This document shows, one piece after another, positions 1 to 64,000 of a stretch of DNA of 64,000 bases. Numbering within the stretch: position 1 is the first letter of the stretch; the number at the start of each line of letters is the position of its first letter. The notes under the pieces were generated by a model. It saw only the letters and a list, made by a program, of their open reading frames with translations, was not told where the DNA came from and did no database searches. A program made the position numbers and the translations under genes. This DNA is from Treponema brennaborense (GTDB taxonomy: Bacteria > Spirochaetota > Spirochaetia > Treponematales > Treponemataceae), in contig JAMPCJ010000004.1 of the NCBI GenBank assembly GCA_023666275.1, positions 1 to 64,000 on the forward strand, in the 5' to 3' direction.

Positions 1-87
1 CCGTTCCCATCCCGAACACGGAAGTCAAGCTCTCCTGCGCCGATGATACTGCCCCCTTGCGGGCGGGAAAGTAGGTCGCCGCCGGGC
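1..87 (+). rRNA. rrf: 5S ribosomal RNA, 3' part (5' end outside window)
   Basis: The window opens inside a 5S rRNA: the conserved loop B/C stretch CCGTTCCCATCCCGAACACG is followed by the helix IV/V region and by the closing segment GTAGGTCGCCGCCGGGC, which should pair with the missing 5' end. A C/T-rich run (CTTCTTTTTTCT) follows at once and probably serves as the terminator of the rRNA operon lying to the left. The rest of the gap to the next gene (88-210) is a low-complexity C/A-rich stretch and then an AT-rich segment with a possible -10 box TATACT at 169-174. Confidence 0.93.
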
Positions 88-210
88 TTCTTTTTTCTCC
101 CACCCCACCCACACACTCACAACTCACAACCAACCCACAACTCGGATCCGCGCCAGGGAAAAATGTGATATACTTATTTTCAATACAGTAAGGAATCAGT
201 CGTTAAAAAT

Positions 211-810
211 ATGGATAATCATGGTGTTGTATATTCGGCATTGGAAGCTGCAAAATTATGCGGCGTTGTTAATCAAACTGCAATAAATTGGATCCATAAT
301 GGATATCTTTCCGCTTTTCGCACTCCCGGAGGACAATACAGAATTTATTTCAGCGATCTTATTGCGTTTATGATGAAACGCAATATTCCCATTCCTGATA
401 AATTGAAAAAAGATTATCAAAATATGATGGCGGAAAAATCTCTTCTCGTTATTCATAATAATAAAGGAATCAATTTTGTGATTGCGAAATATCTTAAAGA
501 ACAGTTTCCCGATTTTACGGTATTTCAAGCATTTGACGGATTTGAGGCGGGAACACTGCTCGCGCGTGAAAAATTCTTTTGTGTTCTGTTGGATTTAGAA
601 CTTCCCGGCGTGAATTGTTTTGATTTATGCCGGAAAATTCATATTTCAGATGAATTCGGCTGTCCCGATGTGATAGCGGTTTCAGCAAAAAATACCTTGG
701 AATTGAAATCCTGCGCAGAAGAATGCGGTGCAAGTTTCTTTTGCGGGCAGCCTTTGAATTTGGGAAAAATTATTGCCGCAGTTAAAACTTGCAGGGCGGG
801 AACGCGCTGA
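211..810 (+). CDS. MerR/excisionase-type HTH protein with degenerate response-regulator receiver domain
   Basis: 199 aa. Residues 6-60 form a MerR/excisionase-like winged helix-turn-helix (AAKLCGVVNQTAINWI, then the wing FRTPGGQYRIY). Residues 76-195 have the alternating pattern of a CheY-like receiver with the phospho-acceptor position at D128 (VLLDLELPG) and S158 at the switch position. The acidic pair that binds Mg2+ is replaced by N83-N84, and the conserved Lys by Q180 (CGQPLN). It is therefore probably not controlled by ordinary phosphorylation (inference). An AAGGA lies about 16 nt before the ATG, further than usual. A possible -10 (TATACT, 169-174) lies upstream. It is convergent with sppA, leaving 16 bp between them. 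No partner kinase is nearby. Confidence 0.8.
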   Translation: MDNHGVVYSALEAAKLCGVVNQTAINWIHNGYLSAFRTPGGQYRIYFSDLIAFMMKRNIPIPDKLKKDYQNMMAEKSLLVIHNNKGINFVIAKYLKEQFPDFTVFQAFDGFEAGTLLAREKFFCVLLDLELPGVNCFDLCRKIHISDEFGCPDVIAVSAKNTLELKSCAEECGASFFCGQPLNLGKIIAAVKTCRAGTR

Positions 811-826
811 TGATGTTTTCCGGTGT

Positions 827-1870
827 TCACTGCCGGTACATGTAGACCGGCTGATTTATATGTGAATAATTGCCGCCTGCAAACAGCGTTTTATGCAGAC
901 TTTTAGACAATGATAATATGCCTGCTTGTATCAATGAATCAAAAATGGTGCTCGTGAGTTTTTTGCTTCGTTCTATATAAATATGTCTGACATCAATGTT
1001 ATCGTCAGATATATCGGCTTTAAATGAATCAAGCGCGTTATTGAATGTATCGATAGAATCTATCAGATGAAGCTTGTGTGCCTGCGACGCTGTATATATG
1101 CGGCCGTCTGCAAGTGATCTGACCTCGCTTTCCGGCAAATTTCTATTTTCCGAAACTATCGAAACAAATTGATCATATACTTCAGCTGCCCAAGACTGCG
1201 CTATTTGCTTTTGTTCTTCCGTCAGCGGAGCGTCGAAATTCATCATATTTTTATTTTCACCGGCAGTTATGGTTGTGATTTTTACACCGTATTTTTGCAG
1301 AAATTCGGTCAAGTCTATGGATGTTCCTGCTATAACGCCTATCGAGCCTGTAGCGGAATTTCTGTTCGCGGTGATTATATCTGCCGCACAAGCTATATAA
1401 TATCCTCCCGACGCTGCAATAGGGCCGAGATACGCGTAGATTTTTTTCCCTTTGCTTTTGTAGTTTAAAAGCCGCTGATAAATCTCGTCTGTGTTATATA
1501 CCAAACCTCCCGGCGAATCTATGTACAATACGAGAGCTTTGTTGCTGGAATCTTCCGTAAGTTCTTCTATTGTAAATTCCGCTTCTTTTTGATTATAAGT
1601 TTCATTGTTGTCTTCGATAACTCCGGTTATATGCAGAACAGCCATGTAATCGTGTTTCATAATCGAATGCCAGACTATATGTCCGGGATTGAAATTGGTT
1701 TTACGCGGGAATGCTTTATTCAGGCAGAAAAATGATGCCGCGAAAAATAATATTGCCGCAGCGCAGACAATTATGAACACGGGCAAGCCCTGTATTCCGC
1801 TGCTTTTTTGTTCGGCTGTGAAAGAATTCGGTTCCTGCTTTTCCTGATATGATTCATATTGATCAGACAT
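827..1870 (-). CDS. sppA: Signal peptide peptidase SppA, S49 family membrane protease
   Basis: 347 aa. One N-terminal membrane segment (about residues 30-50) anchors an S49 peptidase domain. The Ser/Lys dyad of short SppA proteins is visible: S154 in PIAASGGYYIA and K207 in AGENKNMM. The IDSPGG motif (118-122) that forms the oxyanion region is also present. The family cuts residual signal peptides in the membrane after secretion. The length fits the single-domain bacterial form rather than the tandem E. coli form. An AAGGAG lies 8 nt before the ATG. The gene follows the membrane-protein gene upstream by 57 nt on the same strand, so the two are probably cotranscribed. Confidence 0.92.
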   Translation of the reverse strand: MSDQYESYQEKQEPNSFTAEQKSSGIQGLPVFIIVCAAAILFFAASFFCLNKAFPRKTNFNPGHIVWHSIMKHDYMAVLHITGVIEDNNETYNQKEAEFTIEELTEDSSNKALVLYIDSPGGLVYNTDEIYQRLLNYKSKGKKIYAYLGPIAASGGYYIACAADIITANRNSATGSIGVIAGTSIDLTEFLQKYGVKITTITAGENKNMMNFDAPLTEEQKQIAQSWAAEVYDQFVSIVSENRNLPESEVRSLADGRIYTASQAHKLHLIDSIDTFNNALDSFKADISDDNIDVRHIYIERSKKLTSTIFDSLIQAGILSLSKSLHKTLFAGGNYSHINQPVYMYRQ

Positions 1871-1927
1871 ATTTATTCTCCTTGGCGGCTGAATTGTTGT
1901 TTTTATGATTTTTGAAAAAATTTTTTA

Positions 1928-2608
1928 TTAAGCAAAATCTTCCGGCGTTATAAAACCTGCCGCGAGCGCTTGATTTTTCAAATACTGATAGGTTAACGAA
2001 AATGTTGTCCGCATGTACGGCACTGTATAAAAAAAACAAAGTCCGAAAGTAAGATATGAAATTGCGATCCAGCCGATAAAACTGAAATAAAGTACAAATA
2101 ATTCGCCTTTGTAGCCTTTGGTAATTGTTTTGCTTATTTTCAATGCCTGAAAAACAGATACATTGGGATTTTCGGCGATGATGAACGTGATTTGCGAATA
2201 GGCAATTGCTTTTATTATGCCGGGAATTATAAAAAGCAGCATCCATAATGCTGTCCACAATGTGCTCCATAGTGCTGCGCAGATGCCTTTCAGCCAAAGG
2301 CTGAATCCGTTGATGAATGTTTTAAATGAAACGCGCTGTTTATTTGTTGCTAACGCAATGTAAAAAAAAGATTCGGCGACGGTAGTGATGCTGCAAATAA
2401 AAAACGGAATTGCTCTGACAATCAGCGAAAAACAGGAAAATTCCATTGAGATGTTCGGAATATTTTTTTCGGCTGCTGTTTCGTAAATATCAGGCAGAAC
2501 CGATAGTAAATACAAAATTCCGGCTGCGAATGTTACCGGAAGCGTGTTTATCAATTGCGGTTTCAGTATCGCTTTTGCTGCTTTTTTTAATTTCGGTCTG
2601 TTAAACAT
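1928..2608 (-). CDS. DUF975-family integral membrane protein
   Basis: 226 aa with about five to six hydrophobic segments. The stretches FIIPGIIKAIAYSQITFI, ENPNVSVFQALKISK and GYKGELFVLYFSFIGW fit the DUF975 (YciC-like) family of bacterial membrane proteins of unknown function. I place the start at the ATG at 2608 because AAAGGA lies 9 nt upstream. An in-frame TTG further out has no ribosome-binding site. It is the first gene of a probable two-gene unit with sppA, which would fit a role in membrane-protein upkeep (inference only). The 207 bp between this gene and the kinase gene to its right hold no feature I recognise. Confidence 0.75.
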   Translation of the reverse strand: MFNRPKLKKAAKAILKPQLINTLPVTFAAGILYLLSVLPDIYETAAEKNIPNISMEFSCFSLIVRAIPFFICSITTVAESFFYIALATNKQRVSFKTFINGFSLWLKGICAALWSTLWTALWMLLFIIPGIIKAIAYSQITFIIAENPNVSVFQALKISKTITKGYKGELFVLYFSFIGWIAISYLTFGLCFFYTVPYMRTTFSLTYQYLKNQALAAGFITPEDFA

Positions 2609-2815
2609 GCATGTATTTCCTTTGTACAAAATATTTATTTATGTGCAGGTTATTTTATATTCACAAACAACGCGCAGCAAAACAAATGTTTTCCTATTAT
2701 ATAGGATTCGATAAATACTGCAAGCGCATTTTTTTATTTTGTAAATCGCAGGTTTTTCATGATTAGTGAAGGCACTTTTTCGGGAACAAGGAGCTGCCGA
2801 TATTTTGCGGCAAAA

Positions 2816-4051
2816 TCAACGAGATTTGCTTTGCGAGCGGAATAGGTTTGTGTAATATTCGTTTTTTTTCTGCGAAGGATACAGCGTCGTTTGTATTCTC
2901 AGGCACATTTTTGCCGCTTCTTCAATGCTGCCGTACATGCCCATGCCTTTTTGCGCGGTTATAAAACATCCGAGCAATTCGGCATCGATGCATTCCGGTA
3001 TTTCTATGGGAATGTTTAAAATGTCGCATTTCATCTGAAGCCATTCCCGATTTTTTGCCTGTCCGCCTGCTGCGCGGAGCGTTGTTATTTTGGGCGTTCC
3101 GTACTTTTCCGCCGCTGTTTGAAGTGCTTCGACAGCCTGTTTTATTTTGAAAGCAATGCGGTACAAAATACGGATATCGTCGCGTTCCGGATGTGCGAGC
3201 AATGCGTGCACGCATTCGGAATCCGATACGTCTGCGTATTTTGAGTGCTGCTTATACCGCTGAAACGAAAGTCCTGTATCCGGAATGATGACGCTTGCGT
3301 TGAAGCAATTGCCGCATAATGAAGGCAGTGTTCTGATTCCGTCTTCATGTATCGGAAGCGATGTGCACAAATTGATTCCTTCGCTTGTTCCCGCTCTGTC
3401 GTATGAAGCTCCCGGATGCAGCGTATCGGTTCCGATAAGTGCCGCCGCAAAATCGGGTCCGGCGGAAAAAACAGGGATTTTTTTATGTTCCGGCAAATGC
3501 AGATCTGCCGCGGCAGTTTTCGTTGCATAGCCGATAATTTCTCCGGCATCGGCAAACGGCGGCAATTTATCTTTCGGTATGCCGTACAGAGCGCAGTCTG
3601 CTTCTGTCCAGTAATACGGAACATACCTTTTTTCCGGCAAAACGGTTGCGGCAGTATTCGTAAGCTGAAAAATAAGAAAATCTTGTCCCGAAAAAATATA
3701 TCGGCTTGCATCCCATTCTGCAGCGGCATGCTGCTTTATTTGCAGAAGACGCGGCAGAAAAAGCGATTTTCCTTCATAAGAAACGGAAAGCGGTTCATTC
3801 CAAAAATGAACGGCGGAATTTGTTATAAGTGTCGGCCCGTTTCCCGATATGCTGACAGCCGCGATATCTGCCGGTTCGCAGAAAAGATTTCCGCACGATT
3901 CTTTTAAGGCCTCATACCACATGCTTAATCCGAGTGCGGTATTGATGCGCGTTTTGGAAAACGCGAGAACATTTCCGTTCCCGCGTATCAGCGCAGCTTT
4001 CAGGAATGAAGTTCCAATGTCAATGCATAAGACAATTGGATTTTCAGTCAT
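2816..4051 (-). CDS. FGGY-family carbohydrate kinase (xylulokinase-like)
   Basis: 411 aa, short for FGGY kinases (usually 480-520). It opens with the phosphate-1 motif CIDIGTSFLKAALI, has the catalytic-Asp segment SAGPDFAAALIGTD and the adenosine-binding segment RAAGGQAKNREWLQMKCDIL. The family phosphorylates sugars such as xylulose, ribulose or glycerol; the substrate cannot be read from sequence. The ATG overlaps the end of prs by 8 nt (ATGACTGA), so translation is coupled. A pentose kinase beside PRPP synthetase suggests pentose salvage into PRPP (inference). The shorter length reflects missing insertions rather than a truncated end, since both lobes can be followed. Confidence 0.8.
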   Translation of the reverse strand: MTENPIVLCIDIGTSFLKAALIRGNGNVLAFSKTRINTALGLSMWYEALKESCGNLFCEPADIAAVSISGNGPTLITNSAVHFWNEPLSVSYEGKSLFLPRLLQIKQHAAAEWDASRYIFSGQDFLIFQLTNTAATVLPEKRYVPYYWTEADCALYGIPKDKLPPFADAGEIIGYATKTAAADLHLPEHKKIPVFSAGPDFAAALIGTDTLHPGASYDRAGTSEGINLCTSLPIHEDGIRTLPSLCGNCFNASVIIPDTGLSFQRYKQHSKYADVSDSECVHALLAHPERDDIRILYRIAFKIKQAVEALQTAAEKYGTPKITTLRAAGGQAKNREWLQMKCDILNIPIEIPECIDAELLGCFITAQKGMGMYGSIEEAAKMCLRIQTTLYPSQKKNEYYTNLFRSQSKSR

Positions 4052-5288
4052 GCTTGACCATTTTTTCTATGATATTCCTGTTGTCGAGAAGACCGCTTAA
4101 AGACTGATTATAATGAAGGCGCGCAATAACATTTGCAAACAGCCCCGATACGTTTGTGTTTATATACCATTCCCGTTCGAGCAGTTTTTCGTGATATACG
4201 GAATTGGTCCCGATAAGGCGGTAAAAAAGCCCTTTTTCATAAGCCGCGTCAAACTGTTCCACCGCATTGCCGGTAAAAAACGGCAGACTTATTGCGGCGA
4301 TAACTTTTGAAGCCCCTTGTTCTTTAAGGAATTCCATAGCTTTCAGCAGCGTGCCGCCGGTACCGAGCATATCATCCGCCAAAAAAGCAACTTTGCCGTG
4401 AACGTCGCCGAGCAGTTTTACGGATTTTATATTCGTGTCTTTTGCATTTTGCGTTACCACGGAATAGTCGCGCTCCTTGTAAAGCATTGCAAGCGGTTTT
4501 TTCAGTCCGGTCGCATAAAATTTATTGCGGTCGACGGCTCCCGTATCCGGCGAAACGACAACAAGATCGTCGCCGTCGGGCGCAAGGTTCACCAGTTTCG
4601 ACAATTCTCTGATAATTTGATAGCTGGCGTGAAGATTTTCGATATGGGCGCGGGAAAATGCGTTTTCTATTTCTCTCGAATGAATATCAAGCGTGATGAT
4701 GCGCGATACGCCGATATTTTCATAAATATGTCCGAGCAGACTCGCCGTCAGTCCTTCGCGGCCTTTCTTTTTATGCTGGCGGCTGTACGGATAAACCGGA
4801 ACAACAAGCGTAATGCGGTCCGCATCTGCCTGCCGGACAGCGTCGATTGTAACAAGCAGCGATATCAAATGGTCGTTTACCGACAGCGCCCGTTTGTTTT
4901 TGCCGCCGTTAAGCGAAAGCGTTTGATGATTTTCCACATCCTGAAAAATATATACGTCCTTTCCGCGGATGCAGCTTTTTATTTCGGTTTTCATTTCACC
5001 GTTCATAAAATACGTGAATTCCGTGTTCACGAGAAATTCAGGCGGACGGTAATTTTCGATATTTCCTTTGATGCATAGGTCGGGCGTGTGCAGATCGCTG
5101 CAAAAATTGATGTCTTTTACAAGCTTTTCTTTATCGTGTTCATATCGTGCGGAAATGGCATCTCGCTTCAAATTGAATCGATGTTTGAAGATATGGCGGA
5201 GATGCGCAATAACTTCTTTGGCAAACGCTTCTCCACCCGGACAAGCGACAATTGCAAGATTTGTCGGTTCAGAATACGGCATTTTCAA
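4044..5288 (-). CDS. prs: Ribose-phosphate pyrophosphokinase (PRPP synthetase), long divergent form
   Basis: 414 aa, about 100 longer than classical Prs. Recognisable parts are the N-terminal PRTase-like fold, the segment VVPVYPYSRQHKKKGREGLT (the flexible catalytic region), LDIHSREIENAF and the PRPP-binding loop ADDMLGTGGTLLKA at about 300-313. It makes PRPP from ribose 5-phosphate and ATP for nucleotide, His and Trp synthesis. The extra length lies mainly in the first 110 residues. Start at 5288 (MKMPYSEP), with GAGG about 8 nt upstream. It is the first gene of a two-gene unit with the FGGY kinase. Confidence 0.9.
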   Translation of the reverse strand: MKMPYSEPTNLAIVACPGGEAFAKEVIAHLRHIFKHRFNLKRDAISARYEHDKEKLVKDINFCSDLHTPDLCIKGNIENYRPPEFLVNTEFTYFMNGEMKTEIKSCIRGKDVYIFQDVENHQTLSLNGGKNKRALSVNDHLISLLVTIDAVRQADADRITLVVPVYPYSRQHKKKGREGLTASLLGHIYENIGVSRIITLDIHSREIENAFSRAHIENLHASYQIIRELSKLVNLAPDGDDLVVVSPDTGAVDRNKFYATGLKKPLAMLYKERDYSVVTQNAKDTNIKSVKLLGDVHGKVAFLADDMLGTGGTLLKAMEFLKEQGASKVIAAISLPFFTGNAVEQFDAAYEKGLFYRLIGTNSVYHEKLLEREWYINTNVSGLFANVIARLHYNQSLSGLLDNRNIIEKMVKHD

Positions 5289-5316
5289 AACCTCTGGTTT
5301 ATTAAGAAGTATTTAT

Positions 5317-5346
5317 TTTGTATCATTTTTTTGCACTGCTGGTCAA
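5317..5346 (-). promoter_or_regulatory. Probable sigma-70 promoter of prs
   Basis: On the minus strand TTGACC (5341-5346), an 18-nt spacer and TACAAA (5317-5322) lie about 30 nt before the prs start. The prs/rpmB gap (5289-5562) is divergent and carries one promoter in each direction. Confidence 0.5.
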
Positions 5347-5483
5347 GATTTATGCCGAAATACGGAGCCTTGCGGAAAATCGGCATGTGCCGCTGTCGAT
5401 TTGCATTATGATAATCCGAATTTTCGTCCCGTTTCGGCGTGCGGGTTTTCCGTTTTTCGCCTGCATAAAAGCGTGCAGACAGC

Positions 5484-5512
5484 TTGACTTATTTGCGGCA
5501 TTTCGGTATTCT
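5484..5512 (+). promoter_or_regulatory. Probable sigma-70 promoter of rpmB
   Basis: TTGACT (5484-5489), 17-nt spacer, TATTCT (5507-5512), giving a leader of about 44 nt before the L28 ATG. Confidence 0.6.
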
Positions 5513-5562
5513 TACTACGATTTTCAGCAGAAACTTTTTTAGTAAATATAGGTAGGTTCGTG

Positions 5563-5754
5563 ATGTCAAGAAGATGTGAAATTTGCGGAAAAGGCACAAT
5601 GAGCGGCAATAAAGTCAGTAAATCATATAATCATACCCGCCGTCTGTGGAAACCGAACATCATAAAAATGAAGACGGAAATCGGCGGCACCGCGATGACG
5701 GTGAAGATCTGCGCCCGCTGTCTGCGCAGCGGTTTTTTGACAAAAAAAGTGTGA
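5563..5754 (+). CDS. rpmB: 50S ribosomal protein L28
   Basis: 63 aa, usual length. It begins MSRRCEICGKG, with the typical SYNHTRRLWKPNI segment and the C-terminal ICARCLRSG. The two CxxC pairs (CEIC and CARC) suggest a zinc-binding C+ version of L28. A GTG lies directly before the ATG at 5563; I choose the ATG because L28 proteins start with MSR/MAR, and GGTAGG sits 9 nt upstream. It is a single-gene unit with its own promoter and terminator. Confidence 0.95.
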   Translation: MSRRCEICGKGTMSGNKVSKSYNHTRRLWKPNIIKMKTEIGGTAMTVKICARCLRSGFLTKKV

Positions 5755-5789
5755 TGCGGCGGTTTCCGCCCCGAAAGCCGTTCGGTCAT

Positions 5790-5842
5790 AAAAGCGTTTT
5801 TGAAACAGGAAGACTTCGTCCTGTTTTGAAAGCGCTTTTTTT
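5790..5842 (+). terminator. Intrinsic terminator after rpmB
   Basis: A long imperfect hairpin: AAAAGCG...GAAACAGGA pairs with TCCTGTTTT...CGCTTTT around the loop AGACTTCG, followed by a T run. It lies 35 nt after the L28 stop. Confidence 0.8.
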
Positions 5843-5917
5843 ATCCCTGCGGCATTTTATCCGCACGGCGCTGTCTGCGTGCGCGGGTCGTTTTGCTTCC
5901 GGAAAACAATTTTTCAT

Positions 5918-5946
5918 TTGTTTTTTTGGTTTTTTCCTTTTATAAT
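5918..5946 (+). promoter_or_regulatory. Promoter of the pectate lyase gene
   Basis: TTGTTT (5918-5923), 17-nt spacer made almost entirely of T and G, and a perfect TATAAT (5941-5946), 42 nt before the lipoprotein start. AGGGAG precedes the ATG by 5 nt. Confidence 0.65.
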
Positions 5947-5988
5947 AAAGTCTGTAATCCGAAAAATGCGCCGAGAAAGGGAGAAATC

Positions 5989-7910
5989 ATGAAAAAAACT
6001 GCATTGTTTTTGTTTTTGCCGCTGGTTTTGCTGGGGGGGGATGTTCCGGTCCCGCTGAAGACGATACGCCGCCGCAGCCGAACCTCACCCAAAATGCCGA
6101 CGGAACTTCGACGCTCATCATCAACGAAAACGACACGGCAAGCGGCTTCCTGAGCGCGGCGGCTGCCGACGGCTCGGCGGCAAAAATAAAAACGGTAAAT
6201 GTAACCGATTATCAAGGAAGCGGCTATCTCGACAATCCGCACACGATTATTTATTCCGTAAAATCCGCAACGGCGCAGAACGTGAAAATCGCAGTCCGCT
6301 ATGCGCACTGGGGCTGGACATATCAGATCAAGGCGGCGTATATTTCCGTCGGCGCAAAGACATACACGGAAGAAGACAAGATTTTGTACTGCAACCACAC
6401 GGGAAAAAGTTTTGCTCTTTCAAATGAAGTTGAAATTCCGCTCGAAGCAGGGAACAATCAGATTCGCCTGACGCCTGTGCCGCAAGGAACGCTTTTGCTG
6501 CCGTATGATGCCGAAAAAGGATACGGCGTGAACTATCCGAACGGTGCGCAAGATGAAGCAGATGCGAATTCAAGCGGAACTGTTGCGGGCGCGTATAAGG
6601 CAGACGGCTTAATCGCAAATCTCGATTACATAAAAATCACGGGAATCGGAATCGATGCGGGCGGCGAAATCACCGAAGAATATTATTCGCTGGCTGTCAA
6701 AGCTGCGGACGGACTTGAATCTTTCGGAACCGTGAGCGTCGAGCCGAATCGGAATCTTTTCGCAAAAGGTACGAGCATAACTGTAAAGGCGGAAGCCGCA
6801 AGCGGAATGAAATTCGATGTCTGGACGGGAACCTGTCCGTCGGCAGATGCGGTTTACACATTTACGATTGCCGAAGATACGGAGCTTGCCGCTCATTTCA
6901 TTCCCGAAAATTACGATGCCGCCTCCGAAAACGCGGGACTTGCGGGCTATGCGGCTGTCTGCGGCGACGACGGCACACCGTACACGATTACGGGCGGCGC
7001 CGGCGGAGAAACGATTACGATAAACAATCGCAGCGACTTGGACGCCGCAAAAGAAAAGATTGCCGGCGACACGCCGTACATCGTGGTAATCACTGCGCGG
7101 ATTTCTTCCGATGCATCGGCAGTCGAAAAATTCGATGTCGGCTCGAATAAAACAATCATCGGCAAAAGTACGGGAACGGAAACCGACAAAATAAACGGTC
7201 CCGGCTTGAAGAATATTTATTTCAACATCAATGATTGCGAAAATGTCATTGTAAAAAATCTCGTTTTCGGCGAGGCTTTGCAAAAAGATGCCTGCGCAAT
7301 CCACGGCGCGCAATTCGTTTGGATTGACCGCTGCTTGTTTTATTCGCCCGATCAGGACGACAAAGACAAGTACGACGGACTTTTGGACATAAAAGACGGT
7401 TCGCGGTATGTTACGATTTCAAACTGCGAGTTCAAAGATCATTGGAAAGCCGTTCTCTGCGGTTCGAGCGATACGGAAGAACACGGCGATTCGCAAATGC
7501 GTCTTACATTCTACGGAAATTATTTCCACAATGTCGGAAGCCGAATGCCGCTTTTCCGCTACGGGAAACTTCACATGTACAACAATTATTTTGACGGCGC
7601 CGACAGAAGCGAGGTTTCCTGCGTAAATATGCGCTGCGGATCGGAAGGCTTAATCGAATACAATGTTTTTGCAGACGTAAAAAGGGCGGTCGGATTTTAT
7701 TTCGACGAAAACAGTGCGCGCAGCGGCACATGGAACGTCAAGGGGAATGTTTACACAAACGTAGCGCATGATGCTCCGGCATCCTCCACGACAAATTGGA
7801 AGCCGTGCTACACGCCGCAGAATTTAATGACAGACCTCGGAACAAACGGCGAAACGCTGAAAGCCGCTGTCATTGCAAATGCGGGACCGAACTTTTCGGC
7901 GGCGGATTGA
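5989..7910 (+). CDS. Lipoprotein pectate lyase (PL1) with carbohydrate-binding and InlB-like repeat domains, out of frame at a G8 tract
   Basis: Starting at the ATG at 5989 (AGGGAG 5 nt upstream) the first 15 codons encode a lipoprotein signal peptide, MKKTALFLFLPLVLL. At the G8 run (6033-6040) the reading frame is lost. One more G, or two fewer, would join it to a frame that is open from there to 7910 and starts with a lipobox Cys (GGCSGPAEDD). Read this way the product is about 640 aa: a CBM35-like module (VRYAHWGWTYQIKA to LDYIKITGIGI), a short InlB-type repeat (GTVSVEPNRNLFAKGTSITV), then a family 1 polysaccharide lyase beta-helix with VTISNCEFKDHWKAVLCGSSD and the catalytic-Arg region SRMPLFRYGKLHMYNNYF. 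It would cleave pectin outside the cell. Without frame repair only an internal ATG (6282) could start the enzyme, without secretion signal. Phase variation or a sequencing error are both possible. Confidence 0.8.
6033..6040 (+). repeat. Homopolymeric G8 tract in the signal-peptide coding region
   Basis: Eight consecutive G lie exactly between the hydrophobic core of the signal peptide and the lipobox Cys codon. Six or nine G give an open frame; eight gives a frameshift that ends at 6153. Confidence 0.9.
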
Positions 7911-7965
7911 AATTTCCGCAAAGTCTGTTTTGCGCTTTCAGCTGCCGCGTTGTTCTGTTTTTGTG

Positions 7966-7994
7966 TTGACAAAACTGCCGTGTGATAGTATATA
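7966..7994 (+). promoter_or_regulatory. Sigma-70 promoter reading into a non-coding repeat region
   Basis: TTGACA (7966-7971), 17-nt spacer, TATATA (7989-7994). About 12 nt downstream is a perfect 8-bp hairpin (CATTCGAT TTT ATCGAATG, 8007-8025). No credible gene follows on this strand, so the transcript would be a non-coding RNA that covers the repeat array at 8095-8324. Confidence 0.6.
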
Positions 7995-8094
7995 TTAACA
8001 GTAAAACATTCGATTTTATCGAATGAATCATATTTTGTTTTGCCAAAGCAGTACTCGAAAAAATAATGCCGAAAGATTTCTCGAAAAGGCCGCA

Positions 8095-8324
8095 TTCATA
8101 CGTATGCGGTCTTTATTTCATACGTATGAAACTGCAAAATATCGGCATAAAAACGCGTTTTTTTCCCGTTTTATACGTATGAAAATTTCCGTTCATACTT
8201 ATGAAATAAATGTTTCATAAGTATGAAGTGCATGCGTTCATGCCTATGAAATGATCCGTTTATCCTTATGAAATAAAAGCGCCATACGGATGAAATGCGG
8301 CGCTCATACGGGTAAAATCCCTGT
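8095..8324 (+). repeat. Array of nine 22-bp repeats with a palindromic core TTCATACGTATGAA
   Basis: The 10-bp cores (consensus CATACGTATG) start at 8097, 8119, 8172, 8194, 8216, 8239, 8261, 8283 and 8305. The spacing is 22 bp except for one 23-bp step and one 53-bp step between copies 2 and 3. The second copy is a perfect palindrome; later ones decay (CATACTTATG, CATAAGTATG, CATGCCTATG, TATCCTTATG, CATACGGATG, CATACGGGTA). About 7-8 variable bases separate the 14-bp palindromes. A tenth weak copy may lie at 8346 (TTCATCTGCTATG). The region 7911-8389 holds no gene besides this and the promoter upstream. Confidence 0.85.
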
Positions 8325-8389
8325 ATCTTTCTGCAAGCCGCGTAGTTCATCTGCTATGCAAGCCAGGTCGGCGTTCTTCGGCAAGTTTT

Positions 8390-9091
8390 TTAAATTTCAA
8401 TACATTCGCCGGGCTCAATGATACATGCGCTTTCGGTTACGAACTGTTCTGCCCGCTCGCGGTTGAAAAGTTCGCCGGGGAAAATGTGATACGGCACGGT
8501 GTGCTTTGCTTTTATCAACTCGGCGCACTCGATTGCCTCTGCAATGTCCATATTGAAGCGTCCGTCCGTCGGCAAAAAGGCGTAGTCGATGTTCTTCGCC
8601 GAAAGCTGTGCCATTTGCTCGGTCTTTGACGTGTCGCCTGCAAAATAAAGCGTTTTTCCGTTCACGGTTACAAGAAATCCCACGCACTCTTCCGCACGGT
8701 GATTTTTGTTGTATGCCTGAACCGCCTCGATGTGAAGCCCGTAAATGTCGAGTGTCTGATACTTGCCGTCCTTTATCGCGTCCGCACTTCTGAAAATAAC
8801 GCAGTCCGCTGCGTGCGGCATCAAATCGACTTTGTTGTGGTCGGGGTGCTCGTGCGTCACCAAAATCAAATCCGCCGCATCATCGTAGCCTTCGCCCGCA
8901 AACGGGTCGATGTACACAACCTTGCCCTCCGCCGTAACAAGTTTCGCGCTTCCGTGTCCCTGATACATCAGCATAGATTTCACCTCTTTGTTTGCATCGC
9001 CTTTTGGAGCAGCATCAACCGCTTGTGTCGCCGCACATGCAGCGAGGGCAAGCAGGATTATTGCTCCGGGAATAACAAATATTTTTTTCAT
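8390..9091 (-). CDS. Lipoprotein metallo-beta-lactamase-fold hydrolase
   Basis: 233 aa. The start at 9091 is chosen because GGAGGT lies 6 nt upstream. The protein begins with a lipoprotein signal peptide (MKKIFVIPGAIILLALAAC, lipidation at C19). The metal-binding motif HEHPDH (80-85) and later DTSKTEQ and YHIFPGE segments place it in the UlaG/YtkL-like branch of the MBL superfamily. These enzymes hydrolyse phosphoesters, lactones or similar; the substrate is unknown. Export as a lipoprotein is unusual for this mostly cytoplasmic branch. It stands alone, with the repeat array downstream of its stop codon. Confidence 0.85.
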   Translation of the reverse strand: MKKIFVIPGAIILLALAACAATQAVDAAPKGDANKEVKSMLMYQGHGSAKLVTAEGKVVYIDPFAGEGYDDAADLILVTHEHPDHNKVDLMPHAADCVIFRSADAIKDGKYQTLDIYGLHIEAVQAYNKNHRAEECVGFLVTVNGKTLYFAGDTSKTEQMAQLSAKNIDYAFLPTDGRFNMDIAEAIECAELIKAKHTVPYHIFPGELFNRERAEQFVTESACIIEPGECIEI

Positions 9092-9205
9092 AAAAGTACC
9101 TCCGGTCAAACACTTTTATTATACTATGAAACTGCATGAAAGCAAACCGCGTACTTCGACTGCTCCGCAAAGCAGCGATTCGCTTTCGCGGGCTGCTTTT
9201 GAATA

Positions 9206-10096
9206 TCAGTATTGAATCTTAAAATAATCAAGGTAAAGTTTGAATTTATCCTGTGCCGCAAGGCAAGTATCGCGCAGGTATCCGCGCTCGTTTTCCCATT
9301 CCTTTAAGCCGCGATAGTAAAAGAGTTTTGATTCTTCGTCTATAATAAACGGAACGATATTATACTTCAAACACTCTTTGAACAAAAGCAATCTGCCGAC
9401 ACGTCCGTTGCCGTCCTGAAAGGGGTGGATGCGCTCGAACCGATAATGAAAGTCCAAAAGGTCGTCAAATGTCTTTTCTTTCTTTGTGTTGTATTCAATA
9501 AGCAGTTCTTTCATTTTATCGGCAACTTCTTCGGGCTGTGCCGTAAACATATCTCCGACGGTATTCGGCAATTTTTTGTAATCGCCTACAGCGAACCAAT
9601 CCTTTCGCGCATCCGTCGTTCCGCTCTTTAATGTGCGGTGCAGCTCTTTGATAAACGTTTCCGTAATCGTTTTTTTTGCGTTCTCGATAATAAGGTCGAT
9701 ACACGTAAAGTGATTGGCCGTTTCCACGATGTCGTCGACTTTTATTGCGCCGTTTTCGATGCCGACGGTGTTCGTTTCGAAAATATAGCGCGTTTGGTCG
9801 TGTGACAAGCGGCTGCCTTCGATATGGTTGGAATTATACGTTAATTCGATTTGCACTTTATGATAAATGCCGCCCGAAAGTTTTGCGCGTCTTTCTTCGG
9901 CAAGAATTTCCGACAAAGCGGCCGGCAATGCAACTTTTTTATTCGTCCTGTCGGGCTTTTGCGCATCTTCCGGGATGTTCCAGGTTTTGCCCGTCAAAAA
10001 CGCGCCGTCAATTTTTCCCAAAGCGCAATAGTTCCGAACGCTCCGCTCGGATATATTCCATTTTTTTGCGATTTTCGTTACCGATAGATATTTCAT
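9206..10096 (-). CDS. Fic-domain AMPylator with N-terminal helix-turn-helix, class II autoinhibited
   Basis: 296 aa from the ATG at 10096 (GAGG 9 nt upstream). Residues 1-45 are a MerR/HTH_17-like DNA-binding segment (LSVTKIAKKWNISERSVRNY). The catalytic Fic motif is complete at 224-235, HPFQDGNGRVGR. Residues 89-94 SNHIEG match the inhibitory (S/T)xxxE(G/N) helix, located N-terminal to the Fic core as in class II proteins. The family transfers AMP from ATP to target proteins. No antitoxin gene is adjacent, as expected when inhibition is built in. The HTH and the repeated boxes upstream suggest autoregulation. Confidence 0.9.
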   Translation of the reverse strand: MKYLSVTKIAKKWNISERSVRNYCALGKIDGAFLTGKTWNIPEDAQKPDRTNKKVALPAALSEILAEERRAKLSGGIYHKVQIELTYNSNHIEGSRLSHDQTRYIFETNTVGIENGAIKVDDIVETANHFTCIDLIIENAKKTITETFIKELHRTLKSGTTDARKDWFAVGDYKKLPNTVGDMFTAQPEEVADKMKELLIEYNTKKEKTFDDLLDFHYRFERIHPFQDGNGRVGRLLLFKECLKYNIVPFIIDEESKLFYYRGLKEWENERGYLRDTCLAAQDKFKLYLDYFKIQY

Positions 10097-10127
10097 TCGG
10101 AAAAACCTCTGCGCGCAGTATATCATA

Positions 10128-10189
10128 TTATCGGCAAAAAAGAAATGCGCAGTGCGCAAAAATGCCGATATTCTTGCCGTTATCGGCAT
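10128..10189 (-). promoter_or_regulatory. Candidate operator of the fic gene: three TATCGGCA boxes
   Basis: A perfect inverted pair ATGCCGATA (10162-10170) and TATCGGCAT (10181-10189) is separated by 10 nt. A third box TTATCGGCA (10128-10136) lies nearer the gene, just upstream of a -10-like TATACT on the minus strand. A separate palindrome TGCGCAGTGCGCA lies between. The same 9-mer TATCGGCAT also occurs at 8140-8148 inside the repeat array. Confidence 0.5.
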
Positions 10190-10335
10190 AATAGGAATTT
10201 TTGCAGAATCGCTTGCTTTCCGTTCGATGCATCACGAAAAAGACGCGCGTGTCGGTTGCCTTTTTTTTCGTGCGATATATATATTATATATAAAACCGAA
10301 TCGGTAAAACATGACGGCAAAAGGGGAATAGAAAA

Positions 10336-11178
10336 ATGCGATCGGTTATCGAAGGAAAGACATTTGATGCGGAACGCGCGCTGTACGGAAGCCGTTCGCT
10401 GCTGGTTAAAAACTGTGCGTTCGACGGACCTGCGGACGGCGAAAGCGCGCTTAAAGAAAGCGCAGACATTCATGCGGAAAACACCTTATTCAATTTGCGC
10501 TATCCGTTATGGCATGTGCGCGCTCTTTCCGTATCGTCCTGCCGCATGACGGAAAACTGCCGCGCCGCGCTTTGGTATTCCGAGAATGTTTCGATTGCTT
10601 CGACGCAAATGGACGGCATCAAAGCCCTGCGCGAATGCCGAAATGTCGTTGTTGCGGACAGTACCGTGCATTCGCCGGAATTCGGCTGGTTTTGCTGCGG
10701 CGTTGCCATGAAACATACTTCGGTGCAAAGCGAATACTTTATGCTGCGCTCGCGCGATCTTGATTTTTCCGCCGTCGAATTGGACGGGAAATATTCGTTT
10801 CAGTATGCGGAAAACGCGGTTTTCGATAACTGCGTTTTCAATACAAAAGATGCATTTTGGCACGGACGGAATATCACGGTAAAAAACAGCGAAGTAAACG
10901 GCGAGTATCTTGCCTGGTATTCCGACGGCATAACATTCGAAAACTGCCTGATCCGCGGAACGCAGCCGCTGTGTTACTGCAAAAATTTGCGGCTTATAAA
11001 CTGCCGCCTTGAAGACTGCGATCTTGCATTTGAAAAATCCGCTGTCGATGCACAAATCGTATCGCATGTGGACAGCATCAAAAATCCGCATTCCGGCATA
11101 ATTCGAGCGCGTTCCGTCGGCACGGTTATTATGGACGATCCCGATGCACACGCCGTTATCGAAACGGATGCGCTTTAG
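10336..11178 (+). CDS. DUF3737-family beta-helix-like protein
   Basis: 280 aa. Repeated short segments of the form (V/I)xxCxF/(V/I)xNSxV, for example NAVFDNCVFNTKDAFWHGRN and ITVKNSEVNGEYLAWYSD, give about ten coils resembling a right-handed beta-helix. The overall pattern fits DUF3737, a widespread bacterial family without known function. There is no signal peptide, so it is cytoplasmic. A clear AAGGGG lies 10 nt before the ATG. It is convergent with recO and stands alone. It is shorter than most enzymes with this fold and shows no obvious catalytic cluster. Confidence 0.8.
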   Translation: MRSVIEGKTFDAERALYGSRSLLVKNCAFDGPADGESALKESADIHAENTLFNLRYPLWHVRALSVSSCRMTENCRAALWYSENVSIASTQMDGIKALRECRNVVVADSTVHSPEFGWFCCGVAMKHTSVQSEYFMLRSRDLDFSAVELDGKYSFQYAENAVFDNCVFNTKDAFWHGRNITVKNSEVNGEYLAWYSDGITFENCLIRGTQPLCYCKNLRLINCRLEDCDLAFEKSAVDAQIVSHVDSIKNPHSGIIRARSVGTVIMDDPDAHAVIETDAL

Positions 11179-11200
11179 CCGGTTTCAAAGCCGCGTTGAA

Positions 11201-11974
11201 TCAGGGCGCGGACTGCATAAAAATATTCAGTCCCGACTGCATCGTTTTCAAAGGTTTGCCGATGTCTTTTTGGATGAGAAAAATCAAGAGACGCATAAGT
11301 TCGTTCAATGCCTGCGGCGGCAGGGGAATTTTTCTGACGGCGGACGGCGGCTGCGACGAAACCGCCCGCAGATAGAAAAGCGCTTCGTTCGATAACGAAT
11401 ACACGGCGGAATGTTCCGCCGCACACGCTGCGCACAAAAAGCCGTTTTCCGACGGCGAATAGACCGTGTTTCCCGAATAATCAAGCGGAGCTCCGCAGCG
11501 GGCGCAAACGTGAATATCGGGCTGAATGCCGGAAAGCAATATAAAGCGCCACAAAAAACGTATTGTTCCCGCGCGGCAGGCATTTTCTTCCGCAATGGAA
11601 ATGCCGTCCAAAAATCCGCAGACTGTCTGCCAGAGTGCGTCGTTGTCGGTGCTGTTTCCGCCTGCTGTTTTTATCAGGATTTCCGCGCATAAAGACGCTG
11701 CCCAGGTTTTGTATAAATTTTCTCTGATGTGCGGGCGGTATTCGCTTACATCGAAATCTGTGATTTTTGTGCTGTGGTTTATTTCGTTTGTATAGAGCCA
11801 TATTTTTCCGCTGTGATACGGAGAAACAAGCGAACGCAGTTTGCTTTTGGGACCGCCGTACAACACTGCCTGAAATATGCCGCGTTCCGGACTGAACAGT
11901 GTTACGTTTCTGAGGTTTTCCGCTGTTTGCCGCGAAATGAGTACGAGCGCTCTGATACATGAATTGCGATTCAC
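11201..11974 (-). CDS. recO: DNA repair protein RecO, GTG start
   Basis: 257 aa. It has the N-terminal OB-fold (VTLFSPERGIFQAVLYGGPKSKLRSLVSPYHSGKIWLY) and a zinc-binding loop (CARCGAPLDYSG ... FLCAACAAEH) in the helical C-terminal part. RecO anneals SSB-coated DNA and loads RecA with RecR. The start is GTG at 11974, chosen because the OB-fold needs these residues. There is no Shine-Dalgarno; instead a -10 box lies 6 nt upstream, so the mRNA may be leaderless. It is divergent from the DUF554 gene with 55 bp between them. Confidence 0.9.
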   Translation of the reverse strand: MNRNSCIRALVLISRQTAENLRNVTLFSPERGIFQAVLYGGPKSKLRSLVSPYHSGKIWLYTNEINHSTKITDFDVSEYRPHIRENLYKTWAASLCAEILIKTAGGNSTDNDALWQTVCGFLDGISIAEENACRAGTIRFLWRFILLSGIQPDIHVCARCGAPLDYSGNTVYSPSENGFLCAACAAEHSAVYSLSNEALFYLRAVSSQPPSAVRKIPLPPQALNELMRLLIFLIQKDIGKPLKTMQSGLNIFMQSAP

Positions 11975-11980
11975 GGTAAA

Positions 11981-12009
11981 AATATACCGTATTGACGAAA
12001 TTTTTTCAA
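11981..12009 (-). promoter_or_regulatory. Promoter of recO placed for a leaderless mRNA
   Basis: On the minus strand TTGAAA (12004-12009), 17-nt spacer, TATATT (11981-11986), then 6 nt to the GTG. The shared intergenic region has an imperfect inverted repeat: GGTAAAAATATACCGTA reads again on the other side as GGTAAAAACACCGTAG in inverse. Confidence 0.65.
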
Positions 12010-12029
12010 AGTACTACGGTGTTTTTACC

Positions 12030-12800
12030 ATGACAGCTGTGTTTGTTAACTGTGCCGCCGTGCTTATCGGCAGTTTTATCGGCATGCTTTTTTCAAAGAA
12101 AGTATCATCTTTTTTTTCGGTTATCAGTACCGGTGCCGGAATCGTAACGCTTATTCTCGGAATTCAAATGGCATTCAAATATCAAAATGTTGTGTTTCTT
12201 GCTGTTTCCGTTATTCTCGGAGGCATTCTCGGCACGCTCTGGAATATCGACGGAAAAATTTTGTCGTTCGGTGCTTTCCTCGAACGCCGCTTTTGCCGCG
12301 TGAAAAATAACGAAAAAACATGCAGCGGCGGGGCAGAGGAGTCTTCCGATGCAGAGACGCAGCCTCCTCGTTTATCATTTGCTTACGCGTTTTTCAATTC
12401 GTCGGTATTGTTTTGTGTCGGAGCGATGGCTATCGTCGGCTCATTTCAGGCGGCTGTCGATCACGATTACACCGTGATTTTCACGAAATCCGTGCTTGAC
12501 GGTTTTCTTTCCATTGTATTCGGCGCGGCAATGGGCATCGGCACGGCGTTTTCAGCTTTGTCGGTTTTTTTGTATCAAGGCATGCTCACGTTATTTGCCG
12601 GTTTGATTGCCCCGTTTGTAACGGATGAATTGCTTGCGGAAATTTCGGGCGTCGGCGGCGCGCTGATTGTTATGATCGGCGTGAATCTGACCGGACTGGC
12701 AAAAATAAAAACGGCGGATTATTTGCCGTCTGTTTTAATTGTTGTTTTGCTCGTTCTGGCAAAGCCTTTCGTCTTGTCCGCTTTTCATGCATTGTTTTAA
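12030..12800 (+). CDS. DUF554-family membrane protein (YdfK-like)
   Basis: 256 aa with about seven membrane segments. The beginning MTAVFVNCAAVLIGSFIGML and the segments GFLSIVFGAAMGIGTAFSAL and SGVGGALIVMIGVNL match the DUF554 family of probable transporters, whose substrate is not known. A hydrophilic loop rich in Glu/Ser (about residues 97-120) interrupts the membrane part. The ATG at 12030 has no good ribosome-binding site. A possible promoter TTGACG, 17 nt, TACGGT (11992-12020) would give a very short leader. The TatD gene follows 4 nt after its stop, so both form one unit. Confidence 0.8.
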   Translation: MTAVFVNCAAVLIGSFIGMLFSKKVSSFFSVISTGAGIVTLILGIQMAFKYQNVVFLAVSVILGGILGTLWNIDGKILSFGAFLERRFCRVKNNEKTCSGGAEESSDAETQPPRLSFAYAFFNSSVLFCVGAMAIVGSFQAAVDHDYTVIFTKSVLDGFLSIVFGAAMGIGTAFSALSVFLYQGMLTLFAGLIAPFVTDELLAEISGVGGALIVMIGVNLTGLAKIKTADYLPSVLIVVLLVLAKPFVLSAFHALF

Positions 12801-12804
12801 GCGT

Positions 12805-13605
12805 ATGCATTACTGCGACGCGCATTTGCATATTGCCGACATTGCGGATAATTCGCTGCTGCTGCCGGATTCCTGCATTTGCGCAAGCACACATTCTCTT
12901 GAGGATATCGGAAAAACGCTTGCATATATAAAAAAAATTCCGCAGCCTGAAAAAGATGCCCGCATATTGCTTTCTTTCGGCGTGCATCCGCAGAACCCCG
13001 ATCGGACGCTGCTGGAAACGGAAGAAGCGCTGCTTGCGGGGCAATGCCGCATTGATGCATGCGATGTGCAGCTTGCCGCTGTCGGCGAATGCGGATTTGA
13101 TTTATTTTCTCCCGAATTTGCCGCTCGCATCGATGAGCAGGAATCGGTGTGGGCAGAACAAATCAGACTTGCGCTTGCTTATAATAAGCCGCTTGTCGTT
13201 CATTGCCGCCATGCGATGGATCGCCTGTTCCGCGATGCGTCATTGCTGAAAAAACTGCCCGCGGTTGTATTTCATTCCTTTTCCGGTTCGCCGATCGAGG
13301 CGCGTTCGTTTCTTCGCCGCGGAATAAATGCGTTTTTTTCGTTCGGCAAGCAAATTCTCAAAGGGAATAAGCGCGCCGCCGCTTGCCTGCACAAAGAATC
13401 TTCCGGCGGAATTCCCGTTTGCAGAATTCTGGCGGAAACGGATGCGCCCTATCAGACATTGAAGAATGAAACGGAAACAAAACCCGCGGACATAATTTCC
13501 GTTTATGAAGCTATGGCAAAATTACGCGGAGATATCGACTTTTCGCAATTCGCTGCGGAACTGGAACATAATTTCAAAAACGCGTTCGGCATTTCCTTTC
13601 CGTAA
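12805..13605 (+). CDS. TatD-family metal-dependent hydrolase
   Basis: 266 aa. Metal-binding residues of the TatD amidohydrolase fold are visible: H7 and H9 in DAHLHI, Glu in VGECGFD, His in VVHCRHA, His in VFHSFSG, and Asp in ILAETDAPY. These enzymes act as Mg2+-dependent 3'-5' DNA/RNA exonucleases in DNA repair or degradation. The start at 12805 is the Met just before the first metal ligand; an upstream in-frame start lies inside the preceding gene. It sits 4 nt after the DUF554 gene, probably translationally coupled. It is convergent with the fumarase gene. Confidence 0.87.
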   Translation: MHYCDAHLHIADIADNSLLLPDSCICASTHSLEDIGKTLAYIKKIPQPEKDARILLSFGVHPQNPDRTLLETEEALLAGQCRIDACDVQLAAVGECGFDLFSPEFAARIDEQESVWAEQIRLALAYNKPLVVHCRHAMDRLFRDASLLKKLPAVVFHSFSGSPIEARSFLRRGINAFFSFGKQILKGNKRAAACLHKESSGGIPVCRILAETDAPYQTLKNETETKPADIISVYEAMAKLRGDIDFSQFAAELEHNFKNAFGISFP

Positions 13606-13653
13606 AGCAGTTCGTGCGCTGCATGCAATGCAGCTGCGTTTTGCGCCTTGCTT

Positions 13654-15264
13654 TCAGGATGCATCCGCCGTTATGCGGGTGTAAAAATCATTGCCGTTTT
13701 TATCGGTTATAATAAAAACAGGAAGATTTTCGACTTCGATTAGGCGCACCGCTTCCATGCCGAGTTCCGGATAATCGAGAACGGTACTTTTGCGGATATA
13801 TTGTTCGGCTATCAGCGCTGCTATTCCGCCGGGAGTTCCCAAATAAAATCCGCCGTATTTTGCGCACGCGTGTATGAACGAAGCGCTTCTGTTTCCTTTC
13901 GCAAGAGAAATGAGCGATGCGCCGCGGCTCATAAGCATATCGGCATAATCGTCCATGCGTCCTGCCGTTGTCGGACCGAAACTTCCGGCAGCATATCCGT
14001 CCGGCGTTTCTGCGGGACCGGCATAACAAACAGGGTATTGTTTTGTGTATGCGGGAAGCGGCTGCCCCGAATCCGCAAGCTGTTTCCATTTTGCATGAGC
14101 TGCATCCCGTGCTACCAGCAGCGGCCCCGAAAGCAGCAAGCGTGTTCCGACTGCATGTTTCGAAAGGATGTCAAGACAGGATTGTATGCCGCTGCCGGTG
14201 TCGAGATGAATTTCCGTTTCCGATTTGTTCAGAGAAGCGTATGCGCAGGCTTCCCGGAAACGCGGCAATTCTTCGGGATGAGCGGCGGTTTTTTCGATGT
14301 ATATGCCGTCTTTTGTGATATATGATTCCAGATTTCTGTGTGCGGAACACGATACGCCGATTGAAACGGGACAGCTCGCGCCGTGCCGCGGAAGCCGCAG
14401 TACAACGGCATCCACTGCGAATTGTGTGCCGCCGAACTGCGCTCCGAATCCTGTTTCCGAGGCGATTTGAAGAACGCGTGCTTCCCATGCTGCGTCCCGA
14501 AACGAACTTTCCGGAAGGCAGCGTTCTGTTTCTCCGCACGTTGCGAGTTTCAACGCCAGCAGATTTTGTTCCGGACTCAAGCCGCCGGCTGCGACCGCAA
14601 TGGTGTACGGCGGACATGCACTCGTTCCCAGCGCCGCGATTTTTTCCCGCAGCAGTTTTTCGAAACGTTCCTGCGTCAGTACAGCCTTTGTTGCTTGTAT
14701 AAATACTGTTTTGTTTGACGAACCGCCGCCTTTCGCACAGCAAAGGAATCGATATTCGCCGGCGGCTTGAGGCATTCCGCTGTTTCCGCTGAATAACATA
14801 ATTTGCGCCGGCAGATTGTTTTGCGGATTGTATTCTTCAAAAAACGATTTTGCCTTGACTGTGGAAAAACGCAGGTTTTTGGTTTTATACACATTTGCCA
14901 CCGCTTCGGATGCGGCTTCGTAATCGCTGCCGTCGGTAACAATGTCTGCACCTTTCCAGCCGAATATTGTCGCGATTCCGGTATCCTGGCATAACGGAAG
15001 TACTCCCCGCGCCGATACGGCTGCGTTTTTCAGCAGGCATGCGCAGACGTATCGGTCATTAGCGGAAGCGTTTTCTGCCAATGCCGATGATATGATATGT
15101 TCCGTATGTGCTTTCGTAAAAGTGAAAGACAAACGTTCGAATGTTTTTGCTATTGTGTCTGCAATGATTTCTTTTTTCAGCAGCAGAAGAGTGCGGCCGT
15201 TTGCCGCGGTGAGAGTTTCCGCCGGTTTTTCAAACGGAAAAAAATCATAGTCTTTTTTTATCAT
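13654..15264 (-). CDS. fumA: Class I fumarate hydratase (iron-sulfur type), alpha and beta parts fused
   Basis: 536 aa, the usual length of the fused class I enzyme. The N-terminal alpha part contains VLPLCQDTGIATIFGWKG and FLCCAKGGGSSNKT; the C-terminal beta part has GSFGPTTAGRMDDYADMLMSRG and YGGFYLGTPGGIAALIAEQYI. These are the hallmarks of the 4Fe-4S hydro-lyases that interconvert fumarate and malate; tartrate dehydratase is a close relative. The start at 15264 (MIKKDYDFFPF) has no Shine-Dalgarno. TATAGT lies 6 nt upstream, which fits a leaderless mRNA. It is divergent from lepB. An oxygen-sensitive fumarase suits an anaerobe. Confidence 0.9.
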   Translation of the reverse strand: MIKKDYDFFPFEKPAETLTAANGRTLLLLKKEIIADTIAKTFERLSFTFTKAHTEHIISSALAENASANDRYVCACLLKNAAVSARGVLPLCQDTGIATIFGWKGADIVTDGSDYEAASEAVANVYKTKNLRFSTVKAKSFFEEYNPQNNLPAQIMLFSGNSGMPQAAGEYRFLCCAKGGGSSNKTVFIQATKAVLTQERFEKLLREKIAALGTSACPPYTIAVAAGGLSPEQNLLALKLATCGETERCLPESSFRDAAWEARVLQIASETGFGAQFGGTQFAVDAVVLRLPRHGASCPVSIGVSCSAHRNLESYITKDGIYIEKTAAHPEELPRFREACAYASLNKSETEIHLDTGSGIQSCLDILSKHAVGTRLLLSGPLLVARDAAHAKWKQLADSGQPLPAYTKQYPVCYAGPAETPDGYAAGSFGPTTAGRMDDYADMLMSRGASLISLAKGNRSASFIHACAKYGGFYLGTPGGIAALIAEQYIRKSTVLDYPELGMEAVRLIEVENLPVFIITDKNGNDFYTRITADAS

Positions 15265-15270
15265 GGAATC

Positions 15271-15299
15271 ACTATACAGGAAAAATCTATTTTGTTCTA
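15271..15299 (-). promoter_or_regulatory. Promoter of the fumarase gene placed for a leaderless mRNA
   Basis: On the minus strand TATAGT (15271-15276) is 6 nt before the ATG. The -35 position 17 nt further reads TAGAAC, a poor match, so the promoter may be weak or activated. Confidence 0.45.
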
Positions 15300-15329
15300 T
15301 TGCTGCGCATAAACGCAAAATAAGCGGCG

Positions 15330-15358
15330 TTGCATTTTTCATAGTATTCAGCTATGAT
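15330..15358 (+). promoter_or_regulatory. Promoter of lepB placed for a leaderless mRNA
   Basis: TTGCAT (15330-15335), 17-nt spacer, TATGAT (15353-15358), then 6 nt to the ATG at 15365. No Shine-Dalgarno is present. Confidence 0.6.
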
Positions 15359-15364
15359 TTTCGC

Positions 15365-17122
15365 ATGAATAAAAATTTAATTATTGCGCAGAATGCTGTG
15401 TTTGTTTTATGCATTTTGTTTTCATTGCTGAATATTCATATTGTTCCCGATATTTCCGTGTTTGCTTTTTTTATAACGGCTGTATTTACCGGCGTCCTTG
15501 TGTACGTCGGTTTTTTCCGCGTGCAGCGAAAAATCGATGCGGGAAAACTTTCGATGCTCCGCAAATTATATCAGTATCTGCCGTTTGTGATGCTTTGCGG
15601 TTTTGTTATTCGCCGCGCCGGTCATAACGGCACGAGCCGTCCGTTTGATATTTGTTCGATTATTGTATGGGTTCTGCTCTCGGCGATTGATATTGTTATT
15701 TCATATCAATTGGATGCAAAGCGCGTGTTTCTGCATAATGTGCAGCTGAAAAATGCGTACGCTGCTTTGCCGGAGCGGCGTGTACATCCTGCAAAAAAGC
15801 TTGTCTGCGAAATTTTCGAGTGGATTGATGCATTTGTTCAGGCAGCTTTTACGGTAACGCTGATTAACATATTTATTTTTCAATTATACGAAATTCCGTC
15901 GGAATCGATGGTGCCGGAATTTTTGATTAAAGACCGCGTTGTCGTGCTGAAAACGCCTTCCGGTCCGCGGTTTCCGCTTGCGGATGTCGGTCTGCCCTGC
16001 TTAAAGCAGTATGAGCGCGGCGATATTGTCGTGTTCCGCAATCCTCATTACAGCAAAGACCGCCCGTCCGAAGTAAAAACGTTTTTATCGCAGCTTGTGT
16101 ATATGCTGTCATTTACGGCGGTTAATTTGAATGTCGATTCGGGCGGGCAGCTAAAAGCCGATCCGCTGGTGAAGCGCATCGCAGGCATGCCGGGCGAGCA
16201 ATTGATGATGCAGGACGGAATCTTATATGCCCGCACGGCAAAAGACGCGCAGTTTGTTCCGATTCGGAATGACGCATTGTGGGCGGAATGGAATTTGAGC
16301 GGGCTGCCGGAAAAAACGGCAGAATACGTCAGAGATATTCCTGTTTCCGCCGCGCAGTACCGGCAGATGCTTGAGGTTGAAAAAATGCGGAATGAATTCG
16401 ATTTGCTTTCCGCGGAACGTGAATCTGCGGAACTGGCGGAGCGTTTTTCGCAGATATGCGAAACTCCCGATGCGCCGCCGGACACGGATATTTCCGCCTT
16501 GTTTTCCAAAAGCGAAATGTTTGAGTATGCTTTGTTTGCCCAGAATGATACGCTTACCTGGAAATTGATGTCGGTTTCCGGCGGAAAAGAATGGTTCGCG
16601 AATTTTATGACAGACTGGCGGCAGCATAAACTTCCGCCGGAATCATCATTGTATGATGAAGCGAATTTTCGGCTCAATGTTCTGATTAAACTGTGTCTCG
16701 GCAGGCTTGTCGTGCACAATGCGGAACTTTCGAAGAAAAATGCTTCCGTTTCGTCTGCGGATTCTGTGCGTCTTTCGCTTATAAAAGAAGCAGAAAAGCT
16801 CAATTTGTATGTTATGCTGCTTGACAGGCGCAATATGCCGGTTTTTCCGCAAAACGATGCCACCGGCAGTCCGGTCTATATTCCGGATGCCTGCTATTTT
16901 ATGATGGGAGACAACCGTTTTAATTCTTTGGATATGCGGCATTCGTACGAAGAAAAGCTGGTGCAGCTTTGTCCTGCGGACCCGTATTCCGTAACATATT
17001 ACTCGAATATGGCGCCGCAGTACGTGCCTGCAAAGGATATTCTCGGCGTAACGGCTTTGCGGTTTTGGCCGATGAAACGATTCGGCATTCCCGGCCGTTC
17101 CGCAAAAAAAATGAGTTCCTAA
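15365..17122 (+). CDS. lepB: Signal peptidase I, large spirochete form
   Basis: 585 aa, about twice the usual bacterial length. Residues 1-115 hold about four membrane segments not seen in classical LepB, then another at 155-175. The catalytic Ser181 is in YEIPSESMVPEF and Lys270 in LVKRIAGMPGE; the later boxes include the MMGDNRFNSLDMR segment near the C-terminus. A charged insertion of roughly 200 residues (about 290-495) separates these boxes and is predicted mostly helical. It removes signal peptides from exported proteins. The start at 15365 is supported by a -10 box 6 nt upstream; there is no Shine-Dalgarno. The stop overlaps the end of the convergent TGS-kinase gene by 4 bp. Confidence 0.87.
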   Translation: MNKNLIIAQNAVFVLCILFSLLNIHIVPDISVFAFFITAVFTGVLVYVGFFRVQRKIDAGKLSMLRKLYQYLPFVMLCGFVIRRAGHNGTSRPFDICSIIVWVLLSAIDIVISYQLDAKRVFLHNVQLKNAYAALPERRVHPAKKLVCEIFEWIDAFVQAAFTVTLINIFIFQLYEIPSESMVPEFLIKDRVVVLKTPSGPRFPLADVGLPCLKQYERGDIVVFRNPHYSKDRPSEVKTFLSQLVYMLSFTAVNLNVDSGGQLKADPLVKRIAGMPGEQLMMQDGILYARTAKDAQFVPIRNDALWAEWNLSGLPEKTAEYVRDIPVSAAQYRQMLEVEKMRNEFDLLSAERESAELAERFSQICETPDAPPDTDISALFSKSEMFEYALFAQNDTLTWKLMSVSGGKEWFANFMTDWRQHKLPPESSLYDEANFRLNVLIKLCLGRLVVHNAELSKKNASVSSADSVRLSLIKEAEKLNLYVMLLDRRNMPVFPQNDATGSPVYIPDACYFMMGDNRFNSLDMRHSYEEKLVQLCPADPYSVTYYSNMAPQYVPAKDILGVTALRFWPMKRFGIPGRSAKKMSS

Positions 17123-18771
17123 TATTTAAAATCGCTGTCGCCGATAAATTCTCTGATTATCGACTGCCCCGGAACGCCGGCTGCGGGAATCGGCGAAAAA
17201 TAATTCAAAAAGCGCAGCAGCCGCGACGCTTCCGCGTATTCTGTACAAAACGGCGGCACTCGGCGGAGAAGCGGTTCCGCATACGTTTTAAGCACGGCAA
17301 GTTCGTAATCAAGGGCTGTGTTCAGCATTGCATCAGCCTGTCCCTGAAACGGAAAAATATACAGCCGTTCGCCTTTCTGCACATTCGGCCACATTTTTAT
17401 TGTTTCTTCGGCAGATTTTCCGCGAAACTGCGCGTCGCGCACAATCCGCCTGATTAAGCGGTTGTCGCTTGTCGGGATACGGTTGTGATCGTCAAGGTTC
17501 AATTGCGTCAGCGCGGATAAATAAATTTTAAACTTATTTTCGCGGGGAATCAGCGGCGTTAATTTATCATTAAGCCCGTGAATTCCCTCCATAACGAGAA
17601 TGTCGTTTTTTTCTATGCGCAGTGTTTTTCCGGTATAATATCTTTTGCCGTCAACAAAATTATAAGACGGAATTTGTATTTCATCGCCGGCAAGAAGCGC
17701 TTGCAAATCTTTGTTAAGCTGCTGTACATCGAGCGCTTCCAGACACTCGTAATCGTATTCCCCATGTTCGTCTTTCGGTGTCTGGTCCCGATTTTTGTAA
17801 TATGCATCGAGTTCGATAACTTTGGGATTCAACCCCTGCACTTGCAGCTGTATCGATAATTTTTTCGATGACGTGGTTTTGCCGGAGCTTGACGGACCTG
17901 CCATGAGCACGACCTTTATCTGCCCGCGTTCCCGAATTTCTGCGGCAATGTCCGCAAAACATTTTGTTTGCAGCGCTTCTGTTATATTTATAAATTCTTT
18001 TGTTTTCCGGTTGGCGACTATTTCGTTCAGAGAAGCTGCGGATGTTACATTTAAATTTTTCCCCCAGGTTTTGTACCATTTATAAATTTCATATAAATGA
18101 GGAATGTCTTCGAATTCGGGCAGTTTCTCCGGATCGGAAGAGGCGGGAAAGCGAAGCAGAAATCCCTGCTGATACTGTCTGAGTTCGAATAATTTCAGCA
18201 TTCCTGTCCGTTCAAGCAGCGGACCGAAATATAAATCGGAAAAATCATTCAGTTTATTTATTTTAATCAGCGGGGGGCATATAAATTTCAGCTGCTTTCT
18301 TGTTTCCGTAAGATTCAATGCGGTAAATAATTCGACAGCTTCTTTATACGATATGGAAACCTGCGTAATCGGTATATTCTGAAGCACCAGTTCTTTCATT
18401 TTATTTTGCAGCGCGGAAATATCATCGGGCGAAAGAAGTTTTTCGGTGTCAAACGTATAGTAATACCCGTGACCGAGACTGTGTCCTACCACAAGTCTTT
18501 GCGCGGGAAACAATTCGTGAGCGGCGGCGGCGAGAACAAAGCAGAGCGTTCGTCTGTATATAGCGGCTCCTTCCTGTGAATGAATATGAATACAGTCTAT
18601 ATCCGCGGATATATCTACCGGCTGCTGCACGCTGCATATTTCATTGTTGATTCTGAGTGCGGCGATTGTGTTTTTCGACTCGGTGAAATTCCCGATGAGT
18701 TCGGTGCCTTTTGTTCCGGCGGGAATTTGTATTTTTTTTCCGTTCGGAAATGTAACAGTAATAACGCTCAT
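17119..18771 (-). CDS. Nucleoside (uridine) kinase fused to TGS and ThrRS-type editing-like domains
   Basis: 550 aa. Residues 1-65 form a TGS domain (VTFPNGKKIQIPAGTKGTELI). Residues 80-240 resemble the second domain of threonyl/alanyl-tRNA synthetases (VVGHSLGHGYYYTFD). From about 285 on there is a P-loop kinase of the uridine kinase/phosphoribulokinase type with Walker A GPSSSGKTTSSKK and the segments ELDAYYKNRDQTP and MEGIHGLNDKL. This architecture is a known family in spirochetes and Thermotogae, annotated as uridine kinase or nucleoside kinase; the role of the tRNA-synthetase-like half is not known. A promoter with consensus -10 lies 7 nt before the ATG. Confidence 0.87.
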   Translation of the reverse strand: MSVITVTFPNGKKIQIPAGTKGTELIGNFTESKNTIAALRINNEICSVQQPVDISADIDCIHIHSQEGAAIYRRTLCFVLAAAAHELFPAQRLVVGHSLGHGYYYTFDTEKLLSPDDISALQNKMKELVLQNIPITQVSISYKEAVELFTALNLTETRKQLKFICPPLIKINKLNDFSDLYFGPLLERTGMLKLFELRQYQQGFLLRFPASSDPEKLPEFEDIPHLYEIYKWYKTWGKNLNVTSAASLNEIVANRKTKEFINITEALQTKCFADIAAEIRERGQIKVVLMAGPSSSGKTTSSKKLSIQLQVQGLNPKVIELDAYYKNRDQTPKDEHGEYDYECLEALDVQQLNKDLQALLAGDEIQIPSYNFVDGKRYYTGKTLRIEKNDILVMEGIHGLNDKLTPLIPRENKFKIYLSALTQLNLDDHNRIPTSDNRLIRRIVRDAQFRGKSAEETIKMWPNVQKGERLYIFPFQGQADAMLNTALDYELAVLKTYAEPLLRRVPPFCTEYAEASRLLRFLNYFSPIPAAGVPGQSIIREFIGDSDFKY

Positions 18772-18778
18772 ATTTTCG

Positions 18779-18807
18779 ATTATAAAGCATTATAAGTTTT
18801 TGCACAA
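18779..18807 (-). promoter_or_regulatory. Promoter of the TGS-kinase gene with almost no leader
   Basis: Minus strand TTGTGC (18802-18807), 17-nt spacer, perfect TATAAT (18779-18784), then 7 nt to the ATG at 18771. Expected leader is 0-1 nt. Confidence 0.65.
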
Positions 18808-18828
18808 CTTTTTATTCTCGTTCTGTTG

Positions 18829-18857
18829 TTGCGCGCGGCAATATATTGCAGTATACT
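18829..18857 (+). promoter_or_regulatory. Promoter of the FHA gene placed for a leaderless mRNA
   Basis: TTGCGC (18829-18834), 17-nt spacer, TATACT (18852-18857), then 6 nt to the ATG at 18864. No Shine-Dalgarno precedes the ATG. Confidence 0.6.
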
Positions 18858-18863
18858 AAGCGC

Positions 18864-19211
18864 ATGGATGAAACAATTATTTCGACAAGCAAAGTAGGGC
18901 AGCATATAGAACAGATAACGGCAACGGATGCTGTTTCTTATTTAATGCTCAATAATAAAAAAATTCCGCTTGTCGCGAAAATAACGATAGGGCGGCACTC
19001 CGACAACAGCATCGTGATTGACAGCAGTCTTGCAAGCCGTCACCACGCGGTTATTCATAAAATAAAAGCAGACTATTATTTAAAAGATATCGGCAGTACC
19101 AACGGGACCTTTTTGAACGGGCATAAAATTCCGGAAGATAAATACGTAAAATTAAACAGCGGCGATAAAATATCCGTCGGGAACGTAAATCTGGTATTTC
19201 ACGGCAATTAA
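18864..19211 (+). CDS. FHA-domain protein
   Basis: 115 aa, essentially one forkhead-associated domain. The phosphothreonine-binding signature is complete: G43-R44 in ITIGRHSDNSIVI, S58-R59-H60 in SSLASRHHAVIH, and GSTNGTFLNG at 77-86. FHA domains bind phosphothreonine peptides made by Hanks-type kinases. It is followed after 16 nt by a PPP-like phosphatase and then a Ser/Thr kinase, so it probably works as reader or substrate of that kinase (inference). The first 25 residues contain Thr-rich segments (DETIIST, EQITATD) that could be kinase targets, as in the GarA/OdhI type of FHA protein. Confidence 0.88.
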   Translation: MDETIISTSKVGQHIEQITATDAVSYLMLNNKKIPLVAKITIGRHSDNSIVIDSSLASRHHAVIHKIKADYYLKDIGSTNGTFLNGHKIPEDKYVKLNSGDKISVGNVNLVFHGN

Positions 19212-19227
19212 GACGGCGTTTTGTTAA

Positions 19228-20244
19228 GTGGATACCGTATTGTTCCGTTCCGAAATTCGGAAATTAGAAAATGCATTATCTGTTCCGGAACCGAATCGTT
19301 TGAAATTGCTGTTAAATCAAACAGTGTCGGTTTTGTGCGCTGAATCGGAACGCTACAGACCGCGCATGTCAGCAGGCGGAATTCCGGGCGGTTTGCTTGC
19401 TTTTTCCGACGGCGTTCCCTTTGCGGTTGTGCCGGATCTCCATGCGCGCCGTGATTTTCTGCCGGCGCTGCTTGACTTTCGTTTTCCCGACAGCACGGCA
19501 ACCGTTTTGGAGCGCCTTGCCGGAGGAGAAATTCGTGTTGTTTGTCTCGGCGATATGCTGCATTCCGAGCGCCGTGCGCGGGAGCGCTGGCTTTCTGCTT
19601 TTGACGAATGGCGCGCCGGCAATGCACTAAATCCTGCGCTTGCGGCCGAAATGACCGAGGGATTGAATCTCGTTTCGATGCTGATGATGTGCAAGTGCGC
19701 TTTTCCGGAATGTTTTCATATTTTAAAAGGCAATCATGAAAATATTTTAAATACCGAAAAAAACGGCAGTCATCCGTTCAGAAAATATGCGGCGGAGGGA
19801 GAAATGACGCGGGATTTTTTTCTGAAATTTTACGGCGAACCGATTCTGCGTTTGTATGCCGAATTTGAAAATCATCTGCCGGTGTTTTTGAAAACCGCGC
19901 GTTTCCTTGCAAGCCACGCGGAGCCGTTCCGTTGTTACTCGGAAACGGAATTGATCGATTCTTATAAAAACCCTGAGGTAATGGAAGGGCTTACTTGGAC
20001 GGATAATGACGCCGCGCAGGTTGATTCCGTGAAAGACATGCTGAAAATGCATTGCCAAGGGCAGCCTGATTCCCGCTATTTCGGCGGACACAGGGCTGTT
20101 GCCGGCCGCTATGCGCTTCGTGCCGGAGGACTTTTTATTCAGCTGCATAATCCCGATATTCAGCAGGCTGCGTTTGTCCTGCCGAATAAATCTTTTGATC
20201 CCGAAACAAGCATATATACTGTCGGAGGTAATGGAATTGCCTGA
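19228..20244 (+). CDS. PPP-like metallophosphoesterase (probable protein phosphatase)
   Basis: 338 aa. It contains the phosphoesterase motifs in order: DLH (70-72) in VVPDLHARRDF, GDMLH (108-112), GNHEN (about 169-173) and a late GGHRAV. The GNHE form is typical of the PPP/calcineurin branch, so a phosphoprotein phosphatase or a Ser/Thr phosphatase-like enzyme is likely. The start is GTG at 19228, 16 nt after the FHA stop; an ATG occurs only at codon 47, where it would still keep the motifs. Its end overlaps the kinase start by 14 nt. An alternative role as nucleotide phosphoesterase cannot be excluded. Confidence 0.75.
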   Translation: MDTVLFRSEIRKLENALSVPEPNRLKLLLNQTVSVLCAESERYRPRMSAGGIPGGLLAFSDGVPFAVVPDLHARRDFLPALLDFRFPDSTATVLERLAGGEIRVVCLGDMLHSERRARERWLSAFDEWRAGNALNPALAAEMTEGLNLVSMLMMCKCAFPECFHILKGNHENILNTEKNGSHPFRKYAAEGEMTRDFFLKFYGEPILRLYAEFENHLPVFLKTARFLASHAEPFRCYSETELIDSYKNPEVMEGLTWTDNDAAQVDSVKDMLKMHCQGQPDSRYFGGHRAVAGRYALRAGGLFIQLHNPDIQQAAFVLPNKSFDPETSIYTVGGNGIA

Positions 20245-21826
20245 AATACCCGAAAAAATCGGAAAATATAAAATAGCCGGCGAAATCGCCCGCGGAGGAA
20301 TGGGCATTGTATATAAAGCGGTGCATCCTACGCTGCGCAGATATGTTATCATAAAAAAATTGACAATTCGCGGCAACGCTGCTGTCAGGGAACGTTTTTT
20401 GCGCGAAGCAAAAATTTTATTGGATCTGCATCATGCGAATATCGTTCATCTGTTTGATTATTTTACGGAAGGCTCATTTCATTATATAGTACTTGAATAT
20501 GTTGACGGCATGTCGCTCGATAAATATCTTCAGCGGCGTCATAAAATTTCGATTCCCGTTGCGCTGCTCATTTTCCGCGATACTTGTTTCGCTTTGCGTT
20601 ATGCCCATGAGCACGGTATTGTGCATCGGGATATAAAACCGGGGAACATACTTATTTCAAGACACGGCAATATCAAGCTTGCCGATTTCGGCATAGCCAG
20701 CTCCGAAGACAGCGAAGAATCCGATTTAACTCAGGCGGGCACCACGCTCGGTACGCCGTCATATATGCCGCCGGAACAATTCGGCGACAGCAAAAATGTC
20801 GATAAACGGGCTGATATTTACGCAATGGGAGTTATGCTGTATGAAATGCTGGCAGGCGTAAAGCCGTTCCCCGGAAAATTTTCGCCTGAAACGATTGCGC
20901 GCATTCAGAAAGGAAAATATCTTCCGATTAAATCTGCGGAAAAAAATGTGCCGCCTTGTATTCAGCGGCTTATAAAAAAGATGATGCAGCCGAATCCTAA
21001 ACGGCGGTATCAAAATATGAATCAAATACTATCCGTTGTGAACAGATATCTTAAACGATACGAAACAGAAGAAGTGCGTTCGGCGCTTGTTCACGGTGTT
21101 TGCAGTGAAAAATTTTCGGAACCGCAATTCACTGATAAAAGCCGCGGTATTGCGCGTTTTTCCGCTGCTGCTTTTGCCGTGCTGTTTTTGGGTGCGGGAT
21201 TTTTCGCTGCCTGGCATGAGGGGATAATTCATAAATACCTGCTTCGTACATGGTATACTCCCGTAACGCTCGATATTACGGTTCCGTCTTCGGCATCTCC
21301 GGACGCCGATCTGCCGATGCGGGCTTTTTTCTTTCAGAATGACGGCAAGGATATTCCCGAATTGGAAAATTGCCGGCGCATTTTTATTCCCCGCGAGAAA
21401 AAATCGGATAAGCCGGCTTCTTCAAAACAGTATCGGGCAAAAAGCGTGTATTTGCGGCCGGGTGCATATCGCATAAAAATCGTTGCGGGGCCGTATGTGT
21501 GGTGGCAGTCTCTGTCCGTGGCGAAAGAAGAAAATTTGATCCGCCTTGATTTTTTAAAAACAGCGCGCCGTTCCCTTGCGGTTAACGCAAAAGCTTTTGA
21601 CAGTACTACCAAGCGTGATATATCGTCGAGAACCGTTTTTTCCGTATTGCATAACGGCGCTTGGATTCCGCTGCAAAATTTTCCGGCAGAAACACTGATG
21701 AGCGGAAATGTTTGGAAAATACGTGCTGCGGCGGATGGTTATGTTTCGGAATTATTTTCGCTCCGTATAGAATGGTATCAAGACGAATTGTACATAGCCG
21801 CCGAACTCAGTCCGGAAAAAAAGTAA
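20231..21826 (+). CDS. Transmembrane Hanks-type serine/threonine protein kinase
   Basis: 531 aa. The kinase domain (about 10-270) shows the glycine loop GEIARGGMGIVYKA, the ATP-binding Lys at 42-43, HRDIKPGNI (132-140), DFG (152-154) and the activation segment GTTLGTPSYMPPEQ. One membrane segment follows at about 310-330, then roughly 200 residues outside the cytoplasm that show no PASTA repeats. This outer part may be a small beta domain with PEGA-like features (PGAYRIKIVAGPYVWWQSLSV). The ATG at 20231 follows GGAGG by only 2 nt and lies inside the phosphatase gene, so translation is coupled. The gap of 205 bp to lon carries the lon promoter only. Confidence 0.9.
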   Translation: MELPEIPEKIGKYKIAGEIARGGMGIVYKAVHPTLRRYVIIKKLTIRGNAAVRERFLREAKILLDLHHANIVHLFDYFTEGSFHYIVLEYVDGMSLDKYLQRRHKISIPVALLIFRDTCFALRYAHEHGIVHRDIKPGNILISRHGNIKLADFGIASSEDSEESDLTQAGTTLGTPSYMPPEQFGDSKNVDKRADIYAMGVMLYEMLAGVKPFPGKFSPETIARIQKGKYLPIKSAEKNVPPCIQRLIKKMMQPNPKRRYQNMNQILSVVNRYLKRYETEEVRSALVHGVCSEKFSEPQFTDKSRGIARFSAAAFAVLFLGAGFFAAWHEGIIHKYLLRTWYTPVTLDITVPSSASPDADLPMRAFFFQNDGKDIPELENCRRIFIPREKKSDKPASSKQYRAKSVYLRPGAYRIKIVAGPYVWWQSLSVAKEENLIRLDFLKTARRSLAVNAKAFDSTTKRDISSRTVFSVLHNGAWIPLQNFPAETLMSGNVWKIRAAADGYVSELFSLRIEWYQDELYIAAELSPEKK

Positions 21827-21965
21827 TTCGCAGAAAGATTGATGTATTTCAAATAACGGCTCAGCCGAATAATAGAATTCGGCGTTGAAAATTATGCGTC
21901 TTTTTCCGCCGATATAATCGGAAAATGCCGATGCGAAAAAATGCACATCGCTTTTTAATAAAAAC

Positions 21966-21994
21966 TTGCTTTTTTATTCCGGTTTTCGCATATT
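21966..21994 (+). promoter_or_regulatory. Possible promoter of lon
   Basis: TTGCTT (21966-21971), 17-nt spacer, CATATT (21989-21994), 37 nt before the ATG. No CIRCE or HAIR-type heat-shock operator is visible. Confidence 0.4.
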
Positions 21995-22031
21995 TAAATG
22001 AGACACCGTACAAGTTATGCCTGGAGGTAAA

Positions 22032-24425
22032 ATGGCTGAATCGAACATCATTCCCGTGGAACAGACACTTTCAAATAAATTGAATATTATCCCTTTGCAG
22101 GGGCGCCCGATATTTCCCGGAATATTTACGCCGCTGATGATAAATTCTCCCGATGATTTAAAAACCGTTGAAGAAGCTCACAGCGGAGACGGGCTTGTCG
22201 GCATTGTTATGTTAAAAAATGAAACAGACGAACCTGCCGCTGCGGATTTATGTCCGGTCGGTACTGTCGCGCGGATTATAAAAAAAATAAATCTGCCTGA
22301 CGGCGGCATCAATATTTTTATATCGACAATAAAACGCTTTCAAATAAAAAAGGTTTTGAATGAACGCTCTCCGATTGCTGCCGTAGTTGAATATCTTGAT
22401 GACGAAGAAGACCATGGTTTTGAAGTTAAAGCACTTACGCGGGCGCTTATCAGCGAAATGAAAGAGATTTCCGAAAACAATCCGCTTTTTTCGGAAGAAA
22501 TGCGTTTAAATATGGTTAACATCGATCAGCCGGGAAAAATTGCCGATTTTATATCATCGATTCTGAATATCGAAAAAGACGATCAGCAGCGGGTTCTTGA
22601 AATGCTGAATGTCCGTCAGCGTATGGAAACAGTTCTTGTGTTCATAAAAAAAGAACAGGAGCTGCTGCGAATCCAAAAAAAGATTCAGTCCGAAATAAAC
22701 GAAAAAATCGAAAAAAATCAGCGCGAATATTTTCTGCGTGAAGAATTGAAATCCATAAAAGAAGAACTCGGCATGACAACAGACGCCAAAAGTTCCGATC
22801 ATCAGCGGTTTGCCGATAAAATTGCCGCGCTTCATTTTGAGGGAGAAATAAAAGAAACCGTTGACAGCGAACTTGAAAAATTTTCGCTTATGGATCCCAA
22901 TTCAAGTGAATTTATTGTGACCAGAAGTTATTTGGAAACAATAACATCGCTTCCGTGGAATGACGCGCCTCCGGAAGATTATAATATTGCCAATGCAAAG
23001 GCAATCCTTGAGGAAGACCATTACGGACTTGACGATGTGAAAAAACGCATTGTGGAATATCTTTCCGTAAGGAAAATGAAAAAAGACAGCAAAGGCGCAA
23101 TTCTTCTGCTTGTCGGACCGCCGGGAACGGGCAAAACAAGTGTCGGCAGGTCGATAGCGCGGGCAATGAACAAGCCGTTTTTTCGTTTTTCTGTCGGCGG
23201 AATGCGGGATGAAGCGGAAATAAAAGGACACCGGCGCACGTATGTCGGCGCTATGCCCGGAAAAATAATCCAGGGACTGAAAATTGTCAAAAACAAAGCC
23301 GCCGTTTTTTTGATAGATGAAGTTGATAAAATAGGTTCCAGCTATCAAGGCGACCCTGCCAGTGCATTGCTTGAAGTCCTTGACCCGGAACAAAATGTGT
23401 CGTTCCGCGATAATTATCTTGATGTGCCGTTTGATATTTCGAGTGTGCTGTTTATTCTGACGGCGAACACGCTGGATCCGATTCCCGAACCGCTGCTTGA
23501 CCGTGCGGAAATTATTACGCTGTCGGGATATGTGGATCAGGAAAAATTGGAGATTGCGAAAAAATATCTTATTCCCAAAAGCCTTGCTGCAAACGGCTTG
23601 AAAAAAAATCAAGTGCGCTTTTCAAAAAACGCGCTGCTGTACATAATCGAATCCTACGCACGCGAGGCGGGCGTTCGGAATCTCGAAAACTGTTTCAATA
23701 AAATACACCGCAAATATGCTGCGGAATTGATTGCTGCCGCCGAAAATCTTGACGAAGAAAATGAGCGCCTTGAGGAAAAAAAGAAAAAGACGGAAATTAC
23801 GGAAACAGCTGCTATAGAAAAATATCTCGGAAAACCGATTTTTGACGAAAGTGAAATCAAAAAAGCCGATCGCCCCGGAACATCGATTGGTCTTGCCTGG
23901 ACAAGCATGGGCGGAGATACACTCCTTTTGGAGGCCATTGCTATTCCGGGCAAAGACAACATGACTCTTACCGGTCAAATGGGCGATGTTATGAAAGAAT
24001 CGGCAGTCATTGCATTTAATTGGAGCAGGCAGTACTGTATTTGTCATAATATAAAAACTGCCGATTGGTTTGAAAAAAACGCCGTGCATTTGCATATCCC
24101 CGAGGGCGCAACTCCGAAAGACGGTCCGTCTGCCGGCATAACAATGGCGGTTGTGTTTATGTCGCTTTTTCTTGACAAAACAATCAAACCGTTTCTTGCA
24201 ATGACAGGCGAATTATCGCTGACGGGACAAATACTGCCGATAGGCGGGCTGAAAGAAAAAACAGTCGCAGCAAAACGGAACAAGATAAAACATATCATTA
24301 TTCCCAAAGCTAATCTTCGGGATGTAGAAGAAATCCCTGAGCACGTGAAAAAAGGACTGAAATTTCATCCGGTAACAACCGCCGCGGAAGCCCTTGCAAT
24401 AGCTTTTGAAAAAATATCCAGCTGA
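22032..24425 (+). CDS. lon: ATP-dependent protease La (Lon)
   Basis: 797 aa. Domain order is the LON substrate-binding N-terminus (NIIPLQGRPIFPGIFTPLMI), a coiled-coil region (about 200-270), AAA+ ATPase with Walker A GPPGTGKT (about 360-367) and Walker B FLIDEVDKI, and the protease domain with catalytic S700 (DGPSAGITMAV) and K743 (GGLKEKTVAAK). It degrades damaged and regulatory proteins. The ATG at 22032 has GGAGG 4 nt upstream; the out-of-way in-frame start 15 nt earlier is less likely. Single-gene unit with a strong terminator. Confidence 0.96.
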   Translation: MAESNIIPVEQTLSNKLNIIPLQGRPIFPGIFTPLMINSPDDLKTVEEAHSGDGLVGIVMLKNETDEPAAADLCPVGTVARIIKKINLPDGGINIFISTIKRFQIKKVLNERSPIAAVVEYLDDEEDHGFEVKALTRALISEMKEISENNPLFSEEMRLNMVNIDQPGKIADFISSILNIEKDDQQRVLEMLNVRQRMETVLVFIKKEQELLRIQKKIQSEINEKIEKNQREYFLREELKSIKEELGMTTDAKSSDHQRFADKIAALHFEGEIKETVDSELEKFSLMDPNSSEFIVTRSYLETITSLPWNDAPPEDYNIANAKAILEEDHYGLDDVKKRIVEYLSVRKMKKDSKGAILLLVGPPGTGKTSVGRSIARAMNKPFFRFSVGGMRDEAEIKGHRRTYVGAMPGKIIQGLKIVKNKAAVFLIDEVDKIGSSYQGDPASALLEVLDPEQNVSFRDNYLDVPFDISSVLFILTANTLDPIPEPLLDRAEIITLSGYVDQEKLEIAKKYLIPKSLAANGLKKNQVRFSKNALLYIIESYAREAGVRNLENCFNKIHRKYAAELIAAAENLDEENERLEEKKKKTEITETAAIEKYLGKPIFDESEIKKADRPGTSIGLAWTSMGGDTLLLEAIAIPGKDNMTLTGQMGDVMKESAVIAFNWSRQYCICHNIKTADWFEKNAVHLHIPEGATPKDGPSAGITMAVVFMSLFLDKTIKPFLAMTGELSLTGQILPIGGLKEKTVAAKRNKIKHIIIPKANLRDVEEIPEHVKKGLKFHPVTTAAEALAIAFEKISS

Positions 24426-24470
24426 AAAAAAACTGATTATTCTTCAGCCGTGAAACTTCGGTACAGCGCA

Positions 24471-24501
24471 AAAAAAAAACGGCATCAAGCCGTTTTTTTT
24501 T
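24471..24501. terminator. Bidirectional intrinsic terminator between lon and the RsbW-like gene
   Basis: A run of ten A, ACGGC, a short loop and GCCGT with a run of nine T form a hairpin with T tract on both strands. It can end transcription from lon and from the minus-strand regulator operon. Confidence 0.8.
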
Positions 24502-24584
24502 GACGGGGCGGGGACAAGCTTTTTTCTCTTTCCCCGCACATGAATATAATTTCCCAGAGGTCGTGCGCGTCGTGTGCGCGGCGT

Positions 24585-25136
24585 TTATTCTCCGTCCAAT
24601 GCAACGCCGTGCCGTTTCTGCTGGAATTTTTTCAGCATAGCAACACCGTTGCGTTTCCCGTTATAAACAAAACCGCCGTTCCAGTATTCGAGAGCAGCGA
24701 ATAATGCATTTCCGCCGTCCTGGTCGTCACTCCGCTTTGTTCTGAAAGAAACATACTGCGTCAGTCCCTCGAAATTCTGATTATGCAGGCATTCCAAGCG
24801 TTTTCTGTTGAATTCATTCCATTTTTCAAGATCTTTGAACCCCTCGCCCTCATCTTCTACGATTAAGTGTGCATGAGTCGGGCTGAATGAATACCATACT
24901 TTCACTTTTTTTTCTATATCGCAGTTATTTCCATGCTTCACGGCGTTTTTAATGACTTCGCTTATTTGCTGTTCAAGCAGATTGATTTCTTTTATTTCAA
25001 GCGGTGCCGATTGGACAATAAGCAGCGTAAAATATCGTATTTGCCGAAAATCCGAGGGAAATTCTTTGTACAGCATATTCGTACGGTCAAAGAGTGCGTC
25101 ATTTTCATCGGATCTCAATTCTTTTATTTCATTCAT
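24585..25136 (-). CDS. RsbW-like anti-sigma/serine kinase (HATPase_c_2)
   Basis: 183 aa. The N box EVIKNAVKHGNN and G1 box VEDEGEGFKD of GHKL ATPases are present. This places it with RsbW/SpoIIAB proteins, which bind a sigma factor and phosphorylate a STAS antagonist. The C-terminal 50 residues are longer than in RsbW and lack an obvious sigma-binding signature. It follows the STAS gene after 19 nt, as the last gene of the RsbU-RsbV-RsbW-like order. No sigma factor gene is nearby, so the output may be another protein. Confidence 0.82.
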   Translation of the reverse strand: MNEIKELRSDENDALFDRTNMLYKEFPSDFRQIRYFTLLIVQSAPLEIKEINLLEQQISEVIKNAVKHGNNCDIEKKVKVWYSFSPTHAHLIVEDEGEGFKDLEKWNEFNRKRLECLHNQNFEGLTQYVSFRTKRSDDQDGGNALFAALEYWNGGFVYNGKRNGVAMLKKFQQKRHGVALDGE

Positions 25137-25155
25137 GTTTCATCACCTCTTTTGT

Positions 25156-25494
25156 TTATTCGGATATCATTAAAATAGCTTCTTCCACGCTGTTTGCGAT
25201 CGGAAAATAGCCCATCAGCTTTGTCAGTTCAATGACCTTTTTTACAGATCCGTGAATATTGGAAATAGAGAGTCTTAGGCTCATTTTTTTTATTATCGAG
25301 CAGATATAAATAAGCGCTCCGATGCCAGATGAATCGATGTAATCAACTTGTTCAAGATTGATGACAAAGTTTTTTACATTCTTTTCCAGCATTTTCATGA
25401 CAAGTTCTTTTAATTTGTAAGAATTATACAAATCCATTTCCCCGTTTACATCGATAATGTAAATCTCCCCGTTTTTTCGTATTTTTAGTTCCAT
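25156..25494 (-). CDS. STAS-domain anti-anti-sigma factor (RsbV-like)
   Basis: 112 aa, one STAS domain. The phosphorylation site is in YIDSSGIGALIYI, with S55/S56. Family members are phosphorylated by an RsbW-type kinase and dephosphorylated by a PP2C enzyme; only the unphosphorylated form binds the kinase and frees its target. The genes for both partners flank it: the PP2C gene 16 nt upstream and the kinase gene 19 nt downstream. Confidence 0.9.
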   Translation of the reverse strand: MELKIRKNGEIYIIDVNGEMDLYNSYKLKELVMKMLEKNVKNFVINLEQVDYIDSSGIGALIYICSIIKKMSLRLSISNIHGSVKKVIELTKLMGYFPIANSVEEAILMISE

Positions 25495-25510
25495 ATCAGC
25501 CCCTTATTAT

Positions 25511-27169
25511 TCACTGAATTTTGATTACAAGCAATGTTTGATCATCATGAAGATGCGATGCATTGTTGAATTTCATTATGTCTGTTTTTACTAAATTGGC
25601 AATTTCTTTGCCGGTTAAATTGCTGTTTTTTGTTATAATTGCGGACAGCCGCTCCATAGTATATTGCGCCCCCGCTGCGTTGACGGTTTCAACGACACCG
25701 TCGGTGTAAGTAACGATAATATCGCCGGACGAAACTGTCAATTCGCAGTCTTTGTAAGCGGTTGTTTTTTCAACTCCGATAGGCTCCGAACTGCGGGAAA
25801 CCTTTTTCAGCGTTTTATGCTCCGCGTCATAAAGAAGAACCGGTATCGATCCGGCTGTTGACAGCTGAACTTTGCCGTTTGTGCTGTCATAATTTATCAG
25901 TGCGACGCTTGCGAAATGATCAATCGAAGATTCTGCGCAAATGCCGCGGTTTGCCCAGCCTAATATTGTGGCTGCGGACTGCGTTGTGTTGACAATCAGC
26001 TTAAGTATAGCACGAATCATAACCATGACAATAAGGGAATTCATGCCTTTGCCGGCGACGTCCGCAATAATAAACGAAATTCGGTCTTTGCGCGACGGCA
26101 AAACATCGAAATAATCGCCGCAGACTCCCTCGGCTGTATTAAAATAGTGCCCCAGCGAGAGCGTCGGTATTGCCGGCAGCAGTTTCGGATGCAGTTTGTC
26201 TTGTATTTTGCAGGCAAGTCCGCTTTCCCGCGTCAGTTCCGAGTGTTCGATAATTTCCTGAAATGAATAAACGTTTTTGATTGCGGCACACGCAAATCCC
26301 GTAAGAATTTTCGCTGCTTCAAAATCTTCTTCGGTGAAAGCCGGTGTTTCTTTTTTCCTTGCAAAAGCCGCGACGCCGATAACTGTTTCCTGCAAAACCA
26401 TCGGGATAATGATGTAGGTGCCGAGCTGGAGAAATTCTTCCGGTTCGTTTTGGAACAGGCGGGAATCATGCACCGGATCGGTTATCAGTTCCGATTTGCC
26501 TGTTGACGCAACTTCTCCGAATATAGTTTCCGAAAGCGGAAACTGCGCAAAGCGGAAATTGGTTTCGACGCGGATAACTTTATGCGGCAAATCCGCCGGC
26601 AGTTTATACGGCGGCGGAAAAGTTCCGGAGAAAGTTTTTACGGCAAGAATATCTTCAAAATCATCAACGAGAAGAATGGCGCCGCCGTCCGCATGAATCG
26701 TGCTTATCATGCTTTTATTCATGTAGTCAAGCAGCTTCGACAATTCTTTTTCTTCGGAGAAAGAACTTGCCGCATGAATCATAAAATCGCGGCATATATC
26801 GATCAGCGATAATTCCGCGCCGGAAATCACAGCTTCCTGGGGGCTGCTGTCCGTTTGTTCCGCGGTTTCCGGCGGAAGTTCTTTTTGGCTTTCTTTTATT
26901 TTTTCGGTTTCGATAGCATCCGCTAACGTAATTCGCGTGTATGACACGCAGATAAGCAGAATAAAGCAGATAAGCATGCCGAACAGAAAAAAAGACTGGT
27001 TAACAAAAATAATGTAGGCGCAGCCGGCAAGCAGCAGTGCGCAGCCGAAAAACAGCGAAGCGGTGCTTTTTTCGGAATGCTGTTTGATTCTAATAAGATT
27101 GAAAAAAATGATTGCCGTCAGTATCCCTGTCAGAATAAGCGGTATAAAAACGTATATGTCGTCCGGCAA
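25511..27169 (-). CDS. Membrane GAF-PP2C (SpoIIE/RsbU-type) phosphatase, TTG start
   Basis: 552 aa. About three membrane segments in the first 80 residues, a GAF sensor domain at about 140-310 (GGAILLVDDFEDILAV to AAKILTGFACAAIKNV) and a PP2C/SpoIIE domain to the end (GVCGDYFDVLP, IADVAGKGMNSLIV, TYTDGVVET, HDDQTLLVI). It should dephosphorylate the adjacent STAS protein in response to a GAF ligand or membrane signal. I choose the TTG at 27169 because AAGGGG lies 6 nt upstream; a further in-frame TTG at 27193 has none. It heads a three-gene regulatory unit. Confidence 0.88.
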   Translation of the reverse strand: MPDDIYVFIPLILTGILTAIIFFNLIRIKQHSEKSTASLFFGCALLLAGCAYIIFVNQSFFLFGMLICFILLICVSYTRITLADAIETEKIKESQKELPPETAEQTDSSPQEAVISGAELSLIDICRDFMIHAASSFSEEKELSKLLDYMNKSMISTIHADGGAILLVDDFEDILAVKTFSGTFPPPYKLPADLPHKVIRVETNFRFAQFPLSETIFGEVASTGKSELITDPVHDSRLFQNEPEEFLQLGTYIIIPMVLQETVIGVAAFARKKETPAFTEEDFEAAKILTGFACAAIKNVYSFQEIIEHSELTRESGLACKIQDKLHPKLLPAIPTLSLGHYFNTAEGVCGDYFDVLPSRKDRISFIIADVAGKGMNSLIVMVMIRAILKLIVNTTQSAATILGWANRGICAESSIDHFASVALINYDSTNGKVQLSTAGSIPVLLYDAEHKTLKKVSRSSEPIGVEKTTAYKDCELTVSSGDIIVTYTDGVVETVNAAGAQYTMERLSAIITKNSNLTGKEIANLVKTDIMKFNNASHLHDDQTLLVIKIQ

Positions 27170-27232
27170 TTTAAACCCCTTATAAAATAGCAAACATTAC
27201 TTATGTCATTCTAGCATTGAAAATAATGCCCG

Positions 27233-28144
27233 TCAAGAATGAATAAATGATTTTATCCGTCTGATGTATTTTTGCATAAAACCTGCTTCGGCGTATTGGT
27301 TTTTAAAATCCGAGGCGGCTTTATCCAGCGGCACTTGCTGTCCGTATTTGTTTTTCAAATCGTCCCAGTATTTTATAACCCAGACATACATATCGCTCAG
27401 TGTTCGGTTTTTGAATTTTCTCAGTATGTGTTCGCGCTGTATTGCGTTTATGACAGGCATGTATACTTTTGTATACCAGGATAAAATGGCATCCGGCAGC
27501 GGAATTTCTTCCGATTGTGTTTGATTTATGTAATATTTATGGATAAGAATATGCTGATACAGCACGTCATACTGTCCGGGCGTTGAAAAATTCATATCCC
27601 AGTATTCCGTGATGTCGCCGAAATTCGTTTCCGTATAAAACACTTTTTTTTCATATTCGATGACTTCTTTGAGCAGCTGGCGTTTTGTCGTAACCGGTTT
27701 GAGTTTTATTTCGCTTTGCAGACTGATTACTTCAGCATCGATGTTTTCGATGCCGCGCATTCTGGCGACCGATACGCGGTGGTTTCCGTCCCTGACAAAA
27801 TACAGGCTGCCTATTTCATATAATGTTACCGGCGGAAGAATAACGTCGCTGAGGTGTGCCCGATCGATTTTTTCCCAGCGGTTTTTTAAGTGCATGTTTT
27901 TCGGAAAAAAATGGTTGTCGAAATCCCTGTATCGTCCTTCGCTTCCGACTATGTATTTGAGAGGAACGACTTTCATTCCCAAATATACTTCGTTCCGCGG
28001 TTTCAGCAGTTTTTTTATGTCGTTAAAAGACAGCATCGCGGTTTCTTCCGGGTCAAGAAAATGCTGTATTTCGTTCAGCAGCGCTTTTGTGCGCGCTTTG
28101 TTGAAATCGTCTTCAGATGTCTGCTCAAGATATCCGGCGTTCAC
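27233..28144 (-). CDS. ParB-like-fold protein of unknown function
   Basis: 303 aa, GTG start with GAGGA 6 nt upstream. The segment LYFVRDGNHRVSVARMRGIENIDAEVI resembles the ParB/sulfiredoxin nuclease-like motif GxHRxxAA, but no HTH domain of a chromosome-partition ParB follows. The rest is helical and charged. Similar spirochete proteins are often labelled transcriptional regulator without direct support. It lies 9 nt after the phosphoesterase gene and 63 nt before the RsbU-like gene on the same strand, so it may be cotranscribed with the signalling module. Confidence 0.65.
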   Translation of the reverse strand: MNAGYLEQTSEDDFNKARTKALLNEIQHFLDPEETAMLSFNDIKKLLKPRNEVYLGMKVVPLKYIVGSEGRYRDFDNHFFPKNMHLKNRWEKIDRAHLSDVILPPVTLYEIGSLYFVRDGNHRVSVARMRGIENIDAEVISLQSEIKLKPVTTKRQLLKEVIEYEKKVFYTETNFGDITEYWDMNFSTPGQYDVLYQHILIHKYYINQTQSEEIPLPDAILSWYTKVYMPVINAIQREHILRKFKNRTLSDMYVWVIKYWDDLKNKYGQQVPLDKAASDFKNQYAEAGFMQKYIRRIKSFIHS

Positions 28145-28153
28145 AGTAATTCC

Positions 28154-28810
28154 TCATAATTCAAGAATATATTGACTGTATGCGTTTATCACGGTTGTCT
28201 GATAGTAGCGGGATATGCGCTGTTCGTGCATATCATACAAATGAATGTGGCCGTGGATCAGATATTTCGGTTTGAAAAATTTCATAAACCACAAATAGCA
28301 TTTAAAGCCGCGGTGGCACAAATCCTGTTTGTCATGGATGCCGGCAGGGGGCGCGTGCGTCAAAAGTATGTCGAGAAAACGCCCGTAGCGGATTTTATTC
28401 CACAAAAGCGCGGGAACCATTTTCCACAGTTTTACAGCCATTTGGAAATCGGTGTACTGATCAAGTTCCCGATTGTATTTCATGGAGCCTGATGTGCCCG
28501 CAAGCAGCAGCCCGTTTTCCCTGAAAACTTTGAAGCCGGCGTATGACGCGCCGTGGAAAAACGACATATTCCATTCTTCGTGATGTTTCCAGACCGAAAT
28601 ACGCGTTTTATGGTAAAACTCGAATTCGTTCAGATTATGGTTTCCGAATATAAAGTATGCGGGTTTGTTCAGCGACGAAACGATAAAATCGATGTATTCC
28701 ATCGGAAGATCGCCGGCACAGAGGATTATATCGATATCTGCGAACCGTTCCTTTATCGCACTGCTGTAGACAAGCGGATCTATATGATCGGAAACGCATA
28801 GTATTTTCAT
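28154..28810 (-). CDS. Calcineurin-like metallophosphoesterase
   Basis: 218 aa. Motifs in order: SDHIDP at the N-terminus (Asp and His ligands), CAGDLPMEY, FGNHN, LTHAPPAG and HGHIH near the C-terminus. They form the two-metal site of the phosphoesterase fold. The substrate is unknown; the small single-domain form resembles YfcE/Rv0805-like enzymes. It lies 13 nt after the TPR-Mrr gene and 9 nt before the ParB-like gene, in a minus-strand run that continues to the RsbW-like gene. No Shine-Dalgarno is visible, so translation is probably coupled. Confidence 0.85.
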   Translation of the reverse strand: MKILCVSDHIDPLVYSSAIKERFADIDIILCAGDLPMEYIDFIVSSLNKPAYFIFGNHNLNEFEFYHKTRISVWKHHEEWNMSFFHGASYAGFKVFRENGLLLAGTSGSMKYNRELDQYTDFQMAVKLWKMVPALLWNKIRYGRFLDILLTHAPPAGIHDKQDLCHRGFKCYLWFMKFFKPKYLIHGHIHLYDMHEQRISRYYQTTVINAYSQYILEL

Positions 28811-28823
28811 AATTGCAAACGGT

Positions 28824-30185
28824 TTACAGCGTTATTTTCGAGAGAAGCTGTTCCAGTCCGTCTTTATTTACGAGCTCAAACGGTCTGTTTTCGGCGAACT
28901 GCACCGCGGCACCCGTGAATCCGGCGCTTGTGCAGATGATGCATTTCGATATATTCCGTTTTTTTATTTCTTCCAGCGCCGTTCTCAAAACGGAATCTTC
29001 GATAAGATCCGGTTCGCGGTAAAAAAGCAGCATAAAAACCTGCTGGCGGACATTCCGCCAGTTGTCGTCTTTGTTTTCTACGGCGGAACATCGGCAGCCG
29101 AATTTTGTGGCGGAAATATCCTGAACCGTCAGATTATACGTTTGAGTAAGTTTTGTGCATATCGCGATGAATGTTTCCGAATTGCAGGTCAGGTATTCTT
29201 TCATGTTGTCATTTGCCTGCAAATGCCGGTATTCCGTCAGTTTTGCCGGAACATCTTTGAAAGAGCGGTTCTTTTCGTAGATTTTTTCCCATTGGACGAT
29301 GGCTTTGTCGATATCTCTGTTGCGTTCATAGCAGGCAGCCAAAAAATAGCGGGCGTATAAAGTTTCCTGGCTGCTTTCGTTTTTCGAAGCTTTTATGGCG
29401 CGGTCGTATTCGATGATGGCTTTGTCAATGCTTTTTGCCGCGACAAAACAGGCGCCGCGTTCCATGAGCGCCCGCTGCTTGAATTCCGGATCCCGCAGCG
29501 ATTTTTCGAATGCCGCAACTGCGGCGGGATAATCTTTGTTTTCTTTATAAATTTTTCCCAAATAATAGTACGAAGAATAGGTTTCCGGGCTGAGCGAAAT
29601 CGCAGTGTTTATTTCTTTTTTCGCTTCCGAAAACTGCTTTACGCGGTACAGCATCAGTCCCATTGCCGCGTGGGCTTTGACATGCCGTTTGTTCAGCGTC
29701 AAAGCTTTTTGGTAGTATGACATTGCCTGCTCGGTTTTTTCCCGCGTTTCGAAAATTTTTCCAGCGTTATAAAAATGGTCGGCATTGTTCGGTTCCAGTT
29801 TTGAAAGCAGCAGATATTCTTTCAGTGCTTCTTCGTTCTGGTTGAATTTGGAGTACAGCTGGGCGCTTTCTTTGCGGAAATCGGTTTCCGGCAGTTCTTT
29901 GTCGAAAATTGCGTTTTTGTTTACGGTTTTGTATTCCATAAGCGCAAGTTCCGGCTTGCCGTCAAGCAAATACGCTTTGCCGAGATAATAGCGCGCGTGA
30001 AAATCCCGCGGATCTTTGGTAATCATCCGTTTGGCGAGCTTAACTGCCGACGAATATTTTCCTTGTTTGATGAGTTTTTTTATTCCTCCGATTTGTTTTG
30101 GAGCAATAAATGATTTTACGACGAAGAAGAACAAAAAACAGATACCTACGACAAGAATAAGAATTAAAAAAATCATCCCGCTCAT
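28824..30185 (-). CDS. Membrane-anchored TPR protein with C-terminal Mrr-like (restriction endonuclease fold) domain
   Basis: 453 aa. Residues 3-25 are a membrane segment, followed by about seven TPR repeats (40-335; for example NADHFYNAGKIFETREKTEQ). The last 100 residues resemble the Mrr_cat domain: ICTSAGFTGAAVQFAENRPFELV and DGLEQLLSKI match its conserved end. The usual Q-x-K catalytic position appears replaced in the FMLLFYREP stretch, so nuclease activity is doubtful. The fusion suggests a protein-interaction platform at the membrane with a binding or inactive nuclease module. GGAGGA lies before the ATG. It is the first gene of a minus-strand run. Confidence 0.75.
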   Translation of the reverse strand: MSGMIFLILILVVGICFLFFFVVKSFIAPKQIGGIKKLIKQGKYSSAVKLAKRMITKDPRDFHARYYLGKAYLLDGKPELALMEYKTVNKNAIFDKELPETDFRKESAQLYSKFNQNEEALKEYLLLSKLEPNNADHFYNAGKIFETREKTEQAMSYYQKALTLNKRHVKAHAAMGLMLYRVKQFSEAKKEINTAISLSPETYSSYYYLGKIYKENKDYPAAVAAFEKSLRDPEFKQRALMERGACFVAAKSIDKAIIEYDRAIKASKNESSQETLYARYFLAACYERNRDIDKAIVQWEKIYEKNRSFKDVPAKLTEYRHLQANDNMKEYLTCNSETFIAICTKLTQTYNLTVQDISATKFGCRCSAVENKDDNWRNVRQQVFMLLFYREPDLIEDSVLRTALEEIKKRNISKCIICTSAGFTGAAVQFAENRPFELVNKDGLEQLLSKITL

Positions 30186-30264
30186 CCTACTGTCCTCCGA
30201 TACAGTATATTGAAAGAGTAACTTTTTTATGAGAATATGTCAAACTGTTGTAGAGAAGGACGTT

Positions 30265-31071
30265 ATGAAGCTGAAAAAAGAACCGCGCGCCGTGTGTTTC
30301 CTGTTCGTTTTTGCTGCCGCCGCGTTATTTGCCGATTCCTTTTCCGAGGGAAAGGAATTATTCCGAATGAATAAACCGCTTGAAGCGATACCGCTGCTTG
30401 TTCAGGCGCTGAGTGGAGAAAATGTTCCGCCGGAAACGTACATATATCTCGGCCTTGCGTATTATCAAACAGGTCAGTTGCGGCAGTCTGTCGATACGTT
30501 TCTTGCCGGCGCGGAAAAAAGCGGAACAAATAAGCGGGTTTTGTATTACAATGCCGGCAATGCGGCGTTTAAAATGGGAAATTTCAGCGAGGCGGAAGAA
30601 CTGTTTTCGTTCGCTTCTGCCGCCGATCCGAACTTTGCCGGCGCGGTGCTGAACAAAGCGAATGCGCAGCTGAAACAGGATAAGCTGGAAGAAGCGGCGG
30701 TTTCTTATGAGGCGTACCTTGAAAAAAAGCCGGACGCTCCGCAGGCGGATGCGGTGAAAAAAATTATCGCCGCGATTTCCGATGAATTGAACGCGCGCTC
30801 CCGCGAAAAAGAGCGCCTCGCGCTCGAAGCGGAACGTTTGAAGGCGGAAGAAGCGCGTATTGCGGCGGAAAAAGAAGCCCGCAGGCAGGAAGAAGAACGT
30901 CTTGCCGCGGAGCGCGCTGCCGCGGAAGCGGAACGCCTTGCGGCTGCCGCGGAACGGCGCCGCCAGTTGCTGGAAGAAGTATCCGCGTCGCTGCAGGCAG
31001 CCGGATCCGAAAATATATCAGCGGGAACAGAAGGAGTTATGGGATACGATTATGAATCGGAACTTGATTAG
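30265..31071 (+). CDS. Exported TPR protein with long C-terminal coiled coil
   Basis: 268 aa from the ATG at 30265 (AAGGA 4 nt upstream). A signal peptide (MKLKKEPRAVCFLFVFAAAALFA) precedes about three TPR repeats (residues 30-160). Residues 175-245 form an extended helix of Ala, Glu and Arg (for example RLALEAERLKAEEARIAAEK), a single alpha-helix or coiled coil. It probably acts as a periplasmic scaffold. The gene overlaps the following TPR gene by 20 nt. The two proteins share the same composition and probably act together. Confidence 0.8.
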   Translation: MKLKKEPRAVCFLFVFAAAALFADSFSEGKELFRMNKPLEAIPLLVQALSGENVPPETYIYLGLAYYQTGQLRQSVDTFLAGAEKSGTNKRVLYYNAGNAAFKMGNFSEAEELFSFASAADPNFAGAVLNKANAQLKQDKLEEAAVSYEAYLEKKPDAPQADAVKKIIAAISDELNARSREKERLALEAERLKAEEARIAAEKEARRQEEERLAAERAAAEAERLAAAAERRRQLLEEVSASLQAAGSENISAGTEGVMGYDYESELD

Positions 31072-33082
31072 GAATATTGCAATCGGCGCGGCGGTGCTGC
31101 TGATACTTTTTGCGGCAGTCGGCATTCCGCTGTTTTTATCGGGAAAAAACCGCACGGGAACATCGCGCACTGCGGCGGCGGGCAGCGAGCGGGACAACAC
31201 CATCGCGCTTGTCAGATTGTACGTCGAAAAAGGCGAATACGACAGAGCCATGAATCTTCTCGACGGGCTTTTGATAAAAAATGCGGATGACGGGGAAGCG
31301 CTGGCAATGATGGATGAAATAATTGCGCTGAAAGACGGCGTAAAAAAAATCGAAGATTTTCCTCGGTATCAGAATATTCAAATCAACACAGAGGATTTGG
31401 AAAAAGCTATCGGACGTATGAACGAAGAACTGCGCCGGCAGAATGAACAGTCGGAACGCACCGCACAGCAGATTGCGGCTCAGGCGGCGCAGGCGGCTGC
31501 TGCGGCAAAAAGGCAGGAAGAACTTGCGGCACAAGAAGCCGAAGCAAGGGCAGAAGAACAGCGCCGCAGGGAACAGGCTGCGGCTGAAGAAGCGAAACGA
31601 AAGGCTTACGAAGAAGAGCTGGCGCGCCGGAATAAAGCATTGCAGGAGCAGATTGAAAAAGTGAACGACGCCGTGTCCCACGGGAAAGCCCAGCTTGGAA
31701 TGGGGCATACTGCCGAAGCGGAAAAACGCTTTGAAGAAGCAAAACAGCTGCTTCCTTCCGCAGAGAAAAAATTCTGTGCGCAGAAGACGGCGGAAATAAG
31801 CACGGCATTGTATGAAGCCTCTTCGACGCAGTCGGAAGCTTCGGTAAAAAAATCGCTGATCGATTCCGCGGCGGCGTTTGCCCGCGATTCGGCGAACTAT
31901 GATGACACGGAGGCTGCTGCTCATTATGTGCTTGGAAAAATTGCCGCAGACGGAAAAAATTATGCCGAAGCGGTTGCCGAGTTATCCAAAGCGGTGAAAA
32001 ATGATTCTTCGAATTATATGTATTTCTATGATCTCGGAAAGGCGCAGTTTTCGCTGAAGCAGTACAGCGAAGCGCGTGCGTCGTTTGAATCTTCGGCAAA
32101 ACTGAATCAGTCTTTTGAGCAGGCGTTTTTTAATCTCGGAATGGTTTTGAAAGTGCTCGGACGCACCGACGAAGCGCTTGCCGCGTTCCAAAAAGCGGCT
32201 TCCGTTAAGCCGGATTACTGGAGAGCGCACCTTGAAATCGCGCGGATACGCTCCGCCAAAAAAGACACAACCGGCGCACTCGGATCGTATCAGCAAGTGC
32301 TTCAGTATGATTCTTCGAATATCAGCGCGCTGCGCGAAATGGGAGCCTTGTATGCTTCTGCGGGAAAAAATGCGGATGCGGAATCTTGCTTCAAAAAAGC
32401 GCTTGTTTTCGCTGCCGAAGATCCGGTAACGAATTACAATCTTTCGACCGTGATATACAATCAGAACAGACCTGCCGATGCGCTGCCGTATGCGAAAAAA
32501 GCTGCGGACGCCGATCCGGCAAACGCGCTGTTTTTATATAATTACGCGCTTGTGCAGGAAGCCTCCGGCGATATCGATGCCGCTATCCGCTTGTACACGC
32601 AGACGCTGAGAGTTTCGCCCAAGCATGTCAAAGCGAATGTCAATCTCGGCAAAATATTTCTCGATTCCGGAGATGCCGATTCCGCGCTGCGTTTTCTTAC
32701 GGTTGCGGCGGAACAAGATGCATCCAGTTTTGAAGCGGTGAACAATCTTGCCGGCGCGTATATGGCAAAAGATGAATTCGCCCAAGCGGTGGCAAATTTC
32801 ACTACTGCGCTGAAAATAGAGCCGGCAAATCTTCTTGTAAAAATGAATCTTGCCCGCGCGTATGCAGGCAACGGCCAGTATGATTTGGCGAAAGATTTGT
32901 ATGTCGAATTGCTGCAAAAAAACGCGGAAAACTGGGATGCCTATTTGGAATTGGGAAAAGTGTGCCTTTCGCTCGGCGATTCGAAAGCGGCGGAAGGATA
33001 CTTGCTTTTGCTGCGGCAGAAAAATCCGAGTTACCGCTCGGACGAAGTGCAGACATTGATTGCGGGCATTGCGGGAAACTGA
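31052..33082 (+). CDS. Inner-membrane TPR protein with coiled-coil segment
   Basis: 676 aa. One membrane segment (residues 9-29), a short periplasmic linker, a charged Ala/Glu/Arg coiled coil (about 110-215), then about ten TPR units up to the C-terminus (for example YMYFYDLGKAQFSLKQYSEA and AVNNLAGAYMAKDEFAQAVA). The start at 31052 lies inside the preceding gene. It resembles large TPR proteins of treponemes without assigned function. With its partner it could form a periplasmic assembly platform. It is convergent with mutL, 65 bp apart. Confidence 0.8.
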   Translation: MNRNLIRNIAIGAAVLLILFAAVGIPLFLSGKNRTGTSRTAAAGSERDNTIALVRLYVEKGEYDRAMNLLDGLLIKNADDGEALAMMDEIIALKDGVKKIEDFPRYQNIQINTEDLEKAIGRMNEELRRQNEQSERTAQQIAAQAAQAAAAAKRQEELAAQEAEARAEEQRRREQAAAEEAKRKAYEEELARRNKALQEQIEKVNDAVSHGKAQLGMGHTAEAEKRFEEAKQLLPSAEKKFCAQKTAEISTALYEASSTQSEASVKKSLIDSAAAFARDSANYDDTEAAAHYVLGKIAADGKNYAEAVAELSKAVKNDSSNYMYFYDLGKAQFSLKQYSEARASFESSAKLNQSFEQAFFNLGMVLKVLGRTDEALAAFQKAASVKPDYWRAHLEIARIRSAKKDTTGALGSYQQVLQYDSSNISALREMGALYASAGKNADAESCFKKALVFAAEDPVTNYNLSTVIYNQNRPADALPYAKKAADADPANALFLYNYALVQEASGDIDAAIRLYTQTLRVSPKHVKANVNLGKIFLDSGDADSALRFLTVAAEQDASSFEAVNNLAGAYMAKDEFAQAVANFTTALKIEPANLLVKMNLARAYAGNGQYDLAKDLYVELLQKNAENWDAYLELGKVCLSLGDSKAAEGYLLLLRQKNPSYRSDEVQTLIAGIAGN

Positions 33083-33147
33083 AAATTCCGTAAAAGCGCG
33101 GCGGCTTTCTGCGGGCGCTGCCCGGTTTCCGCCTTACGTGCGCGGCG

Positions 33148-35103
33148 TTATGTCCGCTTTACCCGATCGAATAATTCTTTTTTGGTTACTACCGTCCATA
33201 CCGGTCTTCCGTGCGGGCAGTGCGGATCCGGCAGGCGGAATGTTTTTTCGAGTATCATGCAGGCGCTTTTCGAATCTATGACGGTGCCGTCTTTTACGGC
33301 GCTTCTGCAGGCTGCGGATGCGAATAAGGCGTATAATAATTGCTGCGGTTCCTGTTTCTTGTTCAGCAGATCGTCAGCCAGATCTTCTTCCGTTCCCTGC
33401 CAGCATGCGGGCACCGATTGTATTTCCCAGCTTCCGCCGCCGAGATTTTTCATTTCGAATCCGGCTCCGCAAAGTTCCGTCTGCACCGATTCCAAATATG
33501 CGTCATCGGCTGCGGATTCCGTTTCTATTATGTACGGCAGCAGCAGCGGCTGTTTTTCGCCGGCGCGTTCCCTCATCTGATTGAATAAAATACGTTCGTG
33601 CGCCGCGTGCTGGTCGACAATATATAAATTTCCGTCTTTTTCTGCGATAAGAAATGTTCCCAGCGCGCTGCCGAGAAATACAAAATCGCTGCCGGCACTT
33701 TGTGTTTCATCGTTTTCGCAGGCGTAAAGATAATTCGCTGCGCTTCCTGCATCGGACGAAGTTTCGGCTGCCGCGTGAAAATTCTGCATTGCCGCGGATT
33801 CTGCGCTTTCGATGCCGCGCATTTCCCGTTTGCCGCCGTCGCGCGCTTCCGTTCCGCCGAAGCAACTGCCGCTTGATAAAAAGCTGTCCTGCCGAAAACG
33901 CGGCGCGCGGTTTGTTTGCGGATTGACTGCTTTCTGCCGCCGGAATTCGCTTCGGAACAGTTCCGCCTGCGCATTTGTTTCCGCCGCGGCATCCGCCGTA
34001 TCGGCTGCTGTTTCCTGTTCCGCCGGAACATAATGCGTTTCCTTTCCGTGCCCGCCGTGCACTAATTTTGACACCGTGTAGTTTTTGAAAAACGAACGGA
34101 TTGTCTGCGTTACGGCTTTGTGAACCGGCGCCAAATCTTTGAAACGCGCTTCCCGCTTTGCCGGATGAACATTGAAATCGACAAGGGCGGGATTCATTTC
34201 CAAAAATACGGCTGCTGCCGGATGTGTGCCGTTCGGGAAATATCCCTGCGCGCCGTATTCTACCGCCTGCACGAGCGAATATTCCTGAATTTTCCGTCCG
34301 TTTGCATATATGTGAATCAATTTTTTGTCGGTGCGGAAAACCGCCGGTTCGCCGATGATAATCGTGCACGTCCAGTTTTTGCTGCCGGATGAATCTTCCG
34401 CGGAAAGTTCATAAAATAAATTTTCATAACCCGGCAAATTCATCGCGGAAACGAAACGCTCCGACAGCGACTGTCCCGAGGGCAAATCAAGCTTCAGTTT
34501 TCCGTCCATAAACAGGCGGAATGCGGTTTCGGGGAACGGCAGTGCTTTTTCCGTGAATATCTGGCGGCACAGCGCGCCTTCCGCTGCCGGCCGTTTCAGA
34601 AAAACCCGCCGCGCCGGAAAATTCGCGAATAATGCCTGCGACTGCGCTATTGTGCCGCACTCAAGCTGTGCCGGCGTAATAACGTGATCTTCTGTAATAT
34701 TTGTTTCAAGATGCCATGCGGAAATATCCGGCGCTCTGCGGCTGGTAATGTCAAGCCGGCTTACTGCCGCGATGGAAGCAAGCGCTTCGCCGCGGAAGCC
34801 GAGCGTCGAAAGGTTCATTAAATCCGCTTCGCCGCTGATTTTGCTTGTTGCGTGAGGACGGGCACAGGCGCAGAGGTCTTCTTTTGTCATGCCGATGCCG
34901 TTGTCGGCAACGCAGATTTTATCGATGCCGCCGCCCTCTATTTCCGCCGTGATGCGCGTTGCTCCCGCGTCGACGGCGTTGTCCAAAAATTCTCTGAGAA
35001 CGGCATTCGGGCGGTCGATGACTTCTCCCGCCGCTATTTTCCGTGCGACTTCCGGCGCCAGCATCATGACGGGGCGTTCCGGCTTTTGAAAGCGGTCAGT
35101 CAT
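33148..35103 (-). CDS. mutL: DNA mismatch repair protein MutL
   Basis: 651 aa. The GHKL ATPase is clear: E38 and N42 in LREFLDNAVDAGA, DNGIGM (68-72) and GFRGEALASI (102-111). A low-complexity linker (about 340-455) joins the C-terminal dimerisation domain, which has the endonuclease-type motif DQHAAHERILF at 497 and CPHGRP at 629-634; the last Glu of the DQHA(X)2E(X)4E pattern is Asn here. MutL links MutS to strand incision. The ATG overlaps the end of xseB by 8 nt. No mutS is in the window. Confidence 0.95.
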   Translation of the reverse strand: MTDRFQKPERPVMMLAPEVARKIAAGEVIDRPNAVLREFLDNAVDAGATRITAEIEGGGIDKICVADNGIGMTKEDLCACARPHATSKISGEADLMNLSTLGFRGEALASIAAVSRLDITSRRAPDISAWHLETNITEDHVITPAQLECGTIAQSQALFANFPARRVFLKRPAAEGALCRQIFTEKALPFPETAFRLFMDGKLKLDLPSGQSLSERFVSAMNLPGYENLFYELSAEDSSGSKNWTCTIIIGEPAVFRTDKKLIHIYANGRKIQEYSLVQAVEYGAQGYFPNGTHPAAAVFLEMNPALVDFNVHPAKREARFKDLAPVHKAVTQTIRSFFKNYTVSKLVHGGHGKETHYVPAEQETAADTADAAAETNAQAELFRSEFRRQKAVNPQTNRAPRFRQDSFLSSGSCFGGTEARDGGKREMRGIESAESAAMQNFHAAAETSSDAGSAANYLYACENDETQSAGSDFVFLGSALGTFLIAEKDGNLYIVDQHAAHERILFNQMRERAGEKQPLLLPYIIETESAADDAYLESVQTELCGAGFEMKNLGGGSWEIQSVPACWQGTEEDLADDLLNKKQEPQQLLYALFASAACRSAVKDGTVIDSKSACMILEKTFRLPDPHCPHGRPVWTVVTKKELFDRVKRT

Positions 35104-35344
35104 GACTGTCTTTGTCTTCTGCGGCGGAAAACAAATCCAGTTCCGGTTTTTCTTCGGGAAGAACCGGCTGATTCATCAGCAGCTGTATGCGTCCCTCGAT
35201 TTTGTCTATTTCTTTTTCCATGCCTTTTGCCAGTTTTATGCCTTCTTCGAATAATTTCATGGCGTCTTCCAGCTGAATGTCGGATTGTTTGATTTCCGTG
35301 CTGATTTTTTCAAGCCGGTTCAATCGTTCTTCGAAATTTTTCAT
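35096..35344 (-). CDS. xseB: Exodeoxyribonuclease VII small subunit
   Basis: 82 aa. It has the helical-hairpin pattern FEERLNRLEKISTEIKQSDI and LEDAMKLFEEGIKLAKGMEK of XseB, followed by an acidic tail. Several copies bind one XseA to form exonuclease VII, which degrades single-stranded DNA. The ATG at 35344 has GGAGG 8 nt upstream. It follows xseA by 73 nt and overlaps mutL, forming a DNA-repair unit xseA-xseB-mutL. Confidence 0.92.
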   Translation of the reverse strand: MKNFEERLNRLEKISTEIKQSDIQLEDAMKLFEEGIKLAKGMEKEIDKIEGRIQLLMNQPVLPEEKPELDLFSAAEDKDSHD

Positions 35345-35417
35345 GGGTTGTTCCTCCGTTCCGCCGTTTTTGATTTTTCCGCTGCCGTGCAAATATAATT
35401 GCGGATTTTGTGTTTCG

Positions 35418-36653
35418 TCATTGCCCTTTTGCCGCGATTATCTGCGCGGTTATTATGCCGGCGGCCGGCTGTATCGTAATGCGCTGCCCCGGCGCGGTAT
35501 CAAGCGCGGATGTTATCAAGGCGCCTGTTTGCTCATCCCGCACCATGGCGTAGCCGCGCGCCAGAATGCTGCTTGGATTTGCCGCTTCAATCCGGAATTT
35601 CGCGTCTGTAATCCGCTGCCGCACTTTTTGCAGGCACTCGCTCATCGCTTCCAGCAGCAAGTCTTTCGCATCGTCGAATTTCGAAAGCAGCGGCTGCTCG
35701 ATAGAACGGAAGCGCAGTTCCAAAGATTCCGCCGAAAATGATTTTACCAGCAGTTTTATTCGTTCCGTTTTTGCCGATATGGCTTGTTCGAGATCGATTT
35801 TCGTCCGTGCGAGAAAATCCGTTGTTTCCGACAAAAGCGGAACGGCGAGTTCCGCTGCCGCAGAAGGCGTCGGTGCGCGGATATCCGCGGCGTAGTCGCT
35901 GAGCGCCCAGTCTATTTCATGTCCTACTGCGGAAATAATCGGAAGTTCCGAAGCGGCTGTCGCTTTTATGACGCATTCTTCGGAAAACGGCAGCAAGTCT
36001 TCAAGCGATCCGCCGCCGCGTCCGATGATGACGACGTCGCCTAAGCGGAATGTATTTGCGGTTTCGATTTGCCGCGCTATCTGTTCCGCGGCGCCGGCGC
36101 CCTGCACGGAGCACGGCAGAATGTTTACCGTTATTTTCGGATTCCGCCGGCTGATAATTTGCAGGATGTCCCGCAAGGCGGCGCCGGTGGGACTTGTTAT
36201 TACGGCAACCGTCCGCGGAAAACGCGGTAGCGGCAGTTTGTTCTGCGGATCGAACAGGCCTTCTTCCGCAAATTTCCGTTTGCGTTCCTCAAGCATTTTC
36301 AGAATGTCGCCGTCTCCCGCGCGTTCGAGCGTATCAACGACTATTTGGTACGAACCGCGCTGCGCGTATACGGAAATCTGTCCCTGCGCGCGGACGAGCA
36401 TTCCGTCTTTCGGGGCAAAAGAAAGTTTCGCTGCCTTGCCTTTGAACAAAACGGCGGAAATAGCCGCGCTGCTGTCTTTCAGCGTAAAATATACATGACC
36501 GGTGCTTGACGGCCGGTAATTGGAAATTTCCCCTTCAACGGAAACGGCGGGAATGGATTCTTCTATCAGTTCTTTTATGACGGCGGTAATCTGTGTTACC
36601 GAAAACGTCTGCTCGGCAAACAGTTTCCGAAACTCAGCTATGGCATCTTCCAT
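35418..36653 (-). CDS. xseA: Exodeoxyribonuclease VII large subunit
   Basis: 411 aa. N-terminal OB-fold (VSVEGEISNYRPSSTGHVYF) and catalytic domain with VITSPTGAALRDILQIISRR, GRGGGSLEDLLPFSEE and SAVGHEIDWALSDYAAD, all typical of XseA, then a coiled-coil tail. It is somewhat shorter than the E. coli protein in the C-terminal part. I choose the ATG at 36653; an alternative ATG lies 12 nt upstream. No Shine-Dalgarno is seen. Divergent from the spiro-SPASM gene with 65 bp between. Confidence 0.93.
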   Translation of the reverse strand: MEDAIAEFRKLFAEQTFSVTQITAVIKELIEESIPAVSVEGEISNYRPSSTGHVYFTLKDSSAAISAVLFKGKAAKLSFAPKDGMLVRAQGQISVYAQRGSYQIVVDTLERAGDGDILKMLEERKRKFAEEGLFDPQNKLPLPRFPRTVAVITSPTGAALRDILQIISRRNPKITVNILPCSVQGAGAAEQIARQIETANTFRLGDVVIIGRGGGSLEDLLPFSEECVIKATAASELPIISAVGHEIDWALSDYAADIRAPTPSAAAELAVPLLSETTDFLARTKIDLEQAISAKTERIKLLVKSFSAESLELRFRSIEQPLLSKFDDAKDLLLEAMSECLQKVRQRITDAKFRIEAANPSSILARGYAMVRDEQTGALITSALDTAPGQRITIQPAAGIITAQIIAAKGQ

Positions 36654-36718
36654 GCCATACAGCATAACACAAATCAAGAACCTTATGGAAGCGCGTATTT
36701 TATCCGATAGTAAAAGAT

Positions 36719-38365
36719 ATGAAAACACTTGTCATTCTGAATGCCGCATTTGTTTCTTCTTTCGCGTGTGAACGCGTATTCGGCGGAAAATCCGCTGTGG
36801 AACGCAGCCTTGAATGGGCGCGCACCGTTCCGAACTGCGCCGGCGCTGCCGTGCTCGTTTCTTCCGAAAATCCGCATGCGGATCATATCCGCGCCGTAGC
36901 CGAAAATGCCGGAATTCCCGTTCAAATAACCGAACAAAATTTGTGGACAATGCCGGTGTTTTTCGCGCAGATAAAGCAGCTTGCCGAAGGTTTTGACGCC
37001 GTTGCGTACGCGTATGCGGATTGTCCTTTTTACGACGCCGATATTACCGAAAAATTGTATGATGCCTTGAAAAAATACGCCGCGGAATACTGCTTTGCCG
37101 ACGGATACCCGTACGGCGTTGCGCCGGAATTTCTCGATGCGGGACTTGCCGGAATTCTTTCCGCATTGTGTGCCGAAAAATTCGCCGATTCCGGCAAACC
37201 GATAGAACGAGATGCGGTTTTTTCGCTGATGAAAACCGACATCAATTCATTTGAAATCGAAACCGTCATCGCGCCGCATGATTTTCGTTATCTGCGGCTT
37301 AATTTCTGCTGCGGAACAAAACGGGATTTTCTGCTGTGCCGCCGTTTGTTCGAAAAATGCGGCGGCGCTGTTTCCTGCGACGATTCCGAACGGGATATAT
37401 GCAGAATCGCCGAATCGGATCCGATGTGCCTGCGGACGCTTCCCGCGTATTACGAAATACAGCTGGCTTCTTTTTGTCCCGGAACGTGCACGATTTGTCC
37501 GTATCCCGCGGCGTATCTGCAAAAAACGGGACACCTGCCGCATGAAGCTGCCGCCGAAATGTCCATGCCGTTCGGCCGTTTTGCGGAGCTCGTTTCGCGG
37601 ATTGCCGATTTTTCCGGCGATGCGGTTATTTCTTTGTCCGCCTGGGGCGAACCGTTTGCGCACCCCGACATAGAAAAATGCATCGCGGAAGTGCTGCGTT
37701 TTCCGTCTTTGTCGCTCGTAATCGAAACATGCGGATACGGCGTGAATGATGAAGCGCTTTCCCGCATTGCGGATGTTTGCTCCGCGGCGCTGCCGCGCAG
37801 GAACGGCCTGCCGCCGATTATTTGGATTGTCGGCATCGATGCCGCCGACGAATCCATGTACCGCCGTCTTCACGGAGAAAATTCCGATATGACGTTCGAA
37901 AAAGCGCACAATCTTGCGGAAAAGCTGATGCGCTGTTTTCCCGAAAGCGTATATCCGCAGTTTGTCCGCACGACAATCAATGAAGAACAGCTTGAAGCGT
38001 TTTACCGCTGCTGGCGGTCTTTTTCCGTTTCTGCCGAAAATCAGTCCGGCGATCGAAAAAACGGAAAGCTTATCGTTCAAAAATACAATAGTTTTTCCGG
38101 CTTGCAGCAGGATTTGCGTCCCGCGGATTTAAGTCCCATCCGGCGCTTTCCGTGCTGGCATTTGCGCCGCGATATGGTTATACTTGCCGACGGAACGGTG
38201 CCGCTGTGCAAAAACGCGCTTCTTTCCGGATTCGGCGGCAATGTTTTTGCGGATTCGCTTGAAAATATTTGGAAACGATCGGAACCGACGTTTTGCGCGC
38301 ATATGCAGAGCACGTATAACGGAATATGTGAGAAATGCGATGAATACTATACCTTTAACTTTTGA
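36719..38365 (+). CDS. Spiro-SPASM protein: radical SAM/SPASM enzyme with nucleotidyltransferase-like N-terminus
   Basis: 548 aa. The radical SAM cluster motif is C253-x3-C257-x2-C260 (SFCPGTCTICPYP). The C-terminal SPASM region carries C479, C497, C526, C537 and C540 (ending GICEKCDEYYTF), able to hold extra iron-sulfur clusters. Residues 1-230 resemble a sugar nucleotidyltransferase (AYADCPFYDADITEKLYDAL) but lack its GxGxR-type NTP loop. This matches the spiro-SPASM family, known only from spirochetes and without known function. Radical SAM/SPASM enzymes usually modify peptides or proteins, or act on sugars. Its end overlaps the glycosyltransferase gene by 26 nt, and it starts a plus-strand operon reaching to the GerMN gene. 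Confidence 0.85.
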   Translation: MKTLVILNAAFVSSFACERVFGGKSAVERSLEWARTVPNCAGAAVLVSSENPHADHIRAVAENAGIPVQITEQNLWTMPVFFAQIKQLAEGFDAVAYAYADCPFYDADITEKLYDALKKYAAEYCFADGYPYGVAPEFLDAGLAGILSALCAEKFADSGKPIERDAVFSLMKTDINSFEIETVIAPHDFRYLRLNFCCGTKRDFLLCRRLFEKCGGAVSCDDSERDICRIAESDPMCLRTLPAYYEIQLASFCPGTCTICPYPAAYLQKTGHLPHEAAAEMSMPFGRFAELVSRIADFSGDAVISLSAWGEPFAHPDIEKCIAEVLRFPSLSLVIETCGYGVNDEALSRIADVCSAALPRRNGLPPIIWIVGIDAADESMYRRLHGENSDMTFEKAHNLAEKLMRCFPESVYPQFVRTTINEEQLEAFYRCWRSFSVSAENQSGDRKNGKLIVQKYNSFSGLQQDLRPADLSPIRRFPCWHLRRDMVILADGTVPLCKNALLSGFGGNVFADSLENIWKRSEPTFCAHMQSTYNGICEKCDEYYTFNF

Positions 38366-39302
38366 CGAACGGCAGATATCCCGCGCCGTTTTCGGCGGAA
38401 CACGAAATCATGAAGATTCGCGCCTTCCGTTTTCCGTCATTGTGCTGAATCAGGGAAACAGGCGCTACCTTTCGCGGTGCCTTGAAAATTTGACTCAGTG
38501 CAGCTTCGATTCGATTGTCGTGGTTGAAAGATCCGATAAAAATTTCAGCACGGAACTGCTTTCTCAGCAGTTTCCGTCCGTCGTTTTTATTATTCCGCAG
38601 GAACCCGTAACGATAGGCGACTGCGTGAATATCGGCATGGAAAAAATACATTCCAGCCATGTGCTTGTGCTGCAGGATACGGTGCATTTTTCGCCGACTA
38701 TGATTTCGGAACGGATGGCCGAACGCATAATGCAGATGGAAAAATTGTGCGTGTGTCCGCTGCTGCAGTCTTCGGCGCATCAGAATTTGCCGGTGAAAAT
38801 GTTTCCGTATATCGAAAAAAACGTGCTGAGCTTTTCTCCGGAAATGGCAGTCAGCGAAGGCTCTCCGACCGCATATCCGTTCGATTATATCGGCGTGTAT
38901 GACCGCCGGAAATTTATTGCTTTGGGCGGATACGATTACACGATTACGTCGCCGTACTGGCAGAATCTCGATTTTTCCCTGAGGGCATGGCTGCGGGGCG
39001 AAGCGTTTGTCATCATGCCTTCGTTCAGAATCGGATACGAAGAAGAATTATCTCCGGAAGACATGACGGTAGACGAATCGCATTTTCGTTTTTTCCTGAA
39101 AAATCTGGCGCCGCGCTTCAAAAACGGTTATGCGTACATTCCCATAAGCAGTTTTTTTTCGTATCTGCGCCGCTCGTCGCACGGCATGCTGAATTCGCGG
39201 CGGGAATTTTCCGATGCCCGAATCTGGGTCAAAAAAAACCGTTTCGCGTTCAAGACGGATATTGTCTCGCTTATTAAAAATTGGGAAACAGCAGCGAAAT
39301 GA
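38340..39302 (+). CDS. GT-A-type glycosyltransferase-like protein
   Basis: 320 aa. Residues 30-250 have a glycosyltransferase family 2-like fold: FSVIVLNQGNRRYLSRCLEN, FDSIVVVERSDKN, then ITIGDCVNIGMEKIHSSHVL-like core with VLVLQDT at the position of the usual DxD, and FDYIGVYDRRKFIALGGYDY. The DxD is reduced to QDT, so activity needs caution. The ATG at 38340 is within the spiro-SPASM gene, and its stop overlaps the next start (ATGA), so three genes are translationally coupled. It likely transfers a sugar made by the neighbouring enzymes (inference). Confidence 0.72.
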   Translation: MNTIPLTFDERQISRAVFGGTRNHEDSRLPFSVIVLNQGNRRYLSRCLENLTQCSFDSIVVVERSDKNFSTELLSQQFPSVVFIIPQEPVTIGDCVNIGMEKIHSSHVLVLQDTVHFSPTMISERMAERIMQMEKLCVCPLLQSSAHQNLPVKMFPYIEKNVLSFSPEMAVSEGSPTAYPFDYIGVYDRRKFIALGGYDYTITSPYWQNLDFSLRAWLRGEAFVIMPSFRIGYEEELSPEDMTVDESHFRFFLKNLAPRFKNGYAYIPISSFFSYLRRSSHGMLNSRREFSDARIWVKKNRFAFKTDIVSLIKNWETAAK

Positions 39303-41866
39303 CGATTCTTGTTGTGCAAAGCAGGCTTGCTTCTTCCCGATTATACAGAAAAGCCTTGCTGCCCCTCTGCGGAAAACCGCTGCTTGCCTGGACGCTTGAC
39401 GCGATGAAACTCGTGCCCGCCGACCGTTATTTTTTGGCGACGGACGATGGTTCCGCGCCGGAACTGTTCCCCGTGGCGCGCGAATGCGGCTGGGAATGTT
39501 TCGCGGGACCGCAGGATGATGTCCTTGCGCGGTTTTGCCTGCTTATTCGGCACTGCGACGAACAGGGATTCCATCCGGATACGATTATCCGCGCTACGGG
39601 CGATAATCCGTTTTTGTTTTATGAGGCTGCCGCCGCGCTCGCAAAACAGTTCGAGGCGTACAAATCCGGCGGCGTCCGCTGCGATTATATGACCTGGACC
39701 GGTTTGCCGCACGGAAGCGGCGTCGAAATTTTTTCGGCGGATTCGCTTCTTGCTGCCCGGAAATTAACGGAAGATCCGTACGATCATGAACATGTCGGTC
39801 CCGCGCTGTACAATCATCCGGAGCGTTTTGCCGCCGTGATGCTGCCGTCTCCCGCTCAATGGAATTATCCCGCGCTGCGGACAACGGTTGACACAGCGGA
39901 GGATTACCGCCGTGCAGTCCGTCTTGCGAAAACGCTTTTGCAGCATAATTCAAGCGATTCGAATAATTCTTCTGCGGCAGTAAAGCCTTTTCCCGCCGAG
40001 CAGATTATACGCGCGGCAGCGTCCCCGTCCGTTGCTTATCCGGTGTTATGTGTTCCGTCCGTAAAAAAAGGGCAGGGAACAGGGCATTTGCGGCGCTGTC
40101 TTTCCGTCGCCGAGGAAATCTGCGCCGATATTTTTATCGATGATGCTGTTTGTACGCTTACGGGCGTTGCGGAAACCGCCGCTTGTTTCCGTTTGGATTC
40201 ATCGCAGATTATCGGCAGACTTCCTGCGGCGCACTCCGATACTGCCGCGATTTATTCGAGCGTTTTGTGCGATATGTGCCGGCTGACAAAAACCGAAGCA
40301 GCCCGGCTTTCGGCAATTGCGCCGGTTATCGCTTTGGACGAAGGTTCTTCGCATACGGATTATTGTGATTATCTTCTTGATATAATTCCGCCGAAAAAAC
40401 AAAAACGGCGTGCGAATTTGAATTATCCCGCTTTTATTCCGCTGCCGGAACACAAAAAACAGTCCGGCGCTGTTTTTTCGGTGCATCCGTCGGTACTTGT
40501 TGCGGTCGGCGGAGAAGATCCCGCAAATCTCTCGATTCCCGCTGCGAACGCATTTGCTGCGGCGGGCTGCGATGTAACGATGATTTCCGTGAATCCCGCC
40601 GCGTGCAGCGAGCGTGCCGATGCCGCCGTAACGGTGATTGAACCTGTCGGCTGTCTGCGCGAGCAGCTGTACAAGTATGATATTGTCGTAACTCATTACG
40701 GATTTACCGCGTTTGAAGCGCTTGCCGCCGGCTGCGCGGTTGTTTTGCTCGCAACGTCGAAAGTCCATCGAAAGCTGTCCGCAGCGCACGGATTTGTGTG
40801 CCTTGAAAAAAAACGGCTTGCAGCGCGGCGCGTCAAAAAGCTGCTTTCCCGTCCCGAATCGCTGTATAATCCCGTTTTTGCCGCAAAATTCTCCGAACAG
40901 CCGAAATCCCTTGCGGAATACGTGCTCCGTCTTTCTTCCGGAAAAAAATACCGCTGCCCGATCTGCGGAAAAATCGCCGCTGCCGCCGCCGATAAAAAAA
41001 ATGCGCCCGACGCCGTTATCGCCCGTTCTGCGGAAAAAACGTACCGCAGATGTTCCCGCTGCGGTATTGTGTATCTTTCCTGGAGCATGCAGGAAGAACA
41101 AAACTACGATAAAAATTATTTTTTCGGCGCATACCGAAAGCAATACGGAAAAACCTATCTTGACGATTTTTCCCATATACGGCAGCTCGGACGCGATCGG
41201 ATGCGGGAAATATCGCGGATTTTTGCGGGGCATTGCGCGCGCTCGCCGCTGTCCGGAAAAATATCCGCGCACGATGCAAAACCCGCCGTTCTCGATGTCG
41301 GATGCGCGTACGGTCCGTTTCTCGCCGCGGCAGACGAAGCCGGCTGGCAGGTTTTCGGCGCCGATGTATCGCAGGACGCGGTTTCGTATATAACCGAAAC
41401 ACTCGGATATCCTGCGGTGTGCGCCGATTTTACGGAAGCGGATATTTCTGCCGCATTCGGCCGCAGCAAATTCGATGCGGTTGCAATGTGGTTCGTTATC
41501 GAGCATTTTCCGAATCTGCGAAGCGTGCTTGATTCGGTGTCGAATCTTCTTCCTTCCGGCGGAATATTCGCGTTTTCCACGCCGTCTGCTTCGGGAATTT
41601 CGGCGCGGTGCTTTCCTGCGTCTTTTTTCGAAAAAAGCCCGTCGGATCATTTTACGGTCTGGTCTTTGCGCGCCGCCAAAAAAATACTTTCCGAAAACGG
41701 CTTCATCGTGAAAAAAATCATTTCGACGGGGCATCATCCCGAACGCTTCCCGCTGGTCAAAAATCATCCGCCGAAAACGGGTGGACTGCCTGCGCGCTTT
41801 TTGGGTATAATAAGCAGACTGTTCCGTCTGGGCGATACGTTTGAAATATACTGCGTAAAGCGGTAA
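39299..41866 (+). CDS. Three-domain fusion: SpsF-like cytidylyltransferase, PseG-like nucleotide-sugar hydrolase, SAM methyltransferase
   Basis: 855 aa. Residues 1-215 match SpsF/CMP-sugar synthetases (VVQSRLASSRLYRKALLPLCG, RATGDNPFL, TVDTAEDYRRA). Residues 245-545 resemble PseG, the UDP-sugar hydrolase of pseudaminic acid synthesis (KGQGTGHLRRCLSVAEEI with the catalytic His, and VTHYGFTAFEALAAGCAVVL). Residues 551-592 are a zinc ribbon (CPICGK ... CSRCGIVYL). Residues 600-855 are a class I methyltransferase with VLDVGCAYGPF (664-674). The first two activities belong to nonulosonic acid pathways; the third would methylate the sugar or its carrier. Start ATG overlaps the preceding stop as ATGA. 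Confidence 0.85.
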   Translation: MTILVVQSRLASSRLYRKALLPLCGKPLLAWTLDAMKLVPADRYFLATDDGSAPELFPVARECGWECFAGPQDDVLARFCLLIRHCDEQGFHPDTIIRATGDNPFLFYEAAAALAKQFEAYKSGGVRCDYMTWTGLPHGSGVEIFSADSLLAARKLTEDPYDHEHVGPALYNHPERFAAVMLPSPAQWNYPALRTTVDTAEDYRRAVRLAKTLLQHNSSDSNNSSAAVKPFPAEQIIRAAASPSVAYPVLCVPSVKKGQGTGHLRRCLSVAEEICADIFIDDAVCTLTGVAETAACFRLDSSQIIGRLPAAHSDTAAIYSSVLCDMCRLTKTEAARLSAIAPVIALDEGSSHTDYCDYLLDIIPPKKQKRRANLNYPAFIPLPEHKKQSGAVFSVHPSVLVAVGGEDPANLSIPAANAFAAAGCDVTMISVNPAACSERADAAVTVIEPVGCLREQLYKYDIVVTHYGFTAFEALAAGCAVVLLATSKVHRKLSAAHGFVCLEKKRLAARRVKKLLSRPESLYNPVFAAKFSEQPKSLAEYVLRLSSGKKYRCPICGKIAAAAADKKNAPDAVIARSAEKTYRRCSRCGIVYLSWSMQEEQNYDKNYFFGAYRKQYGKTYLDDFSHIRQLGRDRMREISRIFAGHCARSPLSGKISAHDAKPAVLDVGCAYGPFLAAADEAGWQVFGADVSQDAVSYITETLGYPAVCADFTEADISAAFGRSKFDAVAMWFVIEHFPNLRSVLDSVSNLLPSGGIFAFSTPSASGISARCFPASFFEKSPSDHFTVWSLRAAKKILSENGFIVKKIISTGHHPERFPLVKNHPPKTGGLPARFLGIISRLFRLGDTFEIYCVKR

Positions 41867-41878
41867 TGCAGGAAAAAA

Positions 41879-43492
41879 ATGAAACATATTCTGATACTTG
41901 GCGCCGGATTTATGCAGAAACCGGCTTTCGAAGCTGCGCGCGAACTCGGCTGTTTTATAACCGCTGCGGACGGAAACCCGAACGCCTGCTGCGCTGCGCT
42001 CGCCGACCGCTTCGAGCCGATTGACTTAAAAGACACGGAAAAACTGCTTGCGCTTGCGTATTCCATGCGTGCAGGCGCCGGAATCGATGGTGTTTTTACC
42101 GCCGGCACCGATTTTTCCGCGGCTGTCGCCCGCATTGCGCAGGAATTGCGCCTTCCGGGGCATTCGTATGAAGCAGCGCTCGATGCGTGCGATAAAATCA
42201 GGATGCGTTCCCGTTTTGCCGCCGCCGGCGTTCCGTCCCCGCGTTTTTTCTGCGCCGACGCATCTTTTTTGAATTCCGGCGCGGAACAGCTGCTCGCCGC
42301 TTCCGGCTTCGATTCAGACAGCTTTCCCCTCGTCGTAAAACCTGCCGACAATATGGGCGCGCGCGGCTGCCGCATGGTTTGTTCTGCTGACGATCTGCTG
42401 CCGGCGCTGAAAGATGCTGTCGGCTATTCGCGCACGCAAAGAGCTGTCATCGAAGAATATATGGACGGCAGGGAATTTTCGATTGATGCGCTTGTATATA
42501 ACGGAAAGATAACGATAACGGGATTTGCGGACCGCCATATTTTTTATCCGCCGTATTTTATCGAAATGGGGCATACCATGCCGACGGATATCGATCCCGA
42601 AACATATAACGCATTGGCAGAAACATTCCGTGCCGGCGTGCGGGCGCTCGGACTGACATGCGGTGCGGCAAAAGGCGATGTAAAACTCACGAAAAACGGT
42701 CCGATGATCGGCGAAATCGCCGCGCGCCTTTCCGGCGGATACATGTCCGGCTGGACATATCCGCTCGCATCCGGCGTTCCGCTTACCGCTTTGGCACTCC
42801 GTATTGCGCTCGGACTGGAATTGCCTGCGGAACTTTCCGGAACATCGCTGCCGTGCGAAAAATACAGTGCGGAACGCGCCTGGGTGTCTGTTCCCGGAAA
42901 AGTGCTCTCCGTGCACGGTTTGGAAGCCGCCGCTGCCGTGCCGTCCGTGCGGGAAGTTTTTCCGCGTTCGAACCCCGGCGATGCCGTCTGTTTCCCGCGC
43001 AGTAACGTCGAAAAATGCGGCAACGTAATTGCCTGCGCCGAAACACGGCACGACGCGGTGCTTGCCGCCGAAAAAGCCTGCGCTTTGATTCTGCTCCGCC
43101 TTGCGCCTGACAATCCTTCGACAGACGCGTTTTTGCGCGCGCCGCTTTCGGAGCATTTTCCGCCGCCGGCTTTCCGGCTTCCGGAATCCGATGCCGAAAA
43201 TTTTTCTTCATGGCTGAAAAGCGCGGAATCCGCCGGAACGAGGCTTTCGGCTTCCGTTCCGCCGGAAAAGCAAATCCCGCCGATGCTTTTCGCGGCTGCT
43301 TCCTCGCTGCGGGACTGGAACGGCAGAACCATGCGGCAGACGCTGGAACAGTTTTCTTCGTTTTTCCCCGAAAGCGGCTGCGGCGCCTTTCCCGCGGCGG
43401 CGTTCTGGAAAGCGCTTGTCCGCGGCGGCATTCAGGGAATTTTGTATATTGCGGACACGATTTCCGCACGCGGCGGCAGCTTGAATATATGA
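41879..43492 (+). CDS. ATP-grasp carboxylate-amine ligase-like protein
   Basis: 537 aa. The N-terminal pre-ATP-grasp fold (MKHILILGAGFMQKPAFEAA) and the ATP-grasp core (FPLVVKPADNMGARGC, VIEEYMDGREFSIDALVY, GEIAARLSGGYMSGW) are clear and resemble PurK/carbamoyl-phosphate-synthase-type ligases. About 150 C-terminal residues have no recognisable domain. Such enzymes join a carboxylate to an amine using ATP. In this operon it could couple an amino acid or acyl group to the sugar, comparable to ATP-grasp enzymes in other glycan clusters (inference). AGGA lies 6 nt before the ATG. Its stop overlaps the amidase start (ATGA). Confidence 0.82.
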   Translation: MKHILILGAGFMQKPAFEAARELGCFITAADGNPNACCAALADRFEPIDLKDTEKLLALAYSMRAGAGIDGVFTAGTDFSAAVARIAQELRLPGHSYEAALDACDKIRMRSRFAAAGVPSPRFFCADASFLNSGAEQLLAASGFDSDSFPLVVKPADNMGARGCRMVCSADDLLPALKDAVGYSRTQRAVIEEYMDGREFSIDALVYNGKITITGFADRHIFYPPYFIEMGHTMPTDIDPETYNALAETFRAGVRALGLTCGAAKGDVKLTKNGPMIGEIAARLSGGYMSGWTYPLASGVPLTALALRIALGLELPAELSGTSLPCEKYSAERAWVSVPGKVLSVHGLEAAAAVPSVREVFPRSNPGDAVCFPRSNVEKCGNVIACAETRHDAVLAAEKACALILLRLAPDNPSTDAFLRAPLSEHFPPPAFRLPESDAENFSSWLKSAESAGTRLSASVPPEKQIPPMLFAAASSLRDWNGRTMRQTLEQFSSFFPESGCGAFPAAAFWKALVRGGIQGILYIADTISARGGSLNI

Positions 43493-44526
43493 AACACGCT
43501 TTTTTCGGTTTCTGCCTGATTTTTCCGCTGATTTTTTTCCCGCTGCCGGCATTTGCGGAATCCGAAAACGAATCGGCGATCCGGCAGTTTGCGGAATCCG
43601 CAGGCGCGTATTTATACTGGGACACGCTTGCAGGCCGCGGCTTGCTTGAAAAAGACGGACACACGCTGTCATTCTGCATCGATAATCCGCTTATTATGCT
43701 CGACAACCGAAAACTCGCGCTGGTTTCGCCTCCGATCCGAAAAAACGGCGATATTTTCGTATCCGAAGATTTCCAGAAAACGGCGCGGGAACTCTTTTCC
43801 GAATCAAAGCCGCTGCCGTCTTTCGATGTCGGCGCTGTCGTAATCGATGCCGGACACGGCGGAAAAGATCCCGGAGCCATGGAAAAACACAAAATAAACG
43901 GAAAAGAAATAACGGTTCGGGAAAAAGACATCACGCTTGCCGTCGCAAAAGAATTGTATGCACTGCTGAAAAAAAAATATCCGTCAAAGCGCATTATGCT
44001 TACCCGCAGCACCGATACCTATCTTTCGCTTGAACAGCGCGTCGATATTGCGAATTCCGTGCGCCTTGCCGAACACGAAGCGGTTTTATATATTTCGATT
44101 CATGTAAACGCAGCCTTCGACAAAAAAGCGTCCGGCTTTGAAGTTTGGTATCTCAGTCCCGGCTACAGACGCACGGTTATCGACGGATCTCATAATGTCG
44201 ATCGGGATGTGCTGCCTATACTGAATTCGATGATGGAAGAAGAATACACGACGGAAAGCATTCTCCTTGCGAAATTCATACTGGATGCGCTTTCTGCGGA
44301 AGTCGGCGCGAAAAGCCGCGGCATAAAACAGGAAGAATGGTTCGTCGTGCGCAATGTCAATATGCCGAGCGTTCTTATCGAAGTCGGATTTCTCACAAAC
44401 TACGAAGAAGCCTGTCTGCTCGCGGATGCTGCGTACTTGCGCAAATTGGCGTCCGGCATTTATAATGGAGCGGTTTCTTTTATCAGCCATTTTGAACGAT
44501 CCAGAGGATTTACGGGAACACACTGA
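43489..44526 (+). CDS. Exported N-acetylmuramoyl-L-alanine amidase (Amidase_3)
   Basis: 345 aa. A signal peptide ends at AFA (residue 23). The Amidase_3 zinc hydrolase spans about 118-340: VVIDAGHGGKDPGA (first His), REKDITLAVAKELYALL (Glu), YISIHVNAAF (second His) and VLIEVGFLTNYEEA (catalytic Glu). It cuts the amide between muramic acid and the stem peptide. The start at 43489 overlaps the ATP-grasp stop. Its place just before flaA hints at a role in fitting periplasmic flagella into the wall, or in cell separation (inference). Confidence 0.9.
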   Translation: MKHAFFGFCLIFPLIFFPLPAFAESENESAIRQFAESAGAYLYWDTLAGRGLLEKDGHTLSFCIDNPLIMLDNRKLALVSPPIRKNGDIFVSEDFQKTARELFSESKPLPSFDVGAVVIDAGHGGKDPGAMEKHKINGKEITVREKDITLAVAKELYALLKKKYPSKRIMLTRSTDTYLSLEQRVDIANSVRLAEHEAVLYISIHVNAAFDKKASGFEVWYLSPGYRRTVIDGSHNVDRDVLPILNSMMEEEYTTESILLAKFILDALSAEVGAKSRGIKQEEWFVVRNVNMPSVLIEVGFLTNYEEACLLADAAYLRKLASGIYNGAVSFISHFERSRGFTGTH

Positions 44527-45005
44527 TGATGAAAAATATATTGGGAACCGTCGTTTCCGCTTTTAATTTAAAAGGAATTGTGTGCGCCGCGCTGCTGTTC
44601 GTCTGCGCCGCTGTGTCTGTTGTCTGCTTTGTCTGCGGCGGGCAGGGCACCCGCAGAATATTTTTGTTCGAAAATTTCGATAAAGCCGGTTTGTTTATCG
44701 AAAACCGCTTTGTGCCTGCCGCCGCAGGAACGCATCCGGCTGTTCCGTTTCTCCGCGAACTTGTGCTCGGACCGGTCGGAGATCGCTTCGTGCGCCTGTT
44801 TCCGCGCGGAACAACGATAAATACCTGCTTTGTCCGCGGACAGGATTTGTACATCGATTTGTCGAAAGATGCGCTGTCTTCCGATCCCCGCGCGTCGGCT
44901 TCCCGCGATGCGTGCGAAATCCTCAAAAAGAATGTCTTTAAAAATTTCCGCGGCATTACGGCGGTTCACATATATATTGACGGCAAAAATGCCTATGACG
45001 GCTGA
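44526..45005 (+). CDS. GerMN-domain membrane-anchored protein
   Basis: 159 aa. One membrane segment (about 17-39) and a GerMN domain: PFLRELVLGPVGDRFVRLFP, TTINTCFVRGQDLYIDLSKD and ITAVHIYIDGKNAYDG. The domain occurs in sporulation and lipoprotein-like envelope proteins and often accompanies amidases. The start shares one base with the amidase stop. A second ATG follows directly (44529). Spirochetes do not sporulate, so it probably serves the cell wall or flagellar assembly. Confidence 0.8.
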   Translation: MMKNILGTVVSAFNLKGIVCAALLFVCAAVSVVCFVCGGQGTRRIFLFENFDKAGLFIENRFVPAAAGTHPAVPFLRELVLGPVGDRFVRLFPRGTTINTCFVRGQDLYIDLSKDALSSDPRASASRDACEILKKNVFKNFRGITAVHIYIDGKNAYDG

Positions 45006-45021
45006 TTTTTCGGAAAAAACA

Positions 45022-45049
45022 TTGACAAAATTATATTCTTTCGTATACT
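45022..45049 (+). promoter_or_regulatory. Sigma-70 promoter of flaA
   Basis: TTGACA (45022-45027), 16-nt spacer, TATACT (45044-45049). Start of transcription is expected near 45056. No sigma-28 type sequence (TAAA-N15-GCCGATAA) is visible, consistent with housekeeping-sigma control. Confidence 0.75.
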
Positions 45050-45090
45050 TAACTTTAAGGCTACATACGTGTATAAAAAAGGAGCTTTGA

Positions 45091-46302
45091 ATGAAGAAGA
45101 CATTTAGTTTAATTGTTTCAGCTTTCCTGCTCGTGGGAACGTTCGTCTTCGCCGAGGAAGCGGCAATTATTGATTTTACCAGGCTTGAGCCGGATTGCAT
45201 TGCGGAAAAGAATGCAGACGGAACGGATAAAACTAACGAAAACGGTGAAGCGGTATATCAGGAGCATAAGCGGACGCTTGTCGATTTTGCGGATGTTGCC
45301 GGTTCGTCATTTACGAATGAACAGAAAGGTCTTATGAAAACATCTCTGGCGCTGCGCAATTGGGAAGTCGTTCTCAATTCTTCCGCCAGGACCCCGCTGA
45401 GTGTTTCCGCATCTGTCGTAAAACCGGCGTATGTGCGCACACAGAAACCCGGCGCAGACGGCGAAATGGTTGACGTAAAAGTCCGCTCCGGCGTCGGCGA
45501 TGTTGTCGGCAAATATGTGATGGGCGTGCGCGTGTCGTTCCCTGTCGCGGCTGTCAATGCGAATGCCCGCATCCAGCCTTCGTTTGAAATTCCCGCATAC
45601 GACGCAATGAAAGTTTTCGATGAAAACGGCGATGCGGTGGAAATGACCGATGAAGAAAAAGTACAGTATGCCGGAAAAACACGTTTCGAATACATTGCCG
45701 CTCTCGACGGAAACGAACAGTCCGAAGACAGCGAAGAGGAAGTTCCGGTCGGCTACGGTGTTGTGAAAAACGTCGGAACAATAAAGTCTCTCGCCGTAAC
45801 AACGCTGTGCATGAACTTTCCGCATTCTTTGTACGTTATTTTGAAAGATACGGACAATGTCGAACGCCAGTATTTCATGGGACATTTGGATGAAGGACGC
45901 GATGACTGGGCAAGACTTGTATGGAACAATCCGTCTTATATCAGCGATGTTCGTGCCCGCGAAATCCGCCTTGTGCCTGTGTATCCGCGCGGTCTGCCGT
46001 TTGTAAAATTCGTCGGTTTCAAAATCGCCCGCGACGGTTCGAAAGCCGGCGGTGATTTTATCGGCTATTTCAAAGATGTAAAGATTATTTACGACAAAGC
46101 GGTGCTGGTAACGGAACGCGATATTGTCGATGAAGACCTGTGGGGAATTGTCGGCGACCGCGAAGCTGAAAAGCAAGCCTATGAAATGTCGCGTTTCGGC
46201 GAAAAACAAGTTGAACGCTACATTGAAAATGTAAACAAAGCTGTTCAGAGCGGTTACACAAAGAATCTCGGTTCTTATGATGATGAATCAGCTGCAGAAT
46301 AA
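45091..46302 (+). CDS. flaA: Flagellar filament outer layer (sheath) protein FlaA
   Basis: 403 aa. Signal peptide MKKTFSLIVSAFLLVGTFVFA, then a mature FlaA domain (VGKYVMGVRVSFPVAAVNAN, GTIKSLAVTTLCMNFPHSLY, RLVWNNPSYISDVRAREIRL). FlaA is exported by Sec and coats the FlaB core of spirochete periplasmic flagella. AAGGAG lies 7 nt before the ATG, with its own promoter and terminator. The insert EQSEDSEEEVPVG is acidic. The position after the amidase-GerMN pair fits the order I remember from other treponemes. Confidence 0.95.
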   Translation: MKKTFSLIVSAFLLVGTFVFAEEAAIIDFTRLEPDCIAEKNADGTDKTNENGEAVYQEHKRTLVDFADVAGSSFTNEQKGLMKTSLALRNWEVVLNSSARTPLSVSASVVKPAYVRTQKPGADGEMVDVKVRSGVGDVVGKYVMGVRVSFPVAAVNANARIQPSFEIPAYDAMKVFDENGDAVEMTDEEKVQYAGKTRFEYIAALDGNEQSEDSEEEVPVGYGVVKNVGTIKSLAVTTLCMNFPHSLYVILKDTDNVERQYFMGHLDEGRDDWARLVWNNPSYISDVRAREIRLVPVYPRGLPFVKFVGFKIARDGSKAGGDFIGYFKDVKIIYDKAVLVTERDIVDEDLWGIVGDREAEKQAYEMSRFGEKQVERYIENVNKAVQSGYTKNLGSYDDESAAE

Positions 46303-46339
46303 GTTGTTTATCTGTAACACATAATATATACTATTATGC

Positions 46340-46376
46340 AAAGGACTGGAGAGTGTATGCTTTCCGGTCCTTTTTT
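46340..46376 (+). terminator. Intrinsic terminator of flaA
   Basis: AAAGGACTGGAGAG pairs with CTTTCCGGTCCTTT around the loop TGTATG, followed by a T run. The T-rich tail doubles as the -35 area of the next promoter. Confidence 0.88.
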
Positions 46377-46377
46377 G

Positions 46378-46406
46378 TTGTTTTTTTTGCATAACAATGT
46401 TACTAT
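46378..46406 (+). promoter_or_regulatory. Promoter of the alarmone-synthetase gene placed for a leaderless mRNA
   Basis: TTGTTT (46378-46383), 17-nt T-rich spacer, TACTAT (46401-46406), then 6 nt to the ATG at 46413. It begins directly in the tail of the flaA terminator. Confidence 0.5.
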
Positions 46407-46412
46407 CTGTAT

Positions 46413-47675
46413 ATGCCGGATATAAAAAATCATATATTGCCTGACAGAGATAAATTGCGTGCGGCATACGATGCTTATAAACCGTCGCTGCAGACTGTTT
46501 TATCTCAAATAGAACGTTCCGTTCTTTCTGCTTTGCATTTGGTATCTATGCCGTCATTCAAAAGCAGAGTCAAGAATTTTGACAGTTACTATCGAAAGCT
46601 TTTGCGGATTAAGCCGGATTCTATCGGCCGTTCCGAATTTCCTGTGCTGACAGATTTGCTCGGCATCAGAATAATATGTGCTTTTTTGGAAGATATAGCA
46701 TCCGTTGAAAAGCAGATTGTGCAGGCATTCGATGTTGTGGAAATCGAGCGCAAGGGAGCCGACAGAACATTCAGTGAATTCGGGTATGAATCGGTTCATA
46801 TTTTGATAAAAATTCCCCCGCAGACAGTGCTTTCGAATTCCGAACAAACATTGCCGCCTGACCTTGTCTGCGAAATTCAAATTCGAACGATTTTACAAAA
46901 TGCCTGGGCGGAAGTTGAACATGAGCTTGTATATAAATCGGAATTTTCTCCGTTCGATTTGCCGCTTCGCAGAAAACTTGCTTCGATGAACGCAAGTTTA
47001 AGCCTTGCCGATATTGTATTTCAGGAGATCCGCGATTATCAGAATAAATTAAATAAAGAGCTTGACTGCCGCCGTTTCAGTTTTTATGAACAGGCAGACG
47101 CGCTTTCCCAAATACCGGAAACGGCGTCTGAAAAAAGCTCTTCGAAAATCGCCGATGATTTGAATCCTGTTTCGCCTTATGTTCACAGTACTATAGACGA
47201 CCTTATTCTGGAAGCTATTCATGCTCATAACAGCGGCAATATGGATCGGGCTGTCGAAATTTACACTCGCATTATTGAATCGCCGGCAGTACCTAATCCG
47301 ATAGTTCTTTCCGTTATTCATAAGCATCGCGGAATGGCTTTTTTTGCCAAAAATATGTATCAGGAAGCTTTATCCGATTTTCAAAAAAGCATCCATTTCG
47401 ATCAAAAGAATTTCAGATCCTATTATTATGCGGGAATCGTTTTAAGCGTTTTGAATGAATACGAAAAATCTTTGGAATATTTTGATGAATCGCTTAAAAT
47501 AAACGAGTATCAGGCGCATGTATATTACAGAAAATCTTTGTCCGAATATCACCTTGCCGATTATGCCGCAGCGCTTTCCGATCTTAATAAGGCTGTGCAG
47601 CTCGGCTTGAAAAACAGCGATTATGAAAACTTTCAGAAATTGCTTGTGGCAAAACTTGATATGGGAATGAAATAG
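46413..47675 (+). CDS. RelA/SpoT-type (p)ppGpp synthetase domain fused to TPR repeats
   Basis: 420 aa. Residues 35-205 are a RelA/SpoT nucleotidyltransferase: D81 in LTDLLGIRII, FGYESVHILI (123-132) and CEIQIRTILQNAWAEVEHEL (153-172), so synthetase residues are kept. There is no HD hydrolase domain. Residues 255-410 form about four TPR repeats (SVIHKHRGMAFFAKNMYQEA, RSYYYAGIVLSVLNEYEKS). Synthetase-only alarmone proteins normally carry no TPRs; here these may sense a protein partner. No Shine-Dalgarno; the -10 lies 6 nt before the ATG. Confidence 0.88.
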   Translation: MPDIKNHILPDRDKLRAAYDAYKPSLQTVLSQIERSVLSALHLVSMPSFKSRVKNFDSYYRKLLRIKPDSIGRSEFPVLTDLLGIRIICAFLEDIASVEKQIVQAFDVVEIERKGADRTFSEFGYESVHILIKIPPQTVLSNSEQTLPPDLVCEIQIRTILQNAWAEVEHELVYKSEFSPFDLPLRRKLASMNASLSLADIVFQEIRDYQNKLNKELDCRRFSFYEQADALSQIPETASEKSSSKIADDLNPVSPYVHSTIDDLILEAIHAHNSGNMDRAVEIYTRIIESPAVPNPIVLSVIHKHRGMAFFAKNMYQEALSDFQKSIHFDQKNFRSYYYAGIVLSVLNEYEKSLEYFDESLKINEYQAHVYYRKSLSEYHLADYAAALSDLNKAVQLGLKNSDYENFQKLLVAKLDMGMK

Positions 47676-47699
47676 CCGCGCCGAAACCTTTGAAGCGTA

Positions 47700-47729
47700 T
47701 TGACAGTTTTTTTTTTTTTTTGCTATTGT
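47700..47729 (+). promoter_or_regulatory. Promoter of tRNA-Glu with a T15 tract in the spacer
   Basis: TTGACA (47700-47705), 18-nt spacer containing 15 consecutive T (47707-47721), TATTGT (47724-47729). The gene starts 22 nt further on. Confidence 0.6.
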
Positions 47730-47751
47730 ATGACAGTCGTTACGACATGAT

Positions 47752-47823
47752 GTCTCCTTCGTCTAGTGGTTAGGACATCGGGTTTTCATCCCGACAACAG
47801 GGGTTCAATTCCCCTAGGAGATG
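47752..47823 (+). tRNA. tRNA-Glu (anticodon TTC)
   Basis: Cloverleaf: acceptor GTCTCCT with AGGAGAT, D-arm CGTCTAGTGGTTAGGACA, anticodon stem TCGGG/CCCGA with loop TTTTCAT, T-arm AGGGGTTCAATTCCCCT. CCA is not encoded. Confidence 0.95.
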
Positions 47824-47828
47824 TACGG

Positions 47829-47853
47829 AGCCGGTTTACAGCCGGCTTTTTTT
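47829..47853 (+). terminator. Intrinsic terminator of tRNA-Glu
   Basis: AGCCGG/CCGGCT stem with 7-nt loop and a run of seven T, 6 nt after the tRNA. The stretch 47854-48117 to tRNA-Leu holds no gene I can support. Confidence 0.8.
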
Positions 47854-48092
47854 GTCGGCTTATGGGAAAACTGCCGTTTTTTCGTCAAGCCGCGAAACCG
47901 TATTGCATGCTTTTATCCGCAGATGCAGATGATAGTTCTCTGTATTTTTTAATGTGCGAATTCCGCAAAAACGCTTTTGATATTTCCGATTGCTGTCTCA
48001 AATGTGCCCGCTTGAGCTTTGCGTACTTTTTATTTTCGATAATGAACAGTGCGGCAGGGCAGTACTGCGTCTGTTCGTCATTTGACGAATAT

Positions 48093-48110
48093 CCGCTTTT
48101 GCGGTTTTTT
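48093..48110 (+). terminator. Short intrinsic terminator facing tRNA-Leu
   Basis: CCGC TTTT GCGG followed by six T on the plus strand. It would stop plus-strand transcription from running into the antisense side of tRNA-Leu. A second hairpin TTCGTCATTTGACGAA lies just before it. Confidence 0.5.
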
Positions 48111-48117
48111 GTATGTT

Positions 48118-48199
48118 TGCGGAGAACCTGACTTGAACAGGCACAGCTTTCGCCACCAGCACCTCAAGCTGGCGTGTCTACCAATTCCACCATCCCCGC
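48118..48199 (-). tRNA. tRNA-Leu (anticodon GAG)
   Basis: Minus strand: acceptor GCGGGGA with TCTCCGC, D-arm TGGTGGAATTGGTAGACA, anticodon stem CCAGC/GCTGG with loop TTGAGGT, a long variable arm GGCGAAAGCTG and T-arm GCCTGTTCAAGTCAGGT. CCA is not encoded. Confidence 0.95.
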
Positions 48200-48230
48200 G
48201 AGCGGCTGCTATTCAGCCGTCAATGTAAAT

Positions 48231-48259
48231 ATTATACGTGCCGACAAAAAAATTGTCAA
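48231..48259 (-). promoter_or_regulatory. Consensus sigma-70 promoter of tRNA-Leu
   Basis: Minus strand TTGACA (48254-48259), 17-nt spacer, TATAAT (48231-48236): both boxes perfect. From 48260 to 48483 I see no gene or repeat. Confidence 0.9.
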
Positions 48260-48483
48260 GTATATTTGCTGCCGATTGATGCTAATCTTGGCACAGTTCG
48301 GAAAGACATGTTCTCAGTGCCGAATAAGGGCGGAAAACGGGAGGGTGCAGTTTTTTGCGGTGCGGAACAGTCTGAAAAAAGCCCGATGAACATTTCGCTG
48401 CGGCTGGCTGTCCGGAATGTTTTCCTGCGGGGAGCGGTGCGGGATTCATGCGCGTTCTGCGGAATTCTTTGCTGCCGTGTTTC

Positions 48484-48545
48484 TTGACACATTGTCCGAA
48501 ATCATACTAAAATGTTTTTTGCCGAATATGTACGATTTCGGACAA
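48484..48545 (+). promoter_or_regulatory. Promoter and two-box operator of the marR-MATE operon
   Basis: TTGACA (48484-48489), 18-nt spacer, TAAAAT (48508-48513). A perfect 12-bp inverted pair, TTGTCCGAAATC (48492-48503) and GATTTCGGACAA (48534-48545), places one arm between -35 and -10 and the other in the early leader. The centres are 42 bp apart, about four helix turns. Confidence 0.75.
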
Positions 48546-48558
48546 TGCGGAGGCGCGT

Positions 48559-48996
48559 ATGGATATAACGGCCGCAGACGAACTGCGGCGCTTCAACTGC
48601 CTTTCAAATGAAATAGAAGCGGTATACCACGAGACGGCAGTGAAGTTTGCGCTTTCCGACAGCGCGCTTTTGGTTTTGTATGTTTTGTGCGAAAGCGGCG
48701 GCGGCTGCGCTTTAACGGACATTGTGCGGCTTTCGGGCATCAGCAAGCAGACGCTTTGTTCGGCGCTGCGAAAACTTGAGGCGGACAAGATTATCGAAAC
48801 GGAACTGCTGGATGCGCGGCGCAAGCATGTCAGGCTCACTCGCCGCGGACGAAATCTTGCGAAAAAAACCGCCGGCCGGCTGATTCAAATTGAAAACGAT
48901 ATTTTCGGTTCCTGGACGGCGGAGGAACGGAGTGCATATCTTTCGCTTACTCAGCGGTATCTTTCGGCGCTCAGGGAAAAAATAGCGGACATTTGA
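48559..48996 (+). CDS. MarR-family transcriptional regulator
   Basis: 145 aa. A winged helix of the MarR type: ALTDIVRLSGISKQTLCSAL (recognition helix), KIIETELLDARRKHVRLTRR (wing), with helical ends for dimerisation. GGAGG lies 7 nt before the ATG. It stands 182 bp upstream of a MATE exporter in the same direction, the usual layout of an autoregulated drug-efflux operon. The inverted repeat at its promoter is the probable binding site. Confidence 0.9.
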   Translation: MDITAADELRRFNCLSNEIEAVYHETAVKFALSDSALLVLYVLCESGGGCALTDIVRLSGISKQTLCSALRKLEADKIIETELLDARRKHVRLTRRGRNLAKKTAGRLIQIENDIFGSWTAEERSAYLSLTQRYLSALREKIADI

Positions 48997-49056
48997 AATT
49001 GCCGATCCGGATTTGCAGACTTCGGCGGACTTGCAATTGACGGGTAGCGGCAAGAG

Positions 49057-49136
49057 AGCCCGTGCGTTAGGGATTGCGCCGCCGAGGGCGTTCGGCGCGG
49101 GCGCAGCGAGCGGCGGGAACGCCCGAATATCGGGCT
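49057..49136 (+). repeat. GC-rich nested palindromic element
   Basis: Between marR and the MATE gene an 80-bp GC-rich segment has nested inverted repeats: outer AGCCCG (49057-49062) with CGGGCT (49131-49136), inner GGGCGTTC (49086-49093) with GAACGCCC (49117-49124). The composition differs sharply from both flanks. It resembles REP-type intergenic elements that may recur elsewhere in the genome. Confidence 0.55.
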
Positions 49137-49178
49137 GGCTGTATGCTTGCCGCCGGTACGATTTTTAAGGGAAACAAT

Positions 49179-50516
49179 ATGTCGGAAAATACAATCAGAC
49201 TTTCGGATCATTTCACGGCGGCGCGGCTTTTGCGCTTCACCTTTCCGTCGATCGTAATGATTGTGTTCACATCGATTTACAGCGTGGTGGACGGTTTTTT
49301 CGTTTCGAATTTTACGGGAAAGACGGCGTTTGCGGCGGTGAATTTTATCATGCCGCTTTTGATGCTGCTCGGCGGCGCGGGATTTTTGTTCGGAACAGGC
49401 GGCGCCGCGCTGATTGCCAAGACATTCGGCGAAAAAAATCCGAAAAAGGCGAACGAGATTTTTTCGCTTGTGGTATACGCGGCGGCATTTTGCGGTGCGG
49501 TGATTGCGGCGGCAAGTTTTTTCGCGCTTCCGAAAATCGTTTCGCTTTTGGGTGCGGAGGGCGCGCTTTTTGAAAACAGCGTCCGCTACGGCAGAATTGT
49601 CTGCGCGACGCTTCCGCTGTATATCATTCAGTACGAATTTCAATGTCTGTTCGCTGCCGCCGGAAAAACAAAACTCGGTTTGTATGTAACCGTTGCGAGC
49701 GGCTGCACGAACATGGCGCTCGATGCATTGTTTGTCGCGGCATTCGGCTGGGGCTTGAAAGGTGCGGCGGCGGCAACGGCTTTTGCGCAGGGTGTGGGCG
49801 GAATCATTCCGCTTGTTTATTTTGCACGGAAGAATACGAGCAGCCTGAAACTGGGACGATGTCGCATCGATTTGTCCGCGCTCGCAAAGACAATCGCGAA
49901 CGGCTCGTCGGAATTGGTGAACAGCGTTTCGGCTTCTGTCGTGGGAATGCTTTACAACTTGCAGCTTTTGAAATACGCGGGCGAAAACGGCGTGGCTTCA
50001 TACGGCGTTTTGATGTACGTGGGATTCATTTTCAACGCGGTTTTCATCGGATATTCGGTGGGCGCCGCCCCGATTGCGGGATTCCACTACGGTGCGAAAA
50101 ATTTTGCGGAATTGCGCAGCCTTCGCAGGAAAAGTCTTGCGGTCGTGGCACTCTGCGCGCTGTGCATGTTTGCGGCGGGAATGTTTTTTGCGCTTCCGCT
50201 GTCGCGGGTGTTTGTGGGCTACGACAAAACGCTTTTGGAACAGACGTCGCGGGCATTCAAAATATTTTCGTTTTCGTTTTTGCTTTCGGGCTTTTCGATT
50301 TTCGGATCGTCATTTTTCACCGCGCTTAACGACGGGCTTACTTCCGCGCTGATTTCTTTTCTGCGCACGTTCGTCTTCCAATGCGCCGCCGTGCTGATGC
50401 TTCCGATTTTTTTCGGCACCGACGGAATTTGGATTTCCTGTGCCGCCGCGGAATTTTTTTCTGCCGCAGCGACCGCAATTTTTTTCGCCGCAAAACGCAG
50501 ACGCTATGGCTATTGA
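49179..50516 (+). CDS. MATE-family multidrug efflux transporter
   Basis: 445 aa with 12 expected membrane segments. Typical parts are LLRFTFPSIVMIVFTSIYSV, the repeat GKTAFAAVNFIMPLLMLLGG and in the second half NAVFIGYSVGAAPIAGFHYG. MATE proteins export cationic drugs in exchange for Na+ or H+. AAGGGA lies 6 nt before the ATG at 49179. The MarR gene upstream probably controls it. Codon use is GC-rich like that of the MarR gene, and unlike the second MATE gene at 55.5 kb. Confidence 0.92.
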   Translation: MSENTIRLSDHFTAARLLRFTFPSIVMIVFTSIYSVVDGFFVSNFTGKTAFAAVNFIMPLLMLLGGAGFLFGTGGAALIAKTFGEKNPKKANEIFSLVVYAAAFCGAVIAAASFFALPKIVSLLGAEGALFENSVRYGRIVCATLPLYIIQYEFQCLFAAAGKTKLGLYVTVASGCTNMALDALFVAAFGWGLKGAAAATAFAQGVGGIIPLVYFARKNTSSLKLGRCRIDLSALAKTIANGSSELVNSVSASVVGMLYNLQLLKYAGENGVASYGVLMYVGFIFNAVFIGYSVGAAPIAGFHYGAKNFAELRSLRRKSLAVVALCALCMFAAGMFFALPLSRVFVGYDKTLLEQTSRAFKIFSFSFLLSGFSIFGSSFFTALNDGLTSALISFLRTFVFQCAAVLMLPIFFGTDGIWISCAAAEFFSAAATAIFFAAKRRRYGY

Positions 50517-50536
50517 TTGGAGCTGTGCGGCGCCGC

Positions 50537-50565
50537 TGGAAAAAGAATGTGCACTGAAGTAAAAT
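50537..50565 (+). promoter_or_regulatory. Possible leaderless-type promoter of the YjbR-EVE gene
   Basis: TAAAAT (50560-50565) is 6 nt before the ATG; the -35 position reads TGGAAA (50537-50542). No Shine-Dalgarno is seen. Confidence 0.4.
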
Positions 50566-50571
50566 GAAAAT

Positions 50572-51336
50572 ATGCAAGGTTCGACAAGAGAAAACATTTT
50601 TAATTACGTTAATGAAAAATACGGCACCGTTCCCGAATATCTCTGGTATAAGCTGCCTGATTATGCCGTTTTGCGCCGTGCCGACAATAAAAAATGGTAC
50701 GCCGTTATAATGAACATTCCGCGAAACAGACTCGGATTGGACGGCGGCGGCCGCGTTGACATTTTAGATATAAAATGCGATCCGTTTATGCGCGATATGC
50801 TTTTGGCGCAGAAAGGCTTTTTGCCCGCTTACCACTTAAACCGTGAAAATTGGATAACCGTACTTTTGGACGGTTCGGTTGCCGCAGATACTGTTTTCTG
50901 CTTGCTTGACGAAAGCTACGAAATTGCGAAAGGCAGGACGAAAAAGAAAGTCAGACGCGAAAAAGCAAGCTGGCTTGTTCCCGTAAATCCGAAATATTAC
51001 GATATTGAAAAAGCGTTTGCCGAAAGCGATACGATTTTATGGAAGCAAAGCAATTCCGTGATTGCGGGCGATACGATTTATTTATATTTGGCTGCGCCTT
51101 ATTCCTGCGTGGCGTATAAATGCGCTGCCGTTGAAGCAAATATTCCTTACGAATACGCCGACAAAAATATACGGATAAAAAAAGCAATGAAAATCAAACG
51201 TCTGTTTACTTTTGATAAAGGCTCATTCGATCTTGCCGAATTAAAAGAACACGGCGTAGTTACCGTGCGCGGACCGAGAAGCGTTCCCTACGGCTTGTGC
51301 TGCAGGCTTGAAAAAGCAAGCGGAAGCGAAACATAA
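50572..51336 (+). CDS. MmcQ/YjbR-domain protein with C-terminal EVE-like domain
   Basis: 254 aa. Residues 1-120 match the MmcQ/YjbR fold (TVPEYLWYKLPDYAVLRRAD, KWYAVIMNIP, PAYHLNRENWITVLLDG). Residues 128-250 resemble an EVE/PUA-like domain (WLVPVNPKYYDIEKAFAESD, VIAGDTIYLYLAAPYSCVAY). EVE domains bind modified bases in some systems; the fused protein is common in Firmicutes and its role is not known. The gene stands alone between the MATE gene and an inverted-repeat structure. Confidence 0.8.
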   Translation: MQGSTRENIFNYVNEKYGTVPEYLWYKLPDYAVLRRADNKKWYAVIMNIPRNRLGLDGGGRVDILDIKCDPFMRDMLLAQKGFLPAYHLNRENWITVLLDGSVAADTVFCLLDESYEIAKGRTKKKVRREKASWLVPVNPKYYDIEKAFAESDTILWKQSNSVIAGDTIYLYLAAPYSCVAYKCAAVEANIPYEYADKNIRIKKAMKIKRLFTFDKGSFDLAELKEHGVVTVRGPRSVPYGLCCRLEKASGSET

Positions 51337-51343
51337 ATTCGTA

Positions 51344-51405
51344 TTTATTTGCGGAAATCGTCGAACGTATTTACGGTAATACGTTTGCGTATTTGCGCAA
51401 ATAAA
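51344..51405. repeat. Nested inverted repeat after the YjbR-EVE gene
   Basis: Outer arms TTTATTTGCG (51344-51353) and CGCAAATAAA (51396-51405) enclose AACGTATT (51364-51371) and AATACGTT (51378-51385). It can fold into a long two-part hairpin on either strand and may act as a terminator or protein-binding site. Confidence 0.6.
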
Positions 51406-51490
51406 TTTACATGTTTATGGAACATAAGATTGCGTCTTTCGCTATTGACCAATGGAAAAAGAATATTCAAAATAATAGCAAGAACATATT

Positions 51491-52092
51491 ATGGAATTTT
51501 ACGAAGTTATAGAAAAATGCAGGTCAATCCGTCAATTTACGGACAAGGCAATTCCGCAGGAAGCAATCGATCGCATATTAAACGCAGTACTGAAGGCACC
51601 GTCGTTCAACCATCAGCGCAGCTGGGAACTCGTCGTCTTCACCGACAAAGAAAAAATCAAAGAGCTTGCGAAAATCGTCAGGCCTTACTGCTGCAATATA
51701 CAAGAGCCGAAATCGCCGCAGCAGGAAATGTTCAAAATCGCCTATCCGCGCCAGCGCACTATGATTGAAGAAAGCGCGTGCGTAATACTGCGTATTTTAA
51801 ATGCAAGTACAGCGTTGCGAACCCGAACGGCTACGGCTTAATGGACTACGGCGCGGCGTGGGCGTTGGTTGAAAATATGCTGCTTGCGGCGACAGCCGAA
51901 GGGCTCGATTCGGTCGTACATATTCCCGCCAAGAAAGAACCGCAGCTCATAAACGAATACGTTAAACCCAAAGCGGATTATTTGCTGCCTGCAATGGTTA
52001 TGCTCGGCTGCGCAGCGCCCGACGCTTTGACGCCGCAGCAGGTTGAAGCGGGAGCTGCGAAAAAAGCGCATTGGAACGAATGGCAAACATGA
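51491..52092 (+). pseudogene. Nitroreductase-family gene split by a frameshift
   Basis: The first frame (51491-51841) encodes the N-terminal part of an FMN-dependent nitroreductase (MEFYEVIEKCRSIRQFTD, ILNAVLKAPSFNHQRSWELV). From about 51795 the homology continues in another frame to 52092 (YFKCKYSVANPNGYGLMDYG, LVENMLLAATAEGLDSV, VMLGCAAPD). One inserted base near the codons for VIL would restore a product of about 200 aa. Either the gene is recently broken or there is a sequencing error. The end overlaps the radical SAM gene, which suggests an operon that is still in use. Confidence 0.82.
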
Positions 52093-52964
52093 TTGTCAAA
52101 AATATTACGGTAAAAAGCGTAATCACAAAATCGAATTTGCCCGTATGCGATTATTCCGCAAATCCATATACGGGATGCGGACACGCCTGCAAATACTGCT
52201 ACGCCTGTTTTATGAAACGCTTTACGAATCACACCGAAGATTGGGGCGCGTTTTTGGACGTGAAGAATTGGGACGAAATTAAAAATCCCGAAAAATACTG
52301 CGGCAAAGAAATTTTTTTTGCATCGGTCACGGATCCGTATCAGCCTGCGGAAGAAAAGTATAAACGCACGAGAACGCTTTTGCAGCAGCTGCAAGGAAGC
52401 GGCGCGCTGCTTTCGATAGCCACGAAATCGGATTTGATTCTGCGCGACTTGGACTTGATAAAAACTTTTCCGAACGCCCGCGTTTCCTGGTCGATAAACA
52501 CGCTCGACGAAAATTTCAAAAACGATATGGACCGCGCCGTGAGCATCGAACGCCGCATCAGCGCCATGAAAGAATTTCATAAAGCGGGCGTGCGCACAAC
52601 GTGTTTTATCTCGCCCATATTTCCGAAGATAACCGACGCAAAAGCGATAATCAAAGCGGCGAAAGATTATTGCAATTTGGTATGGCTGGAAAATCTGAAC
52701 CTGCGCGGAAGTTTCAAACCGGTAATTATGAATTACATTGCCGAAAAATATCCCGGCCTTATTCCGCTTTACAATTCGATTTACGGCAGGAACGACAGAA
52801 CGTACTGGCAGGAACTCGACAGCGAAATGCGGGCATTCTGCAAAGCGGAAAATCTGCCGTATGTTGTAAACGACGACAGCGTAAAAAGACCGTTCGGCGA
52901 ACCGCCTGTTGTCGTCAATTATTTTTACCACAGCGAAATAAAAAAATCGGCAAGGAAGCAATAA
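52080..52964 (+). CDS. SPL-family radical SAM protein
   Basis: 294 aa from the ATG at 52080 (GGA 4 nt upstream); the ATG at 52089, which overlaps the previous stop as ATGA, is an equal alternative. The cluster motif is CGHACKYCYACF (C-x3-C-x2-C) after NPYTG, followed by FASVTDPYQPAEEKYKRTR, typical of the Rv2578c/SplB-like family that includes spore photoproduct lyase relatives. True photoproduct lyase activity is not implied. It is followed after 2 nt by mutM. Confidence 0.85.
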   Translation: MANMIVKNITVKSVITKSNLPVCDYSANPYTGCGHACKYCYACFMKRFTNHTEDWGAFLDVKNWDEIKNPEKYCGKEIFFASVTDPYQPAEEKYKRTRTLLQQLQGSGALLSIATKSDLILRDLDLIKTFPNARVSWSINTLDENFKNDMDRAVSIERRISAMKEFHKAGVRTTCFISPIFPKITDAKAIIKAAKDYCNLVWLENLNLRGSFKPVIMNYIAEKYPGLIPLYNSIYGRNDRTYWQELDSEMRAFCKAENLPYVVNDDSVKRPFGEPPVVVNYFYHSEIKKSARKQ

Positions 52965-52966
52965 GT

Positions 52967-53791
52967 ATGCCCGAACTGCCCGAAGCAGAAACAGTAAAGC
53001 GCGTTATAGAGCCGCAAATTGCCGACCGAAAAATAATCGGCATAACCGTAAACCGTCCCGAAGTAATTGCATATCCCGACAGTAAAGTTTTTTGCGCCGC
53101 CGTAAACGGACTGTCAATAAGCGGCATGGCACGGCGCGGAAAGTTTTTGCAAATCTTATTGCAAAACGGCGGCAAAATTATAATTCATCTGCGTATGACG
53201 GGCTGTGTTTTGGTTATGCCGTGCGGCGGCGAAATCGAAAAGCATACGCACGTCATATTGCATTTGGACGACGGACAGGATTTGCGCTTTACAGATACAC
53301 GGCGTTTCGGGCGCTGGTGGTATATTCCCGCTCAAACGCAGGATACATACAGCGGAATCCATAAACTCGGGCTTGAACCGTTCGACGAAAATCTGACCGC
53401 TGAGTATCTGAAAGAAAAACTCGGCAGACGCAGAAAGCCCGTCAAAGAGTGCCTGCTCGACCAAAGCGTTATTGCGGGCATCGGCAATATTTATTCCGAC
53501 GAAATTTTATACGCCGCAAAAATACGCCCCTGCCGTTCGGCAGGCGAATTGACGGACGAAGATTATCTGCGGCTTGTAAACTGCATAAAAGAACGGCTTG
53601 CGTATTTTATTGAGAAGAACTTCATAACATCCGAAGAGTATCTTTTAAGCCGCGGGCAGGATTACAGAAACACGCCGTATCTGCAAGTTTACGGACGCGC
53701 AGAAAAGCCTTGCCGTGTTTGCGGAACGATATTGCAGAAAACCGTTATCGGCGGCAGGAGCTCGGTATTCTGTCCGAACTGCCAAAAGTGA
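52967..53791 (+). CDS. mutM: Formamidopyrimidine-DNA glycosylase
   Basis: 274 aa. It begins MPELPEAETVKR, with the catalytic Pro2 and Glu3. LLDQSVIAGIGNIYSDEILY holds the helix-two-turn-helix, and the C-terminal zinc finger is CRVCGTILQKTVIGGRSSVF with FCPNC. It removes oxidised purines such as 8-oxoguanine and nicks the strand. An AAGGA lies about 10 nt upstream. It is in one unit with the SPL radical SAM gene. Confidence 0.95.
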   Translation: MPELPEAETVKRVIEPQIADRKIIGITVNRPEVIAYPDSKVFCAAVNGLSISGMARRGKFLQILLQNGGKIIIHLRMTGCVLVMPCGGEIEKHTHVILHLDDGQDLRFTDTRRFGRWWYIPAQTQDTYSGIHKLGLEPFDENLTAEYLKEKLGRRRKPVKECLLDQSVIAGIGNIYSDEILYAAKIRPCRSAGELTDEDYLRLVNCIKERLAYFIEKNFITSEEYLLSRGQDYRNTPYLQVYGRAEKPCRVCGTILQKTVIGGRSSVFCPNCQK

Positions 53792-53952
53792 AATGATGAA
53801 ATTTCACGAACCTGCAAACAAAAGGCGTTCTATATGAAAAAGCGGTTTTACAAAATCGCATATCGTAAATTTTTTTATTGATAATTATAATCATCCGATA
53901 ATAGAAAACAGCTGCGAAAAATATTTTCAAAACGATATGGAGGAATAAAACG

Positions 53953-54513
53953 ATGAAAAAAGATTTGGGAGTGAAGCCGTACATTATGCCCATGCCCGTG
54001 CTGATTATCGGCACGTACAGCGAAGACGGAAGCGCAGACGCAATGAACGCCGCCTGGGGAACACTTTGCGAAATGAACATTGTCGCGCTGTATTTGGATG
54101 CGGAACATAAAACTGCAGAAAACATCAAGGCAAGAAAAGCTTTTACGGTGGCGATTGCCGACGAACCGAATTTAATTCCCGCCGATTACGTCGGCATTGT
54201 TTCGGCGCATAAAGAAAAGAACAAGATACAAAAAGCGGGCTGGACGGTTGTCAAAAGTACGAAAGTGGATGCGCCCGTAATCAACGAATTGCCGCTTACG
54301 CTCGAATGCAGGCTCGATTATATCGACGAAAAAACAGGATGTGTGTACGGCGAAATAGTGAACGTGATTGCCGACGAAAAAGTGCTGGATGAAAGCGGCG
54401 AAATTGACTTGACAAAACTCCGTCCGCTGTCCTACGACTCTGCAAGTCACAGTTATTTTTCAATGGGAAAAAAAGCCGGAAAGGCGTTCTCCGACGGTAC
54501 AAAATTAAATTAA
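53953..54513 (+). CDS. Flavoredoxin-like FMN-binding flavin reductase family protein
   Basis: 186 aa. The pattern MPMPVLIIGTYSEDGSADAM, AAWGTLCEMNIVALYLDAEH and KTAENIKARKAFTVAIADE is that of the flavin-reductase/flavoredoxin split-barrel family found in anaerobes. It binds FMN and transfers electrons; the partner is unknown. TGGAGG precedes the ATG by 9 nt. It is convergent with the LysR gene. A loose inverted repeat GCGGAAA/TTTCCGC lies between their ends. Confidence 0.85.
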   Translation: MKKDLGVKPYIMPMPVLIIGTYSEDGSADAMNAAWGTLCEMNIVALYLDAEHKTAENIKARKAFTVAIADEPNLIPADYVGIVSAHKEKNKIQKAGWTVVKSTKVDAPVINELPLTLECRLDYIDEKTGCVYGEIVNVIADEKVLDESGEIDLTKLRPLSYDSASHSYFSMGKKAGKAFSDGTKLN

Positions 54514-54582
54514 CTTATGCATGCGGAAATTTCGGGGAAAGACTCGCAGGTTTCCGCAGCGCTTTTCGGAATGCGGCGGATG

Positions 54583-55464
54583 TTATAAATGCAGCGCGAT
54601 TTTATCGATAAAGTTTTGTACGGCGGCAGTCGGCTTTTTTGCGTACACTACGCCGTACGGCATTTTGTAATTCCACCTCATCGGAAGCGTGATGAGCGAC
54701 GGATGAATGTCTTTCCAAATATCAAGCGTTTCCATAAGACAGTTCATTCGCTCGCATTCGTTGAAAACGGACGTATCGTAGCGGCTCGGTGCGTCGATTA
54801 TATTGATATTCGGATGCATTAAATTTATCCTGCGGCGCATTTTGTCAAGCACCGCCGAAAGCCCCTGCTTCAATATCATAAAATTTTCGCCGTCCAAATC
54901 CGCCCAGCAAAGGCTTCTTTTCTTTGCCAGACGATGCTTTCTCGGCACGGCTATTCTGCAAGGGATGTATTCGAGTAAAAGAATATTGAAATTTTCCTGC
55001 CAGTCCGATGCGTCGCAGGGCGTAACAAAACAATCTATTTGCTTATTCAATGCCGTGTTCAAAATGTTCGGCTCGTCATCTATCGGCACGATTTGTATGC
55101 GGAACGGCAAATTGCCGTCGTCTATCTTTGCCCATAAGTCCACAAGCGTTTTGCAGGGACGCAAAATCGAAGTGCCTACGCGGATAACTTCCTGCTCCGA
55201 TTCGGCGGCTTTTCGGGCGCGTTCTATGGCGGCGTTTGACTGCTCAATTATTTTAACCGCGTCTTGATAAAGAGAATGACCTGCCGCCGTCAGATACACG
55301 CCTTGATTTGTTCGTTCAAACAATTTGACGCCCACCGTTTGTTCAAGCTTGTTCATTCTGTTCATTACGGTTGCGGGCGTGGTATAGTACAATTTTTCCG
55401 AGGCTTTCAAAAAACTGCCGCAATCCGCAACGGCAATAAACGTATCCAATTCACGGCTGTACAT
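54583..55464 (-). CDS. LysR-family transcriptional regulator
   Basis: 293 aa from the ATG at 55464 (GAGG 6 nt upstream). N-terminal HTH: LDTFIAVADCGSFLKASEKL and TTPATVMNRMNKLEQTVGVK. The effector domain follows (IRVGTSILRPCKTLVDLWAK). It is divergent from the second MATE gene with 85 bp between, so it probably controls the MATE-flavodoxin-SDR operon. The ligand is unknown. Confidence 0.9.
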   Translation of the reverse strand: MYSRELDTFIAVADCGSFLKASEKLYYTTPATVMNRMNKLEQTVGVKLFERTNQGVYLTAAGHSLYQDAVKIIEQSNAAIERARKAAESEQEVIRVGTSILRPCKTLVDLWAKIDDGNLPFRIQIVPIDDEPNILNTALNKQIDCFVTPCDASDWQENFNILLLEYIPCRIAVPRKHRLAKKRSLCWADLDGENFMILKQGLSAVLDKMRRRINLMHPNINIIDAPSRYDTSVFNECERMNCLMETLDIWKDIHPSLITLPMRWNYKMPYGVVYAKKPTAAVQNFIDKIALHL

Positions 55465-55537
55465 AGCAACCTCGTTTTTAGTTTTTCTAAAAACCATTTT
55501 AATATTTCGGTGGATACAAAGTCAAGAAATAATACCG

Positions 55538-55543
55538 TATAAT
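55538..55543 (+). promoter_or_regulatory. -10 box of the second MATE operon, leaderless spacing
   Basis: A perfect TATAAT is 6 nt before the ATG at 55550. The -35 position (55515-55520, TACAAA) is poor, in line with activation by the divergent LysR protein. Confidence 0.5.
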
Positions 55544-55549
55544 TATGAT

Positions 55550-56962
55550 ATGAAAAATGCAGAAGCACGAATTAAAACCAACGGCAGTCAAATGCTTTTG
55601 AGCGGCTCGATATGGAAGGGCATTTTGCGCTTTGCCTTGCCCGTATTTTTGGGGCTTTTATTGCAACAGCTTTACAATACCGCCGATACCATAATCGTAG
55701 GAAATTTTGAAAGCGAGGACGCAATGTCGGCTGTCGGCGCAACTGCCGTTTTGACAATGGCTTTTCTTGCTTTTGCGAACGGTTTTTCTGCGGGCGCGGG
55801 CGTAATCGCGGCGCAGCTGTTCGGCGCAAAAAAAGACGAGGAACTGCGTAAAAATGCTTGTACCTCTATTATACTAATGCTCGGTATGGGTGTTGTTTGT
55901 ACCGTTATAGCCGTTTTGATAAACAGGCTTATGCTGCAATACGTTTTGCAAACGCCCGCAGATATTTTGGATATGGCGGTAGTCTATTTCAGAGTGTATG
56001 CGTTGGGGCTTATATTTCAATTCGGTTATAATATCGTTGCCGCCATATTGCGAGGTGTGGGCGACAGTCGGGCGACAATGTATCTTCTTTTGGTCGCCGC
56101 CGTCATAAACGTAGGGCTTGATATATTATTCGTCGCCGTTTTTCGGCTCGGTGCGATGGGTGCGGCACTTGCAACGGATATTTCGCAAGCGGGTTGCTGT
56201 ATTGTGGCGGTCATTTATATGGTTAAACGCTACCCGATTTTCCGTTGGAAATTCAAAGAATTGACTTTTGAATGGAAACTTGCGAAAAATACGCTGAAAG
56301 CAGGTTTCCCTATGGCGTTGCAGCAGTTTATCGTTTCCGTCGGTATGGTATTTTTGCAACGCGCCGTAAACGGTTACGGAAAGTTTATGACTGCCTCTTA
56401 CACGGTCGCTATGCGTATTGAAAGTTATATACAGCTCCCCGCATCGTCTTTGCAGGTAACACAAGCCACATATACGGGGCAAAATCTCGGTGCAGATAAT
56501 ATGGAGCGCGTTACAAAGGGCACAAAGCAGACTTTTATTATGTCGGAAATAATCACCGTCGTTTTGTCTGTTTTAGTGTTTTTCCTTGCAAAGCAAATAT
56601 GCACGTTATTCAATTTGACGATTGATGCGACTACATACTGCACTACACATATTCGCACGGTTGCGCTGCTGCTGCCTATTCTTGCGGCGTATTTTCCTAT
56701 TCTCGGTTTGTTTCAAGGCGCAAATAACGGTTTCAAGGCAACTATCGTTGCGACGTCGGCTCTTTTAATTCGCGTTATAACAACATACACTTTATGTTAT
56801 TTGCCGTTTATGGGCTACCGCATTATTTGGTGGAATACCGCTTTCGGTTGGTGTGGCGGCTGTATTATCACTTGGACTTTCTATTTTATTGGCGGTTGGA
56901 AGAAAAAATGGCTGAATAAGCCTATGCAGGAAACGTACGAGGAGGAAACTCAAAATGTCTAA
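55550..56962 (+). CDS. MATE-family efflux transporter
   Basis: 470 aa, 12 expected membrane segments. Typical parts are FALPVFLGLLLQQLYNTADT, FANGFSAGAGVIAAQLFGAK and FQFGYNIVAAILRGVGDSRA. It belongs to the same branch as NorM/DinF-like exporters common in gut Firmicutes. No Shine-Dalgarno is seen. Its end overlaps the next gene by 8 nt. The codon use is more AT-rich than in the MATE gene at 49 kb, suggesting a separate origin. Confidence 0.92.
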   Translation: MKNAEARIKTNGSQMLLSGSIWKGILRFALPVFLGLLLQQLYNTADTIIVGNFESEDAMSAVGATAVLTMAFLAFANGFSAGAGVIAAQLFGAKKDEELRKNACTSIILMLGMGVVCTVIAVLINRLMLQYVLQTPADILDMAVVYFRVYALGLIFQFGYNIVAAILRGVGDSRATMYLLLVAAVINVGLDILFVAVFRLGAMGAALATDISQAGCCIVAVIYMVKRYPIFRWKFKELTFEWKLAKNTLKAGFPMALQQFIVSVGMVFLQRAVNGYGKFMTASYTVAMRIESYIQLPASSLQVTQATYTGQNLGADNMERVTKGTKQTFIMSEIITVVLSVLVFFLAKQICTLFNLTIDATTYCTTHIRTVALLLPILAAYFPILGLFQGANNGFKATIVATSALLIRVITTYTLCYLPFMGYRIIWWNTAFGWCGGCIITWTFYFIGGWKKKWLNKPMQETYEEETQNV

Positions 56963-57464
56963 AAATATTATAATTCTGAACGGAGCGGCAAGAAAAAACG
57001 GTAGCACGCAAAAACTGATTAAATCATTTACCGACGGTGCGTTAAGTGCAGGACACCGTGTGCAAGAGTTTTATTTGGACGGTATGAATATCCATAGCTG
57101 CAAGGGGTGTTTAAGGGCTGGGCGCGACAATAAAAGCCCTTGTTCGCAAAAGGACGATATGGAGCAAATATATTCCGTTTTTGCCGAATGTGATATTGTT
57201 GTGTTCGCTTCGCCCGTTTACTTTTGGACGATTACAGGAACGTTAAAAACGGCGGCAGACCGTTTGTATGCGGAATTAGAGTGTTTAGGTTATACAAGAT
57301 TTGCAAAAGAAAGCGTGCTTTTAATGACTGCCGACGGCGGCGATTATTCGCAAGCCGTTACTTGGTATCGGACTTATGAGCGTAATTTGGGTTGGAAAAA
57401 TCGTGGTGAAGTACTTGGAAAAGGAAAAACGGAAGCGGCATATAAACTTGGCGTTTCTTTATAA
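56955..57464 (+). CDS. NADPH-dependent FMN reductase/flavodoxin-fold protein
   Basis: 169 aa. The FMN-phosphate loop is LNGAARKNGSTQKLIKSF, followed by the iron-sulfur-flavoprotein-like segment HSCKGCLRAGRDNKSPCSQK with DDMEQIYSVF and ASPVYFWTITGTLKTAADR. This is the ISF/WrbA-like branch of flavodoxin-fold oxidoreductases. AGGAGG lies 9 nt upstream. It overlaps the MATE gene by 8 nt and probably belongs to a detoxification operon with it. Confidence 0.88.
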   Translation: MSKNIIILNGAARKNGSTQKLIKSFTDGALSAGHRVQEFYLDGMNIHSCKGCLRAGRDNKSPCSQKDDMEQIYSVFAECDIVVFASPVYFWTITGTLKTAADRLYAELECLGYTRFAKESVLLMTADGGDYSQAVTWYRTYERNLGWKNRGEVLGKGKTEAAYKLGVSL

Positions 57465-57486
57465 AAAATAAAAGGAGATTTTGAAA

Positions 57487-58137
57487 ATGAAAAAGACAAT
57501 TTTTGTACTTGGAGCGGGGAACGGTTGCGGCAACAGGGTTGCGGAAAAATTCGGTAAAAACGATTTCCGCGTCGTGCTTATGTCGAGGAACGCGGAACAC
57601 TTGGCGGCTTATGAAAAGGAGTTCAATGAAAAAGGAATTGAGGTCTATACAAAAGTTGCGGACGCGTCTAACCCGCTTTCCGTAACGCAAGCGTTTAACG
57701 AATTAAAAGCGCAGTTCGGAACACCCGACGTATTGTTCTACAATGTGGGCATTACTACGGCTGACGCCGATATTAAGGAAACAAAAGATTTTGATTTGTT
57801 GGTAAATCGCTATAAGGTGGACGTTGCGGGCGCATATCACGCAATTTGTCAAGTGCTTGGAAAAGAGTTCAGCGAAAAGAACGGTGCCATACTTATTACG
57901 GGCGGCGGACTTGCCCTTTATCCTATGAACGAGTATTTACCGCTCTCTATGGATAAGGCGGCACTTCGCGCAATGTGTATCGCATTACATAACGAATTAA
58001 AAAAGCAAAACGTTTATGTTGGCACGGTTACTGTTACCGACGTGATAGCAGCGGGTTCAAAATGCGCGCCTACTATTCTTGCGGAAGATTTTTGGAAACT
58101 CTATACCGAAAGAAAAGAGTGTGAAATTGTAAGGTAG
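57487..58137 (+). CDS. Short-chain dehydrogenase/reductase
   Basis: 216 aa from the ATG at 57487 (AAAGGAG 9 nt upstream). The NAD(P) motif is GAGNGCGNRVAEKF, then YNVGITTAD in the place of NNAG. The catalytic YxxxK is not in standard form: LPLSMDKAALRAM has Ser in place of Tyr with the Lys kept, so the catalytic Tyr may be missing. Substrate unknown. Third gene of the MATE operon. Downstream (58160-58182) is a hairpin CAAGCGG/CCGCTTG without T run. Confidence 0.82.
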   Translation: MKKTIFVLGAGNGCGNRVAEKFGKNDFRVVLMSRNAEHLAAYEKEFNEKGIEVYTKVADASNPLSVTQAFNELKAQFGTPDVLFYNVGITTADADIKETKDFDLLVNRYKVDVAGAYHAICQVLGKEFSEKNGAILITGGGLALYPMNEYLPLSMDKAALRAMCIALHNELKKQNVYVGTVTVTDVIAAGSKCAPTILAEDFWKLYTERKECEIVR

Positions 58138-58261
58138 TACATTTTATTCCAACGTGTTTCAAGCGGTTTTTATTGCCGCTTGGAATGGCAGTAAAGAAAA
58201 AATTTCGGCAATTCGAAAGCCGATATTTTCTTCGCTGCCGGAATTAAGGAGAAAAATTATT

Positions 58262-59638
58262 ATGAAACGCTTGGTTTGTTTTTTGCTGATCTCGGCTTCG
58301 GGGATTTTTATGACTGCGGGCGGTAAAAGCGCCCTGTCTCGCAAACCGAATATTCAAAAAAACGTATTATATGCACAAACGGTTCGTGCGAAAGCCGGCG
58401 GCGGCAGCTCTGCACCGCGCAGGCAGTATGACAATGTTTTTCCGCAGCATGAGCCTTACGGTGCAGGCATCGGCGCCATGCCCGGACGCGTGGTTTGGGC
58501 GCACAATCCCGCTTCGGTTGACTGGGACGGAAATGACTATTGGTGGAATCCCGATAATTTCGACGAGGTCGCGATTTACAAAATGGTGAACGACAGCATC
58601 GCGTCTTTGGGCGGCAAAACTACGGCGGCGGACGGCTGGGCGGCATTGTTCGAAGCCCATAACGGAGGCAGCGGATACCGCGCCGGAGAGAAAATCGCCG
58701 TTAAAGCAAACTTCAACGGATCCGCCGTGTTTAATGACGATACTTCGGGCAAAACGAAAATGAGCTACACAAATCCGCTGCTGATTAAGGCGCTGCTGCG
58801 TTCTCTTGTGGAAGAAGCAAAAGTAAATCCCGCCGACATTACGGTCTATGATGTTTCTCGATTGTTCCCCGATTACATGATAAAAATGTGTACGGAAGGA
58901 AATTTGAACGGCGTCCGCTTTGTCGGGCGGAACAACGGCATTGCAGACAAAAACGCGCCGATACATTGGTCGCATACATTCGGCGGTGCTGTCAATTATC
59001 TTCCGACATGCGTAACCGAAGCAAAATACATCATCAATCTTGCAAACCTCAAGGGACACAGTTATGGCATTACGCTTTGCGGCAAAAATCATTTCGGCTC
59101 TTTTATCAACACCGATAAAATGTATCCGCCGCAGGGAGCAAACCTGCATCAGTGGCTGGCTCGAAGCGAAATGGGAATTTACAGTCCGCTTGTCGATTTG
59201 ATGGCAAATTATCAGCTGGGCGAAAAAACGGTGCTGTATATGCTGGACGCACTCATCTGCGCGGTAAGCGAAGGCTCTTCTGTTACCGGCAAAAACTCGA
59301 AATGGCAGCAGCCGCCGTTTAACGGCGATTATGCGTCGAGCATTTTCGTATCGCAGGATCCCGTCGCCATCGATTCTGTGGGCGCGGATTTTCTCATCAA
59401 CGAACCGACTGTTACAAGCAATAACGGCGCGCTGCGGAATAATCCTGCGGTGGAAAATTATCTGCACGAAGCGGGGCTTGCGGGAAATGCGCCGTCCGGA
59501 ACGCACTATATGAACGGAAACGGAAGCAGGGCGAAAAATCTCGGCGTTCACGAGCATTGGAACAATTCGGTAGATAAGCAGTACAGCCGCAATCTCGGAA
59601 AAGGCGAGGGGATAGAATTGATTTATCTGAAAAAGTAA
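58262..59638 (+). CDS. Exported DUF362-domain protein
   Basis: 458 aa from the ATG at 58262 (AAGGAG about 10 nt upstream). It has a signal peptide (MKRLVCFLLISASGIFMTAG). The body shows the DUF362 pattern: KIAVKANFNGSAVFNDDTSG, TVYDVSRLFPDYMIKMCTEG, IINLANLKGHSYGITLCGKN and VSQDPVAIDSVGADFL. Many DUF362 proteins carry ferredoxin clusters; this one has none. Its function is unknown. It stands alone between the SDR gene and the cupin gene. Confidence 0.8.
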   Translation: MKRLVCFLLISASGIFMTAGGKSALSRKPNIQKNVLYAQTVRAKAGGGSSAPRRQYDNVFPQHEPYGAGIGAMPGRVVWAHNPASVDWDGNDYWWNPDNFDEVAIYKMVNDSIASLGGKTTAADGWAALFEAHNGGSGYRAGEKIAVKANFNGSAVFNDDTSGKTKMSYTNPLLIKALLRSLVEEAKVNPADITVYDVSRLFPDYMIKMCTEGNLNGVRFVGRNNGIADKNAPIHWSHTFGGAVNYLPTCVTEAKYIINLANLKGHSYGITLCGKNHFGSFINTDKMYPPQGANLHQWLARSEMGIYSPLVDLMANYQLGEKTVLYMLDALICAVSEGSSVTGKNSKWQQPPFNGDYASSIFVSQDPVAIDSVGADFLINEPTVTSNNGALRNNPAVENYLHEAGLAGNAPSGTHYMNGNGSRAKNLGVHEHWNNSVDKQYSRNLGKGEGIELIYLKK

Positions 59639-59666
59639 ACAGCCGCCGATAGTTTTGTTGTAGTGC

Positions 59667-59730
59667 TTGACGTTACATCATTTGTGCGGTATATTATTGT
59701 TGTAATTAACAAAATTACAACAATAATATA
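59667..59730 (+). promoter_or_regulatory. Cupin-gene promoter overlapped by a perfect 41-bp palindrome
   Basis: TTGACG (59667-59672), 17-nt spacer, TATATT (59690-59695). The -10 is the start of an exact 18-bp inverted repeat, TATATTATTGTTGTAATT (59690-59707) with AATTACAACAATAATATA (59713-59730), loop AACAA. It covers the -10 and the transcription start, as a repressor site would. The T run after it could also allow attenuation. Confidence 0.8.
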
Positions 59731-59750
59731 TTTTTTGTGAGGTTTTGAAA

Positions 59751-60107
59751 ATGAAGAATTACAGCAAAACAAATGTAAGCGGCGGAGAGCAGAGAATTGA
59801 ACTCCATGACGAATTATCCCTTTCGGGAGCGGAAATAAGCGTGAACGTTCTGCCTGCGGGCGCCAGCGTGCCGTTCGTTCATTCCCACAAACAGAACGAA
59901 GAAATATACGTAATTTTGGAAGGAAACGGTACGGCGGTTATCAACGGTGAAAAGGTTGAAATAACGGCAAACGATTATATCCGCATTTCGCCTGCCGCAA
60001 AAAGACAGTTTTCGGCTGCGCCCGATTCGTCTTTGAAATATATATGTATTCAAGTAAAGACGAACTCGCTTGAAGGTTACACCGCAAATGACGCGGTAAT
60101 TTATTAA
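59751..60107 (+). CDS. Small cupin-domain protein
   Basis: 118 aa, one cupin barrel: VPFVHSHKQNEEIYVILEGN carries the His/His/Glu metal ligands and KVEITANDYIRISPAAKRQF the second motif. Single-domain cupins of this type bind small molecules or act as isomerases/dioxygenases; the function here is unknown. GAGG lies 8 nt before the ATG at 59751. It is convergent with a LysR gene and overlaps it by 4 bp; that regulator may control it, though the palindrome looks more like a TetR- or MarR-type site. Confidence 0.88.
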   Translation: MKNYSKTNVSGGEQRIELHDELSLSGAEISVNVLPAGASVPFVHSHKQNEEIYVILEGNGTAVINGEKVEITANDYIRISPAAKRQFSAAPDSSLKYICIQVKTNSLEGYTANDAVIY

Positions 60108-61021
60108 ATAGAAATGCAGTTCGCTATGCCGCTGCAATTCGCTGCGGCGGATGTTTCTTTCTGCAATTGATTCAAAAACAATTCGCCTGCCTTTGAAAAC
60201 ACTTGATGTTTTTTCCAGGCGGCAAACAACTCGGCCTTCATCAGCGGATCCAGTCTGCGGAAAGTAAGTTTCGTGCCGGCTGTGTTTATGAGATTTTCGA
60301 TTGAAAGTGCACAGCCCAATCCCGCTTTCACCATAAGCGCGGCGTTGTAAACAAGATTGTGCGTGGAAAGAATATTGAGTTTCGAAAAGTCATCGCCGAG
60401 CCAGCCCGAAAGTTCGTTTGAATGAAGCGCCTGCCGTGAACAAAGGAGCGGCACTTTTTTTATATCATTGGGTTTTACCGTTTCGTTTTGCGCGAGCGGA
60501 CAGTCTTTGCGCATCAAAAGTCCCCAAATGTCGGACACGGGCAATTGGATGTAATCGTACTTTTCGAGATTTGTTCTGCCGACGAACAAGCCGAAATCGA
60601 CAAGTCCTTTGTCAAGCCGTTCGGACACATCCTCATCGTTGCCGCTGTGCAAATGAAATCGGACGTCGGGATGTTTTGTTGTAATCTTTTTGATTATATT
60701 TATTATGAATGTCATGCCTTCTGTTTCGCCGCATCCGATATGAATGTCGCCCGCAACGGTATCTTCGGAGTGTCGGAATGCCGACTGCGTTTTGGCAGCC
60801 AAATCCACGATTTCCTGCGCGCGGCGGAACAAAAATATTCCGTCGTCGGTGAGCGTGGTTTTCCGCTTGCCTCGGACAAAAAGCCGGACGCCGAGCTCTG
60901 CTTCCAAATCCGCAAGCTGTTTTGAAAGCGTCGGCTGCGTAACGTGCAGTTTTTCCGATGCAGCCGTTATGTTCTGTTCCCGCGCGACTTCGATAAAATA
61001 GCGCAAAACTCTTAATTCCAT
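60104..61021 (-). CDS. LysR-family transcriptional regulator
   Basis: 305 aa from the ATG at 61021. HTH: LRYFIEVAREQNITAASEKL and HVTQPTLSKQLADLEAELGV. The effector domain (DIHIGCGETEGMTFIINIIK) follows. The sequence is close to many LysR regulators of Firmicutes. It has no Shine-Dalgarno; TATAGT lies 6 nt before the ATG. It is convergent with the cupin gene and 119-126 bp from the divergent HTH gene of the restriction system. Confidence 0.9.
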   Translation of the reverse strand: MELRVLRYFIEVAREQNITAASEKLHVTQPTLSKQLADLEAELGVRLFVRGKRKTTLTDDGIFLFRRAQEIVDLAAKTQSAFRHSEDTVAGDIHIGCGETEGMTFIINIIKKITTKHPDVRFHLHSGNDEDVSERLDKGLVDFGLFVGRTNLEKYDYIQLPVSDIWGLLMRKDCPLAQNETVKPNDIKKVPLLCSRQALHSNELSGWLGDDFSKLNILSTHNLVYNAALMVKAGLGCALSIENLINTAGTKLTFRRLDPLMKAELFAAWKKHQVFSKAGELFLNQLQKETSAAANCSGIANCISI

Positions 61022-61027
61022 GAAAAC

Positions 61028-61056
61028 ACTATAGCGGAAGCTATCATTCTTGTAAA
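61028..61056 (-). promoter_or_regulatory. Promoter of the LysR gene placed for a leaderless mRNA
   Basis: Minus strand TTTACA (61051-61056), 17-nt spacer, TATAGT (61028-61033), then 6 nt to the ATG at 61021. Confidence 0.65.
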
Positions 61057-61134
61057 CTATGATAATCAATGACAAATAAGTATTTGCTATATGTTTGAGA
61101 AATTCGGCTTCTTCCCCAGCCTCCTTTTTTCTGT

Positions 61135-61140
61135 TATAAT
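61135..61140 (+). promoter_or_regulatory. -10 box of the restriction-system HTH gene, leaderless spacing
   Basis: A perfect TATAAT directly before one ATG (61141) and 6 nt before a second in-frame ATG (61147). The second is the likely start. The -35 position is TTCCCC, so activation by a bound protein is likely. Confidence 0.55.
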
Positions 61141-61146
61141 ATGAAA

Positions 61147-61344
61147 ATGCTTCTTCAAAAAATTAACGCCGTTGTAAAAAAACGTGGCATAAAGCAAAAG
61201 GACATTTGCGCTGCTTTGAGCCTTTCGCAAAGTTATACGAGTGAACTTTTGAGTGGCAAAAAAGATTTTTCGCTTGATTTGTTGGAAAAACTTTGCGCTT
61301 TTCTTAATGTGGAAATAACGCTTGTTGACAAATATCGCAAATAG
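61147..61344 (+). CDS. XRE-family HTH protein, probable controller (C) protein of the R-M system
   Basis: 65 aa, one XRE/Cro-type five-helix domain: RGIKQKDICAALSLSQSYTS and LLSGKKDFSLDLLEKLCAFL. The size and the place before the methyltransferase gene fit a C protein that times expression of type II restriction genes, or an antitoxin-like repressor. I start it at 61147 rather than 61141 because the -10 box ends at 61140. Its 3' end contains the promoter of the methyltransferase gene. From here on the sequence is AT-rich. Confidence 0.82.
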   Translation: MLLQKINAVVKKRGIKQKDICAALSLSQSYTSELLSGKKDFSLDLLEKLCAFLNVEITLVDKYRK

Positions 61345-61353
61345 CGATAATAT
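61325..61353 (+). promoter_or_regulatory. Internal promoter of the methyltransferase gene, leaderless spacing, with inverted repeat
   Basis: TTGACA (61325-61330), 17-nt spacer, TAATAT (61348-61353), then 6 nt to the ATG at 61360. An imperfect inverted repeat, ACAAATATCGC against GCGATAATATTTGT (61328-61357), covers the spacer and the -10 and could be the operator for the HTH protein. Confidence 0.7.
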
Positions 61354-61359
61354 TTGTTT

Positions 61360-62688
61360 ATGGAAAATATGACAAATATTGAACGAAAAATTGCCGCCTC
61401 GCTTTCGTGCTTTGCAAACGAAAATCCGCTTTACTTTAATCCGCATTCTGTTTCTGAATGGGAACGCACTTGGGATTTTGGCGAGTACGATGCGAACATT
61501 TACAACCACGGGCTTCATCAATATCCTGCGCGCTTTATTCCGCAACTTGTGCGAAAAATTCTGCGCACGTTTGCAAATTCCGATTCTTCGGTGATGGATA
61601 TTTTTTCTGGTTCGGGAACGACGCTTTTGGAATGTAAATATCTTGGCATAAAAAATTCCTATGGCGTCGAGCTAAATCCTTTCGCCGTTTTTATGACGAA
61701 AGTGAAATTGCAGGATTTGGAGATTGCCGAAATTGAAAAAAGTTTTTCGAAAATTAAAGATGATTTTTTTCGCGATGATTGCAATTTTCCACTCGTCAAT
61801 TTCAAGAACATAGACTTCTGGTATTCAAAGAAAACGATTTATGAATTGTCAAAAATTTTCAACATTGTTTCAAAAATCCAAGACGAAAAGCCACGCAATT
61901 TTTTTCTTCTTGCGTTTTGCGAGATTTCGCGCAAGACTTCATTTTTAGATCACGGCGGATTTAAAATGTATCGTTCGCGAACAAAAATCAAAAACAATTT
62001 TGCACCCGATGTTTGGGACGAATTTCAAAAAACGTTTTTAAGAAATAAAAAACTTTTGGCAGAAAACAACGAGCTTGTCTTTGACGGCGAGGCGCGGCAG
62101 ACGATTGTTTTGGGTGATTCGCGAATTGTCCATTCTGAAATTCCCGCACATTCAATCGACTTAATTTTAACATCGCCTCCTTATGGCGATTCCAAAACGA
62201 CGGTGGCTTACGGGCAATATTCTCGTCTCCCGTGGCAATGGCTTTCGCAAAAAGATGACATCATTGCGCTCGATGCAAAACTGCTCGGCGGAAGCACAAA
62301 AAATCTTGATCGCTCGATTTTAGATTTTTCGAAGAAACTCAAGGAACAAGCAGCAGAAATCGAAAACGCCGACAACAGCGGAAGAATAAAAGACGTGATT
62401 GCATTTTATAACGACCTTTACGCAACACTTGGCACGGCAGACTTGTACCTAAAGCACGGAGCGTATTTTATCTTGGTTACGGGAAATCGCACCGTGAAAA
62501 AAGTCTATCTACGAACAGATATTATCATCACGGAATTCGCAGAAACGCTCGGATTTTCAACAGAAAAAATATATTCGCGAAACATCATCAACAAAAGAAT
62601 GGCGATCAAAAATAGTCCTACAAATGAAAAAGGCAAAACTGCAAGCACAATGATGACAGAAAATATAATTGTACTGAGAAAAAATTAG
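61360..62688 (+). CDS. Type II DNA methyltransferase, probable N4-cytosine
   Basis: 442 aa. Motif X-like HQYPARFIPQLV (53-64), motif I DIFSGSGTTLLE (80-91), then a long region (100-265, probable target recognition) and motif IV TSPPYG (about 270). The order X-I-TRD-IV is that of alpha-type enzymes, and TSPPY is common in N4-cytosine methylases, though N6-adenine is not excluded. It protects the host DNA from the convergent endonuclease gene, whose end it overlaps by 4 bp. No Shine-Dalgarno; likely leaderless from its own promoter inside the HTH gene. Confidence 0.88.
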   Translation: MENMTNIERKIAASLSCFANENPLYFNPHSVSEWERTWDFGEYDANIYNHGLHQYPARFIPQLVRKILRTFANSDSSVMDIFSGSGTTLLECKYLGIKNSYGVELNPFAVFMTKVKLQDLEIAEIEKSFSKIKDDFFRDDCNFPLVNFKNIDFWYSKKTIYELSKIFNIVSKIQDEKPRNFFLLAFCEISRKTSFLDHGGFKMYRSRTKIKNNFAPDVWDEFQKTFLRNKKLLAENNELVFDGEARQTIVLGDSRIVHSEIPAHSIDLILTSPPYGDSKTTVAYGQYSRLPWQWLSQKDDIIALDAKLLGGSTKNLDRSILDFSKKLKEQAAEIENADNSGRIKDVIAFYNDLYATLGTADLYLKHGAYFILVTGNRTVKKVYLRTDIIITEFAETLGFSTEKIYSRNIINKRMAIKNSPTNEKGKTASTMMTENIIVLRKN

Positions 62689-63425
62689 TCGATTTTGACA
62701 AGGCATTTTTTGTTCAAGAAGATTTCTGTCAACGCCCTGTCTTGTATTCTGAATCCTGTACCGTGGTCGTGCGTTTTTCCGTTTTTGTGTTGTCCGATGC
62801 GAATGTCGATTTTTACTTTTCCTTCACGCAACTGAACGAGAAGTTTTTCAAAGCTGAATTCCGAAAGTTCGTAGGCTGTATGAAAATAAAATTCTTCTTT
62901 TCTTTCACCAAATTGAGAATCAGCATAAACATGTATCATACTGTAGGGATATTTTTTCTTGAAAGCGTCATTCAAAGTTTCTTCAGTCCAATATGCGAAC
63001 GAATTTCCTTCGTTGTCGATTATTGCGATTTTTTCGTCCCTGCAATCAATTCCAAGTGATTTCCCCGTACCTGAAACTTGCGCAAAATGTCCCGCCGATA
63101 AAGTTGAATGGAGAACCTTGTTTTTATGCGCATAAACATCGCTTATGTAGCCATACATTTCAAGAAGTTTGGAATTCACGCCTTGCGGCAATGGCGATTT
63201 TGTCAGAAGTGTCAAAAGTTGAGTGTCGCCGCCGTTCGTGCGCATTGCTTTCAATTCATAATTCGCAAAGTCAGGCTCGTTCCGATTGTTTTCTTCAATT
63301 CCGAGCAAATCTTCCAATGTTTTTCCAATACCAGTTCGCCCGCTTCGATGAGTTTCAATCCATCCCATTTCTGTAATTTCTGTAAACTTTTCAATAAATT
63401 CATTTAGATTTTGTGGCGAGGACAT
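62685..63425 (-). CDS. Type II restriction endonuclease, MvaI/BcnI family
   Basis: 246 aa. The family signature is GIGKTLEDLLGIEENNRNEP then DFANYELKA, with catalytic candidates D52, E57 and K59; a later His-rich segment is THDHGTGFRIQD. Family members cut CC(W/S)GG-type sites as monomers, so the target is probably a CCNGG variant (inference). AAAGG lies 8 nt before the ATG, unlike the leaderless HTH and methylase genes, and a promoter TTGACT-N17-TATACT precedes it. It is convergent with the methyltransferase gene. Confidence 0.88.
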   Translation of the reverse strand: MSSPQNLNEFIEKFTEITEMGWIETHRSGRTGIGKTLEDLLGIEENNRNEPDFANYELKAMRTNGGDTQLLTLLTKSPLPQGVNSKLLEMYGYISDVYAHKNKVLHSTLSAGHFAQVSGTGKSLGIDCRDEKIAIIDNEGNSFAYWTEETLNDAFKKKYPYSMIHVYADSQFGERKEEFYFHTAYELSEFSFEKLLVQLREGKVKIDIRIGQHKNGKTHDHGTGFRIQDRALTEIFLNKKCLVKID

Positions 63426-63469
63426 AAAACTACCTTTGATATTTTCATTGCAGCAAAAAATACTTTACA

Positions 63470-63498
63470 AGTATACCGTGAAACTAGCAAAAAGTCAA
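63470..63498 (-). promoter_or_regulatory. Promoter of the restriction endonuclease gene
   Basis: Minus strand TTGACT (63493-63498), 17-nt spacer, TATACT (63470-63475); a leader of about 40 nt follows. The stretch 63499-63660 contains no other feature I can support. Confidence 0.7.
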
Positions 63499-63660
63499 AG
63501 AAATGGCAATAAATTAAAGATTTATTGTACAAATTTGCAAATGCGTGTCGTAAAATAGAAAGTATACGCCGATAATTTTTTGATTTGTGTCGAGTTTTGC
63601 GAAACGAAATTCGTTAAGCGAACGAAGCGACTATCGATTCAAAAAAAATGGAAAATAAAA

Positions 63661-63999
63661 TTACTGCAAAGTAATTAAAACAGTGTCCCGTTCTATATTG
63701 AATTTGTTCATTATATTTGATATTCGGTTTATACAAACTTTGGCAGCAATGTTTGTGTGAACAAAAAATATTCCGTCAGTCAAGTTTTTAACTTTATCAT
63801 AAAAAATACCGTCGAATGTTTTATATTTTTTTGCTTGACTTTCATCCTGCTCGATTAGCTCTTTTAGTGAGAGCCATTTTATAACACAATTGTCCCGATT
63901 AAAAAGTTCTCCCTGATTTTGCAAAACAATTTGAAAATCTTTATTTTCTTTTACATAATTGATAAATGAAATAAAAACATCTTGCCAAGTTTGAACTTT
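63661..63999 (-). CDS. C-terminal part of an unknown protein, possibly restriction-associated
   Basis: The frame is open to the edge of the window, so at least 112 C-terminal residues are seen (WQDVFISFINYV ... DTVLITLQ). The end pattern, a Gly-Ile-Phe-Phe-Val-His-Thr-Asn-x-Ala-Ala segment followed by a helix (INRISNIMNKFNI), vaguely resembles the C-terminal module attached to some restriction or DUF262-type proteins. I cannot assign a function. It is AT-rich like the R-M genes and lies on the strand of the endonuclease, so it may belong to the same defence island. Confidence 0.5.
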   Translation of the reverse strand, partial: KVQTWQDVFISFINYVKENKDFQIVLQNQGELFNRDNCVIKWLSLKELIEQDESQAKKYKTFDGIFYDKVKNLTDGIFFVHTNIAAKVCINRISNIMNKFNIERDTVLITLQ

Positions 64000-64000
64000 A

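Follow-up and report, generated by a model that had tools for sequence, protein, structure and literature searches.

The window, a 64,000-nt stretch of a Treponema brennaborense contig, carries on its forward strand a gene (positions 5989–7910) whose parts lie in two reading frames. Upstream of it the sequence reads as a weak –35 element (TTGTTT, 5918–5923), a candidate –10 box (TATAAT, 5941–5946) that a consensus scan did not pick up, and a ribosome-binding site (AAGGGAG, 5977–5983). The ATG at 5989 begins a stretch encoding the hydrophobic core of a signal peptide (MKKTALFLFLPLVLL, 5989–6032), which runs directly into eight consecutive Gs (6033–6040). Just beyond this G8 tract is the lipobox Cys codon (6042–6044), which is the first of 622 codons in the reading frame of a pectate lyase (6042–7910, with the stop ending at 7910); the 621 codons that follow it are all open. 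Both parts expected of a spirochaetal lipoprotein, the signal peptide and the lipobox Cys, are present, but at eight Gs they are in different frames. In most orthologues the two are intact.

With eight Gs, the frame that starts at ATG 5989 ends at a stop at 6153 (ORF 5893–6153). From its last stop before the tract up to the tract itself, the lyase frame holds no ATG, GTG, or TTG, and because it has no usable start there the gene is OFF as assembled. Over the first sixty codons past the tract, codon usage scores +0.27 in the lyase frame versus –0.36 and –0.32 in the other two. This signal begins directly after the tract, which places the frame junction at the tract itself. Frames and codon usage thus bear out the first-pass annotation of this DNA, which had placed the only interruption of the gene at the eight Gs between the signal-peptide core and the lipobox Cys, and its arithmetic, by which eight Gs put the gene out of frame, is correct.

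The lyase itself looks functional from its sequence and predicted structure. It contains a PL1 pectate lyase domain (PF00544, 7107–7670; E = 3.3e-36) that scores 125.3 bits against a curated cut-off of 24, and the nearest solved sequences are PL1 enzymes. Its RxPxxR motif (7542–7559) has Arg and Pro positions (R500, P502, R505) that are invariant in eighteen Treponema sequences; by comparison with PelC, this motif holds the catalytic and substrate-binding arginines of PL1 enzymes. An AlphaFold model (mean pLDDT 78) matched PL1 structures, which are parallel beta-helices, and CBM35 modules in Foldseek. The CBM35 matches (2w46, 2w3j, 2w87, 2w47) presumably arise from an N-terminal beta-sandwich in the model (approximately 6081–6659), and one of these structures contains anhydrogalacturonate, a pectate lyase product. 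Between this beta-sandwich and the PL1 domain lies a Flg_new_2 domain, a divergent InlB B-repeat (PF18998, 6726–6902). The Treponema enzyme shares the PF00544 fold and RxPxxR motif with the PL1 pectate lyases 7xks, 7bbv, and 3vmv, but differs from them in adding the CBM35-like module and InlB-type repeat and in being a predicted lipoprotein.

A single G8 in the 64-kb window is not significant (0.37 expected), and we rejected any claim of significance from the window alone, as about a quarter of shuffles (26/100) also contain one. We therefore give counts for the whole genome (2.35 Mb, eighteen contigs). Exact G runs number 19 of length 6, 4 of length 7, 26 of length 8, 34 of length 9, 8 of length 10, and 2 of length 11. 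A random tail would fall with length, whereas this distribution is bimodal, with a gap at seven and a peak at nine. Seventy runs have at least eight Gs, where extrapolation of a geometric tail predicts about one. The ratio of these runs to runs of seven (17.5) is the second highest among fifty-nine genomes, comprising the source genome and its relatives, for which the median is 0.5. Published counts of G/C tracts exist for several treponemes (PMC8049484), and most prokaryotic genes otherwise have fewer poly-G tracts than expected (PMC2831843).

The placement of these runs, like the distribution of their lengths, is highly non-random. About twenty-eight of the seventy tracts fall either in the region encoding the N terminus of a secreted protein or in a promoter spacer. 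By our own assignment, thirteen lie between the start codon and the lipobox Cys and five shortly past the Cys, giving eighteen in or just behind the signal peptides of secreted proteins. Their targets are BspA-type LRR lipoproteins, pectate lyases, a GH5 cellulase, and unassigned lipoproteins. The reading phase could be determined for sixteen N-terminal tracts: ten are in frame and six out, with three in each of the two wrong phases. A protein search of the genome detected five PF00544 genes, four of which have a G8 or G9 N-terminal tract (chance ∼2e-11 under random placement). Three of these four are in frame and the window gene is out; the fifth lacks a tract and adjoins a pectinesterase gene. 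Further tracts occur within genes for an MCP, an IspD-family enzyme, an acyltransferase, and Cas6. In the IspD-family cytidylyltransferase gene (L087:2043), a G8 near the start interrupts the gene, which is out of frame as assembled.

Ten tracts fit the spacer between a –35 and a –10 element, compared to a mean of 1.8 and a maximum of six when the flanks are shuffled. Several share the layout TTGACA-nnn-C8/9-GTnn-TATnnn, and the genes that follow this layout encode three paralogous beta-barrel proteins, a CotH-domain lipoprotein, and other secreted proteins. Most of the spacer tracts precede secreted proteins. The same arrangement is found at the T. pallidum TP0126 promoter (PMC7864442). Individual poly-C/G promoters with a spacing of 15–16 are at L056:2045, L057:4867 and 6877, L059:2163, L068:2091, and L083:2004, before three outer-membrane beta-barrel paralogues and several lipoproteins.

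Tract length also differs among related genes. LRR lipoprotein paralogues with near-identical flanks carry eight, nine, or ten Gs, and their upstream sequences are 76–100 per cent identical save for the more divergent L081 copy. Two contig ends fall at or near the poly-G of LRR lipoprotein genes (L065 on contig C8, which is 3,735 bases long, and L063 at the end of contig C4), suggesting an array of near-identical LRR lipoprotein genes that the assembler left unjoined.

A single-protein query of genome contigs returned no orthologues of the lyase, while an alignment query retrieved about twenty from Treponema. An orthologous lyase from another genus (L113, the same as L160; MAG JAAVAM010000066) has ten Gs at the corresponding position of its signal peptide, again out of frame. 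No such tract occurs in the other orthologues (about twenty, with those of T. berlinense and rumen MAGs among them), whose signal peptides are mostly intact; the switch is therefore not conserved with the enzyme. The same arrangement recurs in other gut Treponema lipoproteins, for example in frame in L153 and L156 and out of frame in L148, L154, and L155. A pattern scan for ATGAAR followed by G8 within 24–54 nt matched 125 of 274 genomes of the family, a figure that is a lead only because the scan also catches non-coding matches. Two further observations concern the orthologues. In that of Treponema zioleckii kT3 (L118/L164), an A7 run right after the start codon puts the ATG out of the lyase frame, a possible poly-A switch or a sequence error. 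In genome G150 of the same family but another genus, a G9 occupies a TTGACT-17-TAAAAT spacer near an orthologous lyase (L126:342, minus strand), forming a poly-G promoter.

We consider it very probable that the window lyase is a contingency locus, subject to translational phase variation through slipped-strand changes at the poly-G tract. A run of eight is long enough to slip, and replication slippage within the signal-peptide coding sequence would alter the length of the tract and hence the frame. At an in-frame length, translation would continue across the tract to the lipobox Cys, and the predicted CBM35-PL1 enzyme would be exported and anchored as a surface lipoprotein. At an out-of-frame length, only a short peptide and no enzyme would be made, and the assembled G8 would represent this OFF state. 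If slippage in living cells does turn expression ON and OFF, the benefit might be a population that is mixed for pectin use or for surface exposure. A switch of this kind had been proposed for the gene from its own sequence. The bimodal run lengths, the recurrence of tracts in signal peptides with mixed frames, the paralogues with eight, nine, or ten Gs, and the G10 of the orthologue are independent lines that all agree with that reading, in which switching itself is inferred. We also considered loss of mismatch repair as a cause and found it unsupported: mutS and mutL are both present and intact, so there is no general mutator background.

Three other explanations have to be weighed against a switch. 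The G8 might be a miscounted homopolymer, in which case the window tract is really in frame and the gene simply ON. Long G runs are difficult to sequence, assemblers can miscount them, and some contigs (C4 and C8) terminate exactly at such tracts. On the other hand, fourteen of the twenty-seven A/T runs of at least eight in the window sit within ORFs that run uninterrupted for 200 codons or more, making a general homopolymer fault of the assembly unlikely, and ten of the sixteen N-terminal G tracts are in frame. A consensus error also leaves unexplained why the tracts exist at all, why signal peptides and promoter spacers hold so many of them, and why their lengths peak at nine. We regard this explanation as unlikely, though it is the least improbable of the three. 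Even if it is true at the window locus, a switch would remain probable there; the tract could vary in length and yet have received a wrong G8 consensus in the assembly.

The remaining two take the G8 at face value. A fixed tract could work by programmed –1 frameshifting or transcriptional slippage, yielding the lipoprotein constantly at a low level, with no switching. The run contains G GGG GGG, which may serve as a slippery heptamer, and with eight Gs a –1 shift would lead into the lyase frame. Programmed sites, however, have one constant offset, while the out-of-frame paralogues here use both wrong phases and several others are in frame; we down-weight a programmed frameshift for this reason. 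The differing tract lengths among near-identical paralogues also argue against it, and we find it improbable. Decay of the gene is more doubtful still. An early pseudogene that lost its function through one frameshift would be out of frame, as the window lyase is in the assembly, but the 622 codons contain no second lesion, the catalytic motif is kept, and the coding signal is intact right past the tract. Moreover, the lesion falls exactly at a hypermutable tract, and the three other lyases of the genome that carry tracts are in frame. On the A/T-run and codon-usage evidence, both a simple pseudogene and a general sequencing fault at homopolymers are rejected or down-weighted.

Switching of surface proteins by poly-G tracts in other treponemes, on which the first-pass annotation had drawn, is established in T. 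pallidum, where poly-G runs of seven to eleven, mostly nine, vary in vivo (PMC7864442). The T. pallidum loci (tprE/G/J, tprL, TP0126) come from the same bacterial family and resemble the tracts here in run length (∼7 to 11), in their association with surface or outer-membrane genes, and in having tracts in promoter spacers (PMC7864442), as found here before beta-barrel genes. They differ in that the switches studied are promoter tracts on outer-membrane proteins, whereas the window tract is in signal-peptide coding sequence and the gene concerned encodes a polysaccharide lyase.

Neisseria opa genes carry a repeat in the coding sequence, within the leader peptide. Homopolymers within the ORFs of Neisseria NalP and MspA likewise switch expression, the frame setting ON or OFF (PMC3723659). 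The switched Neisseria proteins, however, serve mucosal pathogens as adhesins and proteases and are not plant-polysaccharide enzymes. In Gardnerella many tracts of at least eight are near surface-protein genes, and length variation has been shown for at least one; unlike the tracts here, most are upstream of ORFs, and the passages of that report consulted here name no lyase or cellulase as a target (PMC11287997). In the open-access literature searched, we found no report of a phase-variable pectate lyase, other polysaccharide lyase, or cellulase, in keeping with the earlier remark that a switch on a polysaccharide-degrading lipoprotein would be new. The mechanism is thus of a known kind, and what is new is the class of target and the concentration of tracts on signal peptides.

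Phase variation is usually read as a means of immune or phage evasion. If plant-polysaccharide enzymes are subject to it as well, slippage would add dietary diversity among the cells of a clone, or would hide exposed enzymes from phages or immunity. The abundance of tracts suggests that the population hedges on its diet as well as on its surface coat. A broader version of this idea, to which we give roughly even chances, is that most of the pectate lyases and the GH5 cellulase are switched individually by poly-G in or next to their signal peptides. A clonal population would then be a mosaic of polysaccharide-degrading types, alongside the tract-less lyase that adjoins the pectinesterase, and gut treponemes would use the same device. 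If plant-polysaccharide enzymes do switch, many ‘frameshifted’ secreted genes of treponemes would be switches and not pseudogenes. The lengths of about seventy tracts in the genome can be taken straight from sequence data, whether already available or newly generated.

Two minor observations lie outside the lyases. A Cas6-family gene (L070:1110-2040, minus strand) has a G9 at about codon 7 and is in frame as assembled; judging by its sequence, it is possibly a phase-variable CRISPR endoribonuclease. Downstream of the lyase, the window contains an intergenic array (8095–8272) of palindromic sites, TTCATAnnTATGAA, at positions 8095, 8117, 8170, 8192, 8214, 8237, and 8259, mostly 22–23 nt apart. 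Similar arrays occur at two other places in the genome (C1:75145-75226 and C12:184338-184418), and from their sequence all three appear iteron- or operator-like. The array on C1 lies ∼230 nt upstream of a poly-G tract in the promoter of a beta-barrel gene.

Follow-up and report, generated by a model that had tools for sequence, protein, structure and literature searches.

A conserved spirochete gene module joined to flaA as the probable late part of a flagellin nonulosonic-acid pathway

The window analysed here, a stretch of 64,000 nucleotides from Treponema brennaborense, carries at positions 36719–43492 a gene module that probably encodes the later steps in the Maf-dependent O-glycosylation of FlaB with one N-acylated nonulosonic acid of the pseudaminic type, as judged from sequence comparisons and predicted folds. 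The result is a proposal, worked out gene by gene, for how an unusual flagellin sugar is made in spirochetes as far apart as termite-gut treponemes and the syphilis spirochete.

Gene organization

Domain profile searches recovered all genes named in the first-pass annotation, on the + strand, in the order given there and followed by flaA:

36719–38365, + strand: spiro-SPASM protein (TIGR04321; alignments; AlphaFold2; structural matches)
38340–39302, + strand: GT-A-fold glycosyltransferase (ATG start 38340; PF10111 below cut-off; AlphaFold2)
39281–41866, + strand: three-domain fusion of cytidylyltransferase, PseG/SpsG-like UDP-sugar hydrolase and SAM methyltransferase (alternative ATG 39299)
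39308–39865, + strand: cytidylyltransferase domain of the fusion (CTP_transf_3, PF02348, 88 bits; 6oew, E 1e-11)
40016–40855, + strand: PseG-like domain of the fusion, with GxGHxxR motif (profile match to 3hbm; alignment)
41270–41707, + strand: class I SAM-dependent methyltransferase domain of the fusion (PF13489, 72 bits)
41879–43492, + strand: ATP-grasp carboxylate-amine ligase with LAL_C2 domain (PF13535 and PF18603)
43489–44526, + strand: N-acetylmuramoyl-L-alanine amidase (Amidase_3), flaA module (PF01520, 169 bits)
44526–45005, + strand: GerMN-domain protein, flaA module (PF10646, 33 bits)
45091–46302, + strand: FlaA, flagellar sheath protein (PF04620, 218 bits)

The spiro-SPASM and glycosyltransferase genes share 26 bp. 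The amidase gene probably starts at 43489 and not at the mechanically assigned 43210, which results in a 4-bp overlap with the ATP-grasp gene; the GerMN and FlaA genes are separated by 85 bp.

The run consists of two joined modules. Module 1 (36719–43492) comprises the genes for spiro-SPASM, the glycosyltransferase, the fusion protein and the ATP-grasp ligase, and module 2 those for the amidase, the GerMN protein and FlaA. A gene-neighbourhood comparison, suggested earlier as a check on the glycan-system reading, found the gene order again in almost every family sampled from the class; the order is thus not due to chance, and the reading was not refuted. In two genomes, which we take to be those of T. 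denticola and T. pallidum, amidase, GerMN and FlaA form a separate three-gene unit. The amidase and the GerMN protein, initially counted among the glycan enzymes, are therefore excluded as such and belong to the flaA module. The 349-residue FlaA of the putative T. denticola genome matches TDE1712 (PMC9481697).

Distribution among spirochetes

In a sample of 80 spirochete genomes, spiro-SPASM was found in 67 of the 68 Maf-positive genomes and in none of the 12 Maf-negative ones (Fisher p 2e-13, a value that ignores the kinship of the genomes). NeuB and the ATP-grasp ligase follow the same pattern, the exceptions being G371, with NeuB alone, and G316, with NeuB and no ATP-grasp ligase. The ATP-grasp and methyltransferase domains, encoded in one operon, likewise co-occur with NeuB and Maf, and the ligase is conserved across the phylum. 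Borrelia-like genomes have kept flagellin and lack spiro-SPASM, Maf, NeuB and the ATP-grasp ligase altogether, which rules out a plain link to flagella and ties the module to glycosylation instead. Co-occurrence and neighbourhood together support the initial proposal of a conserved, spirochete-wide glycan module associated with flagellar filaments. The window genome itself encodes flagellins and gives several Maf matches (PF01973, best 104 bits, cut-off 34.6).

Sugar-pathway genes and enzymes of the module

An unusual product had been argued for from the absence of NeuB. This absence holds for the operon but not for the genome, as a Pfam NeuB match (186 bits, above cut-off) lies outside the operon on the same contig; moreover, all the genomes of the class that carry spiro-SPASM and were searched contain NeuB, so that the argument falls away. 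The synthase scores below the equivalog cut-offs of both NeuB (234 bits, cut-off 400) and PseI (190 bits, cut-off 340). The search of the genome for PseB, PseC, PseH, PseI or NeuB, also suggested in the first-pass annotation, yielded besides NeuB a PseB-like dehydratase and a PseC-like aminotransferase (contig C11), with matches under the NCBIfam equivalog cut-offs; such genes were found in the Maf-positive genomes searched. PseH N-acetyltransferase was not found above cut-off in any of 30 genomes, and the putative T. pallidum genome gave no PseH match at all. Because NeuB, PseB, PseC and PseG all remain below their equivalog cut-offs, the nonulosonic acid may be Pse, Leg or another member of this group. 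A conserved xanthine-dehydrogenase-like trio of genes, without the molybdenum-cofactor motif, adjoins the PseB-PseC pair.

The glycosyltransferase was placed by fold search, as its PF10111 (GT2) match reaches 20 bits and a PDB sequence-profile search returned nothing at E 0.01. Its AlphaFold2 model (pLDDT 90.7) is a confident GT-A fold, with polypeptide GalNAc-transferases as best PDB fold matches (E 3e-14), a shared fold that does not fix the function. In the fusion protein, the catalytic loop of the cytidylyltransferase domain (RLASSRLYRK) is intact, and the loop is found in 46 of 50 aligned homologues. The middle domain matches TIGR03590 at 18 bits (E 0.0013, cut-off 154) and reaches PseG of C. 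jejuni by profile (E 1.8e-4).

In deep families the ATP-grasp domain is fused to FMN_dh, an FMN-dependent 2-hydroxyacid dehydrogenase, which points to a 2-hydroxy or 2-keto acid as substrate. The distribution of FMN_dh alone was discarded as evidence, since the family is widespread and its occurrence uninformative.

The spiro-SPASM protein and alternative readings

The protein encoded in the window clearly belongs to the NCBIfam subfamily TIGR04321 (533.5 bits over residues 4–548; curated cut-off 250), which is defined by sequence and for which we know of no function; spiro-SPASM is not mentioned by name in the literature searched. A cytidylyltransferase-fold N-terminal domain (about residues 1–235) is followed by a radical SAM domain and a SPASM/twitch-type site. 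The catalytic loop RxxSxRxxxK is absent from all 179 N-terminal domains aligned, and this domain is, on its predicted fold, a catalytically degenerate cytidylyltransferase. The AlphaFold2 model (pLDDT 91.9) has structural matches to 6oew, 4m7t and 5v1s, again shared folds that leave the function unfixed.

Radical chemistry had been put forward as the heart of the system, with spiro-SPASM making a C-C or C-S bond on a sugar; a dehydration or an oxidation of the sugar would fall under the same reading. The window copy has an intact CxxxCxxC motif (C253-x3-C257-x2-C260), GEP and all SPASM cysteines, with a four-Cys site at C479, C497, C537 and C540 (PF13186, 30 bits), and the carbohydrate dehydrogenase BtrN is among the nearest radical SAM folds. 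However, CxxxCxxC is missing in 78 of the 179 homologues, including those of the putative T. denticola and T. pallidum genomes, with a minimum of 23 changes along the tree, and the gene stays in Maf-positive genomes in spite of this loss. With the motif lost in so many members and the SPASM cysteines persisting in 176 of the 179, radical chemistry cannot be the shared function of the family. T. denticola, moreover, makes a known glycan, although its putative genome lacks the motif. We consider it unlikely that a radical modification yielding a new sugar is the point of the operon. A radical SAM origin of the 3-deoxy carbon in the T. denticola acyl group was rejected as a general route, again because the putative T. 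denticola copy has no CxxxCxxC.

A second alternative is that the target of the module is not flagellin but a polysaccharide or glycolipid of the envelope. NeuB, cytidylyltransferases and GT-A enzymes have roles in surface glycans as well, and in one genome a further NeuB cluster (L208) contains typical Pse genes. Nevertheless, the presence of the module tracks Maf, flagellin-less genomes lack it (even the NeuB-bearing G371), and throughout the class it is linked to the flaA operon. It also persists in the putative T. pallidum genome, and T. pallidum is not known to produce a surface polysaccharide, which counts further against an envelope product. This makes an envelope role improbable. A peptide substrate of spiro-SPASM, either RiPP-like or FlaB itself, is suggested by its best structural Z-scores, which are with the peptide-modifying SPASM proteins SuiB (22.5) and SkfB (20.7). 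It is very improbable, given that the sugar-path enzyme BtrN is nearly tied (21.1), that the operon genes, viewed without a systematic scan for small ORFs, include no evident gene for a precursor peptide, and that the motif loss speaks against any radical role as a conserved one.

In other spirochetes, the predicted radical iron-sulfur site of spiro-SPASM was lost repeatedly while the rest of the protein was kept. We tentatively suggest, as an idea with somewhat less than even chances, that it is a hollowed enzyme, in which a loop-less cytidylyltransferase is combined with a radical SAM domain disarmed independently in many lineages, and which is retained in flagellin glycosylation for a non-radical task of the SPASM cluster, as scaffold, sensor or electron relay. 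Together with the xanthine-dehydrogenase-like trio it might form a complex of redox proteins no longer performing the known chemistry of their folds. A radical SAM family that repeatedly lacks the radical cluster and conserves the auxiliary Fe-S site offers a natural experiment on the purpose of the SPASM domain. In the literature searched, we found neither a description of repeated CxxxCxxC loss in TIGR04321 nor a paper combining radical SAM, SPASM and pseudoenzyme.

Proposed pathway

In the preferred reading, glycosylation of FlaB with an N-acylated nonulosonic acid, we go beyond the genes, their co-occurrence, the lost motifs and the predicted folds described above and infer in which order and on which substrates the enzymes act, which acyl group this organism uses and what spiro-SPASM contributes. 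The PseB-like dehydratase and PseC-like aminotransferase would first supply a UDP-4-amino sugar. The ATP-grasp protein, our proposed N7-acyl ligase, would then replace PseH, coupling a free polyhydroxy acid, 2-hydroxy or 2-methoxy, by way of an acyl phosphate to the 4-amine, which becomes N7 in the finished sugar; the 2-O-methyl group would be added by the methyltransferase domain of the fusion. Subsequently, the PseG-like domain would remove UDP, NeuB would condense the product with PEP, the cytidylyltransferase domain of the fusion would form the CMP-sugar, and Maf proteins encoded elsewhere would transfer the sugar to FlaB in the cytoplasm. The substrate of the operon's GT-A protein may be FlaB or the first sugar. 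Spiro-SPASM would be an accessory protein of the pathway, its cytidylyltransferase-like half loop-less and its SPASM half kept by selection. It may still carry out a radical oxidation in the window organism; the T. denticola and T. pallidum proteins, going by their putative genomes, cannot do so, or at any rate not by means of a cluster bound to CxxxCxxC. FlaA is improbable as a target, as the title of Wyss 1998, given in the reference list of PMC13144727, states that flagellins are glycosylated and sheath proteins are not.

Comparison with known glycan systems

According to PMC9481697, which cites Kurniyati 2017, the flagellin glycan of T. denticola has a mass of 450.2 Da and is essential for filament assembly. 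The chemistry predicted here (activation as a CMP-sugar, UDP removal, O-methylation and amide ligation, without PseH) fits this published glycan, which argues against the wholly new glycan envisaged earlier. Kurniyati 2017 reportedly gives the detailed acyl structure; mono-N-acetyl-Pse carrying an N7-linked 2-methoxy-4,5,6-trihydroxyhexanoyl group has a computed mass of 450.185 Da, against the published 450.2. The proposed target is the same flagellin group. Spiro-SPASM, glycosyltransferase, fusion protein, ATP-grasp ligase and NeuB are all encoded in the putative T. denticola genome, but unlike in the window the genes are spread over several loci and spiro-SPASM lacks CxxxCxxC. No gene assignment for the 450.2 Da glycan was found in the literature searched.

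A precedent comes from Shewanella oneidensis, where a flagellin glycan in which mono-N-acetyl-Pse carries an extra C9–C11 group depends on an ATP-grasp protein and a methyltransferase encoded in the sfm cluster; the extension amounts to 236–264 Da, in steps of 14 Da (PMC3765264). Against our proposal, deletion of this ATP-grasp gene left cells motile and shifted the flagellin mass less than other deletions did (PMC3765264). NeuB, methyltransferase and ATP-grasp genes are common to sfmABCDE and the system described here, whereas sfmABCDE has a TPP enzyme and a ketoreductase, no spiro-SPASM described, and no flaA operon joined to it (PMC3765264).

Relatives of the dehydratase, aminotransferase, hydrolase, synthase, cytidylyltransferase and Maf of the Campylobacter/Helicobacter PseB-C-H-G-I-F pathway are all present here. 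In contrast to that pathway, an ATP-grasp ligase is found and no PseH above cut-off, NeuB/PseI, PseB, PseC and PseG stay under the equivalog cut-offs, and the cytidylyltransferase, PseG and methyltransferase are fused.

Gene content and conservation of the gene run

The genes that the first-pass annotation had named as a run are all present, on the plus strand and in the order it described:

36719-38365, +, spiro-SPASM protein (TIGR04321, 533 bits against a cut-off of 250)
38340-39302, +, glycosyltransferase (GT)
39281-41866, +, fusion protein (PF02348 cytidylyltransferase, 88 bits; PseG-like domain; class I methyltransferase, 72 bits)
41879-43492, +, ATP-grasp ligase
43489 (likely start)-44526, +, amidase
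44526-45005, +, GerMN protein
45091-46302, +, FlaA

The system is of a known kind, flagellin nonulosonate glycosylation. A gene-level assignment of such glycosylation for spirochetes, as proposed here, was not found in the literature searched, and the spiro-SPASM protein is an unexpected, testable puzzle within it. Adjacent genes overlap or lie at most 12 bp apart as far as the GerMN gene, and flaA follows 85 bp further on. The PseG-like domain of the fusion protein gave a weak match as a single sequence (E 0.0013), and was linked via a family profile to the C. jejuni PseG structure 3hbm (E 1.8e-4); it has a GxGHxxR motif. The AlphaFold2 model of the GT (pLDDT 90.7) best matches polypeptide GalNAc-transferases (E 3e-14, TM 0.64 by query), which supports a GT-A fold; by this model the enzyme may transfer to protein, a shared fold being no proof of function. 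A RelA/SpoT-domain protein with TPR repeats is encoded 3' of flaA (46413-47675), as in most treponemes sampled.

Comparison of gene order in 20-kb neighbourhoods across the families of the class sampled identified a block of spiro-SPASM, GT, cytidylyltransferase, PseG plus methyltransferase, ATP-grasp, amidase, GerMN and FlaA genes common to nearly all families, frequently adjoining xseA and, for many of the treponemes, mutL as well. Treponemes have the cytidylyltransferase, PseG and methyltransferase in one fusion protein, and most other families encode the cytidylyltransferase in its own gene. The run is reduced to spiro-SPASM, cytidylyltransferase and PseG in deep families, and Brachyspira-like genomes have spiro-SPASM without the other genes. 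Two genomes, of the sizes of T. denticola ATCC 35405 and T. pallidum Nichols and presumed here to be theirs (the FlaA of the former has 349 aa, the length of TDE1712), carry two separate units, spiro-SPASM-GT-fusion and amidase-GerMN-FlaA, with ATP-grasp at another locus. The run in the window is therefore a sugar module joined to a flaA module, of which the amidase and GerMN genes are members. The T. denticola flaA gene (TDE1712) is co-transcribed with four genes upstream (PMC9481697).

Pathway genes elsewhere and their co-occurrence

The window's genome has one full-length NeuB (193828-194580 on C13, the contig of the window, 186 bits; L034:10769-11920), beside which no other sugar genes were recognised; a weakly solute-binding-protein-like gene (L034:9870-10763) lies 5 bp ahead of it. 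PseB-like and PseC-like genes form a tandem on contig C11 (L190:5139-7858), and Maf-family transferases and flagellins are present. PseH was above cut-off in none of 30 genomes, with zero matches in the presumed T. pallidum genome. In one treponeme, G206, a typical pseudaminic acid cluster (L208:6447-14757; PseB and PseC above equivalog cut-offs) occurs as a second set, in addition to the conserved PseB-PseC tandem.

Among 80 genomes, spiro-SPASM was found in 67 of 68 Maf-positive and in 0 of 12 Maf-negative genomes (Fisher p 2e-13, a test that ignores phylogeny). Full-length NeuB and ATP-grasp share this distribution, except that G371 has NeuB alone, and that G316, the sole Maf-positive genome without spiro-SPASM, has NeuB and also misses ATP-grasp, a pattern for which an assembly gap spanning the operon is a candidate explanation. 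Borrelia-like genomes have flagellin, and NeuB, Maf, spiro-SPASM and ATP-grasp are all absent; in two of them, searches for PseB and PseC gave trace matches only. The clades without the module (Borrelia-like f6, f12, the f9/g43 group and two f4 genomes) appear to reflect several independent losses.

The spiro-SPASM family

In the AlphaFold2 model of the window's spiro-SPASM protein (pLDDT 91.9), the fold of the N-terminal domain matches the Leptospira cytidylyltransferase 6oew (Z 21.3), also the best match of the operon's real cytidylyltransferase, and the radical SAM part is nearly tied between SuiB (Z 22.5), BtrN (21.1) and SkfB (20.7). The catalytic loop was found in 0 of 179 distinct spiro-SPASM N-terminal domains, versus 46 of 50 neighbouring cytidylyltransferase domains.

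The radical-SAM motif CxxxCxxC is intact in the window's protein (C253, C257, C260) and present in 101 of the 179 homologues; it is missing from 78, including those of the presumed T. denticola and T. pallidum genomes and the four Brachyspira-like genomes examined. Of the 179 homologues, 176 retain all four SPASM cysteines; in two proteins of family f1 (L083, L084; g4) both these cysteines and CxxxCxxC are apparently lost. A tree calculated with the motif columns removed shows at least 23 changes of motif state, and some proteins retain two of the three motif cysteines, as expected from motif decay. Homologues with and without the motif keep their other conserved residues to a similar extent, so the genes lacking it are not pseudogenes. 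CxxxCxxC-dependent radical chemistry therefore cannot be the function common to the family; in the window's organism the protein may have a radical role.

A xanthine-dehydrogenase-like trio

Directly 3' of PseB-PseC lie three xanthine-dehydrogenase-like genes (MoCo-binding-like, 2Fe-2S and FAD), as seen in all 16 genomes of the class examined with an intact tandem (L190:7827-11312 on C11 of the window's genome; L191:7051-10592; L195:1785-5192; L244-L257). In the 16 aligned large subunits, the molybdenum-cofactor motif GGxFGG is absent throughout and the catalytic Glu is variable. Searches for MoaA found none in the window's genome, the presumed T. pallidum and T. denticola genomes, or most trio genomes. 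The trio thus resembles spiro-SPASM in looking like a redox family of this pathway that lacks its usual centre, the second such case.

ATP-grasp and the acyl group

With PseH missing and ATP-grasp accompanying the pathway, ATP-grasp would probably make the N7 amide, activating a free carboxylic acid as an acyl phosphate; the enzyme order and the substrates are inferred. In deep spirochete families (L198, L203, L205) ATP-grasp is fused to an FMN-dependent 2-hydroxyacid dehydrogenase domain, of which a free-standing relative (33% identity, shared Cys-rich start) is encoded in the presumed T. pallidum genome (L045:14841-15722), two genes downstream of the fusion gene and after a HAD phosphatase gene. 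The fusion and the proximity suggest that the partner of ATP-grasp is a 2-hydroxy or 2-keto acid.

For the T. denticola flagellin glycan, Kurniyati 2017 reportedly described a 2-methoxy-4,5,6-trihydroxyhexanoyl acyl group. The residue of mono-N-acetyl pseudaminic acid bearing this group has a computed mass of 450.185 Da. The published T. denticola glycan has 450.2 Da and is essential for filament assembly (PMC9481697). The sfm cluster of S. oneidensis is an independent precedent for ATP-grasp in a pseudaminic flagellin glycan pathway: it encodes, among others, NeuB, an ATP-grasp protein and a methyltransferase, the mono-N-acetyl pseudaminic acid on the flagellins has an extension of 236, 250 or 264 Da, and loss of the ATP-grasp gene gives a smaller flagellin mass shift than loss of the other genes (PMC3765264).
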